Shown: positions 1-64,000 of the stretch, one piece after another
Layout of the letters: the number at the start of each line of letters is the position of its first letter
Position numbering within the stretch: position 1 is the first letter of the stretch
Assembly: GCF_009795805.1 (NCBI RefSeq)
Contig: NZ_WTEY01000005.1
Span: forward strand, 62,001-126,000
DNA: 64,000 bases
Direction of reading: 5' to 3'
Origin: Gilliamella sp. Pra-s52
Lineage (GTDB): Bacteria; Pseudomonadota; Gammaproteobacteria; Enterobacterales; Orbaceae
The notes under the pieces: model-generated
Database searches by the model: none
What the model was told of the DNA's origin: nothing
The model's input: only the letters and a program-made list of their open reading frames with translations
Program-made: the position numbers and the translations under genes

Positions 1-222
1 TGTGGGTTTTTCAATCATTGTTAATAATCTTGCTAATGATGATTTTCCACAGCCTGATTCTCCAACAATTGCAAGTGTTTTGGCTTTTTCTAATGTGAAA
101 GATACACCGTCAACAGCTTTAACTTGTTTAGCTTCAGAAAAAAAACCACTTTTTACATGATAATATTTTGTCAGGTTTCGGGCATCAAGCAGTAATTCGT
201 TATTTTCCATATTATTGTTCAT
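1..222 (-). CDS. dppF: Dipeptide ABC transporter ATPase DppF (N-terminal part)
   Basis: Second ATPase of the dipeptide importer; it pairs with DppD on the cytoplasmic face of the DppBC channel. Only the first ~74 codons lie in the window. The translation contains the Walker A segment [10 protein letters not shown] followed by [12 protein letters not shown], as in enterobacterial DppF. I chose the ATG at 220-222, which overlaps the end of dppD by 11 nt and has a GGG-containing ribosome site about 10 nt upstream; an in-frame ATG at 208-210 is the alternative. Last gene of the dppABCDF operon. The C-terminus is outside the window. Confidence 0.9.
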
Positions 223-1189
223 ATTGTGGTATCCCTTCGCTCGATAGTGGATAATGACATTTTACTTTTCTAGTTTCACTATAGCTAACTAGCGTTGGTT
301 CTTGGGTATGACAACGTTCAGTAGCATAAGGACAACGAGGGTTGAGTAAACAGCCCGTTGGTCGGTCATATTTTCCTGGTACTACACCTGATAACGATGC
401 TAATCGCTCTTTGTCTTGAGTAAACTCAGGCAGTGATCGTAATAGCGCTTGTGTGTAAGGGTGTAGTGGTTTTTTAAAGATAATTTCAGCATCACCTATT
501 TCAACAACTTGTCCTGCATACATTACAATAATTTTTTGTGCGGCCTCTGAAACTAGCGCTAAGTCGTGCGTAATAAGAACTAATGCCATGTTATTTTTAC
601 GTTGTAATTCAAGCAGTAATTCGATAATTTGCCCTTGGATTGTGACATCAAGCGCAGTTGTTGGTTCATCAGCAATTAATAGTTTTGGATTGCATGCGAT
701 TGCTATTGCAATCATTACTCGTTGGCTCATTCCGCCAGATAATTGGTGTGGATAAACCTTTAATCGATTTTCAGCATCAGGAATTCCTACCAATTTAAGT
801 AATTCAATTGCTCTTGCTTTGAGCGCTTTTTTACTACCGCCTTGGTGAATTTTTAATGTTTCAATGATTTGGTAACCGATGGTAAAACACGGGTTTAAGC
901 TAGTCATCGGATCTTGAAAGATCATTGCCACATCTGCACCCACAATTTTACGGCGCATTTTGGTTGAGAGCTGTTGAAGGTCTTTGCCATCAAAGTGTAA
1001 TGCATTGGCATTGACTTTTCCGGGAAAATCAATCAGTCCCATTATGGCAAGTGAGCTTACTGATTTTCCTGAACCTGATTCGCCAACAATGCCAACAACT
1101 TGTCCTTGTTCAACGTCATAACTAATGTGATCTACCGCTTTAAATCCACCGAATTGAACAGATAATTCTTTTACTTCTAATAGTGCCAT
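212..1189 (-). CDS. dppD: Dipeptide ABC transporter ATPase DppD
   Basis: ATPase subunit of the dipeptide importer, 325 aa, the usual length. It has Walker A GESGSGKS (about residues 36-43), Q-loop [10 protein letters not shown], signature LSGGMSQR, Walker B LLIADEPT and the H-loop THDLA. The C-terminal oligopeptide-transporter extension carries Cys-rich [15 protein letters not shown], which in this family can bind an Fe-S cluster. It sits 13 nt after dppC and overlaps dppF, so translational coupling is likely. Peptide-family assignment is firm; dipeptide specificity rests on synteny and strong likeness to enteric DppD. Confidence 0.95.
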
Positions 1190-1202
1190 GACTGTATCTC
1201 CA

Positions 1203-2126
1203 TTACTGTTTCAATTTAGGATCAAGTGCGTCACGCAAACCGTCTCCCATTAAGTTGAAAGCTAACACTGTCATTAAAATTACTAAGCCAGGAAAGGTCA
1301 CTACCCACCATGCAGATTGTGCAAATTGCAATACGTCAGCAAGCATTGTTCCCCATTCCGGTGTTGGTGGTTGTGCACCCATGCCTAAAAAACCTAATGC
1401 AGCCATGTCTAAAATTGCGTTCGAAAATCCTAATGAAGCTTGTACAATTAATGGTGCTAAGCAATTTGGTAGGATGTTGATAAACATTTGCCGTAAGGCT
1501 CCCGCGCCAGCAACTCGTGAGGCAATAACATAATCTTTATTAATTTCAGCAATCGTTGCTCCGCGTGTTAAGCGAACATAATGTGGTAATGCAACAAAAG
1601 CTAATGCTATTGAGGCGTTAATAATTGATGGGCCAAATATAGCAACTAAAACAAGGGCAAGTAGTAAACTGGGTAAGGCAAGCATGATATCGACAGCACG
1701 CATAATTATGTTGTCTAAAAAACCACCTGCATAACCAGCAATTAATCCTAATGTAATCCCTAAAATTAATGAGATAATGACTACTAAGCAACCGACTAAT
1801 AAGGATAAACGGGCACCATAAATGAGTCTGGATAGGATATCTCGTCCTACATCATCAGTCCCTAAAATAAATTGCCAACTGCCATCTTTCATCCAAACAG
1901 GTGGTGCTAGTAATGCATCTCTAAATTGTTCAGAAGGGGAATGTGGTGCAACAAAATTAGCAAAGATAGCTAATAATGCAACAATAATAATGAAGGCTAG
2001 TCCAACGACTGCTCCTTTATTTTTTGAAAAATAGAACCAGAACTCACGCATAGGCGTTAATGGTTTAGGTACGACTAAACGGGTGTCTTGCGTATTGGTT
2101 GGTTCAGTAATAACCTGTTTATTCAT
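1203..2126 (-). CDS. dppC: Dipeptide ABC transporter permease DppC
   Basis: Inner-membrane permease of the dipeptide importer. After a short cytoplasmic head there is the N-terminal OppC-type segment ([20 protein letters not shown]), then the BPD_transp_1 domain, with the EAA-like loop around [20 protein letters not shown] that contacts the ATPases. Near-identical blocks to E. coli DppC run through to the C-terminal ending [14 protein letters not shown]. The ATG at 2124-2126 was chosen over a GTG four codons upstream because AAGAG lies at a suitable distance before it. It is 14 nt downstream of dppB. Confidence 0.95.
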
Positions 2127-2140
2127 TTGTAAAAACACTC

Positions 2141-3157
2141 TTATTTATGTCTAATACGTGGGTTAATAACCCCGTACAACATATCAACTAATAAATTCAC
2201 TAAAATAATCATGACCGCGACAATTAAAACGCCACTTTGCACGACGGGGTAATCTCGACGTTGTAGTGCTTCAATTAACCAACGTCCTATTCCTGGCCAT
2301 GAAAAGACGGTTTCGGTCAATATGGCACCGGCAAGCATTGAACCAACTTGTAAACCGATAACGGTAACAACAGGGATCATTGCATTACGCAATGCATGAA
2401 CAAGAATAATACGAATTCGACTAACGCCTTTTGCGCGTGCGGTTCGGATGTAATCTTCACTCAATACTTCTAACATAGAAGATCGGGTCATGCGGACAAT
2501 TACCGCTAATGGAATGGTTCCTAACACAATTGCAGGTAAGATTAAATGAGTAACAGCATCGATAAAATCTTCTGTTTCACCCCATAATAAAGTATCAATT
2601 AACATAAATCCGGTTAAAGGATTACTTTCATCTAGGAAAAGCATATCACTAACACGACCAGATACTGGGGTTAAATTTAAGTGCACTGAGACTAACATGA
2701 TTAGCATCATCCCCCACCAAAAAATTGGCATGGAGTAACCTGTTAATGATAGTCCTATTGCTGTGTGATCAAATATTGAACCACGTTTCACTGCGGCAAG
2801 AACACCGATCGGGACCCCAAAACTAACAGCAAACAGCATTGCACAAAATCCAAGTTCAAATGTTGCTTTAAATCGGGGGACGAATTCATCCCATACTGGA
2901 ATTTGGCTTTTAAAAGAGGTTCCTAAATCGCCATGAAGCATGTTTATAATATATTGAAAATATTGTTGATACAGTGGTTTATCTAAACCCAGTTGAGTCA
3001 TTAATTCAGCATGGCGTTCTGGGGTTAAACCTCGCTCTCCTGCAAGGACCATAATGGGGTCACCCGGAATAAGGTGAACAAAAATAAAAGTAAGTAGTGT
3101 GATGCAAATAAACGTTGGAATAAGTACACCTAACCGCTTTAGAATAAATTGAAACAT
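2141..3157 (-). CDS. dppB: Dipeptide ABC transporter permease DppB
   Basis: First permease of the dipeptide importer, 338 aa. It starts MFQFILKRLGVLIPTFICIT, the conserved first transmembrane helix of DppB/OppB proteins, and carries FVHLIPGDPIMVLAGERG, the periplasmic loop typical of the family. The permease domain has the coupling loop DYIRTARAKGVSRIRIILVHALRNAMIP. It follows dppA after a 146-nt gap that holds a strong stem-loop, so DppB and downstream products may be made at lower levels than the binding protein. Confidence 0.95.
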   Translation of the reverse strand: MFQFILKRLGVLIPTFICITLLTFIFVHLIPGDPIMVLAGERGLTPERHAELMTQLGLDKPLYQQYFQYIINMLHGDLGTSFKSQIPVWDEFVPRFKATFELGFCAMLFAVSFGVPIGVLAAVKRGSIFDHTAIGLSLTGYSMPIFWWGMMLIMLVSVHLNLTPVSGRVSDMLFLDESNPLTGFMLIDTLLWGETEDFIDAVTHLILPAIVLGTIPLAVIVRMTRSSMLEVLSEDYIRTARAKGVSRIRIILVHALRNAMIPVVTVIGLQVGSMLAGAILTETVFSWPGIGRWLIEALQRRDYPVVQSGVLIVAVMIILVNLLVDMLYGVINPRIRHK

Positions 3158-3265
3158 GTAGTAGCTCTTAAATATTGCTTTTAAACTATCGTTTATAAAA
3201 TAGATAAAATTTTATTGTTATTAAAAAATAGATTTATAGCTCTAAATTTAGCAAAACCCAACGTA

Positions 3266-3295
3266 GCGATTAACCACACCTAGGTGGTTAATCGC
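3266..3295 (-). promoter_or_regulatory. Intercistronic stem-loop between dppA and dppB
   Basis: Perfect 12-bp inverted repeat GCGATTAACCAC / GTGGTTAATCGC around a 6-nt loop, starting 8 nt past the dppA stop. No U-tract follows on the minus strand, so it is better read as an mRNA-stabilising or partial-attenuation hairpin than as a complete terminator. Such hairpins after binding-protein genes usually raise binding-protein levels over permeases; this role is inferred. Confidence 0.7.
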
Positions 3296-3303
3296 AAGGA
3301 ATA

Positions 3304-4920
3304 CTATTTTTCAAGCGTGACTTGGTTAAAATTATGTAATGCTAAAGGATCCATAATATAGCCTTTAACCTCTTTACGTAATGGCATATAAACCATTGAA
3401 TGTGCAATCATTAATGCTGGTGCTTGCTCACGCATCTCGACTTGTGCTTGTTTATATAGCTCAACTCTTTTTTCGTGATTTGACTCAATACGGGCTTGTT
3501 GTAATAAATCATCAAATGGTTTATAGCACCAGTGTGAATAGTTTGGACCACCAGCTTTAACCGCATCACAGCTCATTAAAACAGAATAAAAGTTATCTGG
3601 ATCGCCGTTATCTCCTGACCAGCCCATTAATACAGCATCATGTTCACCATCGCGAATACGAGATAAATATTCACCCCATTCATAACTCACAATTTTAGCT
3701 GTTACACCAATTTTAGCCCAATCCGCTTGAATCATTTCGGCCATACGGCGTGCATTTGGGTTATATGGACGTTGTACTGGCATTGCCCATAAATTGATAG
3801 TAAATCCTTTCTCTAATCCCGCTGATTTTAATAATTCTTTTGCTTGCGCTGGATCATAAGGGTAATCTTTCACTTCATCGTTATACCCCCACATTGATGG
3901 TGGAATAAAGTTTTTAGCTGGTTCTGCCGCACCTTGAAAAACAGCTTTTATAATCGCATCTTTGTTCACTGCTAGATTTAATGCTTGACGAACTTGCAAC
4001 TTATCAAGTGGTGGCTTATCCATATTGTAGGCTAAATAACCAATGTTGACGCCAGCCATTTCTTTAACAACAATATTATTGTCTGATTTCATTCGTTCAA
4101 CATCGGCTACGTTTGGATATGGCATCGCATGACACTCGCCTTTTTGTAACTTAGCATAACGAATTGCGGCATCTGGTGTGATGGAAAACACTAAACGATC
4201 AAGCTGGGCTTTAGGGCCAAAATAATCGGGATTTGCTTTATAAAGAATTCTTGAATCTTTTTGGTATTGAACAAAAGTAAACGGACCAGTACCAACGGGG
4301 ACTAAATCAACTTTTTCGGGTGTGCCATTTTTAAGCATAGTATCAGCATATTCGGCTGATAAAATAGAAGCAAATGACATTGCTAAATCGGCTAAGAAAG
4401 GAGCTTCTGGGTGATTTAACTCAAATGCGACGGTATAGTCATCAATTTTTTTAACTTCTTTAATTAAATCAGGAAATCCCATGCTTCCAAAGTATTCATA
4501 TTGCCCACCAGAAACTTTGTTATAAGGATGATTTTTATCTTTTTGTCGCATAAATGTAAAAATAACATCATCAGCATTTAAGTTTCGGGTTGGTTTGAAC
4601 TCTTTATTGCTATGCCATTTAACATCATCGCGTAAATGGAAAGTATAAGTTAAACCATCTTGGCTGATATCCCAAGATTTGGCTAAAGAAGGTTCAATTT
4701 CGGTAGTACCTAATTTAAATTCTACCAAACGATTATAAACAGGAACTGCACTCGCATCCATTGAAATACCACTTGTTGCTAACTGTGGATTAAATATTTC
4801 AGGTGAAGCTTCTGCACAATAAACTAACGTTCCTGCAGCATGAAGTTGTGCACTCGCAAGCATTGTTATTAGTCCTGCGCCCATCAAAAATTTACGTTTA
4901 TATTTCCTTAGATTACTCAT
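3304..4920 (-). CDS. dppA: Periplasmic dipeptide-binding protein DppA
   Basis: Solute-binding protein (SBP family 5) that captures dipeptides in the periplasm and delivers them to DppBCDF. The start at 4918-4920 (MSNLRKYKRKFLMG) has GGAGTGG 6 nt upstream; longer in-frame starts have no ribosome site. A signal peptide with a basic N-region, hydrophobic core and ALHAAG-like cleavage region (QLHAA|GTLVYC) is visible. Mature sequence opens with LVYCAEASPEIFNPQL as in enteric DppA, and the family signature lies in the NADDVIFTFMRQKD region. About 538 aa, normal length. First gene of the dpp operon. Confidence 0.95.
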   Translation of the reverse strand: MSNLRKYKRKFLMGAGLITMLASAQLHAAGTLVYCAEASPEIFNPQLATSGISMDASAVPVYNRLVEFKLGTTEIEPSLAKSWDISQDGLTYTFHLRDDVKWHSNKEFKPTRNLNADDVIFTFMRQKDKNHPYNKVSGGQYEYFGSMGFPDLIKEVKKIDDYTVAFELNHPEAPFLADLAMSFASILSAEYADTMLKNGTPEKVDLVPVGTGPFTFVQYQKDSRILYKANPDYFGPKAQLDRLVFSITPDAAIRYAKLQKGECHAMPYPNVADVERMKSDNNIVVKEMAGVNIGYLAYNMDKPPLDKLQVRQALNLAVNKDAIIKAVFQGAAEPAKNFIPPSMWGYNDEVKDYPYDPAQAKELLKSAGLEKGFTINLWAMPVQRPYNPNARRMAEMIQADWAKIGVTAKIVSYEWGEYLSRIRDGEHDAVLMGWSGDNGDPDNFYSVLMSCDAVKAGGPNYSHWCYKPFDDLLQQARIESNHEKRVELYKQAQVEMREQAPALMIAHSMVYMPLRKEVKGYIMDPLALHNFNQVTLEK

Positions 4921-5422
4921 AAAACCACTCCAATTATTTAACTGTAAATCGATTTTGTAACATTTAAACAAAGGTAAGAATGTCGTATTTTTAATATTTT
5001 TTAAATATAGATTTAGTAAAACGTTCTAATTTTAATTTTTATATTAATTCGCTTTCGCTTTGTTTAAATTCGTATTCCCCATCATTTGCACACATATGGT
5101 GCAATTATGCACCATAATTAAGATTGCGACTTTTGATTGAAAATAGCTTTTAACACGAATATAACGATAGTTAAGGTTAAGTACTGTGTAACAAATAAAA
5201 TATGCAAAAATAATGCCATTTTTTATTCAAAAAATCTATATTAAAGAAAATGGTAAAAAAGAATACATAAATATTTTTTTATTTAATAATTGATTTTATG
5301 CCGCCTATTATAATTAGTGTAGATGAAACAATCATCAAATTAGTAATGTGAAATTAACTTTTGAATTGATTTAGCTTTATTTTTGTTGAACATAATTGAA
5401 TTGTGAAACAAAGAGAAAGGTT
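4921..5422 (-). promoter_or_regulatory. dppA upstream region with 9-bp-arm palindrome
   Basis: About 500 nt with no convincing gene, assumed to hold the dpp promoter. At 5095-5116 there is a perfect inverted repeat TATGGTGCA-atta-TGCACCATA. The overlapping stretch 5087-5103 (TGCACAC-ata-TGGTGCA) resembles a NtrC-type operator with a perfect right half, but I see no sigma54 -24/-12 element, so a named regulator is not claimed. No clear sigma70 promoter stands out in this very AT-rich stretch. Confidence 0.4.
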
Positions 5423-5460
5423 TTAGAATTTGGTGATTGGTGCCCGGACGCGGAATCGAA
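5423..5460. repeat. Left attachment site (direct repeat of tRNA-Phe 3' end)
   Basis: A 38-nt stretch identical to 21619-21656. It holds the last 23 nt of tRNA-Phe including CCA (5438-5460) plus 15 nt of 3' flank. With one mismatch the match extends 5 nt further on the dpp side. It marks the original chromosomal 3' end of the tRNA, displaced by 16.2 kb when the island integrated. Confidence 0.93.
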
Positions 5461-5510
5461 GATGTGGGTTTTAGCCTTGTGGTTACAGGATTTGAAAAAT
5501 TTAAATGAAA

Positions 5511-5532
5511 AATGTACCCGTATTTGTATCCC
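5511..5532 (+). other. Candidate integrase arm-type site, left end
   Basis: AATGTA-CCCG-TATTTGTATCCC lies 50 nt inside the left att core. It matches 21485-21506 near the other end at 18 of 22 positions, in the same orientation. Paired repeats just inside both att cores are what P4-like integrases use as arm sites. The role is inferred. Confidence 0.5.
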
Positions 5533-5575
5533 TAAATTTAGCTGCTTTAAAAATGTACAATTAAGCTCAATTTTA

Positions 5576-6055
5576 TTACCATAAAGAGATTAGCATTGTT
5601 CTTTCCTGAATCCCTGAATCAACAAATCCAAATTTAATATAAAACGCATTGGCTTCATCTGTTAAGCTATGTACCAATAGTGCTCTAGAACCAACTTGTT
5701 TAGAGACTTCTTTCGAGCGTAATATAGCATCTTTTAATAATGCCGCACCTAATCCTTTTGCTTTGTAATTTTTATCAATAGCTAAACGGCCTAAGATAAT
5801 AACCGGAATAGGATCGGGCATATTGCGCTTAAATCTACTCAATGTTAGTTGTCGATGTTGGATACTGCCAGTTGATAAACAATAAAAACCGATTACTTTG
5901 TTATTGTCACAAATCACAAATGTACGAGAAGCACCACTTTTTTGATTTTTTAAGGATTTTTTCTTCAACCATTCATTCAAAGACAACTCTTCACAATCAA
6001 ATGACGTAAAATCATGATGTTCATTCAATAAATGTGGCGCTTCTATTTTTCCCAT
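5576..6055 (-). CDS. GNAT-family toxin (TacT/AtaT-like)
   Basis: Acetyltransferase of 159 aa that in this family acetylates the amino group on aminoacyl-tRNA and blocks translation. Visible are the family N-terminus (HDFTSFDCEELSLNEWLKKK), the acetyl-CoA loop region ILGRLAIDKNYKAKGLGAALLKDA (Q/RxxGxG/A-like KAKGLGAA) and the C-terminal Tyr in ANAFYIKFGF, the usual catalytic tyrosine position. It overlaps the upstream DUF1778 antitoxin gene by 13 nt, the standard antitoxin-toxin order. The exact tRNA target cannot be read from sequence. Confidence 0.88.
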   Translation of the reverse strand: MGKIEAPHLLNEHHDFTSFDCEELSLNEWLKKKSLKNQKSGASRTFVICDNNKVIGFYCLSTGSIQHRQLTLSRFKRNMPDPIPVIILGRLAIDKNYKAKGLGAALLKDAILRSKEVSKQVGSRALLVHSLTDEANAFYIKFGFVDSGIQERTMLISLW

Positions 6056-6318
6056 GGTGACTTCCGTGACAACAAAGCTTGAATTTTTTCATTACTATCA
6101 AAAGAGGCTTCGATTGCATGATTGAAGGCATTTATCTGTTCATCGTCGATTAAAAAAAGACGCTGATCAAGCAAAACATCTTCAGCCTTTGAGCAGGCCG
6201 CTTCTAAAATAAAATCAGTGCGTGATTTAGATAGTAAATGCGCTGCAATATCAATCAATTCTTTTTGGGATGCCTTAGCTCTAATGTTAATAGGCGATTC
6301 TTTGGTTTCAGTTCTCAT
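6043..6318 (-). CDS. DUF1778 ribbon-helix-helix antitoxin (TacA-like)
   Basis: Antitoxin of 91 aa. The N-terminal ribbon-helix-helix is INIRAKASQKELIDIAAHLLSKSRTDFILEAA; the C-terminal tail from about residue 50 is the toxin-neutralising part in this family. RHH antitoxins repress their own operon by binding palindromes, and a perfect palindrome lies 45-68 nt upstream of the start. Overlaps the GNAT toxin gene. Together they probably stabilise the island. Confidence 0.88.
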   Translation of the reverse strand: MRTETKESPINIRAKASQKELIDIAAHLLSKSRTDFILEAACSKAEDVLLDQRLFLIDDEQINAFNHAIEASFDSNEKIQALLSRKSPWEK

Positions 6319-6363
6319 TTTAATTGCCGTTTTTTAATTTAGTATGAAAGTACTGTAGTATGA

Positions 6364-6386
6364 TTGTATATCAAATTGATATACAA
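6364..6386 (-). promoter_or_regulatory. Operator palindrome of the toxin-antitoxin operon
   Basis: Perfect inverted repeat with 11-bp arms TTGTATATCAA / TTGATATACAA and a single central base. Read on the minus strand, its end contains TACAAT, a good -10 element, so a bound RHH antitoxin would sit over the promoter. A -35 (TTCACT, 17-nt spacing) is weak. Confidence 0.65.
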
Positions 6387-6612
6387 GTGAAGTGGTGTTT
6401 AAATATTGAAGAAATAAATAGCATAAACATTATTGAATATAAATTATTAAAATAGGATGGGTAACCTTCTACGTTAGTTGTGTACTGAGTTTGGGGTATT
6501 TACATTTTCTAATTTTTTGCTGTACTATTTTAGGGGATAGTTACACTTTTCGGAGCCTTATAAAAGCTGGCAAAGAGGCACAAATGAAAACACCAATGGC
6601 TTAATACGTTAG

Positions 6613-6774
6613 TTTATACCAAAGTCAGCGGCCATTTCATTAGTTGACGACGAAAAGATAATGAAAATACAATATCTATTGAACTCTCGCCCAAGAAAAC
6701 GGCATAAGTTTAAAAGCCCTGCCGCTTTTTATTCTAAGGAGTTAAGAAGAATTGCACTTCATGGTGTAATCTAG
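6613..6774 (+). pseudogene. IS30-family transposase C-terminal remnant
   Basis: An open stretch without a start encodes FIPKSAAISLVDDEKI followed by the hallmark C-terminus of IS30 transposases, IQYLLNSRPRKRHKFKSP, ending with TAG at 6772. The rest of the transposase is gone, and I recognise nothing in the preceding 226 nt (6387-6612). It sits 2 nt from the end of the restriction operon, so the cargo probably arrived or was trimmed through IS activity. Confidence 0.75.
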
Positions 6775-6776
6775 GT

Positions 6777-7847
6777 TTATTTACTAATCAACTTACTTAG
6801 ATGTTCATACCTTGACCTATTATATTCTGCTTTAGTATTAAAAATGGGTTGGTTATATATACGAATTGATTGCTCATTAGATTTAATCTTCGTTAGAAGA
6901 TTTTCATCACAGTTTAATAATTCAATTTCTGACTTTAAATGCCATTTATTGAGCAAATCAAGATATTCTTGTAATGAATCGCTTTTATTAGATTTATTTT
7001 TTAAAAATTCAAGATTATTCAAAAAATCAGGTGTTGCAATATCTCTAATTATAGAAAGTATTTCCTCCATTGTTCCTTTTTTACCAGACAAAAAATCCCA
7101 TAATTCACTGGATAATAGAACCTCTTTTGAAGAAAAATAATTATTCATATTAATAATTGAGCTCATAAAGCGTTTTTTATCAAAAGATGTTGGTGAAACG
7201 GCATTATTTGTTGGGTCAAAAGGGAAACCTATAAAAAACTCAATCGTTTTATTTGGATATTTTCGAAATAAAGCAGCTTTTGCTTGTAAAATTTTTGTCT
7301 TTTCTCCTCTAATTTCTCCAGCATTTGGTTTAACAGCTTTCAATTCAATACATGTAATTTTATACTGATTTTCGATAAAAACATCTACAGTAAAATCCCA
7401 TGCATCAATTGATTTAGATAAATCTTTTTTATCAAATATTAATAAAGAATTTTCATAGGCTACATCAGGTTTTTTTTCCTTTCTGTTTAGTTTTGCTATT
7501 ATATCTGAAATTTTATAACTTTGATTATCTGTTATTGTTAATGTATTACCTCTAGCCACAGTAAAACTTGATTTATAGCCATTGCTTAAAATATGCGCTA
7601 CTGATTCAAAAAATTTTTGACCTAAGGTTGTATTTAAGCCATGAAACCAGCTTGCTAAACTAATGAAAACAGGAATATCTGAGGTTATTTTATCTTGGAT
7701 TTTATCAGAAAAAGCAGCCAAAAAAGCCTCATGGAATGGGGCATTTCTATTTGAAAGTGCATTTCCTGGAAAATTTTGAAAACGGCTATTTAGTATTTGA
7801 ATAATCACTTCTGCAATTTTTTGTTTTTTTTCACTTGTAAGAGTCAC
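6777..7847 (-). CDS. TdeIII-like restriction endonuclease, long paralogue
   Basis: Protein of 356 aa that I assign to the TdeIII/MjaII-type restriction endonuclease family on overall pattern. A PD-(D/E)XK core is visible: Asp155 in FTVDVFIEN, then Glu168-Leu-Lys170 in CIELKAVKPNAG. The N-terminal block PFH...FHGLNTTLGQKFFESVAHILS and the C-terminal LWDFLSG are shared with the adjacent 262-aa protein, so the two are paralogues. Last gene of a four-gene operon, 16 nt after its paralogue. The recognition sequence cannot be inferred. It may act as a homodimer or as one subunit of a two-chain nuclease. Confidence 0.72.
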   Translation of the reverse strand: MTLTSEKKQKIAEVIIQILNSRFQNFPGNALSNRNAPFHEAFLAAFSDKIQDKITSDIPVFISLASWFHGLNTTLGQKFFESVAHILSNGYKSSFTVARGNTLTITDNQSYKISDIIAKLNRKEKKPDVAYENSLLIFDKKDLSKSIDAWDFTVDVFIENQYKITCIELKAVKPNAGEIRGEKTKILQAKAALFRKYPNKTIEFFIGFPFDPTNNAVSPTSFDKKRFMSSIINMNNYFSSKEVLLSSELWDFLSGKKGTMEEILSIIRDIATPDFLNNLEFLKNKSNKSDSLQEYLDLLNKWHLKSEIELLNCDENLLTKIKSNEQSIRIYNQPIFNTKAEYNRSRYEHLSKLISK

Positions 7848-7863
7848 ACCTGAAACCTCTTTA

Positions 7864-8652
7864 TTAACTTTTTAATGGACTAAATCTAGAAAAATACTCA
7901 TCAATTTCAGACCTTAATTCAATACCCACTCGCTCAAAACAATCTAATAAAATATTAAATGTATTTTCACCACCTAAAAAGTCCCAAAATTCTTCAGCAA
8001 CTTTTAGTTCTTTTTCAAGATCTAACATTCCAGCCATAGTCCAACGAGAATATGGTTTCGGATCATATGGATTGTAAGGTATTGCTATATATGTATTGAT
8101 ATTGGCCTTTGGATTATCAGCTAATGTACAAGCAACCCATTCAAGTAGTGTTCTTTTAAACTCTTTAAATGCGCCTTTATTAGGTTTAGCAGTTTTTATA
8201 TCAAAAAAATGTAAACGGCCATCTCGATCTTTCAAAGCTACATCAATTTTAGTTGGTTTTACCTTTCTCATTTTCCCTGACTGACATACATTACGTAAAA
8301 TCTCAATCTCCTCTTTCTTATTAGGCTTGGCATAAGCAGCAGTTAAATTATCCATTATCCTTTGAATCTCGTATAAAGCTAATTCACTTATCTGAGTTCC
8401 GGCAACAACTTGCGTTTCAGCCTTCAAAAATCGTGATGATGCAAGAGCAACAGCTACTGGTTCAAAAATACTTGTCCCAAAGTTAGTATTTAAAGAATGT
8501 ATAAATGAAAATAAAGCTAACCTATCTTGTCCTAATAACCTTGTGTGAAAAGGCATAGCGGCAGGTTCTGGTTTATAATTTTGAAATTTTTTTCTTAAAG
8601 CTGATTTCAAAACATTTTCAATATCAGTTATTTGTTTTCCACCTATTACCAT
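7864..8652 (-). CDS. TdeIII-like restriction endonuclease, short paralogue
   Basis: Protein of 262 aa with a PD-(D/E)XK layout: Asp137 in TKIDVAL and Asp151-Ile-Lys153 in FFDIKTAKPNKG. It shares PFH...FIHSLNTNFGTSIFEPVAVALAS and FWDFLGG with its 356-aa neighbour, and the same KxxKPN(K/A)G segment after the catalytic lysine. The start overlaps the AIPR gene end by 7 nt, which argues for coupled translation. Both nucleases retain acidic and lysine residues, so neither looks dead. Type II-like restriction function is inferred from fold motifs and the methyltransferase in the same operon. Confidence 0.72.
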   Translation of the reverse strand: MVIGGKQITDIENVLKSALRKKFQNYKPEPAAMPFHTRLLGQDRLALFSFIHSLNTNFGTSIFEPVAVALASSRFLKAETQVVAGTQISELALYEIQRIMDNLTAAYAKPNKKEEIEILRNVCQSGKMRKVKPTKIDVALKDRDGRLHFFDIKTAKPNKGAFKEFKRTLLEWVACTLADNPKANINTYIAIPYNPYDPKPYSRWTMAGMLDLEKELKVAEEFWDFLGGENTFNILLDCFERVGIELRSEIDEYFSRFSPLKS

Positions 8653-10340
8653 TCAAATTCACCAAGTTCTTTTAAAAGTTGGGTTACTTTTGGAGCAGAA
8701 TAAAAAGCTTTTCTTTCAAATAAATAATCCTTTTTATTCAAAAATTCAGTTAATTTAGTAAACAAATTAGAAGCATTTTGTTCATTCTTTAAATAAGAAA
8801 TCTTATCAATTGTTGCTTTATGCACTTTATCTAACACTACATGGCAACTCATTAGAAGATGCATATCCATAGTTTTTGATTTAAACGAAATACTTTTATT
8901 TGCAACAAAATGATTTATCCAATAATGTAATACTCCACAATAATAATAATCCTCTACAGCATGATCAAAGTTGAATACATCACCTTTATTCTTATGCTCT
9001 TCTATTTTTTTAAGAGCAGAACTTTTCATTGTATTTGGAAGTTTTAAAAAAGTAGAAATATAAACACGAGCTAGAGTTTCTATATTGATTTTACTATAAG
9101 GAGGTGTAACTTGGGAATGTTGGCCTCTTAATCTTTCGAAATAAAGAAGTAAATCATTTTTATTCATTCCATTATAATATTGCTCGATTTTCTCATGATA
9201 ATCATTTAGAGATTGTAAATCTTTATCTATTGAATTTTGGTTATTAGCCGCATAAACAATTTTTTTTCTTAATTCTCTATGATTTGTTGCTATAATTTTT
9301 GCAACTATATAAACATCATTTATGGAGTTTTCATCAGATTTATATTGTTCATATAACATATTAGTTGTTTGACAACCATTGATAATTCTAGGATAAGTCA
9401 AAGTAAATTCATTATGTTTCACTGGATGCCTTGATATATCATCACACATTATGACTAACCCATTATTTAAATAAGGGAAAAAATTATTATTGCTTTGATC
9501 TTTTAATGTTGTTCTTATATCTTTATTAACAACTGTTTCACCAACAAAATTCCTAACATTGTCAATAAATAATGTATCTCTCAAATAACCATCAGATTTT
9601 AATATTAACTTTTTCAACTCAGAAAATTTAATTAGTGAAAGTAGGCTGATTTTAATATCATCGACTTCAGGTAACTGAACATTGTGTTCAAAATTAATAT
9701 TTACAAAATGATACTTTGCTATCTTATCATATTCACTTTTTAAATTTTCTTGTTGATACACAAAGTAGCTTTTTAAATTGCACCTATTTGACAGTTCAAT
9801 TCTACCTGAAATTTTTTCTTTTTCTTTTGTTAATAATTCATCTGAAATAACATGCGTGGTTTTTCCAGATAAAAAATACAAATAAACTGATGGTGTATCA
9901 GCCAATCGGTCAAGATAATTGTCCATTAATTCATTATATATTGATGTAAATGGTTCGAGGCAAACATTACCAACAAGAAAATGAATGGCTTCGTCAGTAA
10001 AAGAACGAAGCTTTTGCTCATCAAAGCTTTTTTGTATTGTTGACTGAATAAATGCTATTTTTACATTTAATTTTCCTGTGCTCCCAAAAGTGTCAAGATC
10101 ATCTAATTCTTTGATCAAAAGGTTATTAACAATGATTATAATTCCATCGATTCCTTGTGATTCCCCTGTTGATACAACATTAAGGTTTTCAAGCTCTTCT
10201 TCAAGTAAATTAGACGCAATTACAAAATTACCAAAACTTTCAAAAACATCACTATCATTAGTATCAGTCCGTTTTATACTGAAACGTTCTGAAAATTCAT
10301 TAAGTTTTGCATTTAAACCTATATCAAACATTTTTTTCAT
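8646..10340 (-). CDS. AIPR-family abortive-infection/phage-resistance protein
   Basis: Protein of 564 aa with the AIPR hallmarks FPYLNNGLVIMCDD (288-301) and RIINGCQTTN (318-327), followed by the usual helical C-terminal half. The N-terminal region has GIDGIIIIVNN then VKIAFIQST, placed like the D...QxK of a nuclease fold, but the lysine is missing here, so catalysis is uncertain. Start chosen at 10338-10340: AGGAGG lies 7 nt upstream. It overlaps the methyltransferase by 17 nt and the next nuclease by 7 nt. AIPR proteins occur in phage-defence loci including restriction clusters; their biochemical role is not settled. Confidence 0.85.
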   Translation of the reverse strand: MKKMFDIGLNAKLNEFSERFSIKRTDTNDSDVFESFGNFVIASNLLEEELENLNVVSTGESQGIDGIIIIVNNLLIKELDDLDTFGSTGKLNVKIAFIQSTIQKSFDEQKLRSFTDEAIHFLVGNVCLEPFTSIYNELMDNYLDRLADTPSVYLYFLSGKTTHVISDELLTKEKEKISGRIELSNRCNLKSYFVYQQENLKSEYDKIAKYHFVNINFEHNVQLPEVDDIKISLLSLIKFSELKKLILKSDGYLRDTLFIDNVRNFVGETVVNKDIRTTLKDQSNNNFFPYLNNGLVIMCDDISRHPVKHNEFTLTYPRIINGCQTTNMLYEQYKSDENSINDVYIVAKIIATNHRELRKKIVYAANNQNSIDKDLQSLNDYHEKIEQYYNGMNKNDLLLYFERLRGQHSQVTPPYSKINIETLARVYISTFLKLPNTMKSSALKKIEEHKNKGDVFNFDHAVEDYYYCGVLHYWINHFVANKSISFKSKTMDMHLLMSCHVVLDKVHKATIDKISYLKNEQNASNLFTKLTEFLNKKDYLFERKAFYSAPKVTQLLKELGEFEW

Positions 10341-11925
10341 TCTTTCCTCCTATATCTTTTAAATGAAATATTATTTCTGCATAAGCATTCTTATCTTTTT
10401 CTGTTCTATTTAAAACTGGCCTTTTATATCGATTAATAATAACCATTCCGGCTCGTTCCGCTATCAAAGGATATAAATTAAAATTATCATTAGAAACTAA
10501 AAAAATATCATAATCTTTAACTAGAAATTTTTTACAATTTAATAGCACATCTGAAATACCTATAACATAGTTTTCTCTAGCAACTTTACCTTTACCTTTG
10601 AAAAGAGGCCCTATTTCTTCATTATCTTTTCTCTCTAAATTAAATAGATCATAAGAATAGGCATGCTGTTCGTGATAATCAATTATTCCGACATAGGGGG
10701 GACTTGAAAAAATACCTCGAATTTTATTTTTCTCAATTTTTTTAGCAAAATCAGGGGAAATTTTCGAAACTTCTGTTTTAATATCAATATACCGACTATC
10801 TCCAACTAAACATATTTGAGTTGTATTGGTCTTTAACTTCTCGAAATCAGACAGTCTTTTTAGTGTATCTTTACTATAAGATTTCCACCATTTTAAAATC
10901 GAAAGTAATGGCTTACATATTTTAAAATGTTTAGCACAGTAATAAGTTGAAACAACAGCTTGTTTAAGTGTTGCCAAATCTGAATGAGTAGTCGCCCTAC
11001 ATGAGCGCATAGTACGACTTAATATTATTCTCAAAACATTCTTAATATTCGTATCATCTAATTCATCTATTTCTCTTGAAATAAATTCCAATTCATCACG
11101 AATATACTTAATAAACCATTTATCAATAAATGATTCATGACTAGTTTGAGTTAATTCAATACCATATTTTTTTATTAAAGAATTATAAGTTGTTAAAAAT
11201 AGCTGTTCTTTTGCTTTACCAAAATTTTTACCATCAATTTCGCCAAGCTTAATTTGGCGCTTATATTCAGGGCTTGGAAAATATTTATTATTAAATGTAT
11301 TAAGCTTTTCATTTAACTCATTTTCAAAATCTAACAAACGATGAGACTTTTCAAAATTTTCCAGTAAGTTAGTCAATTTATCAATTTCACTCTTCAATTT
11401 ATTTAAGGAATGTTTCGATACTTTACATTCAGAAATCATTGCATTAAATTCTGAAATATCTATCCCTACCGCATCTAAACCTAATTCGTTAGCTTGAACT
11501 AAAGTCGTGCCACTCCCACAAAAAGGATCTAAAACAATATCCCCTTTTTTGAAATAGCTTTCTCTTTTATAATCATCCGTATGTTCATCTAAAAAATACT
11601 CAACAAGTTGAGGAATAAATTTACCTTTATAGGGATGTAAACGATGCACATGTTTAGTTGTTTCAGATTCTTTTATTGAATCAAAAGACAAATCCCAGTT
11701 TAAATCAGCCCCTAATTTTTCTTTCCATTTTTCTTTTTTATAACTTTGAGAACTATAGTATTCTTTTAATTCGGATTGAGATATATATATCTTCCTATTT
11801 TCTTTAAACTTAGCTATTTTCCCGTAGGTAACCAAATAATTAATATTTGATGGAGTAACATTTTTTTCTAAAAATTTAGATGCCCAAACACTGGCATCTT
11901 TCATACTTAAAAGATCATTTTTCAT
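10324..11925 (-). CDS. DNA methyltransferase with N-terminal HTH (modification subunit)
   Basis: AdoMet-dependent amino-methyltransferase of 533 aa. Residues ~1-57 (ASVWASKFLEKNVTPSNINYL...IYISQSELKEYY) look like an excisionase/MerR-type DNA-binding head. Motif X is LHPYKGKFIPQLV (97-109), motif I DPFCGSGTT (133-141), and after a ~250-residue helical insert motif IV SSPPY (407-411); SPPY is most common in N4-cytosine enzymes, though N6-adenine activity cannot be excluded. The insert may be the target-recognition part. First gene of the four-gene operon; its product would protect host DNA from the two downstream nucleases. No strong ribosome site precedes the chosen ATG. Confidence 0.85.
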   Translation of the reverse strand: MKNDLLSMKDASVWASKFLEKNVTPSNINYLVTYGKIAKFKENRKIYISQSELKEYYSSQSYKKEKWKEKLGADLNWDLSFDSIKESETTKHVHRLHPYKGKFIPQLVEYFLDEHTDDYKRESYFKKGDIVLDPFCGSGTTLVQANELGLDAVGIDISEFNAMISECKVSKHSLNKLKSEIDKLTNLLENFEKSHRLLDFENELNEKLNTFNNKYFPSPEYKRQIKLGEIDGKNFGKAKEQLFLTTYNSLIKKYGIELTQTSHESFIDKWFIKYIRDELEFISREIDELDDTNIKNVLRIILSRTMRSCRATTHSDLATLKQAVVSTYYCAKHFKICKPLLSILKWWKSYSKDTLKRLSDFEKLKTNTTQICLVGDSRYIDIKTEVSKISPDFAKKIEKNKIRGIFSSPPYVGIIDYHEQHAYSYDLFNLERKDNEEIGPLFKGKGKVARENYVIGISDVLLNCKKFLVKDYDIFLVSNDNFNLYPLIAERAGMVIINRYKRPVLNRTEKDKNAYAEIIFHLKDIGGKNEKNV

Positions 11926-12085
11926 TTTTCAGTCTATGCCATTTTAACTAATATCTATTATACCCTTTTGAGTTTAAAGGTCCAATAATATTGTCATTAT
12001 TTTATTAGAATGAGTTTAAATAGATTAGAACATAATACTTCAACCTAGTTAAACTAATTTACTTATTTGTAGAATTTACTAGCGC

Positions 12086-12917
12086 TGTTTACAGTAATTT
12101 GACAAACTACTGTAATGAATATACATAAAAAAACAAAACTAACGCCTTATCACAGACAAGAGATATGGCGCTTATATCATAAAGAAAAAATAACGGTCAC
12201 TGATTTGGCAAAACGCTTTATGGTCAGTCGGTCTACCTTTATAATGTACTAAAGAAAGCCCGATTGAAGCTTTTTGTACCTTTAATCAGTAAGAATGAAC
12301 GTTATAAAACCATTCGTTATGGTATTAAACGTCTGGTTAAGGTCGAAAAATCTATTGAAGATAAATTAAGACGGCAAGCTAAACGCTATAACAAAACCTA
12401 TCCAGGTGAAATGTTACACGTTGATACCAAACGTTTACCTTTGCTTAAAAATGAAACGAAACAGTAAGCTAGAGACTATTTATTTGTCGGTATTGATGAT
12501 TTTTCACGCGAGCTTTATGCAGGTATTTACCCTGATAAATCCCAATTTAGCTCAGCACAGTTTTTACAAAATGATGTGTTAGCCCAATGCCCTTATACCA
12601 CTACATGTATTTATTCCGATAATGGACGTGAATATCAAGGCACCAGTGAACACCAATTTGTTAAAATGTGTCATAACCATCATATCAATCAAAAATTTAC
12701 CAAATCCGCCTGCCCACGAATGGGAGAGCTGAAAGAGAGATACGCACTTTGAATTGCGATGCAGCATAATCAACAAATATTTAGCGACTCAAAAGATAGA
12801 AAACACAAGCTTAAACGCTTTATTAATTTTTATAATACCATTAAACCGCATAAAGCGATTTCAGAAAAAACGCCTTATGAGTTTCTAGAGGATTATTTTA
12901 ACCATGAAGTGTAAACA
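12086..12917 (+). mobile_element. Degenerate IS481-like insertion sequence
   Basis: An 832-bp element ending in 8-bp inverted repeats TGTTTACA (12086-12093) and TGTAAACA (12910-12917), with a decayed transposase inside. No target duplication is evident. It lies between the defence operon and the ardA remnant and now marks the border between cargo and integrase half of the island. Confidence 0.75.
12115..12914 (+). pseudogene. IS481-like DDE transposase, multiply disrupted
   Basis: Reading across frames gives an N-terminal HTH (TPYHRQEIWRLYHKEKITV, LAKRFMVSRSTF), then RYGIKRLVKVEKSIEDKLRRQAKRYNKTYPGEMLHVDTK with the first catalytic Asp, then YSDNGREYQGT with the second, and a C-terminal HKLKRFINFYNTIKPHKAI. 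It is broken by a frameshift near 12247, an in-frame TAA at about 12466, a further break before KERYAL and a TGA near 12749. The final catalytic Glu region is lost. Not functional. Confidence 0.85.
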
Positions 12918-12937
12918 ACTCGGCGTTTTCCTATAAC

Positions 12938-13603
12938 TTATTTATAACTAAAAACTACACAAAACTCCTCTGGTACACATTTTCCATCATAATCAAAACT
13001 AAAAATTTCACCTGTATAATAGATGTAATTACTAGAATAAAATGTGCCACTTTGTTCAAGTGCAATATCATGACTATATCGTTCGTAATCAAAGTAATTA
13101 GTTAAGTTACCGAGTTCTTTTAAACTATAACAGCCACTTTAAGCAATCCAGTAGAAACCTAAATCATATTCATTGCTGATGTTATATAGACATTGAAAGC
13201 AATCTAGATTATCTGCTAGGTTAATTAAATCAGCAATTGAATTAACGTATCCGCCAATATCAATTGCTGCTTCATAGATTTCCATTTCATCATGACTTAA
13301 TTCGTCAAGTTTACAGGTTAAATAATTTAGTTCATCAAGATTGCTATTTTCAAAGATATAATTTGTTATGCCATATACAGACGATTTGTAACTACTTAGA
13401 AAAAACTTTTCATAGTTAACACCATCAATACCAATTCGTTTAAAGCATTGTTTTACTTTTTCTGGTGTCGTTGGTAGCTCTAGCCATTCGCCGATCAATT
13501 TTCCTTCGTTATATTTTTCTAAATTGGTGATAAATACTGAGATCATACCAGAACCCACCGTAGTGGATTTTGGGCATGATGATACACTAGGTAATGTTTG
13601 CAT
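12938..13603 (-). pseudogene. ardA: Antirestriction protein ArdA, interrupted by an in-frame UAA
   Basis: ArdA proteins are acidic DNA mimics that inhibit type I restriction enzymes. The frame opens MQTLPSVSS...ISVFITNLEKYNEGKLIGEWLEL, the ArdA N-terminal strand, and runs to YWIA, where TAA at 13139-13141 ends it. The same frame continues without a break for 66 codons (SGCYSLKELGNLTNYFDYER...HDIALEQSGTFY), which is the conserved ArdA C-terminal domain, and stops at 12938. So one nonsense mutation, probably GAA or similar to TAA, truncates it. ATG at 13601-13603 has AAGGAA upstream; a TTG two codons earlier is less likely. Confidence 0.85.
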
Positions 13604-13668
13604 AAACAATTCCTTAATTTTTTGATATTAATTGATATTGAGAAATGAATTAAACAGTGAGGTGTTTT

Positions 13669-14916
13669 TTAATTTGTTTTGAACTCATAAGGCATAATAA
13701 ACTCAGTGCGGATTGAATCCAAGTAATCAGCCCACCATTGAACCATTTTAGTTCGTTCGATAATGTGTTGTGCTTTGTGGATATAAGCGGCTCTAACGCC
13801 ATTACGTTCTTGATGACTCATCTGGCGTTCAACTGCATCTCGTGACCAGAGATTCGATTCAACTAATGCACTACAAGCCATAGTTCTAAAACCATGTCCA
13901 CAAAGTTCTGTCTTGGTGTCATAACCCATTGTTCGAAGTGCTTTATTAACCGTATTTTCGCTCATTGGTTTTCTTGCAGAATGATCACCAATAAATACCA
14001 GCTCATACATTCCACTAATTTCATGTATTTGTTTTAAAACATCAATTGCTTGATCGCTTAGAGGAACTAAATGAGGCGTTTTCATTTTTGAACCTCGGTG
14101 AGAATGAGGTACACCATCAATTTCCTCCCTTTCAGCTGGAATAGTCCAAATCTTTTTATCGAAATCAATTTCTGACCAACGAGCAAATCGTAGTTCACTA
14201 GAACGAATAAATATAAGTAGAGAAAGTTTAATTGCTAATTTGGTTAACTCTCGTCCTTTAAAATTATCAATGCGTTCTAAAAGTTCAGGTATTTGTTCGA
14301 GTTCAAGTGCAGGGCGATGATTCACTTTTACTTTACTCACTACCCCTTTTAAATCTTGAGCAGGGTTATAAGAAATATAACCATTTTGTACTGCATAGCG
14401 CATTATTGCTGAAGTACGTTGTTGTAATCGGCTAGCGACTTCAAAACGCCCCTGCTCTTCAACAGTTTTAATTGGAACAATTAACTGACGAGTAGTTAAT
14501 GCTGAAATAGAATAAGCGCCAATTTTTGGGAATAAATACAATTCTAATGTTCGTAGTACTTTTGCTCTATGTGGCTCAGACCAAGTTTTATTATTGGTAC
14601 ACCATTTACGAGCAATTTGTTCAAAAGTAACTTGTATTTCATTTTCAAACTGTTTTGCTTTCTTTTCTACCTGCGGATCAATATTTCTAGCTAGTAATGA
14701 TTTGGCTTCATCTCGTAGCCTTCTAGCTTCGCTTAATAAAACATTAGGATATTGGCCTATAGACATTAATTTTTCTTTAGCATTAAAATAATAGCGAAAG
14801 CGCCAATATTTAGAACCGTTGGAGTGAACAAGCAAAAATAAACCATCACCATCAGAAAGTTTATATTGTTTATCGTGTGGTTTGGCTGATTTTATTTTTA
14901 AATCAGTTAAGGACAT
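13669..14916 (-). CDS. P4-type tyrosine integrase of the island
   Basis: Site-specific recombinase of 415 aa. It has the N-terminal arm-binding DUF4102 domain (LTDLKIKSAKPHDKQYKLSDGDGLFLLV), a SAM-like core-binding domain, and the catalytic domain with Arg in SSELRFARW, Lys in SKMKTPH, HGFR (His341/Arg344), His in MSHQ (368) and the nucleophile in AAYIH (Tyr378). All catalytic residues are present. Start chosen at 14914-14916, with TGAGGAA 8 nt upstream. It presumably catalyses integration at tRNA-Phe; its position ~6.7 kb from the tRNA is atypical for P4-like elements. Confidence 0.93.
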   Translation of the reverse strand: MSLTDLKIKSAKPHDKQYKLSDGDGLFLLVHSNGSKYWRFRYYFNAKEKLMSIGQYPNVLLSEARRLRDEAKSLLARNIDPQVEKKAKQFENEIQVTFEQIARKWCTNNKTWSEPHRAKVLRTLELYLFPKIGAYSISALTTRQLIVPIKTVEEQGRFEVASRLQQRTSAIMRYAVQNGYISYNPAQDLKGVVSKVKVNHRPALELEQIPELLERIDNFKGRELTKLAIKLSLLIFIRSSELRFARWSEIDFDKKIWTIPAEREEIDGVPHSHRGSKMKTPHLVPLSDQAIDVLKQIHEISGMYELVFIGDHSARKPMSENTVNKALRTMGYDTKTELCGHGFRTMACSALVESNLWSRDAVERQMSHQERNGVRAAYIHKAQHIIERTKMVQWWADYLDSIRTEFIMPYEFKTN

Positions 14917-14950
14917 AACGAAATTCCTCAATTATAGAAATTTAGACATA

Positions 14951-14981
14951 AAAAAAGCCACATATTTGACTATGTGGCTTT
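14951..14981 (-). terminator. Rho-independent terminator after alpA
   Basis: An 11-bp perfect stem AAAGCCACATA / TATGTGGCTTT around loop TTTGAC, followed on the minus strand by a U-run. It separates alpA from the integrase gene, so the integrase probably needs its own promoter or readthrough. Confidence 0.85.
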
Positions 14982-15001
14982 GGTTAATAGAAATTTAACT
15001 G

Positions 15002-15211
15002 TTAATTAGTTTTGGTATTTATCCATGCTTCAACCTCTTTCAGACGCCAACGCGAGGATCTTCCTAGTTTAATAGGGGGTGGAAATTTATTTTGTTTTAT
15101 CAAGGCATAAAACCATTTATCTGTCATGCCTGTGAGTGTGGTGATATATTTCATATCAATTAGGTAATCTGGATGTGTTTGTGCATCCAAAGGGGATAAG
15201 AATGTTGACAT
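15002..15211 (-). CDS. AlpA-family phage regulator
   Basis: A 69-aa winged-HTH regulator: YLIDMKYITTLTGMTDKWFYALIKQNKFPPPIKLGRSSRWRLKEVEAWI is a textbook AlpA/Cox-like helix-turn-helix with the (P)xxxKxGxRSxRW wing. Family members activate integrase or act as excisionases in P4-like satellites. It lies directly upstream of the integrase gene across a terminator. Its Shine-Dalgarno AGAGG lies inside a long inverted repeat described separately. Confidence 0.9.
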   Translation of the reverse strand: MSTFLSPLDAQTHPDYLIDMKYITTLTGMTDKWFYALIKQNKFPPPIKLGRSSRWRLKEVEAWINTKTN

Positions 15212-15269
15212 TGTTGTACCTCTATTGAGTGATGTGGTTAATTACATTCAATAGATAGGTAACAACAAT
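15209..15269 (-). promoter_or_regulatory. alpA leader inverted repeat covering RBS and start codon
   Basis: On the minus strand ATTGTTGT-T-ACCT-AT-CTATTGA is followed 16 nt later by TCAATAG-AGGT-ACAACAAT. The two arms pair over 19 bp with two small bulges, and the 3' arm contains the Shine-Dalgarno and the A and U of the AUG of alpA. It could be an RNA hairpin that hides the ribosome site, or a DNA operator for an island regulator. Confidence 0.6.
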
Positions 15270-15336
15270 ATTTTTTTACTACTTTGGAGCATAAATTGCT
15301 TGTTTTTACAAAACAGTTTATAAGCATACTAATTGA

Positions 15337-16650
15337 TTAATTTGCAACCATATTTATAAAACTCATAATAGGTTGATTATAAATTTGATCAACATAGTTA
15401 CTTTTATAAGCATTTTGAAAGCAAGATGATGACATACTTGAGTCAGATTTTACGGACGGATATCCATCGGCTTTAAACTCTAATTCACAACCCATTAATG
15501 ATGGCTTTCTTTCACCTATTAGAACCCATTTTATCTTTTGTTGATAACTTTCAGTTTTTATATCTTTTGAGCGTTTTTCAAATTGATTGATTTTGTTAGT
15601 TATATTTTGATTATATGGATCAATTATTTTTTCTACAATACCTCTGACTATGCCATTTTCTACTCCCTCCAAATAGGCTAAAAGTTCCTGATAATTTTTA
15701 ACAGATAATGTCGTCTTTTTACCATCCTTAGTATTTAAGGTTATATTCTTGGCTGAATTACCTTGAAGAAGATATTCGAAAACCAATCTAGAATAATCAT
15801 TATACAGATGAACTGATATAGAACCATTATATCTATAAAGCGTAACTAATTTCGGATCTTCTCTTTTATAAAGATCTAAATTATGCTTGCTCAATATTTT
15901 TTTGATAGAAGTTAAATCTTCTTTAATTTGTTTTATTCTTTTAGCAAGCTCTTTATTACTAAAGTCACTGTTACTGGTTGGCGCATAATGAAAATAATCA
16001 AAATCAAAAAAAGGATCACAACTTAGAAGTCCCCTAGTTTGATCATCATTATAGCCATAGATACCAGTGGCCACATAATCACTTACTTCCATTTTTATTG
16101 TTGCTTTATTTGATAAAAGATATTTCCTATTTTCCTGATAGCGAGCTAAAGCATTGCTTTTTTCTATTTCAAGAAGTGCTTTCTTCAACTCATCATAAAT
16201 AACCAGTTTAGCTTTCGCTTCAATGTAGCTTCTAGCTTTTGCATCAATGTGATTTTTATACACCGTATAATGGGGATATTTGACATTCTTATTCTTATTT
16301 CGTTCTTCCTCTTCTTTAAATTTTGCATAATCATCTAATGTAATATTGATATTTTTATCTACAAGCATAGTTTTTAAATTTCCAGCTATACCAGAAAATG
16401 TTAGGTTTAAAAATTGATTTGGACGATCCTTTTTAAATTCACAAGTATATTCAACAATATTTCGATCTCGTTCATCTTTATATGAATCCCATTTCGTTTT
16501 ATTACAGATATTTCGGTTATCAAGCGCATTACCGACAGTAAGAGTTGAGTCGACATTGTCATACACATAATCTTTAACTTGCTTAACCTGTGATGAGTCT
16601 CCGCATGCAGTAAGAATCAGTACTGATAAAACAATTGTTATTTTTTTCAT
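15337..16650 (-). CDS. Orphan lipoprotein of the island
   Basis: Protein of 437 aa that I do not recognise. The N-terminus MKKITIVLSVLILTACGDSS is a clear lipoprotein signal with lipobox LTAC, cleaved before Cys16; Gly-Asp follows, and Asp at +3 rather than +2 leaves sorting unclear. The mature part is hydrophilic, with a helical lysine/glutamate-rich middle (LDDYAKFKEEEERNKNKN) and several cysteines (CNKTKW, CEFKK, CDPFF, GCELEF, SCFQN) that could form disulphides. Comparable lipoproteins occur in CP4-57-like islands, but that is a resemblance in context only. Confidence 0.7.
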   Translation of the reverse strand: MKKITIVLSVLILTACGDSSQVKQVKDYVYDNVDSTLTVGNALDNRNICNKTKWDSYKDERDRNIVEYTCEFKKDRPNQFLNLTFSGIAGNLKTMLVDKNINITLDDYAKFKEEEERNKNKNVKYPHYTVYKNHIDAKARSYIEAKAKLVIYDELKKALLEIEKSNALARYQENRKYLLSNKATIKMEVSDYVATGIYGYNDDQTRGLLSCDPFFDFDYFHYAPTSNSDFSNKELAKRIKQIKEDLTSIKKILSKHNLDLYKREDPKLVTLYRYNGSISVHLYNDYSRLVFEYLLQGNSAKNITLNTKDGKKTTLSVKNYQELLAYLEGVENGIVRGIVEKIIDPYNQNITNKINQFEKRSKDIKTESYQQKIKWVLIGERKPSLMGCELEFKADGYPSVKSDSSMSSSCFQNAYKSNYVDQIYNQPIMSFINMVAN

Positions 16651-16784
16651 TGTTATTCCTTATAAAAAAAAGAATTAATTAGCTTTACTTAAATTGTATT
16701 TTTGTGTGGTAACCAAAACTTAACTTGAAACATACTAGCTATTGTTTTAATTAATTTTATATTTTCATCAATTATTTAAATGAA

Positions 16785-16843
16785 GTCATATCGTTTAAAC
16801 AGATCAATAAGATCTTATTGATCGTCAGAAACGATCAATAAAT
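16785..16843. repeat. Island palindromic repeat, copy 1
   Basis: Begins GTCATATCGTTTA and contains the perfect 22-bp palindrome GATCAATAAGA/TCTTATTGATC inside outer arms ATCGTTT / AAACGAT. It matches the repeat at 18786-18844 in both flanks and structure. It lies ~20 nt downstream of the RadC-like gene. Confidence 0.7.
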
Positions 16844-16863
16844 ATTAAATAAATTTTCAAAAA

Positions 16864-17316
16864 TTACCCATTCACTTGTTCAACAAAGGAAAAATATGAT
16901 TGTTGACCAATCACAATGTGATCTAATACTCGGATACCAACGATATTTAATATTTCTGTTAGCTTTTGATTTATATTACGATCTGCATTACTAGGTTGCG
17001 ATTCGCCTGATGGATGATTATGAGCAAAAATAACTGCTGCTGCATTATACTTAAGCGCTTGCTTAATTATTTCTCTGGGATGGATTTCCACAGAGTTAAT
17101 TGTACCCATAAAAAGTGTTTCTACTTTAATTAACTGATGTTGATTATTTAGGTACATAGCAACAAAATGCTCTCTTTCTTTTTGTTCTAATTTTAGTCTA
17201 AGGTAGTCAATGACTTGATTAGGTTTTGTGAATTGGTTATTTTCTATTTTCATCTGCTTTTCGAGCAATTTTAACGCTATTGTCACAATGCGCTTTGTTG
17301 AATAGGAAGTTTTCAT
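16864..17316 (-). CDS. RadC-like JAB/MPN-domain protein (YkfG/YeeS type)
   Basis: A 150-aa RadC-family protein lacking the N-terminal HhH part of full-length RadC, as is usual for island copies. The JAMM metal motif is complete: HNHPSGESQPSNAD (H-x-H, Ser, Asp). Start at 17314-17316 (MKTSYSTKR) is preceded by AGGAGA at 7 nt; a longer in-frame start has no ribosome site. These proteins accompany antirestriction and P4-like genes; the biochemical role is unknown and a function in DNA repair should not be assumed. Confidence 0.88.
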   Translation of the reverse strand: MKTSYSTKRIVTIALKLLEKQMKIENNQFTKPNQVIDYLRLKLEQKEREHFVAMYLNNQHQLIKVETLFMGTINSVEIHPREIIKQALKYNAAAVIFAHNHPSGESQPSNADRNINQKLTEILNIVGIRVLDHIVIGQQSYFSFVEQVNG

Positions 17317-17433
17317 TTTTTCTCCTGTTAAGACTGAGCAAAGCATAATGTCTTTCATGTAAAAACTGAAATTAATGAGATAAATGTATAAATAGGTGAA
17401 TTTTTAGATAATTGAATTATTAGTGTTATTCAG

Positions 17434-18024
17434 CTAATAGATTTGATTAAATTGTTTTTTAGCAAATTGGCCAATGCGATAAGTAATAATGCGATCAACA
17501 ACAGCTCCCATCACACCACCAAAAATCGGGATCACTTTAATTAACTTTAAGCTATGCTTTGCACTTATAATACTAATAAGCTGTTTAATGACCGATAGAC
17601 TTATTTTACGAATTACTTCATTTGGCTGTTTCATCAATGTAGCTAAACAAAACTGCTGTAATCTTAACTTGCTTGCCATCACACATAATGATAAGAAAAT
17701 TAAGATTTTGATTCTTTCATCATACACATCATGGCCTTGCAAGATAGCAATGGTTGTAACGAGCCTCATTTGAATAAACAAGACACTTAAGGCGTTTGTT
17801 GGCAAAGTTATAGGTAAACTTGCAATCCCGCCTAACCCTGTGATAAAACCTGTAGCTGTTGCTTTGTCTGTTTCATGTTTGATTAGTTTATCAAGATTAT
17901 CTGAATGTAAAGGAAAATTGGCTTTATGTTGCTCGGCTAATGTATAAGCAGAGGAAAAACCATAACTACCGGTCAAACAAAGCTGATAGAGTTTATCAAG
18001 TAGTAAAGGTAATTTATCTGACAT
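17434..18024 (-). CDS. EcsC-family protein
   Basis: A 196-aa protein with the EcsC-family pattern: an amphipathic start, a glycine-rich hydrophobic stretch GFITGLGGIASLPITLPTNALSVLFIQMRLV (about 59-89), and a C-terminal IPIFGGVMGAVVDRIITYRIGQFAKKQF. Family members are found next to mobile-element and membrane genes, but no reaction is established. Its ATG is 1 nt after the stop of a 33-codon ORF with a strong ribosome site, implying translational coupling. Confidence 0.8.
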   Translation of the reverse strand: MSDKLPLLLDKLYQLCLTGSYGFSSAYTLAEQHKANFPLHSDNLDKLIKHETDKATATGFITGLGGIASLPITLPTNALSVLFIQMRLVTTIAILQGHDVYDERIKILIFLSLCVMASKLRLQQFCLATLMKQPNEVIRKISLSVIKQLISIISAKHSLKLIKVIPIFGGVMGAVVDRIITYRIGQFAKKQFNQIY

Positions 18025-18025
18025 A

Positions 18026-18127
18026 TCATGCTTCCTTATTTGTCGACTTAAATAAAGAATGAAAATGATTGTAAGAAGGCTCTAATAAATAAAATAAGGT
18101 GTTTTGTAATATTTGACGATTTAACAT
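18026..18127 (-). CDS. Small 33-aa ORF leading the EcsC-family gene
   Basis: MLNRQILQNTLFYLLEPS... ending STNKEA. AAGGAGTG lies 4 nt before the ATG, a better ribosome site than most genes here, and the TGA is separated from the EcsC ATG by 1 nt. No homology recognised. It may be a small protein or simply a translational lead-in for its neighbour. Between it and the next gene (18128-18371) I see no gene. Confidence 0.45.
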   Translation of the reverse strand: MLNRQILQNTLFYLLEPSYNHFHSLFKSTNKEA

Positions 18128-18371
18128 GGTACACTCCTTATAAAAATGTTAATTGAACGGACATATTGGTATGTTCGACTAATGATATCTATTTAAAATT
18201 ATTTATAATAAGAGTGTTGAAACATATTGAGAAAATATGAAGCAAATCGGATAAATGAGTTTGCTTCATGAATAAGATTAGAGGAGGAGTTCAATATTTT
18301 GTGTCATTTGGGTAAACTGTGTAGCAAAAGAGGAAATGACACAGAATTATGAACAGGAGCCTCATTTATTA

Positions 18372-18566
18372 CTAATACTTCTTGTTTTTTTCATAACGAG
18401 CTAAGCTTTTCTTAGCTTTTGCTTTTTGCTCATCTGTTGCTTTATCTGAATTTAAAATGGAGTTAGCAGAACTTACAATAACTGATGGAAGTACTTCTGT
18501 CACCGTAAAGTCTCCTACTTGGTAAAGTTTTTTACCCAGCCATCTAACACTACTCATAATAGTCAT
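18372..18566 (-). CDS. Hypothetical 64-aa basic protein
   Basis: MTIMSSVRWLGKKLYQVGDFTV... with a lysine-rich C-terminal helix (KATDEQKAKAKKSLARYEKNKKY). Start at 18564-18566 has GGAG 8 nt upstream and overlaps the zinc-ribbon ORF by 17 nt; an ATG at 18555-18557 is also possible. An upstream in-frame start would run through the zinc-ribbon gene in another frame and was rejected. No family recognised. Confidence 0.55.
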   Translation of the reverse strand: MTIMSSVRWLGKKLYQVGDFTVTEVLPSVIVSSANSILNSDKATDEQKAKAKKSLARYEKNKKY

Positions 18567-18717
18567 CTTTATACTCCGAACATTCTGGACATGGAAATGT
18601 AAAATTAACATCTCCACCACATACAGGGCAATTTTCGGGATGTGGTTCACCGCCATATTCTAATGAACAAGGGATGACTCCTGTACCATTGCATTCGCCA
18701 CAATCAGATTTAGCCAT
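18550..18717 (-). CDS. Small zinc-knuckle protein (55 aa, DnaJ-like CxxC motifs)
   Basis: MAKSDCGECNGTGVIPCSLEYG...ENCPVCGGD...FPCPECSEY. Three CxxC pairs (CGEC, CPVC, CPEC) plus a lone Cys17 and the CNGTGVIPC spacing recall DnaJ zinc-finger repeats, so zinc binding is likely. AAGGAGAT lies 8 nt before the ATG at 18715-18717. It is short and partly overlapped in another frame, so automatic annotation may miss it. Function unknown; co-translated with the 64-aa gene. Confidence 0.7.
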   Translation of the reverse strand: MAKSDCGECNGTGVIPCSLEYGGEPHPENCPVCGGDVNFTFPCPECSEYKDDYYE

Positions 18718-18785
18718 TTTATTTATCTCCTTAAATTATTATTAAATTAAAATACATCATTATTATTAGAAATATATTGTGCTCT

Positions 18786-18844
18786 GTCATATCGTTTATA
18801 ACGATCAGTTAGGATCTGATTGATCGTTATAAACGATCAATTAA
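18786..18844. repeat. Island palindromic repeat, copy 2
   Basis: Begins GTCATATCGTTTA like copy 1 and forms a perfect 17-bp inverted repeat ATCGTTTATAACGATCA / TGATCGTTATAAACGAT around a 13-nt loop. The TGA stop of the following minus-strand gene (18837) is its last base, so it also acts as that gene's 3' hairpin. Confidence 0.7.
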
Positions 18845-19307
18845 TTTGGTTGAGAGTATGCATGCTGTTAATATACAAAGTATGAAGAGGATTATGTTTC
18901 TTCCACGAAAGTTGTGCTAACTCAGATAAAGCATTCTGAGTTAGTTTTTTTTCAACATTAATACCATATCCATCAGTTTCATTCTTCCAAAGATTGGTAA
19001 CGGAATTCATAATAACGTTATAATTTGCATATTGTTCTGAGCTAAAGTACAACATGGTTGGAAAATAAAAGCCGTATTGTTTATTAAAAGCCATTACCCA
19101 AACAATGCTAAGAATATGATTGGAAAGTAATGTTAAATCAGACAAGTTCAACATATCCATATACGCATCTATTCCATATTGCCTTTGATAGGCATCGTCA
19201 TGATAGGCGAAATCCACTCTGACTGGATATAACTTCCCATAACTTGTAAGTAACGATATATGATGAACTTTTAGCTTATTTAGTATTAGGTCATAATGGT
19301 TGTCCAT
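18837..19307 (-). CDS. YagK/YfjJ-like protein, HUH motif lost
   Basis: A 156-aa protein whose first half parallels the next gene upstream: KLYPVRVDFAYHDD here versus KILPIRIDIHYAND there, and QYGFYFPTMLYF (77-88) where the neighbour has EHIHFHSVFYV. The two histidines of the HUH site are absent (Phe and Pro instead), and no SYLAK tyrosine motif is present. Probably a diverged paralogue of the inovirus Gp2/YfjJ-type replication protein that no longer cleaves DNA. Ends within a long palindrome. Confidence 0.55.
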   Translation of the reverse strand: MDNHYDLILNKLKVHHISLLTSYGKLYPVRVDFAYHDDAYQRQYGIDAYMDMLNLSDLTLLSNHILSIVWVMAFNKQYGFYFPTMLYFSSEQYANYNVIMNSVTNLWKNETDGYGINVEKKLTQNALSELAQLSWKKHNPLHTLYINSMHTLNQIN

Positions 19308-19432
19308 TTTTTATTCCTTTATATGAATTGTATCTATAGCAATTAGTCTGTTTTGTTGACTTATTTGTATAAACATACTTTTAAAGATTTATAGTGATTT
19401 TCCAAAATGAAGGAAATGTTTTTTTGAGGTTA

Positions 19433-20032
19433 TTAAATACGGGAAGAAATTAAAAATTTATTCAGACCAAGTGTTCTAGGTTTTCCTCGATGACTTGGAG
19501 GTGGGACTTCACTTAAAAATAGACAATCGCTATAACACTTTTTAAAAAATGATTTCTGTTCTGTTTTAGCTAAATAACTAAGCATATAACAAACAGAACG
19601 AAATGCTTCATCATCGTGATGATTTATCACCCTTAGCCCATTAATATGATAATTATTCCGCTGACAATCATATAAATAACCTTTAGTCAGTTCATACCAT
19701 GCACGTTCCAGAGCAACGTAAATAGGATAGTATTTTTGTCTTTTTTGACCATTTACATAAAAAACAGAATGAAAATGGATATGTTCATTCTGATTAAATT
19801 CCATAACAACAGCATACCCTACAATATCAAGTTCAAGTTGCATAGCTTGATAGAGAAAGTACATTATTTCTTTTTTGGTTGTTTCAATATCAGTATTGAA
19901 CTCATCATCATTAGCATAATGAATGTCGATTCGAATCGGTAAAATTTTTGAGTATCTATCTTGTAGCTTATTTAGGTGTGCAATGAGTTGATCATTGAGT
20001 TGTTTATTAATAGTAAAGTTTTTATTTTGCAT
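19433..20032 (-). CDS. YagK/YfjJ (inovirus Gp2-like) HUH replication protein
   Basis: A 199-aa protein with an N-terminal strand LPIRIDIHYA, the HUH metal motif EHIHFHSVFYVNG (His84/86/88), LERAWYELTKGYLYDC and the C-terminal FRSVCYMLSYLAKTEQK, where the SYLAK tyrosine is the expected nucleophile. This is the layout of YagK/YfjJ C-terminal domain proteins in CP4-type islands and satellites, thought to be rolling-circle initiators; activity here is inferred. The gene start is preceded by a 9-bp-arm inverted repeat. Confidence 0.75.
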   Translation of the reverse strand: MQNKNFTINKQLNDQLIAHLNKLQDRYSKILPIRIDIHYANDDEFNTDIETTKKEIMYFLYQAMQLELDIVGYAVVMEFNQNEHIHFHSVFYVNGQKRQKYYPIYVALERAWYELTKGYLYDCQRNNYHINGLRVINHHDDEAFRSVCYMLSYLAKTEQKSFFKKCYSDCLFLSEVPPPSHRGKPRTLGLNKFLISSRI

Positions 20033-20462
20033 GTAGTTGCCATTATCAAATTAGAGTTATTTGATAAGGAGCAAGATTATTTTTTTACAGTTTTAGTAAC
20101 TGATGGTTTACTCAGATAGAGGGTTATTGGTGTTATTTATCTAATAATTTTCTTTTATAGAATTAATATTAATTAACCTTAATTCACTATCTCAAACAAC
20201 AGTAAGGTAACAAATTTCACTTTAAAAGCTCAATTAAGATTAAACATATAATAAAAATTACTCTAAAAGCACGAGATGAGCGTTAATGATCACCATTATA
20301 ACTATATTTTCCCCTACATTTATTGATAATAATATTATTATATTTTCATAAAAATTTTATGTTAATAACACAGATTATCTTTTTGTTTTAGATTATTTAT
20401 TTACATAAATATTACTTAGTGATAGTTTAATTATTAATCAAAATAAAATTTAAGAGTAATTT
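20033..20462. promoter_or_regulatory. Divergent intergenic region with operator-like palindrome
   Basis: About 430 nt separating the HUH gene (minus) from the 321-aa gene (plus), with no ORF I can support. At 20043-20067 there is a perfect inverted repeat TTATCAAAT-tagagtt-ATTTGATAA just upstream of the HUH gene start. Near the plus-strand gene, TTTACA is followed after 17 nt by TAGTTT, a possible promoter. The two divergent genes are likely regulated from here. Confidence 0.5.
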
Positions 20463-21428
20463 ATGAACTATTCTGTCCCACCCCAAAATATAAAATACAT
20501 ATCAGAATCAAATTTAAATATATGTAAAAAATATAACCACTATATTGATAATTACATGCGAAAGTTAGGGAAACCAATCAGACGCCCTGGATATAAAATT
20601 AGAACACCATCAGAATACTGTGATTTTTTAAATCACTATATTTTATCTTTACATTATGATGAAAAAGAATTAAACAAATTTATTAATGAAATGATTGCTT
20701 CATGTAAGCAAGATATTGATGACTTTAGTTGGTTAGAAAATGATAGATTATGCTATTATTCATGGCTATCTATTATGCTAAATCAAGTAAAAATAGATGA
20801 TGATATTATAAGAATAAACCCTTGCCCTCCGGCAATGCCTCCACTCGCCACAGATTTAATCAATACACCATTAAAACTTATCCCATCTAGTTCTGACATG
20901 CGAGCGAAAATCGTTAAAGAATATATTGCATCATTAAACAATGATGACATACGTTTTATAGCGATTAATAATATAAAATCAGCATGGTCAATTATTGAAA
21001 AAATCAAAGTTCCTTTTAAGTTTTCAATTGATGATGAACAACAAATTAATTGGACATGGAACTATATTTTAACAAAACTGAAAAATAAATCGCCTTGGCA
21101 ATACGATCTATATATGAATTACATAGTGCCAACAAGTATTGCGGAAAAATATCATGCTATTTTTATTATCCATGATTATTTCTATGCATGTAACGAAGAT
21201 ACACACAAAGTATTTTGTATTGATTATAAAAAAGCCTTAAGTCAAAAAAAATTTAGAGAGAAGGAAGGTGTTAAATCAATCAACGTTCAACTTGATATAA
21301 AAATAAAAGAACAACTTGACCAACTATTAGACTATTACCAATATAGTCAACAACGTTTATTGGAAGTATTAATTAGTGAGCATTATAAATCAGTTCAGCA
21401 TAAATTAGATAAAAGCAATTTCTCTTAA
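20463..21428 (+). CDS. Orphan 321-aa island protein with RHH-like C-terminus
   Basis: The only plus-strand gene of the island. I do not recognise its first ~270 residues: an early basic segment (RKLGKPIRRPGYKIRTPSEY) and a helical middle. The C-terminal segment KSINVQLDIKIKEQLDQLLDYYQYSQQRLLEVLISEH reads as a strand plus two helices, like a ribbon-helix-helix DNA-binding unit. This, and its position beside the att site and opposite a replication gene, suggest a regulator or accessory replication protein; that is inference. Confidence 0.65.
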   Translation: MNYSVPPQNIKYISESNLNICKKYNHYIDNYMRKLGKPIRRPGYKIRTPSEYCDFLNHYILSLHYDEKELNKFINEMIASCKQDIDDFSWLENDRLCYYSWLSIMLNQVKIDDDIIRINPCPPAMPPLATDLINTPLKLIPSSSDMRAKIVKEYIASLNNDDIRFIAINNIKSAWSIIEKIKVPFKFSIDDEQQINWTWNYILTKLKNKSPWQYDLYMNYIVPTSIAEKYHAIFIIHDYFYACNEDTHKVFCIDYKKALSQKKFREKEGVKSINVQLDIKIKEQLDQLLDYYQYSQQRLLEVLISEHYKSVQHKLDKSNFS

Positions 21429-21484
21429 GCATTACAAACAAAGGCTTTAAAGCCATTTTATGGATACACGCCATTATCGAACCA

Positions 21485-21506
21485 AATGTATCCGGGTTTG
21501 TATCCG
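21485..21506 (+). other. Candidate integrase arm-type site, right end
   Basis: AATGTA-TCCG-GGTTTGTATCCG lies 112 nt inside the right att core and matches the left-end copy at 18 of 22 positions in the same orientation. Internally TGTATCC recurs with an 11-nt period, which suits binding on one DNA face. Confidence 0.5.
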
Positions 21507-21594
21507 ATTTTCCGCTTGATTTGGGGTAATTTCAGTTGAATTCGGTTGAGTAGTGAAACAAGGTGAAAGGCTTATTTGAAAAGGCTTTATGCAT

Positions 21595-21617
21595 AAAAAA
21601 ACCTGCTAGAAGCAGGT
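21595..21617 (-). terminator. Rho-independent terminator of tRNA-Phe
   Basis: Stem ACCTGCT / AGCAGGT around a 3-nt loop, followed on the minus strand by seven U. It lies inside the island end, 17 nt past the CCA, so the element supplied a new terminator together with the new tRNA 3' end. Confidence 0.88.
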
Positions 21618-21618
21618 C

Positions 21619-21656
21619 TTAGAATTTGGTGATTGGTGCCCGGACGCGGAATCGAA
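21619..21656. repeat. Right attachment site overlapping tRNA-Phe
   Basis: Identical over 38 nt to 5423-5460. It covers the 3' 23 nt of the intact tRNA-Phe and 15 nt of flank. Recombination between the two copies would excise a 16.2 kb circle and leave a complete tRNA. Confidence 0.93.
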
Positions 21657-21709
21657 CCACGGACACGGGGATTTTCAATCCCCTGCTCTACCGACTGAGC
21701 TATCCGGGC
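21634..21709 (-). tRNA. pheT-like tRNA-Phe: tRNA-Phe (GAA)
   Basis: A 76-nt cloverleaf with encoded CCA. Acceptor GCCCGGA/TCCGGGC, D-arm GCTCAGTCGGTAGAGC, anticodon loop TTGAAAA with anticodon GAA, T-loop GGTTCGATTCC. It differs from the E. coli gene by two compensating bases in the T-stem. It is the integration target of the island. Confidence 0.97.
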
Positions 21710-21868
21710 AACAATGGATGCACATTAAACACGATTTACGATTATCAGTCAATCCCTTTTGTAAGATATTTTTAAAAACATGTATTGTTTGGTTGAAAAT
21801 TAGCTAATCATCTTCATATTAATAGCAAGTTTTTACTAATCTGTTTTTATGCTTATAGGAATTGTTGT

Positions 21869-22306
21869 ATGCGATTTATTGGTTTTATTATCTTTTTTGT
21901 TTACGTTTATTTTGAGATCAGTTTTTTTATAGTAGTTGCAAATTCAATCGGTGTTTTTCTTGCTTTAGTTTGTATTATTGCAACATCAATTCTTGGTTTT
22001 TCATTAGTTAAAACTCAGGGGGTAAAGAATTTTAGTATTATGAAGCAAAAGATAGCTAATAATCAAAATCCTAAAGATGAAATCATTAAAAGTGTCGCCT
22101 TGCTTTTTTCCGGTTTTTTACTACTTATTCCAGGGTTTTTGACCGATATTTTAGGTGCTGTGCTATTAATTCCTAATGTTCAAGAGCATATTGTGAGGTT
22201 TCTTGTTCGAAAAATGCCAATTAAATCAAGATTTGTATCATCACAAACATTTGACCAGAATAATGATATTATTGAAGGTGAGTTTAAATACAAAGATGAC
22301 GAATAA
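21869..22306 (+). CDS. fxsA: FxsA membrane protein
   Basis: A 145-aa FxsA/YtzA-family membrane protein. Hydrophobic segments are at residues ~1-45 (two helices) and ~72-105, with the family signature ALLFSGFLLLIPGFLTDILGAVLLIP. In E. coli, raised FxsA relieves F-plasmid exclusion of phage T7; its normal role is unknown. The placement just upstream of groES is conserved in enterobacteria. Confidence 0.92.
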   Translation: MRFIGFIIFFVYVYFEISFFIVVANSIGVFLALVCIIATSILGFSLVKTQGVKNFSIMKQKIANNQNPKDEIIKSVALLFSGFLLLIPGFLTDILGAVLLIPNVQEHIVRFLVRKMPIKSRFVSSQTFDQNNDIIEGEFKYKDDE

Positions 22307-22338
22307 TCAATCAATTAAACTTTTTTTTATTTTATCCT

Positions 22339-22364
22339 CTTGAAGATTTTAAAATAACCCCCAT
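22339..22364 (+). promoter_or_regulatory. Sigma32 (heat-shock) promoter of groESL
   Basis: CTTGAA, a 14-nt spacer, then CCCCAT followed by GTA: an exact match to the RpoH consensus, 87 nt upstream of groES. Heat-shock induction of groESL is expected. Confidence 0.9.
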
Positions 22365-22450
22365 GTAAAGTGAACTATATTATAAAATCGTAATTTTATG
22401 ATTTATTTTTAATAATTATCTATTTAAAAATTAGTGCTAGGAGATAACTA

Positions 22451-22744
22451 ATGAAAATTCGTCCATTGCATGATCGTGTGATCATTAAACGCAAAGAAGT
22501 AGAATCAAAATCAGCTGGCGGTATTGTGTTAACTGGTTCGGCTGCAGGTAAATCAACTCGTGGTGAGGTTTTAGCTGTAGGTAATGGTCGCATTTTAGAA
22601 AATGGCCAAGTTCAACCATTAGATGTTAAAGTTGGTGATATCGTGATTTTTAATGAAGGATATGGCGTTAAAACAGAAAAAATCGATAATGAAGAAGTGC
22701 TTATCTTATCAGAAAGCGATATTTTAGCCATTGTTCAAGCATAA
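22451..22744 (+). CDS. groES: Co-chaperonin GroES
   Basis: A 97-aa lid of the GroEL folding chamber. It starts [40 protein letters not shown]; the mobile loop that docks on GroEL is SAGGIVLTG (about 21-29), and the roof loop lies near residue 50. Normal length. A sigma32 promoter lies upstream, and groEL follows after 47 nt in one operon. Confidence 0.98.
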
Positions 22745-22755
22745 TTAGTAAATAG

Positions 22756-24438
<1,683 letters not shown>

Positions 24439-24472
24439 TTCTACCGTTAATACAACAGATACATTTCAATAT

Positions 24473-24501
24473 AAACCACTCGTTATGCGAGTGGTTTTTT
24501 T
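24473..24501 (+). terminator. Terminator of groESL
   Basis: Stem AAACCACTCG / CGAGTGGTTT with a 5-nt loop and a run of seven T after it, 35 nt past the groEL stop. Confidence 0.92.
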
Positions 24502-24564
24502 ATAAACTCCTTTCTTTTATTTTGTATTTATTTGTTATTTTCTAGTATTAATTGCTGTTTTTAC

Positions 24565-24593
24565 TTGTCAAAATAAAATGTTAAATAGATAAT
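24565..24593 (+). promoter_or_regulatory. Sigma70-type promoter of the coiled-coil/Clp-like operon
   Basis: TTGTCA, 17 nt, GATAAT, each one base off consensus, 132 nt before the first gene. A 5' leader of about 125 nt is implied; I see no riboswitch in it. Confidence 0.5.
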
Positions 24594-24725
24594 AAAATGA
24601 TAAAAAAACGTAACTTATCTTGTGGTAAGAGTAGATTAGTTTTACAAACTTTATCCCTTTTATTGAAAATAGGGGTAAAAATAGGTAAGTAATAATTAAA
24701 TATAGAAATAATAAGGAAAGAAATA

Positions 24726-26360
24726 ATGAGTGTATCTTCAAGAAAAAAAGTGGCTAGTATAGAACAAAATGATTACGCGGCTAGACAACGACAAAAAACA
24801 ACTAAAACAGAAAGCCCACTAGATAACATTAAAGATAATACTTTTTTTAAAGTTATTTTTTCAGATAGCCTTTCACTTGAACAAAAAGTAGAAGAAGTCA
24901 CTCATATTTTAGAATTTACTGATAATAAAGAGGCTGATCGTGCTAAAATTCAGGAATTTGATACCTTTAAAGAATATTTGCAATCCATTTCAGAAGAGAT
25001 GTCTAAGCAACGTATCGAAATGACCGATACCGAAGTGTTTGCTGAGTTACAAAGAGTTTATGCGGATTTTAATAATGATCTTAATGACTTTATCGAAAAA
25101 ATCAAACCTCTTACCGAACTTACCGATGCGCTGTATAACTTACGCCAAAATGGTGAAACTCGCAATGCTTTAGCTCAAATCAAAGCCGATCAAGAATGGG
25201 ATGAAGAAAAAGCGGCACAAAAAATCAATGTTCAAAGCGAAATTACCAATATAGAAAAACAAATATCTGACTTACAAAAAGAAATAGTGTTATTGCAGCA
25301 GGATAAAAAATTCTTTGGTCTTGGACAAATTAAAGCGGCATCAAAAGAAAAAATTGATATTAATGAAGAAAAAATAGCCAAGTTAAGAGATCAAATACAA
25401 AATAAACATAAAGAGTTAAATGATATCCAAACAGAAATTACTCAGCGCCATGAGCAACGTACCGAATCAATGGATGTTGAAAAATTAAAAGAGTTACTGA
25501 ATTTAACCTCAGAACAGCATACATTGCGTCAGGCCGATATGGTTGAATCAGCGTTAAAATTTGTTAATCAAGGTAAAGAGCGTTTTGGTGCGATTCGTAA
25601 TCACCTTGAGAAAATGGTTAAACAAATTGAAGGGCTTAGCGACAATAATGGCAATATGATACAAATTTATGCCATTATGAATGAAGCCACTAAAAAAGTT
25701 GAAAAAGTACATCGGGAACGTAGAGAGGAACTTGAAAATAAAGATGTTGGCGATAATCTATTAGAGTCAATGAAGCTTGATGAAGCAAGACGTAATTTAG
25801 ATGAACATATTGACACAGTGTCAACTGCAACAGTTGATACCATGCAAACTTATGGTGAATTAACAACTGAAGCCATCAAAATTCGCAATATGCAAGCAGC
25901 AACCAAAAAACAAGTTGAAAGCGCAAGAGCAATGCATTCACGAGGTATTGCATCTGTAGCCTCTCAACTTAGTGTTGTGGTAACAGCTGTTAATTCCGCT
26001 GCAATTAATGAAGCACAATCAATGGCGAGTAATACTTTAGCCGAAATGACACGAGTCACAAACGATATTGCAAAAAATGAAGCAATACGAATTGCAACTG
26101 GGCGTGATGAAATTAATAATGATTTAGAAGCTATGTTACAAAACTTAGCAGAATTTGGTGATACCCAAAGAGAGGCGACTGAAATTACTCGCTCAGCACT
26201 AGAAACAATGCGTGCGAATTTAGATGAAATTGAAAAAATGTCTAAAGACGTTCAAAACGATACGCGTGAATTTATTGCGGTGACAGGTGATGTTTTATCA
26301 GAAAAATCTGAAACCAAAAATGAAAGCACTAGTGGCACAACGTCCCCCTTTAAACTGTAA
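24726..26360 (+). CDS. Large coiled-coil protein, partner of the Clp-like ATPase
   Basis: A 544-aa soluble protein with no signal peptide or membrane segment. Long heptad-rich stretches occupy about residues 55-120, 155-250 (ITNIEKQISDLQKEIVLLQQDKK...INEEKIAKLRDQIQNKHKEL) and 290-530. The C-terminal third has alternating Ala/Thr/Asn helices (ATKKQVESARAMHSRGIASVASQLSVVVTAVNSAA), vaguely like toxic-anion-resistance (TelA) or chemoreceptor-type helical bundles. I cannot name a family with confidence. It precedes the AAA+ gene by 14 nt with AAAGGAA between, so the two probably form one complex or adaptor-unfoldase pair. Confidence 0.75.
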   Translation: MSVSSRKKVASIEQNDYAARQRQKTTKTESPLDNIKDNTFFKVIFSDSLSLEQKVEEVTHILEFTDNKEADRAKIQEFDTFKEYLQSISEEMSKQRIEMTDTEVFAELQRVYADFNNDLNDFIEKIKPLTELTDALYNLRQNGETRNALAQIKADQEWDEEKAAQKINVQSEITNIEKQISDLQKEIVLLQQDKKFFGLGQIKAASKEKIDINEEKIAKLRDQIQNKHKELNDIQTEITQRHEQRTESMDVEKLKELLNLTSEQHTLRQADMVESALKFVNQGKERFGAIRNHLEKMVKQIEGLSDNNGNMIQIYAIMNEATKKVEKVHRERREELENKDVGDNLLESMKLDEARRNLDEHIDTVSTATVDTMQTYGELTTEAIKIRNMQAATKKQVESARAMHSRGIASVASQLSVVVTAVNSAAINEAQSMASNTLAEMTRVTNDIAKNEAIRIATGRDEINNDLEAMLQNLAEFGDTQREATEITRSALETMRANLDEIEKMSKDVQNDTREFIAVTGDVLSEKSETKNESTSGTTSPFKL

Positions 26361-26374
26361 TAAAGGAATGCATA

Positions 26375-28504
26375 ATGTTATTAGTTAGAGGGCGTGAATA
26401 TTTAGCGCAGTATCCTAATTTTACTTTAGTTGGCAGGGAGCATGATTTAGAACGAATATCGTCTATTCTTATTCGAAAATCATCCAACTCACTTTTATTA
26501 ACAGGACCTGCAGGGGTAGGTGTTTCAATGCTTACCCTTGGTTTACAAGCTATTAAAAGTAGCCCCGATACACCGTTTGATTTGATTGTAAAAAAGCTAT
26601 TTTGGTTGAATTGTGATGCACTATTTTCGAGTGGTGACAGCGCTAAGATTAATAATGAGTTTCAAAGTATCTTAAAAAAGTTAAAGCAAACGCCTGAATC
26701 TGTGCTAATTATTACCGATACGGCTAATTTTTTAGAGGGAGCACATAATACAGGTAATGCTCATTTTATCAATGCGTTAAATAACGCCGATAAATCAAGT
26801 AATTTTCAAGTTATTTTAGAAGTGCGAGACGATAAGCTTAGTAGTGTATTAAAAGCTAGTACCAAAATGCCAGAACTTTACACACTTTACGATGTTAAAG
26901 AACCGGTGGGAGATGATTTGAAAGCGATTGTCTCAGTGGTAGCAAAAGACCTTTCTGAACATCATAAAATTCAAATTACTGAAGATGCTATTGATGAAGC
27001 TATACACTTAACCAGTAAGTATCGTGATAGTTTAGGTTTGGGAGGAGCACAACCTCAAAGAGCAATTTCATTGCTAGATCGCGCACTGGCTAGTTACCGA
27101 CAACTTACGCATAAACAGCATCCTAAAATTGTTGAATTAATGGATAAGATTGCAAAAAGTACTAATGAAGTGGAACAACAAGATTTGCAACAACAACTTG
27201 AGCAATGGCAAAAAGATTGGCAAGAATTAAAGTCAGAAATTAATAAAACTTATCAATATCAACGTGATGCTGAAACATTACGTTTCCAATTGCAAGATGA
27301 AATCACTCAATTGCAAGAAGAAGAGGATAACAGCAATAATTCACAACCAACTACCATAAAGACATTTGCTCAATTTACTGCTGGTGGATTTGATTCGCCT
27401 GCAGTGGCTAAATTAAAAGAAAAGATTCGACAAATCGATACAGAAATTGCTCAGAATAACAATCAACATCAAAAATTGGTGATGTTAGCCAATAAAGATT
27501 TGAGGCTTAATCGTCAAGAGGTGATTACTGAATTTAGTAAAGTTTCAGGAATTCCTGCAAATAAACTTGATGAAAATGAAGTTGAAAATTTGATTAATTT
27601 GGAAGCAAATTTATTATCACGAATCTTTGGTCAAGATAGTATTGTTAAACATGTTGCTAATTCAGTAAAAGTTGCTAAAGTCGATGAACTAGAAGAATCA
27701 GGTCCTGCGATGTCCTACTTGTTTTTAGGGCCATCAGGGGTGGGTAAAACCGAAATGGCTAAAGCATTAGCGAAGTATGTCTATGGTGATGAAAAGTCAT
27801 TAGTTCGTTTTGATATGTCTGAATACATGGAAAAACACGCTGTCGCTAAATTGATTGGTGCACCACCAGGATATGAAGGATTTGAAGCTGGCGGTATATT
27901 AACTAACTCAGTTAGAGCAAAACCCGTTGGTATCTATCTATTTGATGAGATAGAAAAGGCTCATCCTGATGTATTTAATATCTTTTTGCAGATTTTGTCA
28001 GATGGTCGGTTAACCGATAATGTTGGTCGAACAGTCGATTTTTCTGATATTATGATTATTATGACTTCAAATATCGGACAACCTTACTATTTAGATCCTA
28101 ACCTTACAGATGAAGAAGCTCGTGGATTGGCGACAAATGAACTCAATAATACTTATCGTTCGGAATTACTTAATCGGTTTAATGGTCGTGAAAATATTCT
28201 CCATTTTAAACGTTTGCCTATGGAAGTAATTGAGCAGATTATTTGTCGCGAAATTAATAAGTTGAATCAAGCATATCAGCATCGAGGTTTTACTATAGAA
28301 ATATCTGATTCTAGTATAAGTGCATTTTGCCATGATCATTACGATTTAATTCGTGGTGCTAGGGGATTACCTGGTTATATTAAAACGAATATTAGGCCAT
28401 TTATCGTAAATCATATTTTACAAAACCCTAATGATAAAGGTATATTCAGTGCAGTTTATAATCAACAAACCCATAGCTTTGATATGACATTTTGTAAAAT
28501 TTAA
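26375..28504 (+). CDS. ClpB/ClpC-like AAA+ protein with inactive first ATPase domain
   Basis: A 709-aa HSP100-like protein without the N-terminal Clp_N repeats. First AAA domain (about 17-245): Walker A reads GPAGVGVS (44-51), with Val50 in place of the essential Lys, and Walker B reads IITDT instead of DE, so ATP hydrolysis is unlikely. A coiled middle region spans ~250-375. The second domain is intact: GPSGVGKT (452-459), YLFDEIEKAH (521-530), pore-loop-like PPGYEGFEAGG, arginine finger region NRFNG and sensor-2 GARGL. Not a canonical ClpA/B/C/X. Probably an unfoldase or remodelling motor with its coiled-coil partner; no ClpP-binding loop stands out. Confidence 0.82.
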   Translation: MLLVRGREYLAQYPNFTLVGREHDLERISSILIRKSSNSLLLTGPAGVGVSMLTLGLQAIKSSPDTPFDLIVKKLFWLNCDALFSSGDSAKINNEFQSILKKLKQTPESVLIITDTANFLEGAHNTGNAHFINALNNADKSSNFQVILEVRDDKLSSVLKASTKMPELYTLYDVKEPVGDDLKAIVSVVAKDLSEHHKIQITEDAIDEAIHLTSKYRDSLGLGGAQPQRAISLLDRALASYRQLTHKQHPKIVELMDKIAKSTNEVEQQDLQQQLEQWQKDWQELKSEINKTYQYQRDAETLRFQLQDEITQLQEEEDNSNNSQPTTIKTFAQFTAGGFDSPAVAKLKEKIRQIDTEIAQNNNQHQKLVMLANKDLRLNRQEVITEFSKVSGIPANKLDENEVENLINLEANLLSRIFGQDSIVKHVANSVKVAKVDELEESGPAMSYLFLGPSGVGKTEMAKALAKYVYGDEKSLVRFDMSEYMEKHAVAKLIGAPPGYEGFEAGGILTNSVRAKPVGIYLFDEIEKAHPDVFNIFLQILSDGRLTDNVGRTVDFSDIMIIMTSNIGQPYYLDPNLTDEEARGLATNELNNTYRSELLNRFNGRENILHFKRLPMEVIEQIICREINKLNQAYQHRGFTIEISDSSISAFCHDHYDLIRGARGLPGYIKTNIRPFIVNHILQNPNDKGIFSAVYNQQTHSFDMTFCKI

Positions 28505-28529
28505 AAAAGTATGAAATAGATTTTTTTAT

Positions 28530-28556
28530 AAACTGTTACCAATAAGGTAACAGTTT
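28530..28556 (+). terminator. Stem-loop after the Clp-like gene
   Basis: An 11-bp stem AAACTGTTACC / GGTAACAGTTT with a 5-nt loop, 26 nt past the stop. The T-tract after it is short (ATTTC), so termination may be partial. Confidence 0.65.
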
Positions 28557-28660
28557 ATTTCTAAATTAGTATGGTTTACTTTAATTTTATCTTTTAACTA
28601 GTTGAAAAATTATAATACTTTTTAAGATAAAAGGTGTCATTAGATAAAGAGAGAAAAAGG

Positions 28661-29233
28661 CTAATTAATTAGATGTTGATAAAGAGTGATTACACCGATC
28701 GAAATAAGCACTATCCCACCCAAAAACTCAGCCCGTTTACCAATTAAACAGCCCATTTTTTTCCCTAGCAATAATCCAATCGTCACCATAATACACGTTG
28801 CTATCCCAATCATTCCTGCTGCAAAATAAATATTAACACTTGCTAATGCTAACCCTACGCCGACAGCAAATGCGTCGATACTGGTTGATATTGCCGTAAA
28901 AATTAACATCAAAAACGATTTTTTAGATGATACACTTTCATCATCTTGGCAATCATCTGGCTTTTTAAAGCTGTTATAGATCATGTTAGTACCTAAAAAT
29001 AGCATAACAGCAAAAACAACCCAATGATCCCATTGCTCAACATATTGAAGTGCGATATAACCAACTAACCAACCAAGTAATGGTGTAATAGCCTCGACAA
29101 TACCAAATAAGATACCAACTTTTAAAGCACCTAAAAACGGCATTGATTTAAGTGATATTCCCCGACATACAGCGACAGCAAAGGCATCGGTTGACATAGC
29201 CAGTGCCAGTAATAAAATAGCAAAAAAACTCAT
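28661..29233 (-). CDS. mntP: Manganese efflux pump MntP
   Basis: A 190-aa inner-membrane Mn(II) exporter. Six hydrophobic helices are readable in two inverted halves, each with the conserved Asp-Ala-Phe-Ala-Val motif (STDAFAVAVCRG near residue 15; STSIDAFAVGVGLA near 115). Last in a minus-strand run after pilF, 30 nt downstream; no yybP-ykoY riboswitch fits in that gap. Confidence 0.93.
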   Translation of the reverse strand: MSFFAILLLALAMSTDAFAVAVCRGISLKSMPFLGALKVGILFGIVEAITPLLGWLVGYIALQYVEQWDHWVVFAVMLFLGTNMIYNSFKKPDDCQDDESVSSKKSFLMLIFTAISTSIDAFAVGVGLALASVNIYFAAGMIGIATCIMVTIGLLLGKKMGCLIGKRAEFLGGIVLISIGVITLYQHLIN

Positions 29234-29263
29234 GACATATACTCTTGCTTTAAATTATTGTGA

Positions 29264-29881
29264 TTATTTATTTTTTATTATAGAAAATAAATAATTTGCG
29301 ATTTTTATATCGCCTTTATTTTGATAAAGTTCAGCTGTTTTTTTTACATTTTCTCGACGGTTTGCATCGTATTGAAAAAGTTGCTTAAACATCAAATCAG
29401 CTGTTTTTCGATCATTGTTTTGGATTGCACAATAGCCATACTGTTCATAAGCATCGGCTTTCCAACGGTGGCGATCTAAATCAAGACTTTGTTGAAATTG
29501 TTTTTTAGCCTCTTGATAACGCTCTCGTCCGCATAAAAAAGATCCGTAATGAACATGATATAATCCGTTACCTGGTTGCATTAGTGTAATGCGTTCGTAA
29601 ATCATTTCGGCTTCGTTATATTCACCCACATGTTGATCAAACATAGCCATCGCCAACATGACTTGAGGATTGTTTGGTGAGTATTGCGCTGCTAATTTTA
29701 GATTATAATGTGCTGCTTTAACGTTTTCTTCTGATTCATTTGCTTTAGCAAGATAACCCAACCCAAGTCGCATTCTTGCTAAAGCGGCTTTTTCTGGGTC
29801 AAATTCATCACTATTTTTCATTTGACAGCCCGATAGTATGATTATCAAAAAACAGCTAAATATAATTAACAGTTTTTTCAT
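29264..29881 (-). CDS. pilF: Type IV pilus biogenesis lipoprotein PilF/PilW
   Basis: A 205-aa outer-membrane pilotin-like lipoprotein. Signal MKKLLIIFSCFLIIILSGC has lipobox LSGC. The mature part is tetratricopeptide repeats: AHYNLKLAAQYSPNNPQVMLAMAM, AEMIYERITLMQPGNGLYHVHYGSFLCG, AKKQFQQSLDLD. In pilus-bearing species it helps the PilQ secretin assemble. The rlmN-pilF order is conserved in gammaproteobacteria. No pilus genes are in this window. Confidence 0.87.
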   Translation of the reverse strand: MKKLLIIFSCFLIIILSGCQMKNSDEFDPEKAALARMRLGLGYLAKANESEENVKAAHYNLKLAAQYSPNNPQVMLAMAMFDQHVGEYNEAEMIYERITLMQPGNGLYHVHYGSFLCGRERYQEAKKQFQQSLDLDRHRWKADAYEQYGYCAIQNNDRKTADLMFKQLFQYDANRRENVKKTAELYQNKGDIKIANYLFSIIKNK

Positions 29882-29915
29882 TTATCCTTCCTTTTTTCTT
29901 TATACAAATGTAGTC

Positions 29916-31103
29916 TTATGTAGTTTGTTGAATAATGTTTTGTTTTTTATAAAGAGTTCTTTTTGTACGATCAACAACCTCACCAGCTAATTGACCGCAT
30001 GCGGCATCGATATCATCTCCACGTGTTTTACGGACAATGACTGTAAATCCATATCCCATTAATGTTTTCATAAAACGATCAATACGAGTATTTGAACAAC
30101 GTGAATAAGGTGCGCCAGGAAACGGGTTCCAAGGAATTAAATTAATTTTACTAGGTACATTTTTTAGAAATGTAGCAAGTTCATGAGCATGCTCAACGCT
30201 ATCGTTAATTTGATTAAGTAGTACATATTCAATCGTTACCTTACCGTGATTTGCATTTGAAGTAGAAAGATAACGCAAAATAGAATCACGTAACATTGCC
30301 ATGTTATATTTTTGATTTATTGGCATAATTTCACTACGAATCTTATCATTTGGTGCATGAAGTGAGATAGCTAATGCAACATCAATCATACCTGCCAATT
30401 TATCCAAAGCTGGAACAACACCAGATGTAGAAAGGGTTACTCGCCTTTTGGATAAACCATAGCCAAAATCATCTAACATAATTTCCATGGCGGGGGCAAC
30501 ATTAGATAGATTGAGTAATGGTTCACCCATTCCCATCATAACTACATTGGTAATAGGTCTATCGGCTAATTTTCCCGTTACACCAATCGCATTTGATGCA
30601 CGCCATACTTGACCAATAATTTCAGAGACCGTTAAATTTCGATTAAACCCTTGTTGAGCTGTTGAGCAAAATTTACACTCTAATGCACAACCTACTTGTG
30701 ACGAAACACACAACGTTGCTCGATCTCGTTCAGGTATATAAACAGACTCGATCATCTGGTTATTACCCACATCAAGAGCCCATTTTATTGTGCCGTCAGA
30801 TGAACGTTGTTCTATGGCAATTTTTGGAGCTTTAATTTCTGTCAAAGTTTTTAATTGTTCTCGTAGTTTTTTGTTGATATCGGTCATTTGATCGAAATCA
30901 TCTATTCCAAAGTGATAAATCCATTTCATCACTTGATCGGCTCTAAATGGCTTTTCGCCTAGTGAAATAAAAAATTCTCTTAATTGCTTGCGCGTAAAAT
31001 TGAGTAAATTTATTTTTTCGTTACTTGGATTCATTGTTGTTAGGTTCATTGTGTTTGGAGAGTCTGAACAAGCAGACATGTTGGATGTACATGATGTTGA
31101 CAT
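29916..31103 (-). CDS. rlmN: 23S rRNA/tRNA adenine-C2 methyltransferase RlmN
   Basis: A radical-SAM enzyme that methylates A2503 of 23S rRNA and A37 of some tRNAs. The 4Fe-4S motif CxxxCxxC is in CALECKFCS, and the core is highly conserved ([45 protein letters not shown]). The C-terminal catalytic Cys lies in [11 protein letters not shown]. 395 aa from the first ATG; the first ~25 residues (Ser/Asn/Met-rich) are not conserved, so the true start may be an ATG nearer KINLLNF. Confidence 0.96.
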
Positions 31104-31205
31104 AAGGCCTCGTTTTTACACATTATGGCTATTTCAATTTTTAGGGAAAAGATTATACTGGTTTTTACCTTATCTTGCTATTAAAGAATCGATGTAATAT
31201 TTAAG

Positions 31206-31958
31206 ATGAAAATAATACCAACAAAATTAAATATATTTTTTATTTTAATTCAGACAGTAACATTACTTTTCTATTCGAGTTTTACTATGGCACAAACAAT
31301 TCCATTAAATAAACTAACCGGGCAATTTGATGAAAAAAAGGACAGTGATTTTGTTGCATTGGACTCGACCGAATTACTTGTTAATAAAAAAGGAATGTAC
31401 CTGCAAAGAGAAGCAACTGAGCAGTTAATAAAGGCTTTTAAAGACTTTAGAAGTACGCATCCAAATATTCCTTTTATAGTGGTAAGTGCAACGCGTAATT
31501 ACACTTACCAAAATGGAATTTGGCAACGAAAATGGGATACTTTATCAGCTAAATTCAACGATCCCCAAAAAATTGCCGAGGAAATTTTAAAATATTCATC
31601 AATGCCTGGTACATCAAGGCATCATTGGGGGACTGATGTTGATATTACTAGCGTTTCTTCGGAATATTTTAGAAATGATAAAAAAGGAATTATTCTTTAT
31701 AAATGGCTTCAAGAGAATCTACCAAAATATGGTTTTTGCCAAGCATTTAATAGTGGTAGAAAAGGCGGATACCAACTTGAAGAATGGCACTGGTCATATC
31801 AGCCCATTGCTAGCCAATATATTACGCAATATAAAGCCATATTAGAGAGTGATCCAAACGCTATCATGAAAACATTAAACTTTATTGGTCACGATAAAAT
31901 CAGACTAGAAAGCTTAGTTAAAGAGTATGTATTAACTGTTAATAACGATTGTTACTAA
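31206..31958 (+). CDS. VanY-type M15 D,D-carboxypeptidase
   Basis: A 250-aa secreted zinc peptidase that trims terminal D-Ala from peptidoglycan stems. A signal peptide/anchor runs to about FTMAQ. The metal site reads SRHHWGTDVDI (S-x-H-x(6)-D) and the catalytic Glu and third ligand read EEWHWSY (E-x-W-H). Divergent from rlmN. Convergent with the histidine kinase gene 6 nt after it. Exact substrate (peptidoglycan or a scavenged peptide) is unknown. Confidence 0.85.
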   Translation: MKIIPTKLNIFFILIQTVTLLFYSSFTMAQTIPLNKLTGQFDEKKDSDFVALDSTELLVNKKGMYLQREATEQLIKAFKDFRSTHPNIPFIVVSATRNYTYQNGIWQRKWDTLSAKFNDPQKIAEEILKYSSMPGTSRHHWGTDVDITSVSSEYFRNDKKGIILYKWLQENLPKYGFCQAFNSGRKGGYQLEEWHWSYQPIASQYITQYKAILESDPNAIMKTLNFIGHDKIRLESLVKEYVLTVNNDCY

Positions 31959-31964
31959 CTCTTA

Positions 31965-33260
31965 TTAAAGCTTTCTCCAATAAGGTAAACATATTGTTAC
32001 AATAAGTCCTCCACCATCACGATTTGTTGCTTGAATAGTACCGTTATGCATAATAACGGTCTTTCTTGCTATCGCAAGTCCTAATCCATAACCTTTACCC
32101 AATTGAGGAGACTGAATACGGACAAATGGTTCAAAGATACTGGATAATTTATTTTCTTCAACACCAGGACCACGATCTTTAACTTCAATTTGTAAATATT
32201 TACCTGTTTCTTTTAACGAAACGTCTACAGCTTGTCCAGATGTTGAAAAACGAATAGCATTACGAATAATGTTTTCAACTGCACGCCGAATTTGCTCTGA
32301 ATTCCCTTTAACAATAGAATGAGTTATCGGTGATAAATTGAAATGTACATCAATTAACTGATGATTAGCTTCATAATTAGCATCATTTATCACCACGCTA
32401 ATTAAGTCTTTTAAATCAAAATACTCATCGGTACGATTATTCATTTCTGCACGAGAATAATTTAGAATCTCTCCAATCAACTGATCTAACCGTTCTGATT
32501 CTAATTCAATTCTAGCTAAAGCTGTATCAATATTTTGTTTATTCTGTTGAGCAAGTCCAATTGCTAACTGCAAACGAGCTAGTGGAGTTCTAAGTTCATG
32601 AGAAACGTCATGAAGAAGGGATTGACGATCAGAGAGCAAAATATTGAGTTGTTCAACCATCATATCAAAATCTTTACCAAGCTCACTTAATTCGTCGCGA
32701 CGAGGTTTTAATTTATTGAACAATCTAACAGAAAGATCACCTTGGGATACTCTAAAAAAACCTTGCCTTAATAGTCTCATTGGTCTGGTTAAGTTCCAAG
32801 CTAAAAAAAGGCTAAAAACAAGGCCAACACATATTCCAAGTAATACAATTGTCATTGGCATATTGAATAATGCTTTTGTATCATGATTATCCTTATCCTC
32901 TTTAAATGAAACTGAATAAAGCGTTCCGTCTGGCGCTGCGGCCATGCGTTGATAAGCATATGTTGGAGTTTCTAATTCATCGTTCAGAATATTGACTTGC
33001 TCATTAAATGGGGAAACTAATTTTATTGACAGTAAAGTTTTTTCTCGCTCAGGTAAGTGTGCTATAAAATTAAGTGTTTCATCTTCACCTGCCACATGTA
33101 ATAACTGAGCAATCATATCGACTTTTGTCGGCATATGATTGAGGAATCTTTGATTTTTATTTCCTACATAAATAGAAAATGCAATCCAAGTTAACTGGAA
33201 GGTAAGATAAAAAATAACCCCAAATATAATAAGTATTTTCCAAAATAATCGACGATTCAT
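31965..33260 (-). CDS. CpxA/RstB-like sensor histidine kinase
   Basis: A 431-aa inner-membrane kinase: TM1 at ~9-31, periplasmic sensor ~32-133, TM2 ~134-157, HAMP (TRPMRLLRQGFFRVSQGDLSVRL), H-box DVSHELRTPLARLQ with the phospho-accepting His, N-box IIRNAIRF, G1 KDRGPGVEE and G2 GKGYGLGLAIARK. It follows its response regulator by 18 nt. The H-box and general layout resemble CpxA, but the periplasmic domain is not distinctive enough for a firm name; the stimulus is unknown. Confidence 0.85.
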   Translation of the reverse strand: MNRRLFWKILIIFGVIFYLTFQLTWIAFSIYVGNKNQRFLNHMPTKVDMIAQLLHVAGEDETLNFIAHLPEREKTLLSIKLVSPFNEQVNILNDELETPTYAYQRMAAAPDGTLYSVSFKEDKDNHDTKALFNMPMTIVLLGICVGLVFSLFLAWNLTRPMRLLRQGFFRVSQGDLSVRLFNKLKPRRDELSELGKDFDMMVEQLNILLSDRQSLLHDVSHELRTPLARLQLAIGLAQQNKQNIDTALARIELESERLDQLIGEILNYSRAEMNNRTDEYFDLKDLISVVINDANYEANHQLIDVHFNLSPITHSIVKGNSEQIRRAVENIIRNAIRFSTSGQAVDVSLKETGKYLQIEVKDRGPGVEENKLSSIFEPFVRIQSPQLGKGYGLGLAIARKTVIMHNGTIQATNRDGGGLIVTICLPYWRKL

Positions 33261-33278
33261 ATCAAGCCTATTAGGTCA

Positions 33279-33962
33279 TTAACGGATACGGTAACCGACA
33301 GCTCGAATAGTCTCTATCGCTACATCATTTTGTGCAATTTGGTGTAGTTTTTGACGAATATTACTAATGTGCACATCGACACTCCGATCGTAAAGCTCAC
33401 GAGCTCTACCTAATCCGACTTCAGATAGCTCTTCTTTCGTAACGACTCGTTCGTTATGTTTTACAAGTAATACTAACAAATTAAACTCGGTTGACGTTAA
33501 GTCAATAACTTGTCCATTCCAAGTACATAATCGTTGTGGTAAATCTAATGTTAAACCGTTAAAATGGTATTTTTTATCATCGACCGTTTCTACTGCACGT
33601 TCATCAAATCGGCGTAGAACAGCACGTAGTCTTGCTAATAATTCACGAGGATAACATGGTTTAGGGATATAATCGTCAGCACCTAATTCTAATCCTAAAA
33701 CGCGATCGATATTATCGCCTTTAGCCGTTAGCATAATAACAGGCATATTACATTGTTGACGTATACTTTTAAGAACATCAATTCCATTAATATCAGGTAA
33801 CATTACATCTAAAATTGCAGCACGATATTTTCCTGATAATGCTTCATTAATGCCATCTTTACCCAAATAAACACTTTTGATGTTAAAACCTTCATTAGTC
33901 AAATATTCGCTAAGCATTTGTGATAATTCGACATCATCATCAATTAATAAAATATTTATCAT
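33279..33962 (-). CDS. OmpR-family response regulator (CpxR-like)
   Basis: The partner regulator, 227 aa. Receiver with acidic pocket IDDD, phospho-acceptor Asp in AAILDVMLP, Thr in MLTAKG, Lys in YIPKP; then a winged-helix output domain with LTSTEFNLLVLLVKH and RSVDVHISNIRQKL...IRAVGYRIR. RVLGLELGADDYIPKP is a CpxR-like block. Start at 33960-33962 (MINILLIDDD) is preceded by GGTGG; an ATG four codons upstream lacks a ribosome site. First gene of the two-gene operon. Confidence 0.85.
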   Translation of the reverse strand: MINILLIDDDVELSQMLSEYLTNEGFNIKSVYLGKDGINEALSGKYRAAILDVMLPDINGIDVLKSIRQQCNMPVIMLTAKGDNIDRVLGLELGADDYIPKPCYPRELLARLRAVLRRFDERAVETVDDKKYHFNGLTLDLPQRLCTWNGQVIDLTSTEFNLLVLLVKHNERVVTKEELSEVGLGRARELYDRSVDVHISNIRQKLHQIAQNDVAIETIRAVGYRIR

Positions 33963-34407
33963 AATTGCCACCATAATTTAATTTAGGTCTTTACATTATT
34001 GCAATAATAAAAAAAAGTCAGGTATTTTTACTAAAATATTACATATTTTAAACTATTCCTGATTATTTAATTTACTATCTAAGTATATAAGGAAGTTTAA
34101 GATTAATTTTATGTTTTAGTATATATTTCCAATTTTTTTAAAAAAATTGCCACTATCAGCTTATTTTATTTTACAAAAAATGCCATTCAGTCTTGAACAA
34201 AAATAAACTAAAAATCTATATCATTTGAAAAATAGTCTTACTATCTAGCACTATTATTAATAGTATGGAGATAAAAAATAAAACAACAAGTAGCATGAAA
34301 TTTAATATTTACAAAATTTGATTGCAATTTAGCGTATTTCATTTATCAAATTTTATACCCTTAACGCTTTTTATGTAATCAATCAGTGTGTTTTTTTAAA
34401 ATTGTGC

Positions 34408-34436
34408 TGGACAATATCATTTTTTATGCGTAATAT
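34408..34436 (+). promoter_or_regulatory. Promoter of the tRNA-His/tRNA-Pro operon
   Basis: TGGACA, a 17-nt spacer, TAATAT, ending 16 nt before the tRNA-His 5' end. The rest of the 33963-34407 gap holds no gene that I can see; it should contain the upstream promoter of the response-regulator operon on the minus strand. Confidence 0.55.
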
Positions 34437-34452
34437 TTCGTCCTGATTCTAT

Positions 34453-34529
34453 GGTGGCTATAGCTCAGTTGGTAGAGCCCTGGATTGTGATTCCAGTTGT
34501 CGTGGGTTCGAATCCCATTAGCCACCCCA
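34453..34529 (+). tRNA. tRNA-His: tRNA-His (GTG)
   Basis: 77 nt including the extra 5' G(-1) and CCA, essentially the E. coli sequence: GGTGGCTA acceptor, anticodon loop TTGTGAT (GTG), T-arm GTGGGTTCGAATCCCAT. Followed after 22 nt by tRNA-Pro. Confidence 0.97.
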
Positions 34530-34551
34530 TTTAGTAGAGAAAAAAATCTAA

Positions 34552-34628
34552 CGGCGAGTAGCGCAGCTTGGTAGCGCAACTGGTTTGGGACCAGTGGGTC
34601 GGAGGTTCGAATCCTCTCTCGCCGACCA
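34552..34628 (+). tRNA. tRNA-Pro: tRNA-Pro (TGG)
   Basis: 77 nt with CCA, matching E. coli proM: CGGCGAG acceptor, anticodon loop TTTGGGA (TGG), T-arm GGAGGTTCGAATCCTCT. Co-transcribed with tRNA-His. No strong terminator is evident downstream. Confidence 0.97.
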
Positions 34629-35429
34629 TTACCACCTTTCAAAAACTTTTTTAACATCATTAAAAAATACTAAGTTATAGAATTCATCGAGACTAAAAGG
34701 GCGTGTTTAGACGCTATAAGATCGCTTTTTTGTATATTTTAAAAATAAAGAAACAAAAAATGATGTAGAAGAAAAGTTAAAAATGCTATTAATTGTAGGA
34801 TTTACTATTAATAATGTTTACATCTTTGTCATATATCCATATGCGCTAAATTAACAACCATTTGAATTTTATGATTAAGTTATTTATTTGAGTTCTTTTC
34901 AAGTTTTTTTATTCTTTTTCTTTCTTGTTTCTTTATTGCTCTTCTGTGTTTTTTATTATGTTCTTTATTATTTAATCGTTTTATATTTTGTTCATCTTCA
35001 CAATTATACATTTGATTATTTTGAATAATAATAAATAAAACATCTGGCAAAATATATAAAATAGACAACTTTTTTACTCTGTATGTGCCAACATGCACGA
35101 AGAAGTATTCCAACTAACAAAAATGTTAGACACATATAACCTGCTTATAAATAAGTCGGCTAATAATCTGATCATTATGAAAAAATAAAATAGATAAAAT
35201 GAATCAAAATTTTAGCATAATAAATAAAATTATTCAGAAAAAGCATTTGGTACAGATGATGATTCTTTTTTTGTTCGTTATTGTCGTTGTTTTGTGTTTC
35301 AATATATAACACCACGTTATTATTTACTCCTATCTAAAAATAATTCTTATCTTACTTGTTTTATGGTGATATTTTGTTTTAATAGATAAAATATTGCTTT
35401 ATATAACCTCTACTTATTGGAAATAAATT
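34629..35429. other. 800-nt AT-rich gap before asd
   Basis: No gene that I can support. Two weak open frames exist: a lysine-rich 77-codon frame on the minus strand (34880-35113, TTG start, no ribosome site) and a 36-codon plus-strand frame at 35199-35309 whose product has one hydrophobic helix (MMILFLFVIVVVLCF) but no ribosome site. The asd promoter should lie in the last ~150 nt. Confidence 0.5.
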
Positions 35430-36533
35430 ATGAAAAATGTTGGTTTTGTCGGTTGGCGTGGAATGGTGGGCTCTGTGCTTATGCAACGTATGGTTGAAGA
35501 TCATGATTTTGATTATATCAATCCTGTTTTCTTTTCTACTTCTCAAGCGGGTCAAGCAGCCCCAACTTTTGGTGGAAAAACAGGTATATTACAAAGCGCA
35601 GATAATATTGATGCTTTAAAGGCATTAGATATTATTGTCACTTGCCAAGGTGGTGATTATACCTCAGAGATTTATGCAAAATTACGCGCAACAGGTTGGC
35701 AGGGGTATTGGATTGATGCAGCTTCAACGTTACGAATGGAAGATGATGCAATTATCGTTCTTGATCCTGTAAACAAAACTAACATTTATACAGCTTTAGA
35801 TAGCGGTATTAAAACTTTTGTAGGTGGTAACTGTACGGTTAGCTTGATGTTAATGTCATTAGGTGGGTTATTTGCTGAAAATCTTATTGATTGGGTTTCT
35901 GTTTCGACTTATCAAGCGGCATCTGGTGGTGGTGCTCGCCATATGCGTGAACTATTAACGCAAATGGGTATGCTAAATGCCGAAGTAGCAAAAGAGTTAC
36001 AAGATCCGTATTCCTCTATTTTGGATATTGAACGTAAAGTGACGCAAAAGATGCGCGATGGTAGCTTGCCTACAGATAATTTTTGCGTACCGCTTGCAGG
36101 AAGTTTAATTCCTTGGATCGATAAAGCGCTAGATAATGGACAAAGTAAAGAAGAGTGGAAAGGACAGGCTGAAACCAATAAAATTTTGGGAACAAGTCAG
36201 ATTATTCCTGTTGATGGACTTTGTGTCCGTATTGGAGCTTTGCGTTGTCATAGTCAATCGTTTACGATTAAATTGAAAAAAGATATTAGTGTGCCAGAAA
36301 TTGAAAAACTTCTGGCTACGCACAATGATTGGGTAAAAGTTGTTCCTAATGATCGCGAAATTTCAATGCGTGAATTAACCCCAGCCGCTGTTACTGGTAC
36401 GTTAACTACACCTGTCGGGCGTTTACGTAAATTGAATATGGGGAAAGATTATTTGTCTGCCTTTACTGTAGGTGATCAACTATTATGGGGTGCTGCAGAA
36501 CCGCTGCGTAGAATGTTACGCATTTTGGCTTGA
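35430..36533 (+). CDS. asd: Aspartate-semialdehyde dehydrogenase Asd
   Basis: A 367-aa NADP-dependent enzyme that converts aspartyl-4-phosphate to aspartate semialdehyde, the branch point to lysine/diaminopimelate, threonine and methionine. NADP loop [13 protein letters not shown], active-site Cys in [10 protein letters not shown], substrate residues in [14 protein letters not shown] and the catalytic His region RCHSQSF. Length matches E. coli Asd. Transcribed alone; ends in a bidirectional terminator shared with nagC. Confidence 0.97.
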
Positions 36534-36535
36534 TT

Positions 36536-36563
36536 AAAAAAGCCCAAATTGTCGGGCTTTTTT
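36536..36563. terminator. Bidirectional terminator between asd and nagC
   Basis: AAAAAAGCCC / GGGCTTTTTT around an 8-nt loop, directly after the asd stop. The A- and T-runs let it serve both converging genes. Confidence 0.9.
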
Positions 36564-36591
36564 ATAGTTTACATATGATAAGGTATACTAA

Positions 36592-37818
36592 CTATAGATT
36601 ATCTTCAAGTAGTGTCATCAGTAGCGAACCATTAAATAAAGCTTGTTGTACTAATGCAAATGCGCCAATTGCTGACTTATCATCTAGCTGTGAGCAAGTG
36701 ATGGTAAGATTTTTTCGTAGCCCCTCTAAACTTTGCGCATTTAGAGCACTATTTACTGCATTTAATAGAATTTCGGGCGATTTGATGATTTCACCAGCTA
36801 ATACAATTCGTTGTGGGTTGAAAATATTAACCATAATGGCAACTGCTCTGCCAAGATTTTCGCCAGCATCTTTGACGAGTTTTATAGCTAGTTCATCTCC
36901 TTGGTTTGCATATTGACAGATATGATTGATATTGCACTGCTCGGCATTAAGTTTTGAAATATAACCTTGTTCAATCATCTGCTTAGCACGGTGTTCAATG
37001 GCTTTATTAACGACACGATTTTCTAAGCAGCCGAAGTTACCGCAATGGCAACGTTCACCTAATGCATCAACTTGAATATGTCCCACTTCACAAGCACTTT
37101 GATTATGATTTGTCAGTAATTGCTGATTAACAATAACACCAGAGCCTACTCCCCGATGAACACGAATTAATATAGAATCATCAACATTTTGAGTTGATCC
37201 AAAATAACTTTCAGCTAATGCTAAGCTTTGAATATCATTCCCAACAAAAATAGAAACATTAAAATGTTTTTGTAGTACGTCAGCTAAAGCCCAGTCTTTT
37301 ACTTGAATATGTGGTGTATAACGGACAATACCATTAACTGAATCAATTAAGCCTGGTAAAACAATGGATATTGCTACTAAAGATTTTATTTTTTTACTAT
37401 TTTCTTGAATAAAACCTTCAATTAATGCAATTAAATAGTCTTGTACCTGTTGCTCGGTAAAGTTAGTAAGTGAATATCTTTTTGATACTAAACATTTTGC
37501 CCCTAAATCAAATAGCTCAATTGTGATATGTGAACGGCTTAATTGCACCGCAATAGCTTGATATTGTCCATATTTTGCTTCAATTGAAACAGCTGGGCGC
37601 CCGCCCGTTGATTGCTGAGCATCGACTTCTTTAATTAATTTCTTTTTAATCAGTTGACGGGTTATTTTGGTAATGCTTGCTGGCGCTAATTGACTGATTT
37701 CAGCTAATTGAATTCGAGAGAGTGGTGCTTGCTGAACAATCAAGCGATAAATCATTGCATAATTTAGTTGCTTGATTAATTCAGTATTACCCACTAAGTT
37801 CAGATAATTAAATGTCAT
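36592..37818 (-). CDS. nagC: NagC ROK-family repressor of amino-sugar genes
   Basis: A 408-aa repressor whose ligand is GlcNAc-6-phosphate. N-terminal winged HTH (SRIQLAEISQLAPASITKITRQLIKKKLI), then the ROK sugar-kinase-like domain with the zinc site CHCGNFGCLE and the conserved EVGHIQVD. Third gene of nagBAC, 35 nt after nagA. Candidate operators lie in the nagB-nagE intergenic region. Confidence 0.93.
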   Translation of the reverse strand: MTFNYLNLVGNTELIKQLNYAMIYRLIVQQAPLSRIQLAEISQLAPASITKITRQLIKKKLIKEVDAQQSTGGRPAVSIEAKYGQYQAIAVQLSRSHITIELFDLGAKCLVSKRYSLTNFTEQQVQDYLIALIEGFIQENSKKIKSLVAISIVLPGLIDSVNGIVRYTPHIQVKDWALADVLQKHFNVSIFVGNDIQSLALAESYFGSTQNVDDSILIRVHRGVGSGVIVNQQLLTNHNQSACEVGHIQVDALGERCHCGNFGCLENRVVNKAIEHRAKQMIEQGYISKLNAEQCNINHICQYANQGDELAIKLVKDAGENLGRAVAIMVNIFNPQRIVLAGEIIKSPEILLNAVNSALNAQSLEGLRKNLTITCSQLDDKSAIGAFALVQQALFNGSLLMTLLEDNL

Positions 37819-37853
37819 ATACTACTCAATATTTTTAACAATTATCTGATATT

Positions 37854-38996
37854 TTAGCGACTCATCTCTCCGTTAACAACTGTTTTAACGATCGAAAAAT
37901 CACGGTTAAAAATAACAAGATTTGCAATTTTTCCTTCACTAATACTACCAAGCTCTTTATTTACACCGATTGCTTTGGCAGGGTAAAGTGTTGCCATTCT
38001 TAACGCTTCGTCTAATGCAATACCGACATATTCAACTGCATTCTTTACGGCTTCAATCATGGTTAACGATGAACCACCCAATGTGCCATTTTCATCAACA
38101 CAGCGACCATCTTTATAATAAATGGTTTTACCGGCAAATATACCTGACTCTAAATTAGAAGCGGCAAGTAACATCGCATCAGTAATTAAAATTAAGTGAT
38201 CTTGTTTGATTTTATGACTATTGCGAATATTTGCCCAACTAACATGTTGACCATCAGCAATAATACCGACATAAACGTCTGGCTCATCATAAATTGCACC
38301 AACCACACCAGGTTCTCGCCCAGAAATATAAGGCATAGCATTAAATAAATGTGTTCCTAAACGAATACCATCATTAAACCCTCGACGGCAGTCATCATAA
38401 TGACCATTGGAATGACCAACCGAAACGTGAATACCTGCGTTAACCAATTGCTTGATGAAATGGCTTTCAACTCTTTCTGGTGCTAAGGTAATGATTTTAA
38501 TCACATCAGCATTTTCGCAAAGGAAATCAATCATTTCTTGTGATGGTTGTCGAATAATATTTTCATCATGAATTCCCTTTTTTTCAGGGCTGATATAAGG
38601 TCCTTCAAGATGCAAACCAAGAGCTTGATTAGGGTGCTTAGTTAAGTATTCACGCATCACGTTAACTGCCTTTATCATAAACTCATCAGTTGATGTAATT
38701 AATGTAGGCAAATAGCTAGTACAACCAGAAATGATATTTGTGGCTTGCATCGTTTCTAATGTTTCAACGCTCAGTGCATCAAGCGTTTCATTAAATTGCA
38801 CACCACCACAACCATTAACTTGGATATCAATAAACCCAGGCGCAACGATTGCGCCTTGTAGATTTTCAATCTTGATATCTGTAGGTAATTCGTTTTGTTT
38901 ACAGACTTTTGTAATTTTATCACCGTCAATAATAACAGCGTGGTTATCAAGGATTTCATAACCTGTATAAAAACGGCAATTTGTTAATGCATACAT
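37854..38996 (-). CDS. nagA: N-acetylglucosamine-6-phosphate deacetylase NagA
   Basis: A 380-aa cytoplasmic amidohydrolase that turns GlcNAc-6-P into GlcN-6-P and acetate. Seen: [14 protein letters not shown], the metal-binding Glu in HLEGPYIS, His in [11 protein letters not shown] and [11 protein letters not shown], and the catalytic Asp in ILITDAM. Second in the nagBAC operon, 11 nt after nagB. Confidence 0.96.
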
Positions 38997-39007
38997 TGAA
39001 TTATCCT

Positions 39008-39814
39008 TTATAAAACAGTCACTTTAAGATTATCAGCTTCCATTTGTTTAAAATATTTTAGTGTTTTCACTTTAAGATCATCAGTACTTGGTTCATCACA
39101 AACAATAATTGATGCTGGATGCATTTGTAGTGCAGTGACAGTCCAAAGGTGATTAACAGACCCTTCAACTCCAGCTTGTAATGCTAAACTTTTGTTATGA
39201 CCACAAACTAATAAAATAACTTCCTGTGCATCCATTAAGGTTGCAACACCAATGGTTAACGCATGTTTTGGTACTTGATTCACGTCATTATCAAAAAAGC
39301 GTGAATTAGCAATGCGTGTATCTTCAGTTAATGTCTTGATGCGTGTACGTGAACAAAGTGAAGATCCTGGTTCATTAAAAGCAATATGCCCATCTTGACC
39401 TACACCTCCAACAAAGATATTTATTTTACCGTAAGCTTTGATCTTTGCTTCATATTGACGGCACTCTTGATCAATATCTGGCGCATTACCATTTAATATA
39501 TGGATATTGTTTTTATCAATATCAATATGATTGAAAAAATTTTCGTACATAAATGTGTGGTAGCTTTGCGGATGATTTTCTGGAATGCCAACATATTCAT
39601 CCATATTAAAGGTTACAACATGCTTAAAGCTGACGTTACCAGCTTTATATTGTTTAATCAATTGTTGATACATAACTAATGGTGAACTACCTGTTGGTAG
39701 CCCCAATAAAAAAGGACGATCTGCAGTAGGCTTAAACTCATTAATTTTATTAACAATGCGTTGTGCAACCCAAGCACCGACTTCTTGTGCATTTTCTAAA
39801 GGAATAAGTCTCAT
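39008..39814 (-). CDS. nagB: Glucosamine-6-phosphate deaminase NagB
   Basis: A 268-aa enzyme converting GlcN-6-P to fructose-6-P and ammonia. Signature [12 protein letters not shown] with the catalytic Asp, [18 protein letters not shown] and the allosteric/active-site loop region are all present; length equals E. coli NagB. First gene of nagBAC, divergent from nagE across 249 nt with CRP and NagC-like sites. Confidence 0.97.
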
Positions 39815-39872
39815 GTGGTGTTACCTCTTATGATATAATTAAAAACTTTTTTCTTAAAATAAAATATGTTGG

Positions 39873-39963
39873 CTTTATTTTACTATATTAAACCAATTAA
39901 TCAAAAAAAATGGTGATTTAAATCACAAAAAAAGAACTATTAATTTGCGAAGTAAAATAAATA
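39873..39963. promoter_or_regulatory. nagB-nagE control region: CRP site and two NagC-like operators
   Basis: At 39912-39927 there is GGTGA-TTTAAA-TCACA, one base off the CRP consensus half-sites. NagC operators in enterics resemble TTATTTT with an AT-rich partner: TTATTTTAC occurs at 39875-39883 on plus, and on the minus strand TTATTTTACTTCGCAAATTAA spans roughly 39940-39960. One lies to each side of the CRP site, consistent with the repression-loop arrangement known for nagB/nagE. Confidence 0.7.
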
Positions 39964-40063
39964 ATATAGAGTGAAATAATAAGACTTAATTATCATCGCT
40001 TAACGATGTAAAATTTCATTACTTTTTATTATAACCCCCTAATAACTATATGAGGTTAAACTT

Positions 40064-41557
40064 ATGGGAATTTTAGCTTATATGCAACGTATCGGGCGTT
40101 CATTGATGGTGCCTGTAGCAGTTCTACCTGCTGCAGCAATACTACTGGGGATCGGGTATTGGATCGATCCTGATGGATGGGGGCAAAATAGTATTGTTGC
40201 TGCCTTTTTAATTAAATCGGGTGGGGCTATTATTGATAATATGCCAATTTTGTTTGCTATTGGTGTTGCTTATGGCATGTCTAAAGATAAAGATGGTGCT
40301 GCTGCACTTTCTGGTTTGGTTGGATTTTTAGTCGTAACCACCTTGCTTTCTCCAAACTCTATTGCATTATTTAATGGTATTGACACAAAAGCAGATGATT
40401 GGTTAAAGCATGTTCCAGCGGCATATGGTAAGATAAATAACCAATTTATTGGTATTCTTGTTGGTATTATTGCAGCCGAACTTTATAATCGCTTTAGCCG
40501 GGTTGAATTACATAAAGCGCTATCTTTCTTTAGTGGAAAAAGACTAGTACCAATTGTTGTTTCAGTTGTGATGCTGTTAGTTTCAGCTGTTTTATATTTT
40601 ATTTGGCCAACGATTTATGACGCACTAGTTGCTTTTGGTAAATATATTAAAGAATTAGGATCAGTGGGGGCTGGCATTTATGGATTTTTTAACCGCTTAC
40701 TTATTCCAGTTGGTTTACACCATGCTTTAAATTCTGTATTTTGGTTCGATGTGGCTGGAATTAACGATATTCCTAACTTCCTAGGCGGACAAAAATCAAT
40801 TGAAGATGGTCTAGCAACAGTTGGAATCACTGGTCGCTACCAAGCTGGATTCTTCCCTGTCATGATGTTTGGTCTGCCTGGTGCAGCGCTAGCTATGTAC
40901 CATACAGCTAAAAAAGGCAATAAAGATAAAACAGCTTCAATTATGTTAGCGGCTTCCTTTGCTGCATTCTTTACTGGTGTAACTGAACCACTTGAATTTG
41001 CTTTTATGTTTGTTGCACCTGTACTTTATGTTTTACATGCAGTTTTAGCAGGTATCTCACTTTATATTGCAGCTGCAATGCAATGGATAGCAGGATTTGG
41101 CTTTAGTGCTGGCTTAGTCGATATGTTACTTTCAAGTCGTAATCCGCTTGCTGTCCATTGGTATATGTTAATCCTTCAAGGTCTAGTATTCTTTGTGGTC
41201 TACTATGTAGTATTCCGTTTTGTAATTGTAAAATTCAACCTTAAAACGCCGGGTCGAGAAGATGAAGATACGACTGTTTCGTCAACTGAAAGTACCCAGA
41301 AAAAACAAGTAATTGGCGATACATCTAAACTTGCTGAACAATATCTAGTGGTTGTTGGTGGGAAAGGAAACTTAACTAACATTGACTCTTGTATTACTCG
41401 CTTGCGTTTAGGTGTAAATGATTCAGAATTGGTTGATGAGCAAGCTGCTAAAGCACTTGGCGCTATGGCTGTAATTAAACTCGGTAAAACAGGTGTACAA
41501 ATTATTGTTGGTACTCAGGCTGAAAAAATTGCCGATGAGATGAAAAAACTTGTTTAG
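40064..41557 (+). CDS. nagE: GlcNAc PTS permease NagE, EIICB form
   Basis: A 497-aa inner-membrane transporter that takes up and phosphorylates N-acetylglucosamine. The IIC domain covers ~1-385 (starts YMQRIGRSLMVPVAVLPAAAILLGIG; contains GITGRYQAGFFPVMMFGLPGAALAMY and FTGVTEPLEFAF). After a Thr/Ser-rich linker, the IIB domain (~415-497) has the phosphocysteine in IDSCITRLRL. The IIA domain fused at the C-terminus in E. coli NagE (648 aa) is absent, so phosphate must come from a separate IIA such as Crr. Confidence 0.94.
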   Translation: MGILAYMQRIGRSLMVPVAVLPAAAILLGIGYWIDPDGWGQNSIVAAFLIKSGGAIIDNMPILFAIGVAYGMSKDKDGAAALSGLVGFLVVTTLLSPNSIALFNGIDTKADDWLKHVPAAYGKINNQFIGILVGIIAAELYNRFSRVELHKALSFFSGKRLVPIVVSVVMLLVSAVLYFIWPTIYDALVAFGKYIKELGSVGAGIYGFFNRLLIPVGLHHALNSVFWFDVAGINDIPNFLGGQKSIEDGLATVGITGRYQAGFFPVMMFGLPGAALAMYHTAKKGNKDKTASIMLAASFAAFFTGVTEPLEFAFMFVAPVLYVLHAVLAGISLYIAAAMQWIAGFGFSAGLVDMLLSSRNPLAVHWYMLILQGLVFFVVYYVVFRFVIVKFNLKTPGREDEDTTVSSTESTQKKQVIGDTSKLAEQYLVVVGGKGNLTNIDSCITRLRLGVNDSELVDEQAAKALGAMAVIKLGKTGVQIIVGTQAEKIADEMKKLV

Positions 41558-41601
41558 TCAATCAGTAAAATAAGAACCAAGTTAAATAAAACTAACACAA
41601 T

Positions 41602-41647
41602 AATCCACTTTATTTAAATAAGCAAAAATAGAGTGGATTGTTTATTT
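41602..41647 (+). terminator. Terminator of nagE
   Basis: A 14-bp stem AATCCACTTTATTT / AAATAGAGTGGATT (one G-T pair) with a 10-nt loop, followed by GTTTATTT, 45 nt after the stop. Confidence 0.75.
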
Positions 41648-41812
41648 GATTTAACTTTATAGATCTTTTGCTCTATTTATAAACGCTACAATATATATTT
41701 TGATAAAAAACAACAAAATAAAAAATTCAATAAAATCAATAGCTTTCCTGACGAATTTTTGCTTAGATATAAGCTTGTTGTTGTGGTTTAAGATTTTTCT
41801 TTTGGCATAAAA

Positions 41813-42166
41813 CTAGAATCGCAAAATTACATCTTTAGTCGTTAATAGTTGATTTAATAACTGGGTATTAATGATTTTACTCGGGATATTTCTGGCTATC
41901 TGGGTTAAGTTTCTTGATTTAAGTGAAGATTCACAGACATACACATCATCAATATCATAAAGTTCAAGCATATTTAATGTTGCAATATAATCCCGCATTA
42001 AAATGCTATCAGGTTGTTGATTTGGTAATAAATGAAAAACACCATCATCGACAAAAAAAACTGAAACTTGATTAATAGCTGATGTGGCCAATGCAATATC
42101 AAGAGCTTCTCGACCTTTGGCATTTCCATGAGGTGGAGAGTAGATAAGAATTGCTAATTTTTTCAT
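41813..42166 (-). CDS. tusC: Sulfur-relay protein TusC
   Basis: A 117-aa DsrF-like subunit of the TusBCD complex, which passes persulfide sulfur from TusA to TusE for tRNA 2-thiouridine synthesis. MKKLAILIYSPPHGNAKGREALDIALATSA and GVFHLLPNQQPDSILMRDYIATLNMLELYDI are classic TusC, ending KDVILRF. Start at 42164-42166; a longer frame would intrude 50 nt into tusD. No tusB ORF follows in the 255 nt down to nagE. Confidence 0.92.
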   Translation of the reverse strand: MKKLAILIYSPPHGNAKGREALDIALATSAINQVSVFFVDDGVFHLLPNQQPDSILMRDYIATLNMLELYDIDDVYVCESSLKSRNLTQIARNIPSKIINTQLLNQLLTTKDVILRF

Positions 42167-42179
42167 TTCAGCCTTAATG

Positions 42180-42638
42180 TTAAAATTGAATGGTTCGATC
42201 GGTTGTTGCAATTGATTCACTAAGTTCACCAAGACCGGTTAATTGAAAATAATCTGCAAGATTGTTTTTGATAACACCGCGTCGTTGCGCAGCTGCAACA
42301 CAAATAGTTAATGTTAAGTTGTGTGTTTTTGCTAGTTCTTGCCAAGCTGAAACTAAATTAAACTCATCATTAGCAGGATCGGTATAGCTATTGCCATTAT
42401 AAACGCCATCAGCATAAAAAAAGATATTTTTAATCATGTGAGAAGAGCTGGACAGTAAAGCTTGTGCAAATTGATATGCACAATAAGCAGATTGGGTCCC
42501 ATAAGCAGGACCCATAATAATAAGCGTATAACTTAAAGAATCAATTAAGTGAGTGACCTGATTGTTATTCTGCTTTATCTGATTTTGATGATGATTTTTC
42601 TGTTGGTTCTTTATTTGTATCATTTTTATCGCCATCAA
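42180..42638 (-). CDS. tusD: Sulfur-relay protein TusD (start uncertain)
   Basis: A DsrE-like subunit of TusBCD. From SYTLIIMGPAYGTQSAYCAYQFAQALL onward it matches TusD, with the active persulfide Cys in LTICVAAAQRRGV and the C-terminal end DRTIQF. No ATG, GTG or TTG lies in frame between the fkpA stop (42565) and the first conserved residue (~42530). Translation must start either at an ATG inside fkpA (42638 or 42623, adding an Asn/Gln-rich tail of 31-36 residues) or at a rare codon such as ATT near 42545. Confidence 0.88.
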   Translation of the reverse strand: MMAIKMIQIKNQQKNHHQNQIKQNNNQVTHLIDSLSYTLIIMGPAYGTQSAYCAYQFAQALLSSSSHMIKNIFFYADGVYNGNSYTDPANDEFNLVSAWQELAKTHNLTLTICVAAAQRRGVIKNNLADYFQLTGLGELSESIATTDRTIQF

Positions 42639-43389
42639 TACCTAGTAATTCAACTTCAAATACTAATGTTGATGCAGGTTGAATTCCTGCTTTGCCTTCT
42701 TGACCAGGAATATTTTGATCGCCATAAGCTAGCTCTGGTGGTACAACAAGTTTGATTTTACCACCAACGCCAACTAATTGAATGCCTTCTGTCCAACCTT
42801 TTATTACACCACCAAGAGGAAATTTAGCAGGCTCTCCACGATCATAAGAACTATCAAATTTACGTCCATCAGTTAAAGTACCTGTATAATGAACAATAAC
42901 TACGTCATCTTCGGTTGGGTGTCGATCTGAACCATTTTCTAAAATTTGATAAAGCAAGCCAGATTTAGTTTTTTTAACGCCGTCTTGTTTAGCAAATTCT
43001 TCACGGAACTTGTCCCCAGCAGTTGTGTTTTCGATTTTTTGTTTTTCAAAACGCGCTTGGCTTTCTTCTTGAATTCGTTTACCAAATGCATCTAAAACTG
43101 TTTTAACTTCATCTTTACTTAGTTGTGATGCACCGCTGAATGTTTCATTAAAACCGCTGATTAGATATTCTTGATCTGGTTTAATTTCATTTTGCTCTAA
43201 ATTTTCTTTCATATATGTTGCAAACGAAGAACCTAATGCATAGGCTTCTTTTTGCGCATCAGTTGAAATTGTAATTTTATTTGTTTCAATAGTTGAACTA
43301 CTTGTGTCGGATGATTTTTTATCATCACAACCAGCTAATGTTAATATAATTGCACTACTTATTAAGGTCATTTTAATTAATGATTTCAT
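42565..43389 (-). CDS. fkpA: FKBP-type peptidyl-prolyl isomerase FkpA (lipoprotein)
   Basis: A 274-aa envelope proline isomerase and chaperone. Signal sequence MKSLIKMTLISSAIILTLAGC has lipobox LAGC, so unlike E. coli FkpA it appears lipid-anchored. An N-terminal dimerisation domain (YALGSSFATYMKENLEQ...) is followed by the FKBP domain with VIVHYTGTLTDGRKFDSSYDRGEP, GVIKGWTEGIQLV and PPELAYGD. The tail is Asp/Lys/Ser-rich and overlaps the upstream open part of tusD. Confidence 0.93.
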   Translation of the reverse strand: MKSLIKMTLISSAIILTLAGCDDKKSSDTSSSTIETNKITISTDAQKEAYALGSSFATYMKENLEQNEIKPDQEYLISGFNETFSGASQLSKDEVKTVLDAFGKRIQEESQARFEKQKIENTTAGDKFREEFAKQDGVKKTKSGLLYQILENGSDRHPTEDDVVIVHYTGTLTDGRKFDSSYDRGEPAKFPLGGVIKGWTEGIQLVGVGGKIKLVVPPELAYGDQNIPGQEGKAGIQPASTLVFEVELLGIDGDKNDTNKEPTEKSSSKSDKAE

Positions 43390-43620
43390 TCTACTTCTCC
43401 AAGTTAGAAATTCTTTTAGATAGTCAATTTGATTATTATATCTTATTTAGCAAAAGATAACATAGGGTTTGTAACTCATTTATTTTAGAAATTATATCAC
43501 TGTATTGGTAATAAAATAAAATAAGCAATATTTTGCAATTGAAATCATCCTTGAGTGAAAGTGGTATCCTCAGTTATAATGCATAAAATTTATAGTAAAT
43601 AATGTATAAGGATAGCTATT

Positions 43621-44067
43621 TTGACTACCGAACTTAATACCCTTGATGTTGAAGAAATCATCAGTTTGTTACCTCATCGTTATCCATTTTTAATGGTTGA
43701 TCGCGTACTTAGTTATGAAAAAGGTAAAACATTAAAAGCCATCAAAAATGTCACGGTTAATGAGCCTTTCTTCCAAGGGCACTTTCCTAATAAACCCATT
43801 TTCCCTGGGGTATTAATTCTAGAAGCTATGGCGCAAGCAACAGGGATTTTGGCATTTAAGAGCATTGAAGAACTCTCACCTGGGCAGCTTTATTATTTTG
43901 CATCAATCGATAAAGCACGCTTTAAGCGTCCAGTTGTACCTGGCGATCAAATTGTGTTAGATGTTGAATATATCAAAGAACGTCGAGGCATTGCGCTATT
44001 CCATGGTGTTGCAACCGTTGATGGTAAGTTAGTTTGCGAAGCAGAAATGATGTGTGCTCGCAAATAA
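43621..44067 (+). CDS. fabZ: 3-hydroxyacyl-ACP dehydratase FabZ
   Basis: A 148-aa fatty-acid-elongation enzyme. Active-site His in [11 protein letters not shown] and Glu in [11 protein letters not shown]; starts [23 protein letters not shown]. It uses a TTG start, as E. coli fabZ does, with AAGGA 8 nt upstream. First gene of a fabZ-lpxA-lpxB-rnhB operon, so lipid A and fatty-acid supply are co-expressed. Confidence 0.97.
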
Positions 44068-44112
44068 CATCAATTTTTTAGAGTATATCCAAAGCAGTAT
44101 TAAGGAACGGCT

Positions 44113-44892
44113 ATGGCAACAGAAATACACCCTAGTTCAGTAATTGAAAAAGGGGCAAAGATTGGTGAAAACGTTAAAATTGGACCTTTTTGTTTTATTG
44201 GTGAACATGTTGAAATTGGTGATGGAACTTTTTTAAAATCGCATGTCGTCGTCAATGGGCATACCAAAATTGGTAAAGATAACCAAATTTATCAATTTGT
44301 TTCAATTGGCGAAGTAAACCAAGATTTAAAATATCGTGGAGAACCAACTCGCACAGAAATTGGCGATCGCAATATGATTCGCGAAAGTGTGACAATTCAT
44401 CGTGGCACAGTTCAAGGAGGCGAGCTAACACGTATTGGTAGCGATAACCTATTGATGATTAATGCTCACGTTGCTCATGATTGTCATATTGGGAATCGCT
44501 GTATTTTAGCCAATAATGCGACGTTAGGCGGACATGTTCAATTAGATGATTATGTCATTATTGGTGGCATGACTGCTGTTCATCAATTTTGTGTGATTGG
44601 ATCGCATGTTATGGTTGGTGGCTGTTCGGGCATTGCGCAGGATGTTCCGCCTTATGTTATAGCGCAAGGTAATCATGCCACTCCACATGGCGTCAATTAC
44701 GAAGGTTTAAAACGTCGAGGGTTTAGTAAAGATGCTCTACAGGCGATTCGTAATACTTATAAAATCCTTTATCGAAATGGTTTGACGTTAGATGAAGCTA
44801 AAATTGAAATCGAAACCATTGCAAAGCAATATCCTGAAGTTCAACTGTTTGTTGACTTTTTTACGCGTTCTACGCGAGGCATTATCCGTTAA
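44113..44892 (+). CDS. lpxA: UDP-GlcNAc acyltransferase LpxA
   Basis: First step of lipid A synthesis, 259 aa. Left-handed beta-helix hexapeptide repeats ([28 protein letters not shown]...), catalytic His in [33 protein letters not shown], and a helical C-terminus [24 protein letters not shown]. Its TAA overlaps the ATG of lpxB. Confidence 0.98.
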
Positions 44893-46043
44893 TGACCAAT
44901 AAACCATTAACTGTAGCTTTAGTCGCTGGTGAACCCTCTGGCGACATTCTTGGCGCAGGTCTAATTCGTTCACTCAAACATCATCATCCTAACATTTATT
45001 TTGTTGGTATTGCTGGTCCTAAAATGCAAGCCGAAGGCTGTGAAGCTTGGTATGAAATGGATGAGTTATCAGTGATGGGTATTGTTGAAGTCTTGGGGCG
45101 ATTACGCCGCATTTTGGCAATTCGCAAAGATATTACTAGGCGTTTAATCGTACTTAAGCCAGATATATTTATTGGCATTGATGCACCTGACTTTAATCTT
45201 TCTTTAGAAGGCAAGTTAAAACAAGCAGGCATTAAAACAATCCATTATGTGAGTCCATCGGTTTGGGCTTGGAAACAAAAACGTGTATTCAAGATCAAAC
45301 GTAATACCAACCTCATTTTAGCTTTTTTACCGTTTGAAAAAGCCTTTTATGATAAGTTTGATGTACCTTGTCGTTTTATTGGGCATAAAATGGCAGACGA
45401 TATTCCACTTAATCCAGATCAAACAGCAATGCGTCAACAATTAGGTATCCCACTACATTGTCGTTGCTTAGCTTTATTGCCAGGTAGCCGTCATGCTGAA
45501 GTGACATTATTATCGGCTCCCTTTTTAAGAGCAGCACAGTTATTACGCCAACGCTACCCTGATTTACATATTTTAGTACCTTTAGTTAACGAAAAAAGGC
45601 GACAAGAGTTTGAGCAGATTAAAACAGACATTGCTCCCCAACTTGAAATGCAGTTATTAGATGGTCATGCTCGGGAAGCAATGATTGCAAGTAATGCGTC
45701 AATTTTGGCTTCGGGTACTGTGGCATTAGAATGCATGCTAGCTAAATGCCCAATGGTTGTTGGCTACAAAATGAAGCCTTTTACCTTTTGGCTTGCAAAA
45801 AAATTGATTAAAACACCTTATGTCTCATTACCGAATATTTTAGCGGGTAAAGAGATTGTGCCAGAATTATTACAACAAGATTGCACTCCTGAAAATATTG
45901 TTAATCACATTATCCCTTTTTTAGAAGGTGATAATTCAGAGCTAAAGCAGACATTTTTATCTTTGCATAATCAAATTCGTTGTAATGCTGATGAACAAGC
46001 CGCTAAAGCTGTACTTGATGTATTAAAGGAGCCACATTGCTAG
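44892..46043 (+). CDS. lpxB: Lipid-A-disaccharide synthase LpxB
   Basis: A 383-aa GT19 glycosyltransferase that joins UDP-diacyl-GlcN and lipid [51 protein letters not shown] and [10 protein letters not shown] are all family blocks. One-base overlap with lpxA and 7-nt overlap with rnhB. Confidence 0.97.
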
Positions 46044-46627
46044 AGTTTACCTATCCAGATGCCACATTAATTGCAGGGGTTGATGAAGTTGGACGAGGTC
46101 CACTTTGTGGTGATGTAGTTACCGCAGCGGTTATTTTAGATCCTAATAAATCAATAAAAGGGTTAACTGACTCCAAAAAACTGACTGAAAAAAAACGTGA
46201 ACAACTGTTTGATATTATTAAACAAGATGCATTAGCTTGGTGTATTGCAAGAGCCTCGGTTGATGAAATTGATAAATTAAATATATTACATGCCACCATG
46301 CTTGCTATGCAGCGGGCAGTATCTGGATTACCCATAAAACCCAATTTTGTATTAGTTGATGGCAACCGTTGTCCTGATTTTGGTATTCAAACTCAAGCGG
46401 TTATTAAAGGGGATTTGTTGGTTGCAGAAATCAGCGCTGCTTCAATCCTAGCTAAAGTTACTCGTGATCGTGAAATGATTGAGTTAGATAAATTATATCC
46501 AAAATATGGCCTTGCTAAACATAAAGGCTACCCAACTAAAGCACATTTAGAGGCAATTGAGCAACATGGTGTTAATCATTTGTACCGAAAAAGTTTTGCA
46601 CCAGTCAAAAATCTAACGTTATTTTAA
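46037..46627 (+). CDS. rnhB: Ribonuclease HII RnhB
   Basis: A 196-aa enzyme that cuts RNA in RNA:DNA hybrids and single ribonucleotides in DNA. The metal-binding residues are in [12 protein letters not shown] (Asp-Glu) and LVDGNRCP, with further acid in [21 protein letters not shown] start with AAGGAG upstream, overlapping the end of lpxB. The usual next gene, dnaE, is absent here; yiiX converges instead. Confidence 0.96.
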
Positions 46628-46629
46628 TA

Positions 46630-47229
46630 TTACCATTGCTTATCAACTGTTGTTAGTAGTGGTGAATTAAACATAGAAACGGGTGAAATAACCGTTTCTT
46701 GATAGGGGATCCTATTTCCATAACGTTCTTTTATTTTTTGTTTAACTGCAGGCGATGAAAGATTGAACTCTTTGATAGTTTGCAATTGACCTATTTTTAA
46801 TTTTAGGGCTCTATTATAGATTTTCCAAACTAATTCTGAGCAATAAATATAACGATCATCCCATCCGAACCAAATATCATATGGTTTATTTTCAAACGTT
46901 TGTGCAATTTTTTTTAAATTTCTAACATCATTATTCGACAGATTATGATCTTTTAAACGCTTAACTACATATTTTTTATTTTTACCACGAGCAATCCAAC
47001 TATTTAGTGGCGTATAAACGACTTTGTTAGCTGCTTCAAAAACATATGGTTTGCCATTTTTAATTAAAATGATACCCATATGGCTATATGGCGAATTTGT
47101 TGCTTGTTCAACAGCCAGACTTTGTCTTGATTGTGAAGATTGAAAAATAATATCTCCATCTTTGGGTGTATAGCTAGCAATACTTATAAAACTAGCACTC
47201 AATAAGGTAAGCATAAAAATAAAACGCAT
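46630..47229 (-). CDS. yiiX: YiiX-family papain-like hydrolase
   Basis: A secreted ~199-aa permuted NlpC/P60-like protein. Signal peptide MRFIFMLTLLSASFISIASYT; mature GDIIFQSSQSRQSLAVEQATNSPYSHMGIIL holds the catalytic His (YSH), and DDRYIYCSELVWKIYN the Cys. The C-terminal ending SPVSMFNSPLLTTVDKQW also matches E. coli YiiX. It probably acts on an amide or ester bond in the envelope; substrate unknown. ATG at 47227-47229 preferred to a TTG four codons upstream. Confidence 0.88.
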   Translation of the reverse strand: MRFIFMLTLLSASFISIASYTPKDGDIIFQSSQSRQSLAVEQATNSPYSHMGIILIKNGKPYVFEAANKVVYTPLNSWIARGKNKKYVVKRLKDHNLSNNDVRNLKKIAQTFENKPYDIWFGWDDRYIYCSELVWKIYNRALKLKIGQLQTIKEFNLSSPAVKQKIKERYGNRIPYQETVISPVSMFNSPLLTTVDKQW

Positions 47230-47337
47230 TAGGTTTACCAAGAAAATTTACAATATATCGGAGTATAAAATAAGATAGCTACTTATAAAAGTGCATTTAT
47301 AAGTAGCTATTGAAGAAAAAAAGAGGGAGAGAGTAAA

Positions 47338-48627
47338 TTAGTCTTGATGAGTAAATATAGAAGCAAATTTATTTTTATATATTTCTTTACTCGCTTTAGC
47401 AAAGCGGATTGTTTTGACAATACCTAACAAACTTGCTTGATGCATACGATACAACAGACGATGGATCATTAAAGCAAAGAATCCTTTAACGTTCATTTCT
47501 CCTTTACCGGCAATTTTAACCACTCCTTGTGCGGTGTCGTGTAAAGAAATAATAGTACCATTATCTGTATATTTAAATGATTTCATTGGTTTATTATTTA
47601 ATTTGTTAATAATGTTTTCATAACATATTTTTGCCATCTGATGCGCTGCTTGTGCCGTAGCGGGAGAAGCTTTACCGCTATCTTGCATTGCGTAAGCACA
47701 ATCACCAATTACAAAAATATTATCATCACGTGTGGTTTGTAATGTTGGTTTAACAACAAGTTGATTAGAACGGCTTGATTCTAAACCTGCAATCTCCTTT
47801 AAAAAATCGGGTGCTTTTACCCCTGCGGTCCAGATCATAATATCTGCATTAATAGTATCGCCTTCTTTTGGATAAAAACCATCGCTTTCCGCTTTAGTTA
47901 TCATGGTTTTAGTTAACACATGAATTCCACGTTTTTGTAAGGTTTTAGTAATACTTAGTGCTGTTTTTTCTGGTAATGCAGGTAAAATACGATCAGTTGC
48001 TTCAATAACCGATACATCCAGTAAGTCCGAACACATTTTATTACGCCCACAAGCACCAAATGTTTCAACCATGTGGGGTAATTCTGAAGCTAATTCAATA
48101 CCAGTTGCTCCACCACCAACAATAGCAATACGGATTTTATCTTCATCTTTTGTTTGATTTTCATCAATAATTGAACAAAAACTTGCAAATTTTGCAATGA
48201 GAGTCTCACGTAAACGAATTGCAGCATTTTGGTCATCTAAAAAAATACAATGTTCTTTTACTCCTGGTGTTCCAAAATCGTTTGAAGTACTACCAATTGC
48301 TACAACTAAAATATCATATGGAACCGAAACAAATTCATCATTTGAGTTGTTAATAATAACTTGTTTTTCTTCACGATTAAGAGTGGTAAAAGCACCTTGA
48401 ATAAATTGAAAAGCGTGTTGTTGACCTTGTGCAGTATAATTAATTCTATCTGCTTGTTCGTTTAAAACACCTGTGGCAACTTCATGTAATAAAGGTTTCC
48501 AAATATGATAGCTATTTTTATCTATTAGTGTAATTTCAGCTTGGTTTCCTTTTCCTAGTTTATCACCAAGGTCAGTTGCTAATTCTAATCCTCCTGCACC
48601 ACCACCAATAATAATTATTCTTATCAT
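47338..48627 (-). CDS. ndh: Type II NADH dehydrogenase Ndh
   Basis: A 429-aa membrane-associated flavoprotein that oxidises NADH and reduces quinone without pumping protons. FAD loop IIIIGGGAGGLELATDLG, NADH loop IAIVGGGATGIELASELP, second FAD site FVIGDCAYAMQ, and AQAAHQMAK. The C-terminal amphipathic region (KGFFALMIHRLLYRMHQASLLGI) binds the membrane. Single-gene unit with a 350-nt upstream region. Confidence 0.94.
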   Translation of the reverse strand: MIRIIIIGGGAGGLELATDLGDKLGKGNQAEITLIDKNSYHIWKPLLHEVATGVLNEQADRINYTAQGQQHAFQFIQGAFTTLNREEKQVIINNSNDEFVSVPYDILVVAIGSTSNDFGTPGVKEHCIFLDDQNAAIRLRETLIAKFASFCSIIDENQTKDEDKIRIAIVGGGATGIELASELPHMVETFGACGRNKMCSDLLDVSVIEATDRILPALPEKTALSITKTLQKRGIHVLTKTMITKAESDGFYPKEGDTINADIMIWTAGVKAPDFLKEIAGLESSRSNQLVVKPTLQTTRDDNIFVIGDCAYAMQDSGKASPATAQAAHQMAKICYENIINKLNNKPMKSFKYTDNGTIISLHDTAQGVVKIAGKGEMNVKGFFALMIHRLLYRMHQASLLGIVKTIRFAKASKEIYKNKFASIFTHQD

Positions 48628-48979
48628 ATTTAATCCTTTTTAATACTTTATATTTTAAATTTGTTAATATCTTACTAAATAAGTAGGTTTTTATCTATGT
48701 CTTTTAACTAATATCATTTATATGTAAAACCTATTAAAATGATGGTTTACAATTGTTAAAAACCATCTATAGTTATTTATAGTATAAAAACAAAAATTAT
48801 TTACTATGATAGTATTAATTATATTGATTTAAAATAATTTTTTGTTTTATTTAACATTTATAAAGCACTTTTCGTATAATATTAGAATAAAAATAGTCAT
48901 ATATTTATAGAATATAGCGTATGATCATTTTCATTCTTTATGCCTTACGTCTTTACCATCACTCTATACACAAAATTTT
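48628..48979. promoter_or_regulatory. Divergent ndh / hlyD-like upstream region
   Basis: 352 nt without a gene. An inverted repeat GATGGTTT / AAACCATC (48741-48767), with ACAATTGTTAA between the arms, lies 114 nt from ndh. Operator function is a guess; clear FNR or ArcA sites were not found. Confidence 0.35.
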
Positions 48980-49951
48980 ATGAATAAAAAAATTTTTATT
49001 ATGATTACATTGATCGTTATTTTGATATCAATGACGATTTTAATTCGCTCACACAATAGCCCGCTTATATTACAAGGTGAAGTAGATGCGCCGAATATTA
49101 ATGTTGTGTCTAAAGCCAAGGGGCGAGTGCAAGTCATTCATATTAATCGTGGGGATGATGTTAGGCCTAACGATGTTTTAATTACGCTTGATAGCCCAGA
49201 GTTATTGGCGCAGGTTAAAGCTGCCGAAGCGGTTTGTGAACAAGCAAAAGCTCAAGTTGAGCTTTCTAAACATGGTACACGTGAAGAAAGCATTCGTTAC
49301 TATGAAGCGTTACTTCAACAAGCCAAAGTAGCTTATGATAATGCATCTAAAGAGTATGAGCGCAACAAAGCTATTTCAGTAAAGGGGTTTGTGTCACAAT
49401 CAATATTAGATAATGCACTAAAAACTCGTGATGCAGCCTTTCAACAAGTGCAGTCAGCGCAGGCAAATTTAGATCAAGCTAAAAATGGTGATCGTGCTGA
49501 ACAACGACAAATTTATGATGCGCAATTAAAACAAGCAGAAGAACAACTTAAACAATTACAAATTCAATATGACGATTTACAAGTAAAAGCTCCTGTAGGT
49601 GGCGAAGTTGGCTCAGTACCTGCCGAAGTCGGTGAACTGTTTAACGCCAATAGTCCATTATTGACTATTATTCAACTTCCTCAAGCTTACTTTATATTTA
49701 ATCTTCGTGAAAATATTATGCCCAATATTCATAAAGGCGATCATGTTAAGCTTGATGTTCCTGCACTTGGTGGTAAAGAAATTGAGACCGAGATTCGTTA
49801 CATTGCTCCAATGGGGGATTATGCGACAAAGCGTGCAACACGAGCAACAGGGGATTTTGATTTAAAAACCTTTGAAGTTCGGCTTTATCCAATTAAACCT
49901 GTTGAGGGTTTACGTGCAGGTATGAGTGCATTATGGAAATTAGACAACTAA
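48980..49951 (+). CDS. HlyD-family periplasmic adaptor of an ABC-2 exporter
   Basis: A 323-aa membrane-fusion protein: N-terminal anchor helix (IFIMITLIVILISMTILI), biotinyl-lipoyl-like halves (VVSKAKGRVQVIHINRGDDVRPNDVL; VKAPVGGEVGSVPAEVGELF), a long coiled hairpin between (~residues 75-185), and a beta-barrel domain. Closest in style to E. coli YhiI/YbhG. First gene of a three-gene unit; its end overlaps the next gene by 19 nt. Confidence 0.85.
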   Translation: MNKKIFIMITLIVILISMTILIRSHNSPLILQGEVDAPNINVVSKAKGRVQVIHINRGDDVRPNDVLITLDSPELLAQVKAAEAVCEQAKAQVELSKHGTREESIRYYEALLQQAKVAYDNASKEYERNKAISVKGFVSQSILDNALKTRDAAFQQVQSAQANLDQAKNGDRAEQRQIYDAQLKQAEEQLKQLQIQYDDLQVKAPVGGEVGSVPAEVGELFNANSPLLTIIQLPQAYFIFNLRENIMPNIHKGDHVKLDVPALGGKEIETEIRYIAPMGDYATKRATRATGDFDLKTFEVRLYPIKPVEGLRAGMSALWKLDN

Positions 49952-51072
49952 TTTGGGATTTTTGGTGTCGTTTTAAACAAGCATTTAATGCAGAAATACT
50001 TGTTATATTTAAGCGGTTTACGTTTCACTGGTTAATGTGGATTTTACCTCTTATTATTTTTGTATTAATCAGTAGTATCTTCTATCGTGGTGTTTTATTC
50101 GATCTTCCTGTTGGTTATATTGATAATGATAAAAGTGTTTTATCACGCGAAATAGTACGTGATCTTAATGCCGGTGCGCATGCTAATCTTATCAACTACG
50201 GCAATCAGCTTTCTTTGGCCAAAGGTGATTTACAAAAAGCAAAAATTTATGCCATTTTATATATCCCCCCTAATTTTGAATCAGATGTATTAGCTGGTCA
50301 TCAACCAACCCCAATGCTGTATTATAATGCGTTATATTACAGTGCTGGGTTGTATTCCATTATGGATTATTCGGGTTTAATTGCATCATTAAATACCCAA
50401 TATCGCACCACATTGGCAACCAGTATTGGGCTACCAGTTCCCCCACTTGCAAAAGTCAATTTTAATTATGATGGGTTATTTAATGCTAGCGGTAACTCAA
50501 TGTACTTTCAACAGTTTTCAGCAGTAGTTCATTTGTTACAATTATTTGTGGTAACAACCACAATACATATTTTATCGCAACTACCCAAAAGAACACGGCC
50601 TACTTACCCATTTGTCCTTGGTAAGTTAGCCCCCTATACCATTTGGTATACAATGTTACTTATTTTTGAAATTGCGATGTTAGTTCTGTTCTCTGATGCA
50701 CGTGCATCAGGCTCGCCATTTGCCATGATTATTGTTGTATTTTTCTATGTCATTGCAGCGCAAAGTATTGGTATTTTGCTTTATAGTTTTACCAAAACAG
50801 CTATTGATGCTTATACCTATATAGGAATATTAGTCGGGCTTGCATTAACTTATTCTGGCATTGTTGTTCCAGAACTTTCAATGCCTTGGATTGCAAGATT
50901 TATTTCATCACTTGAGCCTTTAACTTATGCGCTTAATAAGTTGTTTGATCTGTTTTTACGCCATTCTAGTTATCTTTCTGTGTTAAAAACCTGTGGTATT
51001 TTGATGATCTACCCAATAATTATTACAGTCTTAGTAAGAAAACGCCTAGTAAGACGGTTACATTCACAGTAG
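49933..51072 (+). CDS. ABC-2 type permease (YhhJ-like), first copy
   Basis: A 379-aa membrane protein: one N-terminal helix (~30-50), a ~130-residue periplasmic domain (GYIDNDKSVLSREIVRDLNAG...), then five C-terminal helices. This is the ABC2_membrane_3 layout of YhhJ/YbhR drug or polymer exporters. It overlaps the HlyD gene and precedes a second permease by 13 nt with GGAGGA between. No ATPase gene adjoins. Confidence 0.82.
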   Translation: MEIRQLIWDFWCRFKQAFNAEILVIFKRFTFHWLMWILPLIIFVLISSIFYRGVLFDLPVGYIDNDKSVLSREIVRDLNAGAHANLINYGNQLSLAKGDLQKAKIYAILYIPPNFESDVLAGHQPTPMLYYNALYYSAGLYSIMDYSGLIASLNTQYRTTLATSIGLPVPPLAKVNFNYDGLFNASGNSMYFQQFSAVVHLLQLFVVTTTIHILSQLPKRTRPTYPFVLGKLAPYTIWYTMLLIFEIAMLVLFSDARASGSPFAMIIVVFFYVIAAQSIGILLYSFTKTAIDAYTYIGILVGLALTYSGIVVPELSMPWIARFISSLEPLTYALNKLFDLFLRHSSYLSVLKTCGILMIYPIIITVLVRKRLVRRLHSQ

Positions 51073-51085
51073 GAGGAATACTAGG

Positions 51086-52237
51086 ATGATTAAAATATTT
51101 TGTTCTGCATTCGTAAAAATATTTTTATTTATGTTAGTAAGACCAATGTGGTTATTATTACTATTATCTGTTTCATTAATGAGCTTAGTTTATAGTAATG
51201 GTACTATCACTAGTTTACCGGTTGCTATTGTTGATCAAGATCATACATCAACAAGTCGGAGTTTAATTCGTTCTTTAAATACCAGCTCTAAAATTGAAAC
51301 AGTTATGTATGATAGTTCATTACAGGCTTATGATGATATTAATGATCATAAACTTTTTGCAGTATTTACTATTCCTAATGATTTTGAAAAACATTTATTA
51401 AGTGGTCAGGAAGTCACTATACCTGCCTATGGTGATGCCTCAAGTCGTTTAGCTAATGGGCTAATACAAGTTGATATAAAAGGGATCTATCAGCAGATAT
51501 TAACTGAATATAATACTCGAATAATGCGTAATAATGGATTTTCAGATAAACAGATTAATATCATTTTATCGCCAATCAAAGGGCAAACAGAACCACTTTA
51601 TAACCCGGGTATCAGTTTTGCTGCTATTACGTTTCCTGGCTTATTAGTTATGTTATTGCAACACTCTTTCTTAATTGCGACAACACGTACCAATATTACA
51701 TTAAGTTCTCTACCTCAAGGTAAGCCACCTAAAATAGTTATATTGGGTAGCTTAAGTGGATTAATTCCTATCTGGTTATTTTTATCTATTGTACTATTTG
51801 GCTTATGGCCTTGGATTCTTGGCTATCGACAGCTTGCTAATATTCCAGAAATTTTAATTATGACATTTCCCTTATTGCTTGGTGTTTTAGGACTCAGTAA
51901 ATTACTAACAGAATGCTTACGAAAAACCGAAATGATTTATTTAACGCTAGCATTTTTGACAACTCCGGTCTTTTATTTATCAGGCACAATTTGGCCACTT
52001 GATGCGATGCCATTTTGGGTGCAAGTTGTTTCTAAAATGTTACCATCAACTTGGGCAACGAATATGATTGCAGGTGTAAATCAAATGGGATTAGGTCTAA
52101 AAGATAATTTATTTAATGTGTTTATGATTTTATTACTCGGAATTATATATGGTTCACTGGGTATTTTTATTGCTGCATTACGAGATGGTCGAATAAGACG
52201 ATTATTTAAAAACTACAAAATGCAAACAAAAAAATAA
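51086..52237 (+). CDS. ABC-2 type permease (YhhJ-like), second copy
   Basis: A 383-aa paralogue of the preceding permease: N-terminal helix, periplasmic VDQDHTSTSRSLIRSLNTSSKIE domain, then helices with TPVFYLSGTIWPLDAMPFWVQ, a family signature. Probably forms a heterodimeric membrane channel with the first copy. Strong ribosome site AGGAGG. The cognate nucleotide-binding protein must be encoded elsewhere, or the complex uses another energy source. Confidence 0.82.
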   Translation: MIKIFCSAFVKIFLFMLVRPMWLLLLLSVSLMSLVYSNGTITSLPVAIVDQDHTSTSRSLIRSLNTSSKIETVMYDSSLQAYDDINDHKLFAVFTIPNDFEKHLLSGQEVTIPAYGDASSRLANGLIQVDIKGIYQQILTEYNTRIMRNNGFSDKQINIILSPIKGQTEPLYNPGISFAAITFPGLLVMLLQHSFLIATTRTNITLSSLPQGKPPKIVILGSLSGLIPIWLFLSIVLFGLWPWILGYRQLANIPEILIMTFPLLLGVLGLSKLLTECLRKTEMIYLTLAFLTTPVFYLSGTIWPLDAMPFWVQVVSKMLPSTWATNMIAGVNQMGLGLKDNLFNVFMILLLGIIYGSLGIFIAALRDGRIRRLFKNYKMQTKK

Positions 52238-52332
52238 AATACTAACAAGCTCATTATTAGCTGTTAAAATGTAACACATCTTGATGTCTATTATGTAAAC
52301 ACTTATTTTGCTAGTTATAAATGATATATTAA

Positions 52333-53235
52333 ATGCACATGAAATTTTATCCATGGATTATCAGTTTTCGTCCTAAAACTTTAGCACTTTCTTTTTCTTC
52401 TATTTTATTGGGTAATGCATTGGCCTATTGGCAACAATCTTTCGATGTACTTATATTGTTACTTTCACTCATTACTGCCAGCTTATTACAGATATTATCT
52501 AATTTAGCCAATGATTATGGTGATGCAGTTAAAGGGAGTGATAGGAAAAATGTGCTTGCTCATACTCGAGGGATTCAATTAGGGCTTATTACTCTTGAGC
52601 AGTTAAAAATAGCCCTGTATATTAACATTTTCTTATGTATTGTATCAGGCTTGAGTTTGATCATCATTGCCTGCCATAATACTTATCAATTTTTGATTTT
52701 TATATTACTAGGGTTACTATCTATTATTGCCGCAATTACTTATACGATAGGAAAAAAACCTTATGGTTATATTGGATTAGGTGATTTATCTGTATTGATA
52801 TTTTTTGGTCTAGTGGGTGTAATAGGTAGTTATTTTTTACAAGTAAAATTATTACCTGTATCAATTATATTACCTGCGGTTAGTAGTGGATTGCTTGCTG
52901 TTGCTGTTTTAAATATTAACAATCTTCGTGATATTGATAGCGATAGCACAAATAATAAAAGAACATTGGTTGTATTAATGGGGAAAACTTTAGGAAAATA
53001 TTACCATCTATTGTTATTGCTAAGTTCATTTATTTTATTTAGCCTATTTGCTTATTACTATTTACACACAATTTATAGTGGATTATTTCTTTTAATCTTA
53101 CCGTTATATGTCAAACATATTAATGATTTGTTTAAATTTAATAGTATAAAAACGGCCGTGCCTTTATTAATACAAATGGTTAAGCTTGCTTTATTCACTA
53201 ATTTACTTTATTGTTTGGGTATTATTTTGAGCTAG
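52333..53235 (+). CDS. menA: 1,4-dihydroxy-2-naphthoate prenyltransferase MenA
   Basis: A 300-aa UbiA-family membrane enzyme that attaches the polyprenyl tail in (demethyl)menaquinone synthesis. It starts FYPWIISFRPKTLALS and carries both Asp-rich motifs: NLANDYGDAVKGSD and NLRDIDSDSTNNKRTL. About eight hydrophobic helices. Followed by rraA, a menA-rraA order known from enterobacteria. ATG at 52333 or the second Met (52339). Confidence 0.95.
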   Translation: MHMKFYPWIISFRPKTLALSFSSILLGNALAYWQQSFDVLILLLSLITASLLQILSNLANDYGDAVKGSDRKNVLAHTRGIQLGLITLEQLKIALYINIFLCIVSGLSLIIIACHNTYQFLIFILLGLLSIIAAITYTIGKKPYGYIGLGDLSVLIFFGLVGVIGSYFLQVKLLPVSIILPAVSSGLLAVAVLNINNLRDIDSDSTNNKRTLVVLMGKTLGKYYHLLLLLSSFILFSLFAYYYLHTIYSGLFLLILPLYVKHINDLFKFNSIKTAVPLLIQMVKLALFTNLLYCLGIILS

Positions 53236-53321
53236 CTCACGTTTATTTAAATTTAATATCGTTTTACTTAATGTTAGCGTTATACTAAATATCATTAAAC
53301 ATGACAGCAAAAGGAGATTTG

Positions 53322-53816
53322 ATGATGGGGTTTGATACTTCAATTCTTTGCGATTATTATCCAGAAGATGTTAACGTAGTTGAACCAATGTTCAGTAATT
53401 TTGGTGGCGTAACATCGTTTTCAGGTCAAGCTGTAACGGTTAAATGTTTTGAAGATAACGGCTTACTATACGAAATTTTACAATCCAATGGTGCAGGTAA
53501 AATCCTTGTCATTGATGGGGGGGGCTCTGTTCGTCGTGCGTTAATTGATGCAGAGCTGATAGATATTGCTGTTCAAAATCAATGGGAAGGAATTATTGTT
53601 TATGGTGCTGTTCGCCAAGTTGATTATCTGGCTGAAGCTGATATTGGCATTCAAGCTCTAGCTGCTATTCCAGTAGGAGCCGAAGACCAAGGTGTTGGAG
53701 AAATTGATATTCGTGTTAATTTTGGTGGTGTAACCTTTTTTTCAGGTGATTTTGTTTATGCCGATAACACCGGTATTATATTATCTGAAATTGCTCTTGA
53801 AATTGAAGATAAATAA
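53322..53816 (+). CDS. rraA: RNase E inhibitor RraA
   Basis: A small trimeric ring protein that binds RNase E and slows RNA decay. [44 protein letters not shown] and [28 protein letters not shown] match RraA closely. The start was placed at 53322, 5 nt after AAGGAG; an ATG 21 nt upstream lacks a ribosome site. Confidence 0.95.
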
Positions 53817-53834
53817 AAAATAACCTCAACACTC

Positions 53835-53862
53835 AAACCGTCGATATTTATCGGCGGGTTTT
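53835..53862 (+). terminator. Terminator of rraA
   Basis: Imperfect stem AAACCGTCGATA / TATCGGCGGGTTT with a short loop and trailing TTTT, 19 nt past the stop. Confidence 0.65.
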
Positions 53863-53913
53863 ATACTTAAACATCTACTTATCTGAAAATTTTTAACAAA
53901 AATCTTTTTAATT

Positions 53914-55020
53914 TTAAATTACTAGATTACGAATGTAACCACCAGTTACCGTTTTAATTAATCCTGCTAGTTCCATATCTAACAATTTAGTGGTAACTTC
54001 TGAAATCGACATATTCACTTGCTGAGCAATAATATCAACAGGAATCGGCTGATGGTGAATAATAGAAAAAATTTCAGGGTACAAAATAGAATTACATGGT
54101 TTTTCTTTAGGCTGATTATGAGAATTATTTACTACTGATAAATAACTACAATAATGCTCTAAAATATCAGTAGGTTTAGAAACTAAATAAGCGCCTTGTT
54201 TAATCAAATAATGTGTTCCACTACAGTTTTCATTATTAATATCACCTGGTAAGGCAAATACATCGCGATTTTGTTCAAGTGCATAACGTGCAGTAATTAA
54301 TGAACCACTTTTTTCTGAAGCTTCAACCACAAAGGTACCCAAACTTAACCCGCTAATAATTCGGTTTCGGCGAGGAAAATAAACCGATCTGGCTTTTTCA
54401 AACGGTAAAAATTCCGATACAATCGCCCCATCTTGCGACAAAATATCATTAGCTAAATTTAGATTTGACCTTGGCGCTATCTTTGCTAAACCACTACCCA
54501 ATACCGCAACAGTATAACCCGACACATCAAGTGCTCCACGATGGCAAATAGCATCTAAGCCCAATGCCAAACCACTGGTTATTGTTAAACCATTAATAGC
54601 TAACTCACTAGCGAAGTATCTTCCCCATTGTGCTCCGTATTCACTAAATTCTCGACTTCCGACCATAGCTAGTTGAGGCGAATGTAATAGCTGACGATTA
54701 CCTAAAACAAACAATAATAAAGGTGGAGAGCAAATTTGTTTAAGTAATAATGGATAGTCATTATCACAATAGGCAATAAGATATTTTGGAGGGCTAGGTG
54801 AATCTAGCCATTCAAGTATTGGTTCAAAATGGAGATATGAAGTCTCATAAAATAGCGCTAATTGAGCATCAGACAATTTCAACTTATCTAATACATAAGA
54901 AACGTTTTGAATACTATTAGGTAAGTTGTTTGTAAAGATCTGCCCAATTTTTACAAAAATGGCTCGTTTCCCATAACTAAGCATTGAAATTCGTAATAAA
55001 AACTCATATTTACTCATCAT
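53914..55020 (-). CDS. dprA: DNA processing protein DprA (Smf)
   Basis: About 368 aa. Binds incoming single-stranded DNA and loads RecA during natural transformation. Rossmann-like core with AMVGSREFSEYGAQWGRYFASEL, SGLALGLDAICHRGALD, LPFEKARSVYFPRRNRIISGLSLG and EASEKSGSLITARYALEQNRDVFALPG; N-terminal SAM-like and C-terminal winged-helix (DMELAGLIKTVTGGYIR) domains are present. Start ambiguous: ATG at 55018-55020 or the next ATG preferred; GTG at 55032 possible. Divergent from def. Confidence 0.92.
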   Translation of the reverse strand: MMSKYEFLLRISMLSYGKRAIFVKIGQIFTNNLPNSIQNVSYVLDKLKLSDAQLALFYETSYLHFEPILEWLDSPSPPKYLIAYCDNDYPLLLKQICSPPLLLFVLGNRQLLHSPQLAMVGSREFSEYGAQWGRYFASELAINGLTITSGLALGLDAICHRGALDVSGYTVAVLGSGLAKIAPRSNLNLANDILSQDGAIVSEFLPFEKARSVYFPRRNRIISGLSLGTFVVEASEKSGSLITARYALEQNRDVFALPGDINNENCSGTHYLIKQGAYLVSKPTDILEHYCSYLSVVNNSHNQPKEKPCNSILYPEIFSIIHHQPIPVDIIAQQVNMSISEVTTKLLDMELAGLIKTVTGGYIRNLVI

Positions 55021-55175
55021 GACTTTTTGCACTCATGTTAAATAATTTAGATATTTTGAATTGATAAGATAAATACTATCAATAGCTAACAAAAGCTATT
55101 CATCAGTATGATAAATGTTTACAATAAACAGCAGATTGAATAAAACCAAAATTTGAGGAGTAGATCGAATAATTT

Positions 55176-55688
55176 ATGGCTATTTTACCGGTATTACGTT
55201 TTCCTGATGAACGACTTCGCAAAGTTGCTAAGCCTCTTACCGAGTTCACCCCTGAGTTACAAACGATCATTGATAACATGATTGAAACTATGTACGATGA
55301 AAACGGAATTGGTCTTGCTGCAACCCAAATTGATGTGCATGAACAAATTATTGTTATTGATGTATCAGAAGATAAAAGCCAAGTTTATGTGATCATCAAT
55401 CCTGAAGTGATAAGCCAAGAAGGTGAAACAGGTATTGAGGAAGGATGCTTATCGGTACCAGATTGTCGTGGTTTTGTGCCAAGAGCAGAAAAAATCAAAA
55501 TTAAAGCACTAGATCGTCATGGCAATCCTTATGAAATTGATGCCGATGAGATACTTGCTATTTGTATCCAGCACGAAATGGATCACTTGAAAGGTAAACT
55601 TTTTGTTGATTACCTTTCTCCACTTAAACGTCAACGAATCGAGCAAAAAATGAAGAAACTTGCTCGTGAAGAGCAACGAAATAAATAA
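55176..55688 (+). CDS. def: Peptide deformylase Def
   Basis: A 170-aa Fe(II) enzyme that removes the N-formyl group from new proteins. All three motifs are present: [16 protein letters not shown] with the metal Cys, and QHEMDHLKG with the HExxH ligands. The common neighbour fmt does not follow; a terminator and convergent grpE come next. Confidence 0.97.
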
Positions 55689-55694
55689 AATAAT

Positions 55695-55725
55695 ACGCCA
55701 CTAATTTGTGGCGTTAGTTTTTTTA
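55695..55725 (+). terminator. Terminator of def
   Basis: Stem ACGCCAC / GTGGCGT with a 6-nt loop, then a run of eight T (55718-55725), 7 nt past the stop. Confidence 0.88.
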
Positions 55726-55734
55726 TCTAATAAG

Positions 55735-56328
55735 TTATTTAGCAACAATTACCATTGCAGGGCGAATTAATCGGCCATTTAATGTATAACCTTTTTGAAT
55801 GGTATTAACGATTTGCCCTGATTGATGTTCTGGCGATTCCACCATACTAATTGCTTGGTGCATATCAGGATTTAATTGCGAATCTTCGGTATTTACCACT
55901 TCAATACCAAATTTTTTAACAGTATCTAAAAATGATTTTAATGTTAACTCTAATCCTTCAACAGTAGCTTTATGCTCTGGGTTGGTTTTATCTGTAGATT
56001 CTAAAGCTCTCTCTAGATTATCAATAACGGGTAATAATTCATTAGCAAATTTTTCTAGCGCAAACTTACGAGCTTTATCAACATCTTGTTCAACACGTTT
56101 ACGAACATTATCAATTTCTGCTCGAGCACGAATCATTGCTTCACTTTCATTTTTTTTAGCCAATTGTAATGCTTGCTCAAGTTCTGCAATGCGAACATCT
56201 TTTGCTTTTAGTTGCTCTTCAATATTGGGTTGTGCAGGGGCTTCTTGCTCGATTGTTTCTTCTGCTGATGTGTCAATATTAGTTTCGTTAGTTTCATTTT
56301 CTGACATATTTTTATCTTGTTCTGTCAT
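55735..56328 (-). CDS. grpE: Nucleotide exchange factor GrpE
   Basis: About 197 aa. Releases ADP from DnaK in the DnaK-DnaJ-GrpE cycle. Acidic N-terminal tail ([20 protein letters not shown]), a long coiled coil ([43 protein letters not shown]), and the beta domain with [12 protein letters not shown] and [19 protein letters not shown]. Start at 56326-56328 has GGAG 8 nt upstream; the longer open frame reaches back through the promoter and was rejected. Divergent from nadK, as in E. coli. Confidence 0.95.
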
Positions 56329-56374
56329 AAGGTACTCCATAATGTAGTCGAAAACTGAGTGAATAACAGTTATT

Positions 56375-56400
56375 ATGGGGATAAATTTTATTATTACAAG
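56375..56400 (-). promoter_or_regulatory. Sigma32 promoter of grpE
   Basis: On the minus strand CTTGTA, 14 nt, CCCCAT, with one mismatch to the RpoH consensus, 47 nt before the chosen grpE start. Same 14-nt spacing as at groES. Confidence 0.8.
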
Positions 56401-56481
56401 CTCCTCGGCATGTTGATATATGTTTTTTTGGATTAAAACTAAAAAATACATATAGTTATATGAAAAACACAAGGATATTTT

Positions 56482-57360
56482 ATGGATACACCATTTAAAT
56501 GCATCGGCCTTATTGGGCTTCCACGTAAGTTAGAGGCAATGGAAACCCATCAAGTGCTTTATGATTGGCTGGTTGGACTTGGCATTCGAGTGTTAGTTGA
56601 AGAACGGTTAAAAGAGCATATCTCATTTTCTGTTAACCAGTATGCATCACTAGAAACAATAGGAACACAAGCGGATCTGGCTATTGTGGTGGGTGGTGAT
56701 GGTAATATGTTGCGTTCCGCACGCTATTTATCACACTATAAAATTAAGGTAATTGGTGTTAATCGAGGTAATTTAGGTTTTTTAACTGATATCTCTCATG
56801 AACAAGTGATTGAACAATTAAGTCCTGTTATTGCTGGCCAATATGATAATGATCCCCGATTTTTACTTGAAGTTTCTATTTATGATAATGGTAAATTAAT
56901 TAATTCAGGGTTTGCAGTTAACGAAATTGTCGTAACGCCAAATACTGTTGCTCATATGATTGATTACGATGTCTACATTAATGAACACAATGCATTTTCA
57001 CAACGGGCTGATGGCTTAATTATTGCGACACCGACAGGCTCTACCGCTTATTCACTATCAGCTGGTGGACCTATTTTAGCACCCCATTTAGATGCTTTAA
57101 TTATTACACCAATGTTTCCTCACTCGCTAGCGGTCAGACCATTAGTGATTAAAAGTGATAATCCTATACGCCTAAAATTTCCAACAACAGCACTGGATCT
57201 CAATATTGCTTGTGATAGTCAGATTATTTTACCAGTCAAACCAACTCAAGATGTAATTATTCGTCGATCTTTGTATGAATTTAATTTGATTCATACCAAA
57301 GATTATGATTATTTTAATAATCTTTCTACTAAGTTAGGGTGGTCGCAAAAGATGTTTTAG
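56482..57360 (+). CDS. nadK: NAD kinase NadK
   Basis: A 292-aa enzyme that phosphorylates NAD to NADP. Catalytic [31 protein letters not shown] and [17 protein letters not shown] are all in place. Divergent from grpE. Confidence 0.97.
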
Positions 57361-57414
57361 CCTTTTTTGTAGAAAACTTTCAGGAAAATATGTTTTTCCG
57401 TATAAAATCACAAC

Positions 57415-57912
57415 TTAAATTATCAGTGTTATAACATAAACGGTGAATGATGAAAATATTGCGGCAATTACATCATCCACCATAATGCCAAATCCACCAG
57501 GTACTCGTTTGTCAAACCAACGAATTGGCCAAGGCTTTGCCATATCAAAAACTCTAAAAGCCAAAAATGCTATAGCAATCCATAGCAGTGAGGTTTGTGG
57601 TATAAAAAATAAAGTTATCCACATTCCCACAAATTCATCCCAAACAATATGCCCTGAGTCATGAGTGTGTGTATCATCGGATGTTCTTTGACAAACAAAA
57701 CAACCAAAAATAAATGTCACAAAAATAAATACCCAATATAAAGCTAGTTGCAAATCACAAAACATTAACCATAAAGGGATAGCCATTAGTGATCCCATTG
57801 TTCCCGGCATAATTGGCGACATACCACTTCCTAGTCCAACAGCTAAAAAATGAATAGGATTACTTAGTCTTAGGAATTTTTTAAAATCTTTATTTCGTTC
57901 TTGTTTTGTCAT
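57415..57912 (-). CDS. pgpA: Phosphatidylglycerophosphatase A PgpA
   Basis: A 165-aa membrane phosphatase of phosphatidylglycerol synthesis. Conserved FLAVGLGSGMSPIMPGTMGSL, VWDEFVGMWITL, FRVFDMAKPWPIRWFDKRVPGGFGIMVDDVIA. Four hydrophobic helices. In many gammaproteobacteria it follows nusB-thiL; here it stands alone, convergent with nadK. Confidence 0.94.
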   Translation of the reverse strand: MTKQERNKDFKKFLRLSNPIHFLAVGLGSGMSPIMPGTMGSLMAIPLWLMFCDLQLALYWVFIFVTFIFGCFVCQRTSDDTHTHDSGHIVWDEFVGMWITLFFIPQTSLLWIAIAFLAFRVFDMAKPWPIRWFDKRVPGGFGIMVDDVIAAIFSSFTVYVITLII

Positions 57913-58008
57913 GATTCAATATTCTTTTAAATAAAATTTGCCGACGTTAAGCCGGCAAAGAGGAAATACTTAATTTAGCTAAGTATCTATGTATTGATTA
58001 CGACAATA

Positions 58009-59019
58009 TTATTCATCTTTAGTTAATGTTGCAACCATTACCGCTTTAATGGTGTGCAGGCGATTTTCTGCTTCATCAAAAACAATACTGTGCTTAGATT
58101 CAAACACCTCATTAGTCACTTCAAGTCCATTGGTTAAACCATATTGAGCAGCCATTTGTTTACCAACAGTAGTATTCATATCATGAAAGGCAGGTAAACA
58201 GTGCATAAATTTGACATTTGGATTATTGGTGAGTTTGATTACATTTTCATTTACTTGATAAGGCGTTAATAATTTAACCCGCTCATCCCAAACCTCTTTA
58301 GGTTCACCCATTGATACCCACACATCAGTATATAAAAAGTCGATATTTTTAACCCCTTCAGTAACATTTTCGGTTAAGATGATTTTGGCACCTGTCGTTT
58401 TCGCAATTTCTTGACATTTTTGTACCAGTTCAGCTTCGGGTTGGCAAGCTTTTGGCGCTACAAGACGAATTTCCATTCCCATTAACGCAGCGCCTTCCAT
58501 TAATGAATTTCCCATGTTATTATGGGCATCGCCTAAATAAGCAAACTTAACAGTTTTTAATTCACGTTGGCCGACGTGTTCTTTCATGGTCATAAAGTCA
58601 GCTAAAATTTGGGTTGGATGTGCTTCGGTAGTTAAACCATTCCAAACAGGGACTCCAGAATATTTTGCTAAGGTTTCAACGATCTCTTGGCCATAACCAC
58701 GATATTCAATACCGTCATACATTCGGCCAAGTACTCGAGCGGTATCAGCAATTGACTCTTTATGCCCAATTTGACTACCACTTGGTCCTAAATAGGTAAC
58801 TTGAGCCCCTTGGTCAAAAGCGCCCACTTCAAAAGCACAACGAGTACGGGTAGAGTCTTTCTCAAAGATAAGCGCAATATTTTTACCTATCAGATGTTTT
58901 TTTTCATTGCCTTGTTGTTTAGCTTGTTTTAATTCAATAGCAAGATCAATTAATTGATTAATTTCGGTAGGGGTAAAATCAAGTAACCGTAAAAAATGGC
59001 GCTGATAAAAACCGTGCAT
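58009..59019 (-). CDS. argF: Ornithine carbamoyltransferase ArgF/ArgI
   Basis: A 336-aa arginine-synthesis enzyme that makes citrulline from ornithine and carbamoyl phosphate. Carbamoyl-phosphate loop [26 protein letters not shown], ornithine site DVWVSMGEP and [10 protein letters not shown]. Divergent from carAB, which supplies its carbamoyl phosphate; both sides carry ARG-box-like sequences. Confidence 0.95.
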
Positions 59020-59061
59020 GATAAGCTCCTAAATGACGACAAATATTTACATGATTCTATT

Positions 59062-59075
59062 TGAATAATTATGCA
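59062..59075. promoter_or_regulatory. ARG-box-like site upstream of argF
   Basis: TGAATAATTATGCA matches the ArgR consensus TGAAT-w4-ATTCA at all but one position, 43 nt upstream of the argF start. A second tandem box is not clear. Confidence 0.6.
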
Positions 59076-59236
59076 AACTCAAGCTAAACATGATAATAGA
59101 GATAATATTTTGTTTATTTCAGTCATAACGTCTCAAAAATTAGACATTATTATCTATTTATTTTTTATGATATTGCTTTTTTTGTTTAAAAAATTGTAAT
59201 AAAATGCTTAAATATTGTCTATTGCAAACAAGTATA

Positions 59237-59275
59237 ATTGTTTTTTTATTCATTTATAATGATTTTTTATTCAAA
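59237..59275. promoter_or_regulatory. Tandem ARG boxes upstream of carA
   Basis: Two cores, TGTTTTTTTATTCA (59239-59252, 12 of 14) and TGATTTTTTATTCA (59260-59273, 13 of 14). Their 7-nt core spacing equals two 18-bp boxes separated by 3 bp, the arrangement ArgR hexamers bind. They end 16 nt before the carA start, so repression by ArgR with arginine is likely. Confidence 0.65.
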
Positions 59276-59290
59276 AAGGCCTTTTAAATC

Positions 59291-60451
59291 ATGCGAACTT
59301 ATGCCCTCCTTATGTTACAAGATGGTTCACAATTTGTTGGTAAGTCAATTGGTGCTGACGGACAAGCTGTTGGTGAGGTAGTGTTTAATACATCAATGAC
59401 CGGTTACCAAGAGATTCTTACAGATCCTTCTTATTGCGAGCAATTGGTGACATTAACTTATCCACATATTGGTAATGTTGGCACTAACAATGAAGATGCC
59501 GAGTCAGAGCAAGTTTATGCAAAAGGGCTAATCATTCGTGACTTACCATTATTATCTAGTAATTATCGAAATGAACTCGATCTTTCTAGCTATTTAAAAA
59601 AACATAATGTAGTTGCCATTGCTGATATTGATACACGTCATTTAACACGTATTCTGCGTGAAAAAGGTGCACAACATGGTGTGATTATAACGGCAAAAGA
59701 TAAACAATCCTTGTTAGCAAAAGCCGCGGATGCTAAGCAACAGGCAATAAATTTTAAAGGATTAAATGGACTTGATTTAGCCAAAGTTGTAACTTGCTCT
59801 AATAGTTATAGATGGACTCAAGGTTTATGGACAAGACAAAATGAACACAAAAATTCAAAATTAGAAAATGAACTACCTTACCATGTTGTTGCCTATGATT
59901 TTGGTGTAAAACATAATATTTTACGAATGTTAGTTGAACGTGGTTGTCAATTAACTGTCGTACCGGCAAAAACAACGGCAGACGAAGTAATCGCATTAAA
60001 TCCTGATGGGATTTTCTTGTCTAATGGCCCCGGTGATCCTGCACCATGCACTTATGCCATTGATGCCATTAAGCAGTTTTTAAATACAAATATTCCTATT
60101 TTTGGTATTTGCTTAGGGCATCAACTTCTTGCGCTTGCTTGTGGTGCTAGAACTATCAAAATGAAGTTTGGTCATCATGGTGGTAATCATCCAGTTAAAG
60201 ATCTAGAAAATAAGAAGGTGATGATCACGGCACAAAATCATGGTTTTGCGGTAGATGAAGCAAGTTTACCTGCTCATTTACGAGCGACACATAAATCACT
60301 GTTCGATGGCTCATTGCAAGGTATTCACCACAACAAAAAACCAGCTTTTAGTTTTCAAGGTCATCCTGAAGCTAGTCCTGGACCTCATGATGCCGCACCT
60401 CTTTTTGATCACTTTATTGAGTTAATTAAAATTTATAAGCAGGAGCAATAA
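59291..60451 (+). CDS. carA: Carbamoyl-phosphate synthase small subunit CarA
   Basis: A 386-aa glutaminase subunit that feeds ammonia to CarB. N-terminal [22 protein letters not shown]; class I amidotransferase domain with Cys in [15 protein letters not shown] and the His/Glu pair in [14 protein letters not shown]. carB starts 2 nt after its stop. Confidence 0.97.
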
Positions 60452-60453
60452 TT

Positions 60454-63400
60454 ATGGCTAAGCGAACAGATATAAAAAGTATACTAATTATTGGCGCAGG
60501 CCCAATTGTTATTGGTCAAGCATGTGAATTTGATTACTCAGGCGCACAAGCTTGTAAAGCCCTGCGTGAAGAAGGTTACAGGGTTATTTTAGTCAATTCA
60601 AATCCAGCAACTATCATGACTGATCCTGAAATGGCTGATGCTACTTATATTGAACCGATTCACTGGACAAGTGTTCGCAAGATTATTGAACAAGAAAGAC
60701 CTGATGCTATTTTACCGACTATGGGCGGGCAAACAGCACTAAATTGCGCCTTAGAGCTTGAAAAACAAGGCGTATTGAAAGAATTTAATGTTGAAATGAT
60801 TGGTGCAAAAGCTGATGCTATTGATAAAGCTGAAGATCGCAAACGCTTTGATGAAGCGATGAAAAAAATCGGACTAGATACCGCACGATCAGGTATTGCA
60901 CATTCACTTAAAGAGGCTTATTCCGTACTTGAACAAGTTGGTTTTCCCTGCATTATTCGTCCGTCATTTACTATGGGCGGAACTGGTGGCGGTATTGCCT
61001 ATAACACTGAAGAATTTGACGAAATTTGTACTCGCGGACTTGATCTCTCGCCAACTAATGAGTTACTGATTGATGAATCGTTGATTGGTTGGAAAGAATA
61101 TGAAATGGAAGTAGTGCGTGATAAAAATGATAACTGCATTATTGTTTGCTCCATTGAAAACTTTGACCCAATGGGAATTCATACTGGCGATTCAATTACG
61201 GTGGCTCCAGCACAAACTTTGACGGATAAAGAATACCAAATTATGCGTAACGCTTCAATTGCGGTTCTGCGTGAAATAGGTGTTGAAACTGGTGGCTCCA
61301 ATGTGCAATTCTCAGTCGATCCTAAAACAGGGCGTTTGATCGTCATTGAAATGAATCCACGGGTATCACGCTCATCAGCCTTAGCTTCGAAAGCAACAGG
61401 ATTCCCAATTGCTAAGATCGCAGCTAAGTTGGCGGTTGGTTATACACTTGACGAATTATCTAACGATATCACAGGGGGGAAAACACCCGCTTCATTTGAA
61501 CCATCAATCGATTATGTTGTAACCAAAATTCCACGCTTTAATTTTGAAAAGTTTGCTGGTTGTAACGACCGTTTAACCACACAAATGAAATCGGTTGGCG
61601 AAGTCATGGCAATTGGGCGAACTTTCCAAGAGTCATTACAAAAAGCCTTACGAGGGCTTGAGGTTGGTGCTTCAGGATTTGATCCTAAAGTTGATGATTA
61701 TACCGATGAAAAAAATATTGCTAAAATTCGCTATGAACTGCAGGAAGCGGGAGCCGATCGCATTTGGTATATTGCTGATGCTTTTAGGGCGGGATTGAGT
61801 TTAGATGAGATATTTACATTAACTAATATAGATCGTTGGTTTTTAGTGCAAATTGAAGAATTAGTTATCATCGAAAATAAATTAAAACAGCAATTATTTG
61901 TTGATCTTGATAAAGAATCGCTGTGGCAATTAAAACGAAAAGGATTTTCAGATATTCGTATTGCAACACTTCTAAATGTTAAAGAACAAGCAGTACGTGA
62001 TTTACGTCATCAATATCAAATTCACCCTGTTTATAAACGTGTTGATACCTGTGCGGCTGAATTTGCAACAGATACCGCTTATCTTTATTCAACCTATGAG
62101 CAAGAGTGTGAAGCTAATCCTCAATTTAGTCGTAAAAAAATTATGATCCTTGGTGGTGGTCCTAATCGGATTGGGCAAGGTATTGAGTTTGATTATTGCT
62201 GTGTACATGCGGCATTGGCACTGCGCGAGGATGGTTATGAGACCATTATGGTTAACTGTAATCCAGAAACGGTTTCAACCGATTACGATACTTCTGACCG
62301 CCTCTATTTTGAGCCAGTTACGCTTGAAGATGTGCTTGAAATTGCACATGTTGAAAAACCAGATGGTGTTGTTGTGCAATACGGTGGGCAAACACCGCTA
62401 AAACTGGCTCGTGCGCTTGAAGCTGCTGGGCTACCAATTATTGGTACCTCACCTGATGCTATAGATAAAGCCGAAGATCGTAAACGCTTTCAAGAAGTCG
62501 TCGATAAACTGGAATTAAAACAACCTGTCAACGCCACAGTGACCGATATTAACGAGGCTGTCATTGAAGCAGAAAAAATAGGTTACCCATTAGTGGTTAG
62601 ACCTTCTTATGTATTAGGTGGTCGAGCAATGGAAATTGTCTATAATGAACAAGATTTAAGGCGTTATTTTAAAACAGCGGTAAGCGAATCAAATAATGCA
62701 CCAGTCTTACTTGATCACTTTTTAGATGATGCAATTGAAGTTGATATTGATGTCATTGCTGATGGTGAGCAAATCCTGATTGGTGGCATTATGGAACATA
62801 TTGAACAAGCAGGCATTCACTCTGGTGATTCTGCTTGCTCACTACCAACCCACACCTTAACTGCAGATATTTTAGACAAACTACGACAACAAGCCAAACA
62901 ATTAGCACTTGAACTCAATGTAAAAGGTTTAATGAATGGGCAATTTGCGGTGAAAGATAATCAAATTTATTTGATCGAAATCAATCCTCGTGCAGCTCGC
63001 ACTGTACCTTTTGTCTCAAAAGCAACGGGTTTACCTCTGGCGAAAATAGCGGCTCGCGTGATGACGGGGCAATCACTTGCCAAGCAAAATGTGACTAAAG
63101 AGGTGATTCCTCCTTATTATTCGGTAAAAGAAGTTGTATTACCGTTTAATAAATTCAGTGGCGTCGACCCAATCTTAGGTCCTGAAATGCGCTCAACGGG
63201 GGAAGTCATGGGAATCGGTAAAACCTTTGCAGAAGCCTTTGCTAAAGCACAACTTGGTAGTTTATCGAATATGAAAAAATCAGGAAAAGCATTATTATCG
63301 GTTCGCGATCAGGATAAAACAAGGCTGTTAGAGGTAGCTAAACGATTAATTAATCATGGGTTTAGTATTGATGCAACTATTGGTACGGCAAAGGTATTAC

Positions 63401-63669
63401 AACAAGCAAATATACCATGCCAAATTGTAAAAAAAGAAAATGAAGGGCGACCAAATATCCATGACCATATAAAAAATGGCGAATATAGCTATATTCTTAA
63501 TACCACTTCTGGACGAGCAGCTATTGAAGCGTCAAAAGTATTACGTCGAAGTGCCATTCAATATAAGGTACATTACGATACCACGATGAATGCTGCTTAT
63601 GCTACAACTGCAGCGCTAAATCACGATCCGGCACAAACTGTAACACCATTACAGCAACTTTATTGCTAA
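60454..63669 (+). CDS. carB: Carbamoyl-phosphate synthase large subunit CarB
   Basis: A 1071-aa synthase with two homologous ATP-grasp halves (~1-400 carboxyphosphate, ~550-930 carbamoyl phosphate), an oligomerisation domain (~401-549) and a C-terminal MGS-like regulatory domain (~931-1071). [43 protein letters not shown] and GGRAMEIVY are visible. Full length. Its product serves both pyrimidine synthesis and the neighbouring argF. Confidence 0.98.
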
Positions 63670-63679
63670 TCACAAAGAT

Positions 63680-63710
63680 AAAGACGAGCGATGCTCGTCT
63701 TTAAAAATTC
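63680..63710 (+). terminator. Terminator of carAB
   Basis: A 10-bp stem AAAGACGAGC / GCTCGTCTTT with a GAT loop, 10 nt past the carB stop. The T-tract is short. Confidence 0.75.
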
Positions 63711-63834
63711 CATCCACAATATAATAACTTAGAAATCAGGCAATTGTTCTTAATAAACAATAAAATGCTCGTTTTTGATACAGAATAATGTTAATTTATT
63801 TGCTATATTTCAATCAATTTAATTAGTTATTATC

Positions 63835-64000
63835 ATGGATATGATTCATTCTTCTGATCTAAAAACGATCATACATTCCAAGCGTGCCAATATTTATTAT
63901 TTAGAGCATTGCCGTGTTTTGGTTAATGGTGGGCGAGTTGAGTATGTTACTGAGCAAGGTCAACAATCGTTATATTGGAATATCCCAATAGCTAATACTA
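63835..64000 (+). CDS. cas1: CRISPR-associated Cas1, type I-F (N-terminal part)
   Basis: The first 55 codons run off the window: MDMIHSSDLKTIIHSKR, then ANIYYLEHCRVLVNGGRVEYV, then SLYWNIPIANT. These are hallmark N-terminal blocks of type I-F Cas1, the integrase of spacer acquisition. ATG at 63835 begins 165 nt after carB. A cas1-cas2/3 I-F operon and arrays are expected to the right; no repeats are seen within the window. Confidence 0.9.
   Translation, partial: MDMIHSSDLKTIIHSKRANIYYLEHCRVLVNGGRVEYVTEQGQQSLYWNIPIANT

Follow-up and report, generated by a model that had tools for sequence, protein, structure and literature searches.

A Clp/Hsp100-like ATPase with a conserved degenerate first ring and a linked coiled-coil partner in Gilliamella, other bacteria and giant phages

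Two adjoining genes of the window (the whole 64,000-nucleotide stretch analysed from the bee-gut bacterium Gilliamella sp. Pra-s52) encode a coiled-coil protein (CC) and a double-ring ATPase of the Clp/Hsp100 type (AAA), whose first ring domain (D1) has lost its catalytic motifs throughout the family while the second (D2) is intact. We propose, with a probability of about 0.6, that the pair forms an Hsp100-type remodelling machine that works independently of ClpP, with the dead D1 for docking, D2 as motor, CC as dedicated partner and, ancestrally, a membrane protein (M) as anchor. The features on which this proposal builds are listed in Table 1.

Table 1. Features of the CC and AAA genes and their flanks, in positions of the window.
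Feature	Positions	Strand	Interpretation	Evidence
CC	24726..26360	+	544-aa all-helical coiled-coil partner	gene calls, family searches, alignments, model
AAA	26375..28504	+	709-aa double-ring Clp/Hsp100 ATPase without N domain	
D1 of AAA, residues 1-246	26375..27112	+	pseudo-ATPase ring domain	motif alignment, dN/dS 0.052
Degenerate D1 Walker A GPAGVGVS (Lys to Val50)	26504..26527	+		
Degenerate D1 Walker B VLIITDT (Glu to Thr116)	26702..26722	+		
D2 of AAA, about residues 414-690	27614..28444	+	intact ATPase motor	Pfam AAA_2 and ClpB_D2-small
Intact D2 Walker A GPSGVGKT	27728..27751	+		
Intact D2 Walker B, ending in DE	27932..27949	+		
C-terminal tail of CC, TTSPFKL, with conserved PF motif	26337..26357	+	tail of low model confidence	
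Terminator-like hairpin, groEL/CC interval	24473..24497	+		hairpin scan
Inverted repeat 3' of AAA, then T-rich sequence	28530..28556	+	likely terminator	read from sequence; absent from the hairpin scanner's list

CC and AAA lie on the same strand between groEL and mntP and are separated by a gap of 14 nt, in the manner of a tight operon. This short gap, the hairpin on the groEL side (a stem of 11 pairs) and the inverted repeat after AAA, all of them features of the sequence alone, suggest that the two genes are co-transcribed, as the earlier note had claimed. By number, the hairpin scan did no better than shuffles (one found against a mean of 3.0), and promoter-like sites in the region were at chance level (23 against 25.5).

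In D1 of the window, Val50 takes the place of the Walker A Lys; in Walker B, Asp115 is retained and Thr116 stands for Glu. These substitutions, first noticed in this one protein, are shared by the family: in an alignment of 55 rows (the window, 12 other Gilliamella and eight viral copies among them), the Walker A Lys was absent from 54/54 alignable members and the Walker B Glu likewise from 54/54, the window included, one row without the D1 start being left out of the D1 counts. Close homologues with an intact D1, which would speak against the reading of the earlier note, were sought and none was found (0/54). Five control proteins, of which four were typed as ClpB and one as ClpV, served for comparison in the motif alignment. 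In addition, the first Arg of the ERRF arginine-finger motif of ClpB D1 is replaced by E, D or Q in 55/55 members, and the column of the D1 pore-loop Tyr is a gap in all 55. Across 55 pairs, median dN/dS values of 0.077 (CC), 0.052 (AAA), 0.052 (D1) and 0.037 (D2) were obtained, estimated at a dS near 1; both rings and CC are under purifying selection. Relics of the pair in four congeners would fit a mere decay of D1 in a redundant Clp, but this explanation is hardly credible, since the identical losses occur in phages and in bacteria recorded under several phyla and dN/dS of D1 is low. The dead D1 is a conserved trait of the family. Standard class 2 Clp/Hsp100 proteins have two catalytically competent ATPase domains; as D1 is dead by motif in 54/54 members, AAA is ranked as a variant rather than as a standard member of this class.

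The second ring is a Clp-type module (PF07724, AAA_2, E 2.3e-55; PF10431, ClpB_D2-small, E 6.2e-9), and the Lys and Thr of Walker A, the Asp and Glu of Walker B, the sensor-1 Asn, the arginine finger and the sensor-2 Arg were found in 55/55 members, the pore-loop aromatic being Tyr in 54 and Phe in one. The combination of a degenerate and an intact ring, read by the earlier note from the window, was thus borne out. ClpA-type ATPases bind ClpP through an IGL/LGF loop; a loop of this type was sought between D2 sensor 1 and the arginine finger and found in 0/55 members. For this reason, and given a score far under the ClpA cut-off, we regard a ClpP-dependent protease subunit of the ClpA or ClpC type as very improbable, even though one record of the AAA of phage Atu_ph07 reads ATP-dependent protease (the other reads ClpB protein) and the D1 profile, among ordinary Clps, scores proteins of ClpA length highest, one of them typed as nearest ClpA. 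The Atu_ph07 protein (gp492) is a true relative of AAA (46%). The phage family phrog_4871 matches residues 8-693 of AAA (E 1.9e-160), and its table entry says just ATP-dependent protease, whereas the AAA family has no ClpP loop.

Clp_N, reported as missing in the earlier note, was not among the best 25 of the 31 Pfam families matching AAA. Seven NCBIfam Clp models matched, all far below cut-off, among them the ClpB equivalog TIGR03346 (393.5 bits, cut-off 1232), the ClpA model TIGR02639 (362.4 bits, cut-off 993) and the ClpV/TssH model TIGR03345 (336 bits, cut-off 885), while the genome's own ClpB passes TIGR03346 with 1247 bits on a partial stretch and its own ClpV passes TIGR03345 with 994 bits. 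In the AAA tree, read with the off-frame rows L197 and clpA_L216 (branch length 10) disregarded, the family forms a clade apart from the other Clps, and AAA is accordingly not a housekeeping Clp. It shares the double-ring architecture and the D2 catalytic residues with ClpB/Hsp104 and ClpA/ClpC, and can be aligned with ClpB over residues 18-682; unlike these proteins, it lacks Clp_N, the D1 Lys, Glu, arginine finger and pore-loop Tyr, and a ClpP loop, it is accompanied by a linked CC and usually by M, and it belongs to a separate clade. To our knowledge, the double-ring Clp machines described so far use both rings. The resemblance to ClpB over the whole length, the presence of groEL as upstream neighbour and a DnaJ-domain gene that closely precedes the cassette in two sister phage contigs (above the Pfam cut-off in one) could point to a general stress disaggregase of the ClpB kind, tied to the adjoining groEL. 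We consider this unlikely: the terminator-like hairpin sets groEL off, the groEL cluster lies beside the cassette in Gilliamella only among the 61 loci clustered, the genome has a ClpB of its own, and D1 is also devoid of arginine finger and pore-loop Tyr.

No match above noise was found for CC in Pfam, NCBIfam, PADLOC or PHROG, nor any match in plasmids. Its predicted structure is a weak model (mean pLDDT 72, pTM 0.46), for which a PDB fold search gave no match at E 0.001; a further fold search returned pore-former, syntaxin and CorA bundles, the best with Z 11.8 (rmsd 3.3, 229 aligned), below the Z of about 13 that long helical bundles need to mean anything. A PF motif is located within the last 14 residues in 56/71 CC proteins, against 18 occurrences of PF in about 31,300 residues of CC bodies. 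It is absent from the end of 15/71, 13 of which lie in a normal cassette; the two copies not directly adjoining an AAA (the first copy of locus L084, and L119) have no terminal PF. The sequence of CC is compatible with a role as substrate, adaptor or scaffold.

Two known families were tried for CC and rejected. For TelA (PF05816), no Pfam match appeared at E up to 1 and hhalign gave 0.2%, with four sequences, one partial, on the TelA side; for PspA/IM30 and ESCRT-III, no Pfam match was found and hhalign gave 0.5% against three PspA sequences. The same profile comparison returned 100% for viral against bacterial CC. The earlier note had considered toxic oxyanions and secretion, and a role in oxyanion (tellurite) resistance or in secretion could be read from a coiled-coil protein adjoining an AAA protein and from a faint CC-TelA resemblance by eye. 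We give either role little credence, in view of the TelA result, of the few neighbours scanned with Pfam, among which no Ter family occurred, and of the low ClpV score of AAA in a genome whose ClpV passes that cut-off.

The two genes are closely linked in the loci compared. CC was followed by AAA on one strand in 13/13 Gilliamella, 39/40 other bacterial and 17/17 viral loci; the bacterial loci were found via CC patterns, so that their CC counts are conditional. A scan of viral contigs with D1 only gave CC upstream in 14/14 loci, nine of the 14 contigs being new and five already known from CC scans; the D1 profile was built from members beside CC and may miss distant relatives with a dead D1. 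Among 369 gammaproteobacterial genomes, CC and a family-level D1 were found in the same two genomes, the next D1 score being 115 against 380 bits, and the cassette is rare, occurring in one of the 368 other gammaproteobacterial genomes sampled. The gene-neighbour comparison proposed in the earlier note, together with this co-occurrence across genomes and viral contigs, supports its view of CC as a dedicated partner.

Outside Gilliamella, a third gene nearly always completes the cassette. Counted from stop-to-stop reading frames at loci with room downstream, M lies 3' of the pair in 36/36 other bacterial and 15/16 viral loci, and in 0/12 Gilliamella. Its model (pLDDT 91.5) has a helix at 105-138, 32/33 M rows contain a membrane-like hydrophobic stretch, and four cysteines are conserved. 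The three M proteins scanned gave no Pfam match. A weak profile match to DUF1523 (PF07509) extends over 100 columns, with a probability of 25% and a single-comparison E of 7.6e-4; the succession of a membrane helix and a soluble domain is common to both, and the four conserved cysteines set M apart. Fold searches with M reached a best E of 0.012 in the PDB and two matches at E ≤0.001 in a viral library, one being the relative of M from Atu_ph07 (E 9.9e-24) and the other a further protein (E 2.7e-4). Against OB-fold domains the best match had Z 8.1 (rmsd 4.9, 98 aligned, residues 123-257), with many more OB folds at 6.7-7.7. The beta domain with the conserved cysteines is probably extracytoplasmic.

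In Gilliamella, intact CC and intact AAA were found in the same 14 of 35 genomes, one AAA being cut by a contig end. Among the 20 pair-less congeners examined, 12 had a clean site and four carried relics. As Gilliamella retains the pair without M, the membrane anchor is not indispensable.

The cassette is carried by 17 viral contigs, one of which is an isolated phage (Atu_ph07); the label giant is by size, seven of the 17 being above 200 kb and the others shorter pieces. A terminase was found in eight of the 14 contigs tested. The viral contig nearest Gilliamella (L061/L127) owes its viral label to IMG/VR, since it showed no terminase and, for the 10 proteins compared with PHROG, only weak matches. 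Both the CC tree and the AAA tree nest Gilliamella within a phage-rich clade. A possible purpose, compatible with a remodelling mechanism and held by us as a minority view, is that giant phages use the cassette in conflict with hosts or superinfecting phages, and bacteria use it as defence. The occurrence in viral contigs including an isolated phage, the patchy presence and relics in Gilliamella and neighbour genes common only to related lineages are in keeping with it. On the other hand, no specific match to a known anti-phage system was found for AAA in PADLOC, its matches (PDC-M37B and DolB) being generic to Clps and unspecific, because the housekeeping ClpB used as control gives the same strength, and CC and M gave nothing meaningful there.

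The remodelling role suggested in the earlier note remains the likeliest. In such a machine, CC and AAA would be the two cytoplasmic parts; D2 would be the sole motor of what we infer to be a hexamer, and the D1 ring a pseudo-ATPase platform, most likely the docking place of CC, perhaps via its flexible tail with the terminal PF motif. M, predicted to have a long N-terminal helix, one membrane helix and a beta domain, would tether the machine to the inner membrane in nearly all relatives, and the substrates pulled on may be CC assemblies or proteins presented by CC. The cassette would have moved between giant phages and proteobacterial chromosomes, and the Gilliamella lineage retains the pair, without M, under purifying selection at one chromosomal site.

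In Vps4-ESCRT-III and NSF-SNARE, too, an AAA-type motor works at a membrane together with a helical protein dedicated to it; AAA and CC would follow this plan, although the profile comparison did not relate CC to PspA/IM30 (0.5%). A catalytically inactive D1 ring atop an active D2 ring is described for Pex1/Pex6. In this eukaryotic heterohexamer D1 has kept its ATP binding, and the membrane anchor Pex15 holds the complex with its D1 side oriented to the membrane (PMC10518020, in the portion available). AAA matches this arrangement by motifs only, and M, which would be the counterpart of Pex15, is linked to the pair by gene order only; the likeness is one of working. A doubtful, more specific version is that at the inner membrane a membrane-anchored, one-motor AAA+ of giant phages assembles on a CC polymer or bundle of its own and dismantles it, as counterpart of Pex1/Pex6-Pex15 or Vps4-ESCRT-III, that it was taken up by proteobacteria more than once, and that Gilliamella put it, free of the anchor, to a new cytoplasmic use.

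With a first ring that is dead yet kept under strong selection, and with CC and usually M beside it, what a passive ring contributes can be tested directly in a simple bacterial system. The loss of M in Gilliamella offers a natural experiment. The three-gene module is common to giant phages and bacteria, and its phage ATPase is currently labelled ClpB or protease. In the available portions of the open-access articles among the matches listed (PMC6102473 and PMC7824862 included), no description of the pair or the cassette was recognised. A Sinorhizobium giant phage has been reported, in the part of the article available, to carry two Clp genes resembling those of Atu_ph07 (PMC11242549).

CC, the 544-residue coiled-coil protein, and AAA, the 709-residue double-ring Clp/Hsp100 ATPase, are encoded exactly at the positions claimed in the earlier note, separated by a gap of 14 nt. 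Judging from the sequence, the two genes look like a self-contained two-gene operon, since a terminator-like hairpin splits them from groEL and an inverted repeat lies behind AAA. The number of sites in the hairpin scan of this region overall was no higher than in shuffles.

Features of the CC-AAA operon and its flanks (positions relative to the window)
Feature	Position	Strand	Basis
Terminator-like hairpin, 11 pairs, between groEL and CC	24473-24497		hairpin scan
CC	24726-26360	+	gene call
AAA	26375-28504	+	gene call
Inverted repeat with T-rich flanks, 3' of AAA	28530-28556		

No family match above noise was found for CC in Pfam, NCBIfam, PADLOC or PHROGs. AAA was aligned with ClpB over residues 18 to 682 and has phrog_4871 as its best PHROG family. 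It remained far under the cut-offs of the NCBIfam models for ClpB, ClpA, ClpV, ClpK and ClpG. ClpB and ClpV are also encoded in the window genome, each above its model cut-off. Clp_N, described previously as missing from AAA, was indeed absent from the best 25 of 31 Pfam families.

The proposal that the first ATPase domain (D1) is dead and the second (D2) intact applies to the whole family, as represented by 55 full-length AAA members: 13 from Gilliamella (including the window), eight viral and 34 from other bacteria. In all 54 rows with letters at the D1 Walker positions, the Walker A Lys is replaced by C (30), V (19, the window among them), R, T, A, S or L; the Walker B Glu is replaced by T, M, A, F, S, V, Y, I or L (54/54). 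In D1, the first Arg of the ClpB arginine-finger motif is changed to E, D or Q in 55/55, and 55/55 likewise have a gap where the alignment places the pore-loop Tyr. D2 retains Walker A K and T, Walker B D and E, sensor-1 N, the arginine finger and sensor-2 R in all 55 members, none of which carries a ClpP loop in this domain. The Walker motifs of D1 are intact in all five Clps aligned alongside as controls (four ClpB and one ClpV). Median dN/dS across 11 Gilliamella copies, a rough ratio given that dS is near 1, was 0.052 for D1 (55 usable pairs), 0.037 for D2 (55 usable pairs) and 0.065 for the AAA linker (48 usable pairs), with 0.077 for Gilliamella CC (55 pairs). The dead D1 ring is maintained and is not in the course of loss.

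CC and AAA are tightly linked. Among 35 genomes of the genus, the 14 that carry an intact CC are also the 14 that carry an intact AAA (one AAA being truncated by a contig end). CC was detected in two of 369 gammaproteobacterial genomes, including the window genome, and a D1-only profile reached the family level in exactly these genomes (380 and 423 bits), the next score being 115 bits. This profile also retrieved 14 loci from viral contigs, five already known from CC scans and nine new, with CC upstream in 14/14; the members from which it was made had been identified next to CC, and its independence from CC is partial, not complete. In the gene-neighbour search, CC was located 5' of AAA on the same strand in 13/13 Gilliamella, 39/40 other bacterial and 17/17 viral loci, the exception being a lone CC copy in Motilimonas (L119). 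The 52 bacterial loci came from a single scan with CC patterns, which covered 84,980 species genomes, so the bacterial CC counts are conditional on that search and the locus number is a lower bound. Motilimonas carries second, diverged CC copies (L084, 6930-8546; L119, 9854-11443), 25-27% identical to the window CC and neither directly beside AAA. In the viral contig IMGVR_UViG_3300044705_000123 (L068/L130) a frame matches the N-terminal part of CC only (91 bits, profile 46-151 of 560), with no AAA or M (see below) within the stretch at hand.

In relatives outside Gilliamella a gene for a membrane protein, M, follows AAA in 36/36 other bacterial and 15/16 viral loci with room, meaning 900 nt or more of sequence beyond AAA. 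The sole viral cassette with room and no recognisable M (L205, 3397-7118) has the lowest CC score of the viral cassettes (321 bits). M starts with a long helix and also has a membrane helix (32/33 rows contain a 19-residue segment with hydropathy >1.6) and a beta domain in which four cysteines are conserved. Its structure model is confident (pLDDT 91.5), the beta domain weakly resembles OB folds in a fold search (Z up to 8.1), and M is possibly tied, remotely, to DUF1523. M adjoins the pair in 0/12 Gilliamella loci with room, and its profile found no match in the 35 genus genomes; among 60 relatives it matched Motilimonas (6.5e-70) and otherwise only one genome, weakly and in a frame full of stops.

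The earlier observation of a dead-D1 Clp with a partner was right and extends further than noted. Its reading as a specialised remodelling machine with a dedicated partner is favoured here, with a probability of about 0.6, while the suggested roles in toxic oxyanions or secretion found no support. From its motifs, D2 would be the sole ring able to turn over ATP. D1 would not bind nucleotide in the usual manner, yet the ring is retained, and it would therefore probably serve as a platform. CC is modelled as an elongated helical protein, and confidence in the model is low towards either end (residues 1-29, 451-489 and 520-540). PF occurs within the last 14 residues of 56/71 CC, compared to 18 occurrences in CC bodies totalling about 31,300 residues, and is absent from both copies not directly beside AAA (Motilimonas, L084 first copy and L119). 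The tail could therefore be a docking peptide; PF is also absent from 13 CC in normal cassettes. M would anchor the machine. Pex1/Pex6 is described as having a catalytically inactive D1 and a D2 motor, with Pex15 binding the complex at the membrane (PMC10518020). AAA, by its motifs, is similar in its inactive D1 and motor D2, and M as anchor would parallel Pex15, a likeness in working and not in kinship.

The cassette was found in 17 viral contigs, seven of them >200 kb, including the isolated Agrobacterium phage Atu_ph07 (AAA, gp492; CC, gp493); a terminase was found in 8/14 contigs tested. The paper on Atu_ph07 names gp492 ClpB and counts it among Clp-like proteins (PMC6102473). Giant phages have also been compared in a study that refers to ClpA and ClpX and, in a separate place, to TelA, the cassette not being among them in the portion consulted (PMC7824862). 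In the CC tree, for which the program warned of long branches, all 13 rows from Gilliamella are monophyletic (100/100). Their sister is phage contig L127 (94/89), whose viral label comes from IMG/VR; Plastoroseomonas branches next (100/100), and the whole group falls within a clade holding all eight phage rows of the tree. The AAA tree, with seven Gilliamella rows, shows the same nesting (98-99, SH-aLRT only). Given this nesting in both trees, the Gilliamella cassette likely derives from a phage-related source, and transfer would then have run from phage to Gilliamella. In the sister phage contigs L064 (4538-6509) and L126 (7326-9283), a DnaJ-domain gene (J domain under the Pfam cut-off in L126) and a second gene, without Pfam match and vWA-like by eye, lie just 5' of CC.

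In Gilliamella the pair sits between groEL and mntP. Twenty of the 21 pair-less genus genomes were examined (G005 was left out): groEL and mntP are directly adjacent (77-204 nt apart) in 12, three are rearranged at the site, one (G034) has a longer gap with no match inside, and four retain CC or AAA relics (G008:C64, G010:C44, G022:C35 and G033:C38), two of them at contig ends. The relic pieces differ between species, which points to repeated loss, and the pattern fits one gain followed by repeated loss. When loci were clustered, the groEL neighbourhood was confined to Gilliamella and other neighbours were common only to related lineages; groEL therefore offers no functional clue. Adjoining fxsA-groEL, window positions 15337-21428 hold a RadC-like JAB protein, an EcsC-family protein and unknown genes, together with a weak match, below cut-off, to a replication protein and YagK/YfjJ; this island looks like a small integrated element.
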